A program made the translations under genes and the position numbers. From Candidatus Binataceae bacterium (lineage in GTDB: Bacteria > Desulfobacterota > Binatia > Binatales > Binataceae), in contig JASHZA010000148.1 in the NCBI GenBank assembly GCA_030042765.1, forward strand, positions 1-7,652: a stretch of DNA of 7,652 nt, written 5' to 3'. Under the pieces are notes generated by a model. That model was not told the DNA's origin. It saw only the letters and a list, made by a program, of their open reading frames with translations, and ran no database searches. Positions 1-7,652 of this stretch are shown here, one piece after another (positions within the stretch are counted from its first letter, which is position 1; every line of letters begins with the position of its first letter).

Positions 1-858
<858 letters not shown>

Positions 859-912
859 GTAGCTGCGGCGGCGCACCGCGGTCATCAGAGGATCACAGGA
901 CGGATTCACAGG

Positions 913-1419
913 ATGCCGACCAAATACGTGGCGACCCTGGAGGGCGTTGAGCACGAGCTCGAAGTCGAAGAGATTGCTACAAACGCGCTCAGAATAAAGT
1001 TCGGGCAGAACGCGTTCGATGTCGATGTGCGACGAGTTGGACGCACCTCGTTTTCGGTCCTGGTCGGCAACCGCTCCTTCGACCTCGACGTAATCGCCGA
1101 CGGCGACGATCTGCTTGTGGCCTCGCGCGGTGGTTCGACCCGTGTCACGCTGATCGATACGGCCCGCCGTGGGCACGGCGCAGTCGCGCGTCCGCAAGCC
1201 GGTGGCAGGGCCGAGATGCGGGCGATGATGCCCGGACGGGTAGTCAACGTGCTGGTCAGCGTCGGCGACGAGGTCGAGCATCTTCAGGGCGTGCTGGTGG
1301 TCGAGGCTATGAAAATGGAGAACGAGATCAAATCGCCCAAGGCGGGGAAGGTAGCCGAGATCAAGGTGACGCCTGGCCAGACCGTGGAGAAGGGCGAACT
1401 GCTGGCCGTAATCGAATAA
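913..1419 (+). CDS. Biotin carboxyl carrier protein of the acyl-CoA carboxylase
   Basis: This 168-residue carrier moves carboxybiotin between the biotin carboxylase encoded just upstream and an unseen carboxyltransferase. The C-terminal biotinyl domain (about 102-168) holds the EAMKMEN biotinylation motif; Lys134 is the acceptor, 34 residues from the C-terminus as is usual. The N-terminal 80 or so residues are beta-rich (repeated short strands such as FDVDVRR and SFDLDVIADGDD). They resemble the linker/BT-like region that joins the two domains in fused propionyl-CoA carboxylase alpha chains. A flexible Arg/Gly/Ala stretch (84-100) separates the two parts. The gap to the upstream gene is 54 bases and the mutase gene starts 15 bases downstream, so the three are probably co-transcribed. 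The Shine-Dalgarno sequence is weak (CACAGG directly before the ATG). Pyruvate- or acetyl-CoA-type carboxylases cannot be excluded from this subunit alone. Confidence 0.92.
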   Translation: MPTKYVATLEGVEHELEVEEIATNALRIKFGQNAFDVDVRRVGRTSFSVLVGNRSFDLDVIADGDDLLVASRGGSTRVTLIDTARRGHGAVARPQAGGRAEMRAMMPGRVVNVLVSVGDEVEHLQGVLVVEAMKMENEIKSPKAGKVAEIKVTPGQTVEKGELLAVIE

Positions 1420-1434
1420 CTGAGGCGAGTAATC

Positions 1435-3108
1435 ATGGCCGACAACGAACGCACGATCGCCGGCGCGCGCAAGGAATGGGATGAGAAGCGGGTCGCGCCC
1501 ACGCTCAAGCGAGGGCCCGAGCGCCGCGAACGTTTTGCCACCGGATCCGGAATCGAGGTCAAGCGCGAATACGACCCCGACGATCTCGAAGGCTTCGATT
1601 ATCTCACCGATCTGGGCTTTCCGGGCGAGTTCCCTTTCACCCGCGGCGTGCAGCCCACCATGTACCGCGGGCGCCTGTGGACGATGCGCCAGTACGCCGG
1701 TTTCGGCGATGCCGAGGAATCCAATCGCCGATACCGCTACCTGTTTGCCAACGGACAGACCGGCCTTTCGGTGGCCTTCGACCTCCCGACGCAGATGGGG
1801 CGCGACGCCGACCATCCGCTCGCCCGTGGCGAAGTCGGACGCGTCGGCGTGGCCATCGGATCGCTCGCGGATATGGAAACGCTGCTGGCGGAGTTGCCGC
1901 TGGACCGGATTTCCACTTCGATGACGATCAACGCCACCGCGTCGATCCTGCTGGCGCTCTACCTGGTGGTGGCTGAGCGGCGCTCGATCGCCTGGAACAA
2001 GCTGACCGGCACGATCCAGAACGATCTGCTCAAGGAATATATTGCGCGTGGGACCTATATCTATCCGCCGCGCGAATCGATGCGCATAATCACCGACATC
2101 TTCGAGTTCGCGAGCCGCGAAGTTCCGAACTGGAACACGATTTCGATCTCCGGCTACCACATCCGCGAGGCTGGCTCGACCGCCGCGCAGGAACTCGCCT
2201 TCACCCTCGCCGACGGGATCGCATACGTCGAGGCCGCCGTAAAGGCGGGGCTTCGGGTCGATGACTTCGCAAGCCGGCTCTCGTTTTTCTTCAACGTCCA
2301 CAACAATTTCTTCGAGGAGGTAGCCAAATTCCGCGCTGCTCGCCGCCTGTGGGCGCGGATCATGAAAGAGCGTTTCAAGGCCAAAGACGAACGCTCGATG
2401 ATGATGCGGTTCCATGCCCAGACCGCAGGCTCGACCCTCACCGCGCAGCAGGTCGACAACAACGTGGTTCGAGTGACGTTGCAGGCGCTGGCGGCCGTGC
2501 TCGGCGGCGCCCAGTCGTTGCACACGAATTCCAGGGACGAGGCCCTCGCGCTGCCGACCGAAGGTTCCGCGCTGCTGGCGTTGCGCACCCAGCAGGTGAT
2601 CGCATACGAGTCCGACGTAACCGATACCGTCGACCCCCTGGCCGGCTCCTACTATGTCGAAACGCTGACGCGCGAGATCGAGGGGAAGGCACTGGAGTTT
2701 ATCGGCAAGATTGACGACTTCGGCGGCGCTGTCGCGGCGATCGAGCGCGGCTATATGCAGCGCGAAATCAACAACTCCGCGTTTCTTTACCAGCGCGAGA
2801 TTGAAAAAAAGGACCGGATTATCGTAGGAGTCAACGACTTCACCTCCGATCACGATCACCCTGGCGATATTCTCAAGGTGAATCCGGCGACCGAAGAGAA
2901 GCAGCGTGCCCGGCTGGCCCGGATTCGGGCGGAACGCAACCAGGCCGCCGCGCAGCAGGCGCTCGCGCGAGTCGAGTCGAGCGCGCGCGACGGGAGCAAC
3001 CTGATGCCGTCGATTATTGACGCAGTGCGAAACTTTGCGACTTTGGGTGAAATCGCCGACGCGATGCGCCGGGTGTTCGGTGAATACAAGCCGGCGAATC
3101 AGTTATAA
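1435..3108 (+). CDS. Methylmalonyl-CoA mutase, catalytic (large) subunit without B12-binding domain
   Basis: This enzyme interconverts (R)-methylmalonyl-CoA and succinyl-CoA using adenosylcobalamin. The 557-residue protein covers the substrate-binding TIM barrel and ends where single-chain mutases continue into the cobalamin domain, so it belongs to the split type that needs a separate small B12 subunit of about 130-140 residues. Motifs: TRGVQPTMY (69-77), RQYAGF (85-90), [12 protein letters not shown] (191-202), ISISGYH (236-242) and QSLHTNS. Compared from memory with Propionibacterium mutase, all residues shift by two: Tyr87 (Tyr89), Gln195 (Gln197), Arg205 (Arg207), Tyr241 (Tyr243) and His242 (His244). 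Keeping both Tyr89 and Arg207 favours methylmalonyl-CoA over isobutyryl-CoA mutase (Phe and Gln there) or 2-hydroxyisobutyryl-CoA mutase (Ile at the Tyr). Ethylmalonyl-CoA mutase is not ruled out. The ATG follows a GAGG sequence 9 bases upstream. No MeaB-type GTPase, epimerase or B12 subunit is in the window. Confidence 0.94.
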
Positions 3109-3134
3109 AGGACCTTCGCCGCGCGCGGGTACTT

Positions 3135-3160
3135 TTTTCCAGCACCGCGGTCGTGGAAAA
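3135..3160. promoter_or_regulatory. 26-base interrupted dyad upstream of the arginine decarboxylase gene
   Basis: The 115-base gap between the mutase and the decarboxylase contains TTTTCCA, two bases, the self-complementary core ACCGCGGT, two bases, then TGGAAAA. Eleven of thirteen positions per half are symmetric; only the two-base spacers mismatch. The centre lies between 3147 and 3148, about 76 bases before the decarboxylase ATG. As RNA it would give only a 7-bp A/U-rich stem with a wide loop and no following U-run on the plus strand, so a protein-binding operator fits better than a terminator. No regulator is known from the sequence. Confidence 0.35.
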
Positions 3161-3223
3161 TATGAAGATAGATCCGCGCAAGGTGCGTGGCGGGGCAGCG
3201 TCAAGCAGGAGACAAGGAATTAA

Positions 3224-3787
3224 ATGGGGCCGTTTCCGAAGGGGGTTTTCCTCACCAAGGGCGTCGGCAAGCATCGGGAAAAGCTCAACTCTTTCGAGCT
3301 TTCGCTGCGATCCGCCCAAATTGCGGAGTTTAACCTGGTTCGCGTGAAATCGATTTTCCCGCCCAACTGCAAGTTGATCACGCCGCAGGAAGGCCTGCGC
3401 TATTTGTCGCCCGGCCAGATCGTTTTCGCCGTGATGAGCGACAATGCGACCGACGAACCCCATCGGCTGATCGCCGCCTCGGTCGGCGTTGCCATTCCCG
3501 CCAATCCGAGCCAGTACGGCTACCTGTCAGAGCATCACAGCTTCGGCGAGACTGAGCAGAAGTCCGGCGACTATGCCGAGGATCTGGCCGCGATGATGCT
3601 CGCCACGATCCTGGGGGTGGACTTCGATCCCAACGCCAGCTACGACGAGCGCAAAGACATCTGGCGGGTGTCCGACAAGATCGTAACGACCCGCAACGTC
3701 ACGCAGTCGGCGATCGGCGACCGCGACGGCCTGTGGACCTCGGTGGTGGCGGCTGCCGTTTTCGTCGATTTGCCCAACGGCAAGTAG
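3224..3787 (+). CDS. pdaD: Pyruvoyl-dependent arginine decarboxylase proenzyme
   Basis: This enzyme converts arginine to agmatine and CO2, the entry to polyamine synthesis, with a pyruvoyl group made by self-cleavage instead of PLP. The 187-residue protein matches the bacterial PvlArgDC family along its whole length: [13 protein letters not shown] at the N-terminus, [19 protein letters not shown] at the processing site, [24 protein letters not shown], and a C-terminal [12 protein letters not shown]. Ser43 (codon 3350-3352) aligns with Ser53 of the Methanocaldococcus jannaschii enzyme, which becomes the pyruvoyl group. Asn37 and Glu103 align with its active-site Asn47 and Glu109. The residue before the cleavage serine is Lys42, where that enzyme has Ser. 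The start is supported by AGGAG (3207-3211) and AAGGA (3214-3218), the latter 5 bases from the ATG, and by the family's usual N-terminus. It is 115 bases after the mutase, so it may have its own promoter. Confidence 0.92.
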
Positions 3788-3800
3788 GTGCATCTGCCGT

Positions 3801-3829
3801 TTGAGCGGCGGCGCCGGCAGCGCTACGAT
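3801..3829 (+). promoter_or_regulatory. Candidate sigma70-type promoter for a leaderless selW-like transcript
   Basis: TTGAGC (3801-3806) and TACGAT (3824-3829) are separated by exactly 17 bases; each matches four of six positions of the housekeeping consensus. A start site seven bases after the -10 box would fall on the A of the ATG at 3836. No Shine-Dalgarno sequence precedes that ATG, which agrees with a leaderless message. Such hexamers do occur by chance, so this is a proposal. Confidence 0.35.
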
Positions 3830-3835
3830 CAAGCC

Positions 3836-4069
3836 ATGGCTACAGAGATTCTTTACTGCTCTGCCTGAGGCTATCGGCCGCGCGCGGCCAGTCTGGCCGC
3901 GTCACTTAAATCCCGCTTTGGCGAGGATGCGCAAATCAAGGCGGGGAAAACCGGGCAGTTCGACGTCGTCGCCGACGGCAAACTGATTTTCTCCAAGGCC
4001 ACAGCCGGACGCTTTCCGCTCGAGGGTGAGGTCGAGGATGCCTTCGCCAAGCTCGCAAAGGGAAAGTAA
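3836..4069 (+). CDS. SelW-like selenoprotein (SelT/SelW/SelH, Rdx family), UGA at 3866-3868 read as selenocysteine
   Basis: The frame from the ATG at 3836 runs to TAA at 4067-4069 with a single internal TGA at codon 11, giving 77 residues. Around the TGA it reads ILYCSA-U-GYRPRAASL, which is the Cys-x-x-Sec motif (Cys8, Sec11) of the SelW thioredoxin-like fold after the first beta strand. The rest keeps the family pattern: SLKSRFG, GQFDVVADGKLIFSK (40-54) and the hallmark GRFPLEGEV (58-66). A hairpin at 3883-3901 fits a bacterial SECIS. Members are small redox proteins thought to act on thiols; the substrate is unknown. The protein is near the short end of the family. It lies 48 bases after pdaD on the same strand and its stop is 8 bases from the hemQ stop on the other strand. 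A Cys-to-stop pseudogene is the alternative, but the frame is intact after the TGA. No Shine-Dalgarno is visible. Translation terminated at the TGA would give only 10 residues. Confidence 0.88.
3883..3901 (+). promoter_or_regulatory. Putative bacterial SECIS hairpin in the selW-like gene
   Basis: CGCGGCCA (3883-3890) pairs perfectly with TGGCCGCG (3894-3901), an 8-bp stem closing a GTC loop, extendable by one G-U pair. If the top A-U pair opens, the loop is AGUCU. The loop guanine comes 22 bases after the UGA. Known bacterial SECIS elements lie just downstream of the UGA, with roughly 16-37 bases to the apical loop and a G among the first loop bases. The E. coli fdhF element has a similar CAGGUCUG top. 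SelB would bind here to deliver Sec-tRNA. A nearby 14-base palindrome (3876-3889) could form competing pairs. Confidence 0.65.
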
Positions 4070-4077
4070 GGCCGAAC

Positions 4078-4896
4078 TTACGACTGTTCCGGCGTCGTGA
4101 AGAGACGGTCGATTTCCGACGGCGCCAGCCGGATACCCACGTAAAACGGGCCGAATTCGGCGTAGCGCGCGCTCGATTCGTCGAAGCGCATCTCGTAGAC
4201 CAGCTTCTTGAACACGATCGGATCGTCGGCAAAGAGATCGACGCCCCATTCCCAGTCGTCGAATCCGACCGATCCCGAAATAACCTGCGTCACCCGCCCC
4301 GCGTAGCGCCGCCCGATCATCCCGTGGTCGCGCATCAGGCGATGACGCTCTTCGATCGGCAACATATACCAGTTATCGGCGCCCTGGCGGCGTTTGTTCA
4401 TCGGGTAGAAGCAGACGTAACGGCTCGCCGGAATTTTCGGAAAGAGCCGCGCGGCGAGCTTCTCGCGCTGGCCGGCGAGGTCGGCCTCAACCGCTTGTCG
4501 CCATTCCGGCGAATGCGGCTTCACCCCTTTACCCGCCAGCTCCGCATGGAGGTTCACGGTCGACTCGTAGAGCCCGATTTCGACCACGGACAGATATGAA
4601 CTTGACGGCTCCAAGAATTCGCTCAGCGCAAGCTGGCTCACTTCGAGCTCGGCCGCAGCGATCTGATCGAGCCCGCGCCGGAAGTGAATCACGACAAGGT
4701 CGCCTTTGTGCCCTATCTGTGTAAAGAGCGCGCTCTCGCCGTCCTCGCGCCGCCCCATCGCCTCGAACGCCGCCGTGGCGCGCTCGATCGCCGCCGCACG
4801 CCGTGTTGTGGGCCGCGCGTTCCATTGCGGCCGGCGGATCCGAAAGAACTGATGCAGTACCGCGAAGCCCTCGAGCGTGTTGGGCGCGGCGGGCAT
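4078..4896 (-). CDS. hemQ: Coproheme decarboxylase HemQ (chlorite dismutase superfamily)
   Basis: HemQ oxidatively decarboxylates coproheme III to heme b with H2O2, the last step of the coproporphyrin-dependent heme route. From the chosen start the protein is 272 residues. The second half carries the family core: YPMNKRR, NWYMLP, DHGMIGRRYAGRV, DDWEWGVDLFADDP and an EMRFDE segment. Numbered from this start, Tyr164, Met166, Lys168, Trp176, His191 and Gln204 keep the exact spacing of Listeria HemQ Tyr147, Met149, Lys151, Trp159, His174 and Gln187, i.e. the catalytic tyrosine, heme-propionate contacts and proximal histidine. True chlorite dismutases lack this set. The start at 4896 has AAGGG seven to eight bases upstream, and the protein then opens with the usual APNTLEG; an in-frame ATG at 4932 would add 12 residues but has no Shine-Dalgarno. 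It is downstream of cbiA on the same strand, 132 bases away, and convergent with the selW-like gene. Confidence 0.95.
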   Translation of the reverse strand: MPAAPNTLEGFAVLHQFFRIRRPQWNARPTTRRAAAIERATAAFEAMGRREDGESALFTQIGHKGDLVVIHFRRGLDQIAAAELEVSQLALSEFLEPSSSYLSVVEIGLYESTVNLHAELAGKGVKPHSPEWRQAVEADLAGQREKLAARLFPKIPASRYVCFYPMNKRRQGADNWYMLPIEERHRLMRDHGMIGRRYAGRVTQVISGSVGFDDWEWGVDLFADDPIVFKKLVYEMRFDESSARYAEFGPFYVGIRLAPSEIDRLFTTPEQS

Positions 4897-4961
4897 TTCG
4901 GTACCCTTGTGCGAAGCGCGGTCGTCTTTCATCGCTGCGAATATCGTGTGCTCGATAAGAC

Positions 4962-4989
4962 TCTATATTTTCCGAGACTCACGCGCCAA
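4962..4989 (-). promoter_or_regulatory. Candidate sigma70-type promoter for hemQ
   Basis: On the minus strand, TTGGCG (4989-4984) and TATAGA (4967-4962) are 16 bases apart in the gap between cbiA and hemQ; each matches four of six consensus positions. Transcription would begin near 4955, leaving a leader of about 59 bases before the hemQ start at 4896. The local AT-richness against a GC-rich background supports a promoter. It would let hemQ be expressed apart from cbiA and rodA. Confidence 0.35.
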
Positions 4990-5028
4990 GCGTGATGTTG
5001 CCGGCCGTTTTCGTCGCCGAGCTGTGCC

Positions 5029-6420
5029 TTACGTCCGGTCTCGTGCACCGGCGCAGGCCGAAACGAAAGCCGCCGCAACCGCAGGATTCGACGCCCAGTG
5101 CGCATGGACGTATGAGGCGACAACGTTGCCCGTCCGATAGCCTTCGCCGAACGCTTTACCGCCCCAGCGTGGGACGACCGTGAAGAGCCGCTCGAATTCT
5201 GTTGGAGGCGGTGGTTCCAGCACTGAGTAACGGAATTGATGGCCGCGCCAGCGGGTTCCGGCCGGCCCCAGCATCGACTGCGCACGGGTCTCGATCTCGG
5301 CATAGCCGAGGGCCTGCAGGCGGTCGCGCATCACCGCCTGACCCGGAATCAATCCGGCCATCGGAAACGAACTCCCGTCAAGCGCGCGGATGCCCTCGGC
5401 GAGATACATCAGCCCGCCGCATTCGGCGTAGATCGGACCGCCGCGGCGGGCGAAGTCTCGCACCGCCGCTAGCATCGTCCGATTCGACGAAAGCGCCGGC
5501 GCGGCAATCTCGGGGTACCCGCCCCCGAAGTAAAGGCCGTCAACCTGCGGCAGCCCCGAATCATGCACCGGGCTGAAGCGCTGGATTTCGGCTCCCAGGG
5601 CCTCGAGCAGGCCCAGGTTATACTCGTAGTAGAAATGAAAAGCGTGATCGTAGGCAACTCCGATGCGGCATCGTGGCCTCGTTGGCTCTGACACCGAAAC
5701 CTCCGCCTGGGCCGGCGGCAATGCGGGCGCTGCCCGCGCAATCGCCAATATCGTGTCCAAATCGAACCAGTCGGCCGCAATTCTTCCCCAGGCCGCGATC
5801 GATTCGTCTGGCACGTTGCTTTCGTTCGCGCTGAAAAGTCCAAGATAACGCTCCGGAAACGCCGGCGCCGAATTCTGCGGCAGTCCGCCCACCACCGGTA
5901 TGTCGGCTGACGCGGCTCGCAGCAGGTCCAGATGACCACGGCCGCCCACGCGATTGCAAAGCAGGCCCGCGAGCCTGACCTCCCGATCGAAACCGGCGAA
6001 GCCGCTCGCAATTGCGCCGATGCTCCGTGCGATCCCCCCGGCATCGATCGTCAGCAGCACAGGAGCGGCCAGCCACTTGGCAAGTTCCGCCGTCGAGCCT
6101 TCTTCACTGGTCGGAGTCGCAGCGTCGTAAAGACCCATCATGCCTTCGATCACCGCAATATCGGCGCCGCGCGCCCCGCGCACGAGAGTCGCGATCGCTG
6201 CGTCCCGCCCCATCATCCAGCCGTCGAGGTTGTGCGAAGCGCGCCCGGCCGCGCGCGCATGATAGCTCGGATCGAGGTAGTCAGGACCGCATTTGAAAGG
6301 CGCGACCACGAGTCCGCGCGCACGCAACGCACCAATCAGCGCGACGGTCGCAGTGGTCTTGCCGGCGCCGCTGCCGCCGCCGGCAACCACGACGCGAGGA
6401 ATCTGCGTGCTGGATGCCAT
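5029..6420 (-). CDS. cbiA: Cobyrinate a,c-diamide synthase (CbiA/CobB family)
   Basis: This glutamine-dependent ligase uses ATP to amidate the a and c side chains of (hydrogeno)cobyrinic acid during B12 synthesis. The 463-residue length is normal. The N-terminal dethiobiotin-synthetase-like domain has the P-loop GGGSGAGKTT (14-23), the family signature KCGPDYLDP (43-51) and HNLDGWMM (63-70). The C-terminal class I glutamine amidotransferase domain has GGGYPE (299-304), the nucleophile Cys334 in AECGGLMYL and the catalytic His439 in YVHAH. The usual GHEFHYS is GHQFRYS here (393-399). The ATG is 30 bases after the rodA stop with no clear Shine-Dalgarno, so translation may depend on coupling or an upstream message. 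No cobalamin riboswitch fits in that gap. CbiA and CobB differ by substrate (cobyrinate or hydrogenobyrinate) and cannot be told apart here; the related CfbB of F430 synthesis is less likely in this setting. The product would serve the mutase at 1435-3108. Confidence 0.93.
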   Translation of the reverse strand: MASSTQIPRVVVAGGGSGAGKTTATVALIGALRARGLVVAPFKCGPDYLDPSYHARAAGRASHNLDGWMMGRDAAIATLVRGARGADIAVIEGMMGLYDAATPTSEEGSTAELAKWLAAPVLLTIDAGGIARSIGAIASGFAGFDREVRLAGLLCNRVGGRGHLDLLRAASADIPVVGGLPQNSAPAFPERYLGLFSANESNVPDESIAAWGRIAADWFDLDTILAIARAAPALPPAQAEVSVSEPTRPRCRIGVAYDHAFHFYYEYNLGLLEALGAEIQRFSPVHDSGLPQVDGLYFGGGYPEIAAPALSSNRTMLAAVRDFARRGGPIYAECGGLMYLAEGIRALDGSSFPMAGLIPGQAVMRDRLQALGYAEIETRAQSMLGPAGTRWRGHQFRYSVLEPPPPTEFERLFTVVPRWGGKAFGEGYRTGNVVASYVHAHWASNPAVAAAFVSACAGARDRT

Positions 6421-6450
6421 CGCGCAACGCTCAGACGATCGCTCGAAGGC

Positions 6451-7557
6451 TCAGAAGAGATACCGCCGCACGTTGATGCTGATCAACAGGCCCATCGCAA
6501 TCATCATCGCGATCAGTGACGATCCCCCGTAACTCACCAGCGGCAGCGTGATTCCCACCACCGGCAGCATCCCCGTCGCCATCCCGATATTGATTGCCAC
6601 CTGCCAGAAGATGATTCCCGTCACTCCGATCGCCAGCATTGAACCGAACCGATCGCGCGCATGCCGCGCAATCCACGCCCCACGTGCGATCAGCCCCGCA
6701 TAGAGCCCCAGCAGCAACATCGATCCGGCGAATCCGAATTCCTCGGCGAACACCGCGAAGATGAAATCCGTGGTCTGCTCCGGCAGGAAGTTGAGCCGCG
6801 CCTGCGTCCCCTTGAACAGCCCTTTCCCCCAATGGCCCCCCGATCCGATCGCGATCTCCGACTGGATTATGTGATAACCCGAACCCAGCGGATCCGATTG
6901 CGGATTGAGGAAGCTCACGAGCCGTTCCCGCTGATACGGCTTCAGGTAATGCCATCCGACCGGCGCGACCAGCACCGCCCCCAGCATCAGGACTATTAGC
7001 GTCCGCCGGTTAAGCCCCCCGACGAACACCAGCGTCGCCGTCAGCAGTATCAGGATGAGCGCCGTTCCCAGGTCCGGCTGCTTCAGCACCAGCGCCGCCG
7101 GCACTGCCAACAGAATCGCCGGAACGATCATCTGATGCGCCTTCCACCCGCCTCGCGGCGGTTCCTCGCGCATGTAGCGCACCATCACTAGTACCAGCGC
7201 GAGCTTGGCCACCTCCGACGGCTCGAGCTTGAGCACCCCCAGATTGATCCATCGCCGCGATCCGCCCGTGCTATGGCCCGCCACTGCCACCACCACCAGC
7301 AGCGCCACCGCGCCCGCGTAAATCAGGTACGCATACGAACCCAGCGCTCGATAGTCGAGCAGCGCCACCGCCGTCATCAGCGCCGTGCCCACTCCGATCC
7401 ACAGCAGTTGCCGCACCACCAGCGGGTCGAGCCCGTGACGCGTCCCGCCCCACGTCCCGCTCAGCACGCTTACCAGCCCCACTGCCGCCAGCCCCAGCGA
7501 CAGCGTGAACACCGTCCAGTCGAAGTGGTATACGATTCGCCGATCCAGCGCCGCCAT
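6451..7557 (-). CDS. rodA: Rod-shape peptidoglycan glycosyltransferase RodA (SEDS family)
   Basis: RodA is an inner-membrane glycosyltransferase that polymerises lipid II in the MreB elongasome together with the transpeptidase PBP2. The 368 residues match RodA length better than FtsW (about 400). There are about ten hydrophobic segments, for example near 15-35, 46-66, 74-93, 143-159, 164-180, 185-203, 270-292, 305-325 and 335-360. SEDS motifs are all present: LEPSEVAKLA (111-120), KQPDLGTAL (159-167), NFLPEQTTDFIFAVFAEEFG (256-275) and PLVSYGGSS (339-347). Asp264 probably corresponds to the essential Asp262 of E. coli RodA. The wording GKGLFKGTQARLNFLPE is RodA-like. The start has GGAG four bases upstream and begins one base after the stop of the preceding gene, which points to translational coupling. 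Finding cbiA directly behind it is not the usual arrangement. Confidence 0.95.
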   Translation of the reverse strand: MAALDRRIVYHFDWTVFTLSLGLAAVGLVSVLSGTWGGTRHGLDPLVVRQLLWIGVGTALMTAVALLDYRALGSYAYLIYAGAVALLVVVAVAGHSTGGSRRWINLGVLKLEPSEVAKLALVLVMVRYMREEPPRGGWKAHQMIVPAILLAVPAALVLKQPDLGTALILILLTATLVFVGGLNRRTLIVLMLGAVLVAPVGWHYLKPYQRERLVSFLNPQSDPLGSGYHIIQSEIAIGSGGHWGKGLFKGTQARLNFLPEQTTDFIFAVFAEEFGFAGSMLLLGLYAGLIARGAWIARHARDRFGSMLAIGVTGIIFWQVAINIGMATGMLPVVGITLPLVSYGGSSLIAMMIAMGLLISINVRRYLF

Positions 7558-7558
7558 A

Positions 7559-7652
7559 TCACTCCGTCTGCGCGTCCGCCTGCTCGGTCGCCGGCCCGCT
7601 CGGCTTCTGCTGAATTGTCGGTGGCGGCCCGCCCTGCGGCGGATTCATCTCG
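7559..7652 (-). CDS. C-terminal tail of an upstream gene, probably PBP2 (mrdA); start outside window
   Basis: Thirty codons in one frame run from the window edge to a TGA at 7561-7559, one base before the rodA ATG (TGATATG). The visible peptide is a Pro/Gln/Gly/Thr-rich, disordered-looking tail (PPQGGPPPTIQQKPSG and on to a QADAQTE end) with no catalytic motif. The identity rests on position: penicillin-binding protein 2 is the usual gene directly before rodA, and its C-terminus is often such a low-complexity tail. The open frame and the one-base spacing to rodA support that it is coding; the name is inference. Confidence 0.6.
   Translation of the reverse strand, partial: EMNPPQGGPPPTIQQKPSGPATEQADAQTE

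What the first reader, a model, noticed from the sequence alone, without database searches (positions are those of the whole stretch)
3836..4069. Hidden SelW-like selenoprotein split by an in-frame UGA
Reading through TGA at 3866-3868 joins ten residues ending in ILYCSA to GYRPRAASL and a complete Rdx-family body with GQFDVVADG, LIFSK and GRFPLEGEV. The UGA is exactly at the second redox position of the CxxC/CxxU motif. Standard gene callers stop at the UGA, so this stretch would appear as an intergenic gap of about 290 bases. It predicts that the genome carries selA, selB, selC and selD.
Basis: partly seen in the sequence, partly recalled or inferred. Interest (0 to 1): 0.87.

Follow-up and report, generated by a model that had tools for sequence, protein, structure and literature searches.

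The report
Hidden selenoprotein W-like redox gene
A bacterial genome of the Candidatus Binataceae group carries a small selenoprotein-W-type gene whose internal UGA, normally a stop, is predicted to be read as the amino acid selenocysteine; the same UGA, followed by a matching RNA hairpin, stands in all 31 family genomes found to have the gene, and two close relatives that lack most of the selenocysteine machinery also lack this gene at its usual place.

Summary
ORF 3836-4069 has an in-frame TGA at codon 11 (3866-3868), giving CxxU at the head of a complete Rdx/SelW domain (PF10262, E 1.5e-16). Of 35 genomes of its family, 31 carry the gene and all 31 have TGA at codon 11. A bacterial SECIS hairpin (3884-3900, loop AGUCU, 21 nt after the UGA) is held by synonymous constraint in the family and by compensatory changes across phyla; six Cys forms make at most 3 of its 6 pairs. 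The genome has selA, a selD with its own in-frame TGA, and a contig-edge end of selB; tRNA-Sec was not found in this 53%-complete assembly but is in 28 of 35 family genomes. Two close relatives without selA, selB, tRNA-Sec and the selD TGA lack this gene through a clean gap of about 350 bp between conserved flanks. So: a genuine SelW-like selenoprotein gene, a new member of a known family. New here: in 20 of 30 orthologues a -35/-10 pair is locked to the ATG (-10 at -12/-13), predicting a leaderless selenoprotein mRNA.

The parts
3836..4069 (+). Rdx/SelW-like selenoprotein gene, 77 residues with U at 11
3866..3868 (+). in-frame TGA, predicted selenocysteine codon (codon 11)
   Evidence: TGA in 31 of 31 family orthologues (30, G003)
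3857..3868 (+). CxxU redox motif (C8-S9-A10-U11)
   Evidence: sequence; C8 and U11 in 30 of 30
3884..3900 (+). bSECIS hairpin: stem 3884-3889 with 3895-3900, loop AGUCU 3890-3894, 21 nt between UGA and loop
   Evidence: fold -12.0 kcal/mol for the 17-mer; RNAalifold consensus; 93.8% of pair cells kept in 84 distinct Sec sequences, 0 of 2000 shuffles as high
3801..3806 (+). -35-like hexamer TTGAGC
   Evidence: TTG 16-17 bases before the -10-like hexamer in 20 of 30 orthologues
3824..3829 (+). -10-like hexamer TACGAT, 17 nt after the -35 and 6 nt before the ATG; predicts a leaderless mRNA
   Evidence: TANNNT at -12/-13 in 21 of 30 orthologues and at no other offset from -40 to -6; ArgDC control 0 of 24
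3224..3787 (+). upstream neighbour: pyruvoyl-dependent arginine decarboxylase (PF01862)
   Evidence: found beside Rdx in 26 of 30 family loci
4078..4932 (-). downstream neighbour: chlorite dismutase family protein (PF06778; the name HemQ is recalled)
   Evidence: seen within the held DNA of 17 of 30 family loci

Best explanation
The stretch 3836-4069 is one intact gene for a SelW/Rdx-family protein with a CxxU motif, in which the in-frame UGA at codon 11 is predicted to be read as selenocysteine by SelB and tRNA-Sec guided by a bSECIS hairpin 21 bases further on. The likely product is a 77-residue thioredoxin-fold protein whose Cys8 and Sec11 would form and break a selenenyl-sulphide bond, that is, a small thiol/disulphide oxidoreductase; its substrate partner is unknown. 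Shown: the reading frame, the family, the conserved UGA, the conserved hairpin, machinery genes in the own genome and the family, and the joint absence of gene and machinery in two relatives. Inferred: that Sec is inserted in the cell, the redox chemistry, and that the mRNA starts at or next to the ATG (leaderless).
For: Family: PF10262 E 1.5e-16 over residues 4-66, both sides of the UGA. Model pLDDT 89.8; Foldseek's best hit is the SelW-related 2p0g (TM 0.87 by query length), and its 23 hits at E <= 0.001 are chains of the same eight entries that one search finds by sequence. UGA at codon 11 in 31 of 31 orthologues of the family; of 80 loci kept from the species-genome collection 76 are CxxU and 4 CxxC. 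UGA is not simply reassigned: the terminal stop of 15 of 30 orthologues is TGA. bSECIS: codon 19 is AGT in 28 of 28 Ser rows against 2 of 66 Ser codons in codons 35-66 of the same genes; the pairs joining third codon positions, columns 21-33 and 24-30, are kept in 80 and 84 of 84 distinct sequences through C-G, G-C, T-A and other standard pairs, shuffle means 40.2 and 57.3; six distinct Cys forms make only 1-3 of the 6 pairs. It fits the bSECIS constraints printed in PMC13188914 (passages): loop N-G-U-N-N with N1-N2 pairing, stem 6 bp, spacing 21 nt, window MFE -12.0. Machinery: selA, selD with TGA and a C-terminal selB piece. Joint absence: G026 and G032 have no selA match, no selB over cut-off, no tRNA-Sec (best hits 50.1 and 43.7 bits; ARAGORN names the top two hits of each as tRNA-Ser and tRNA-Leu), selD with Trp or Cys in place of the UGA, and no Rdx, with ArgDC and HemQ still in place and flanks 92.5-97.3% identical to G014 and G034 meeting where promoter and gene would be; the same-genus genomes G014 and G034 have them all.
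Against: tRNA-Sec was not found in the window's own genome and selB only as a 42-residue end, though the assembly is 53% complete. Three other Rdx-bearing family genomes (G018, G029, G033) show no tRNA-Sec (their best hits are tRNA-Ser, tRNA-Ser and tRNA-Cys), and G009 no selA; gaps in assemblies are the likely cause, not shown. The 66-bit line for tRNA-Sec is mine: Rfam's gathering score of 47 would also pass tRNA-Ser and tRNA-Leu hits such as G026's. G002 has the machinery but no Rdx between ArgDC and HemQ, so the gene is dispensable. Within the family alone the hairpin covariation does not beat shuffles (92 of 500) because three of the six pairs never vary; the case rests on the cross-phylum set, and shuffles do not allow for relatedness. 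The bare 17-base hairpin passes -7.5 kcal/mol in 58 of 84 sequences (78 of 84 with flanks), and one Cys form with flanks reaches -11.9; a G in the first two loop positions is also present in 6 of 6 Cys forms, so neither measure discriminates. No expression, proteomic or selenium evidence.
Confidence: 0.93

Rival explanations
1. The TGA is a sequencing error or the gene is a pseudogene broken by a nonsense mutation.
For: A single in-frame stop in a short ORF of a fragmented, 53%-complete assembly.
Against: The same TGA at the same codon in 31 of 31 family genomes and a CxxU TGA in 76 of 80 loci kept from the species-genome collection; protein and RNA hairpin both under constraint.
Confidence: 0.01
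2. UGA is a sense codon throughout this lineage (Trp or Gly code), so no selenium is involved.
For: Three database homologues carry Gly, Gly and Trp at the UGA position (P0002, P0034, P0035), which looks like gene calling under tables 25 and 4.
Against: 15 of 30 orthologues use TGA as terminal stop; selA, Sec-type selD, selB and tRNA-Sec (anticodon TCA) occur in the family; the one tRNA-Trp seen in the own genome's fetched loci has anticodon CCA.
Confidence: 0.01
3. The protein is a Sec-containing Rdx protein, but its job is selenium or metal handling or partner binding rather than thiol/disulphide exchange.
For: The biochemical role of bacterial SelW-like proteins is unsettled; PMC1088965 calls the function unclear (passages).
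Against: CxxU in a thioredoxin-like fold is the layout from which PMC1088965 infers a redox role; Cys8 in 30 of 30.
Confidence: 0.3
4. Rdx is translated from a read-through transcript of the upstream arginine decarboxylase gene, so the mRNA is not leaderless and the TTG...TANNNT match is not a promoter.
For: Rdx starts 48 bases after the ArgDC stop on the same strand; SD-like stretches stand before 7 of 30 orthologues, for example L018 and L023, which lack the promoter-like pair; a generic sigma-70 scan finds no site here.
Against: TANNNT lies at -12 or -13 in 21 of 30 orthologues and at no other offset from -40 to -6; 20 of the 21 have TTG 16-17 bases upstream; shuffles of the same upstream stretches give 1.6 and 0.1 on average; ArgDC orthologues show 0 of 24 and have SD-like stretches in 22 of 24.
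Confidence: 0.2

Closest known systems
Bacterial SelW-like (SELENOW-like, PF10262) selenoproteins
   Same: Rdx domain, CxxU with Sec at the second redox position, bacterial SECIS after the UGA; listed among the selenoprotein families predicted with high confidence in PMC13188914 (passages) and the most abundant family of the Sargasso Sea set in PMC1088965 (passages).
   Different: Another lineage (Candidatus Binataceae); 35 of 38 database homologues found begin after the UGA; a promoter-like pair locked to the ATG.
Solved Rdx proteins: Vibrio cholerae SelW-related 2p0g, Agrobacterium Atu0228 2fa8, Pseudomonas 2obk and 2oka, Bordetella 2ojl, Streptomyces SAV_2001 3dex, human MIEN1 2ljk, mouse SelW 2npb
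   Same: Same fold (TM 0.64-0.90 by query length) and sequence relation.
   Different: Identity 24-32%; the one bacterial chain whose alignment I printed (2oka) has CTQC, that is Cys where this has Sec.
bSECIS elements (consensus model in PMC13188914, passages)
   Same: Meets loop, stem, G-position, spacing and energy constraints.
   Different: Nothing outside the model; the loop AGUCU or AGUUU with an AGU serine codon is near-fixed in this family.
Leaderless bacterial genes with a -10 region next to the ORF (PMC3160421, PMC12340547; listing and start of abstract only)
   Same: TANNNT 6-7 bases before the ATG in 21 of 30 orthologues.
   Different: Here the gene is a selenoprotein; the start site is predicted, not mapped.

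Membership tests
SelW/Rdx family (PF10262) | Rdx domain above the Pfam gathering score | tested here: met
   60.8 bits, cut-off 22.6, residues 4-66
SelW/Rdx family (PF10262) | CxxC or CxxU between first strand and first helix | tested here: met
   C8-S-A-U11 between strand 3-7 and helix 14-28
SelW/Rdx family (PF10262) | thioredoxin-like Rdx fold | tested here: met
   predicted model, pLDDT 89.8; 23 Foldseek hits at E <= 0.001, chains of eight entries also related by sequence
Bacterial selenoprotein | in-frame UGA conserved in orthologues, Cys in others | tested here: met
   31 of 31 in the family; 76 CxxU and 4 CxxC of 80 loci
Bacterial selenoprotein | bSECIS hairpin just after the UGA | tested here: met
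Bacterial selenoprotein | selA, selB, selC, selD in the genome | tested here: inconclusive
   selA and selD present, selB as a contig-edge end, selC not found in the 53%-complete own genome; family counts of 35: selA 32, selB 32, tRNA-Sec at 66 bits or more 28, selD with TGA 33
Bacterial selenoprotein | selenium present in the protein | not testable with these tools
   needs 75Se labelling or mass spectrometry
Leaderless gene | promoter placed so that transcription starts at the start codon, no SD | tested here: inconclusive
   position-locked -35/-10 pair in 20 of 30 orthologues, window included, ArgDC control 0 of 24; but the generic scan finds no promoter and 7 of 30 have SD-like stretches
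Leaderless gene | mapped 5' end at the start codon | not testable with these tools
   needs 5'-end RNA sequencing

The most novel reading that the evidence does not exclude
This is a selenoprotein made from a leaderless mRNA: in Candidatus Binataceae a sigma-70-type promoter is fused to the start codon, so that the 5' AUG is engaged without a Shine-Dalgarno site, the recoded UGA lies only about 30 bases from the RNA's 5' end and the whole bSECIS lies within its first 65 bases. Selenocysteine insertion would then work in the first rounds of elongation on a ribosome that started by the leaderless route, and a similar layout recurs before some Rdx genes of records titled Vicinamibacterales or Acidobacteria (6 of the 10 hits among 49 genes). 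In the genus of Candidatus Binatus soli, deletion of precisely this transcription unit accompanied a recent collapse of the selenocysteine trait.
Probability: 0.6. Interest if true: 0.6.

Novelty: new member of a known kind. Interest (0 to 1): 0.45.

Why it matters
Ordinary annotation hides the active site of this protein: of 38 database homologues found, 35 begin after the UGA. Reading the gene whole adds predicted selenium-dependent redox chemistry to an uncultured group. The pair of relatives that lack both the machinery and this gene is a natural control for the prediction, and the promoter-like pair at the ATG gives a directly testable case of selenocysteine insertion on a leaderless mRNA; a search of the held papers for leaderless with selenocysteine or SECIS showed no such report among the 20 titles listed of 659.

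Tried and rejected
Rfam scan of the window at the gathering threshold gave no match; the bSECIS was found by alignment instead. tRNA-Sec search in the own genome gave six hits of 32.7-42.4 bits, which ARAGORN names as tRNA-Cys, Gly, Leu, Trp, Tyr and Arg. The generic sigma-70 scan found no promoter at 3100-5000; the promoter reading came from position-locked conservation, and its hexamers are weak by the E. coli consensus. Covariation inside the family alone was not above shuffles. Hairpin energy and the loop G as Sec/Cys discriminators were tried and are imperfect. I asked whether formate dehydrogenase is another Sec client: in 8 genomes the 4 hits over the cut-off have no TGA; one partial hit in G013 has one. 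SelU (TIGR03167) was sought to explain the selD kept in G026 and G032: no hit over the cut-off in 6 genomes. The paper search Binatota with selenocysteine gave one paper, on sponge methane cycling (listing and start of abstract); a wider search of the group's names with selenoprotein gave eight, with no occurrence of selenoprotein in any (listing). PMC12013277 held none of the five terms sought in it. No tree was built; the short domain was judged too little for one.

Rows dropped: identical 63-base stretches were collapsed (110 Sec to 84, 7 Cys to 6); L116 (second, weak Rdx-like hit of G044) gave no alignment and was left out; of 119 confirmed relatives in genome contigs the tool kept 80; the promoter count used 30 of the 31 family orthologues, with the starts of L041 and L045 moved two codons upstream by the script. 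The patterns used include one with Cys at the Sec place, a bias against Sec, not for it. In one search the start codons were chosen by script, 49 genes.

Full report
What is there. The window (G000:C292) holds, in order, the end of a biotin carboxylase (name from the sequence, recalled), a biotinyl-carrier protein, a methylmalonyl-CoA mutase, a pyruvoyl-dependent arginine decarboxylase (ArgDC, 3224-3787), the stretch of the finding, and on the other strand a chlorite dismutase family protein (4078-4932, here called HemQ, a recalled name), a CobB/CobQ-type protein and a RodA/FtsW-type protein. The 290-base gap between ArgDC and HemQ contains an ORF, 3836-4069, interrupted only by an in-frame TGA at codon 11.

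Family. With the TGA read through, the 77 residues match Pfam Rdx at 60.8 bits over residues 4-66. AlphaFold2 with a 30-row alignment gave pLDDT 89.8 and the order strand-helix-strand-strand-strand-helix-helix. The 23 Foldseek hits at E <= 0.001 are chains of eight entries (2p0g, 2fa8, 2obk, 2ojl, 3dex, 2oka, 2ljk, 2npb), best 2p0g with TM 0.87; the same eight come up by sequence, nearest MIEN1 (2ljk), E 5.3e-9.

Lineage. 

The UGA is conserved. Of 57 genomes searched (own included), 37 have a match; of the 35 in the same family 31, and each of the 31 has exactly one TGA. I read 30 of them in frame and the 31st (G003) later: TGA is codon 11 in all. In the species-genome collection 80 loci were kept of 119 relatives: 71 have TGA at the aligned residue, 5 from records with actinobacterial titles have it one codon earlier as CPxU with one extra residue behind, and 4 have Cys. 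15 of the 30 family genes end with TGA as their stop, so UGA has two meanings there. Of 38 database homologues, 35 begin after the UGA; the other three show Gly, Gly and Trp at that place, probably gene calls under another code, not checked on DNA.

The RNA element. In the window a 6-pair stem, 3884-3889 with 3895-3900, closes the loop AGUCU (the fold also pairs its first and last base), 21 bases after the UGA. In the 30 family sequences, synonymous codon choice is nearly frozen at codons 17-21: excess identity +0.34 on average over codons 17-22 (codon 22 itself is free, -0.14) against +0.03 (SD 0.10) over 58 other codons; Ser19 is AGT in 28 of 28 Ser rows while AGT is 2 of 66 Ser codons in the later part of the same genes. 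Inside the family covariation is not above shuffles (92 of 500). Across phyla it is: of 84 distinct Sec sequences 93.8% of pair cells are standard pairs and every sequence makes 5 or 6 of the 6; 0 of 2000 shuffles are as high (maximum 81.2%), with the reservation that shuffles ignore relatedness; the two pairs joining third codon positions hold in 80 and 84 of 84, through G-C, C-G, T-A and A-T forms. Sliding the partner by 1 to 3 columns gives 27-56%. All 84 have G in the first two loop positions, but so do the six distinct Cys forms, which make only 1 to 3 of the 6 pairs; one Cys form reaches -11.9 kcal/mol with flanks. The element meets the constraints printed in the review PMC13188914 (passages).

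The machinery. Own genome: selA 582.9 bits; selD 377.3 bits with one TGA; a 42-residue C-terminal match to selB at the start of the contig that also carries selD; no tRNA-Sec. Family of 35: selA over cut-off 32, selB 32, selD with TGA 33, tRNA-Sec 28. For tRNA-Sec I drew the line at 66 bits, above Rfam's gathering score of 47, because a second group of hits at about 43-51 bits consists of other tRNAs: the nine places that I fetched from G026 (two), G032 (two), G010, G014, G018, G029 and G033 are tRNA-Ser, tRNA-Leu or tRNA-Cys by ARAGORN. ARAGORN calls tRNA-SeC, anticodon TCA, at 30 of 30 fetched strong loci, 19 of them from the family.

A natural control. G026 and G032 belong to the same genus as G014 and G034. 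They have no selA match, no selB over cut-off, no tRNA-Sec, and selD with Trp (G026) or Cys (G032) where relatives have the UGA. They have no Rdx match, and at the ArgDC-HemQ locus the flanks are 92.5-97.3% identical to those of G014 and G034 but about 350 bases are missing, from just before the -35 element to about ten bases behind the Rdx stop codon. G002, in contrast, has the machinery and lacks Rdx with ArgDC and HemQ adjacent, and G010 lacks both Rdx and HemQ matches, so its locus may be unassembled. So the gene can be absent without loss of the machinery; absence of the machinery with the gene kept was not seen in these 35.

Start of the gene. TANNNT begins at -12 (15 cases) or -13 (6) in 21 of 30 orthologues and at no other offset between -40 and -6; 20 of the 21 have TTG 16-17 bases before it; shuffles give 1.6 and 0.1 on average; 7 of 30 have SD-like stretches. 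In the window this is TTGAGC-17-TACGAT-6-ATG. ArgDC orthologues in the same loci show 0 of 24 and SD-like stretches in 22 of 24. That predicts an mRNA starting at or next to the ATG. The generic consensus scan does not report it. Outside the family 10 of 49 Sec Rdx genes have TANNNT at -11 to -14, six of them from records titled Vicinamibacterales or Acidobacteria; 15 of 49 have SD-like stretches, one of these with both. The start site is not mapped.

How it likely works. Transcription would start at the ATG; after ten codons the UGA would be met by SelB with Sec-tRNA held at the hairpin; the product would be a thioredoxin-fold protein with a Cys8-Sec11 pair acting as a thiol/selenol exchange centre. 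The last step is inferred from family knowledge: PMC1088965 calls the function of SelW-like proteins unclear, infers a redox role from CxxU and cites interaction with glutathione (passages).

Novelty. SelW-like selenoproteins of bacteria are known (PMC1088965, PMC1794560, PMC13188914; passages), so this is a new member. The leaderless layout and the joint absence in the genus of Candidatus Binatus soli were not found in the searches made (listings only), which cover open-licence papers.

Noticed in passing
L106 and L107 (G026, G032): selD is kept as an open frame with Trp (G026) or Cys (G032) where relatives have the Sec UGA, although selA, selB, tRNA-Sec and SelU (TIGR03167, over cut-off) were not found; it looks like a decaying or repurposed remnant.
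   Followed up: partly
Rdx orthologues such as L018, L020, L023, L028, L039, L040: 13 of 30 family orthologues have 95 or more residues, with a C-terminal tail that often ends in a basic stretch such as RLTDKFRN; the window's copy lacks it.
   Followed up: no
G011: Two tRNA-Sec genes on one contig and two selB genes over the cut-off in one genome.
   Followed up: no
P0002, P0034, P0035: Database homologues with Gly or Trp at the Sec position; probably UGA translated under code 25 or 4 by automated gene calling.
   Followed up: partly
L150, L155-L158, L161, L163, L174, L175: Rdx genes of records titled Vicinamibacterales, Vicinamibacteria or Acidobacteria show TAACAT- or TACGAT-like hexamers 12-15 bases before the ATG.
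   Followed up: partly
L013:154-183: Upstream of the own selD lies TTGAGC-18-TAGACT, resembling the pair before Rdx, 15 bases before the assigned ATG.
   Followed up: no
window 1-2859, minus strand: A 953-codon open frame antisense to the carboxylase and mutase genes, probably a by-product of high GC.
   Followed up: no
G013:C24:20568-21341: A partial formate-dehydrogenase-like match with one in-frame TGA, a possible further selenoprotein.
   Followed up: no
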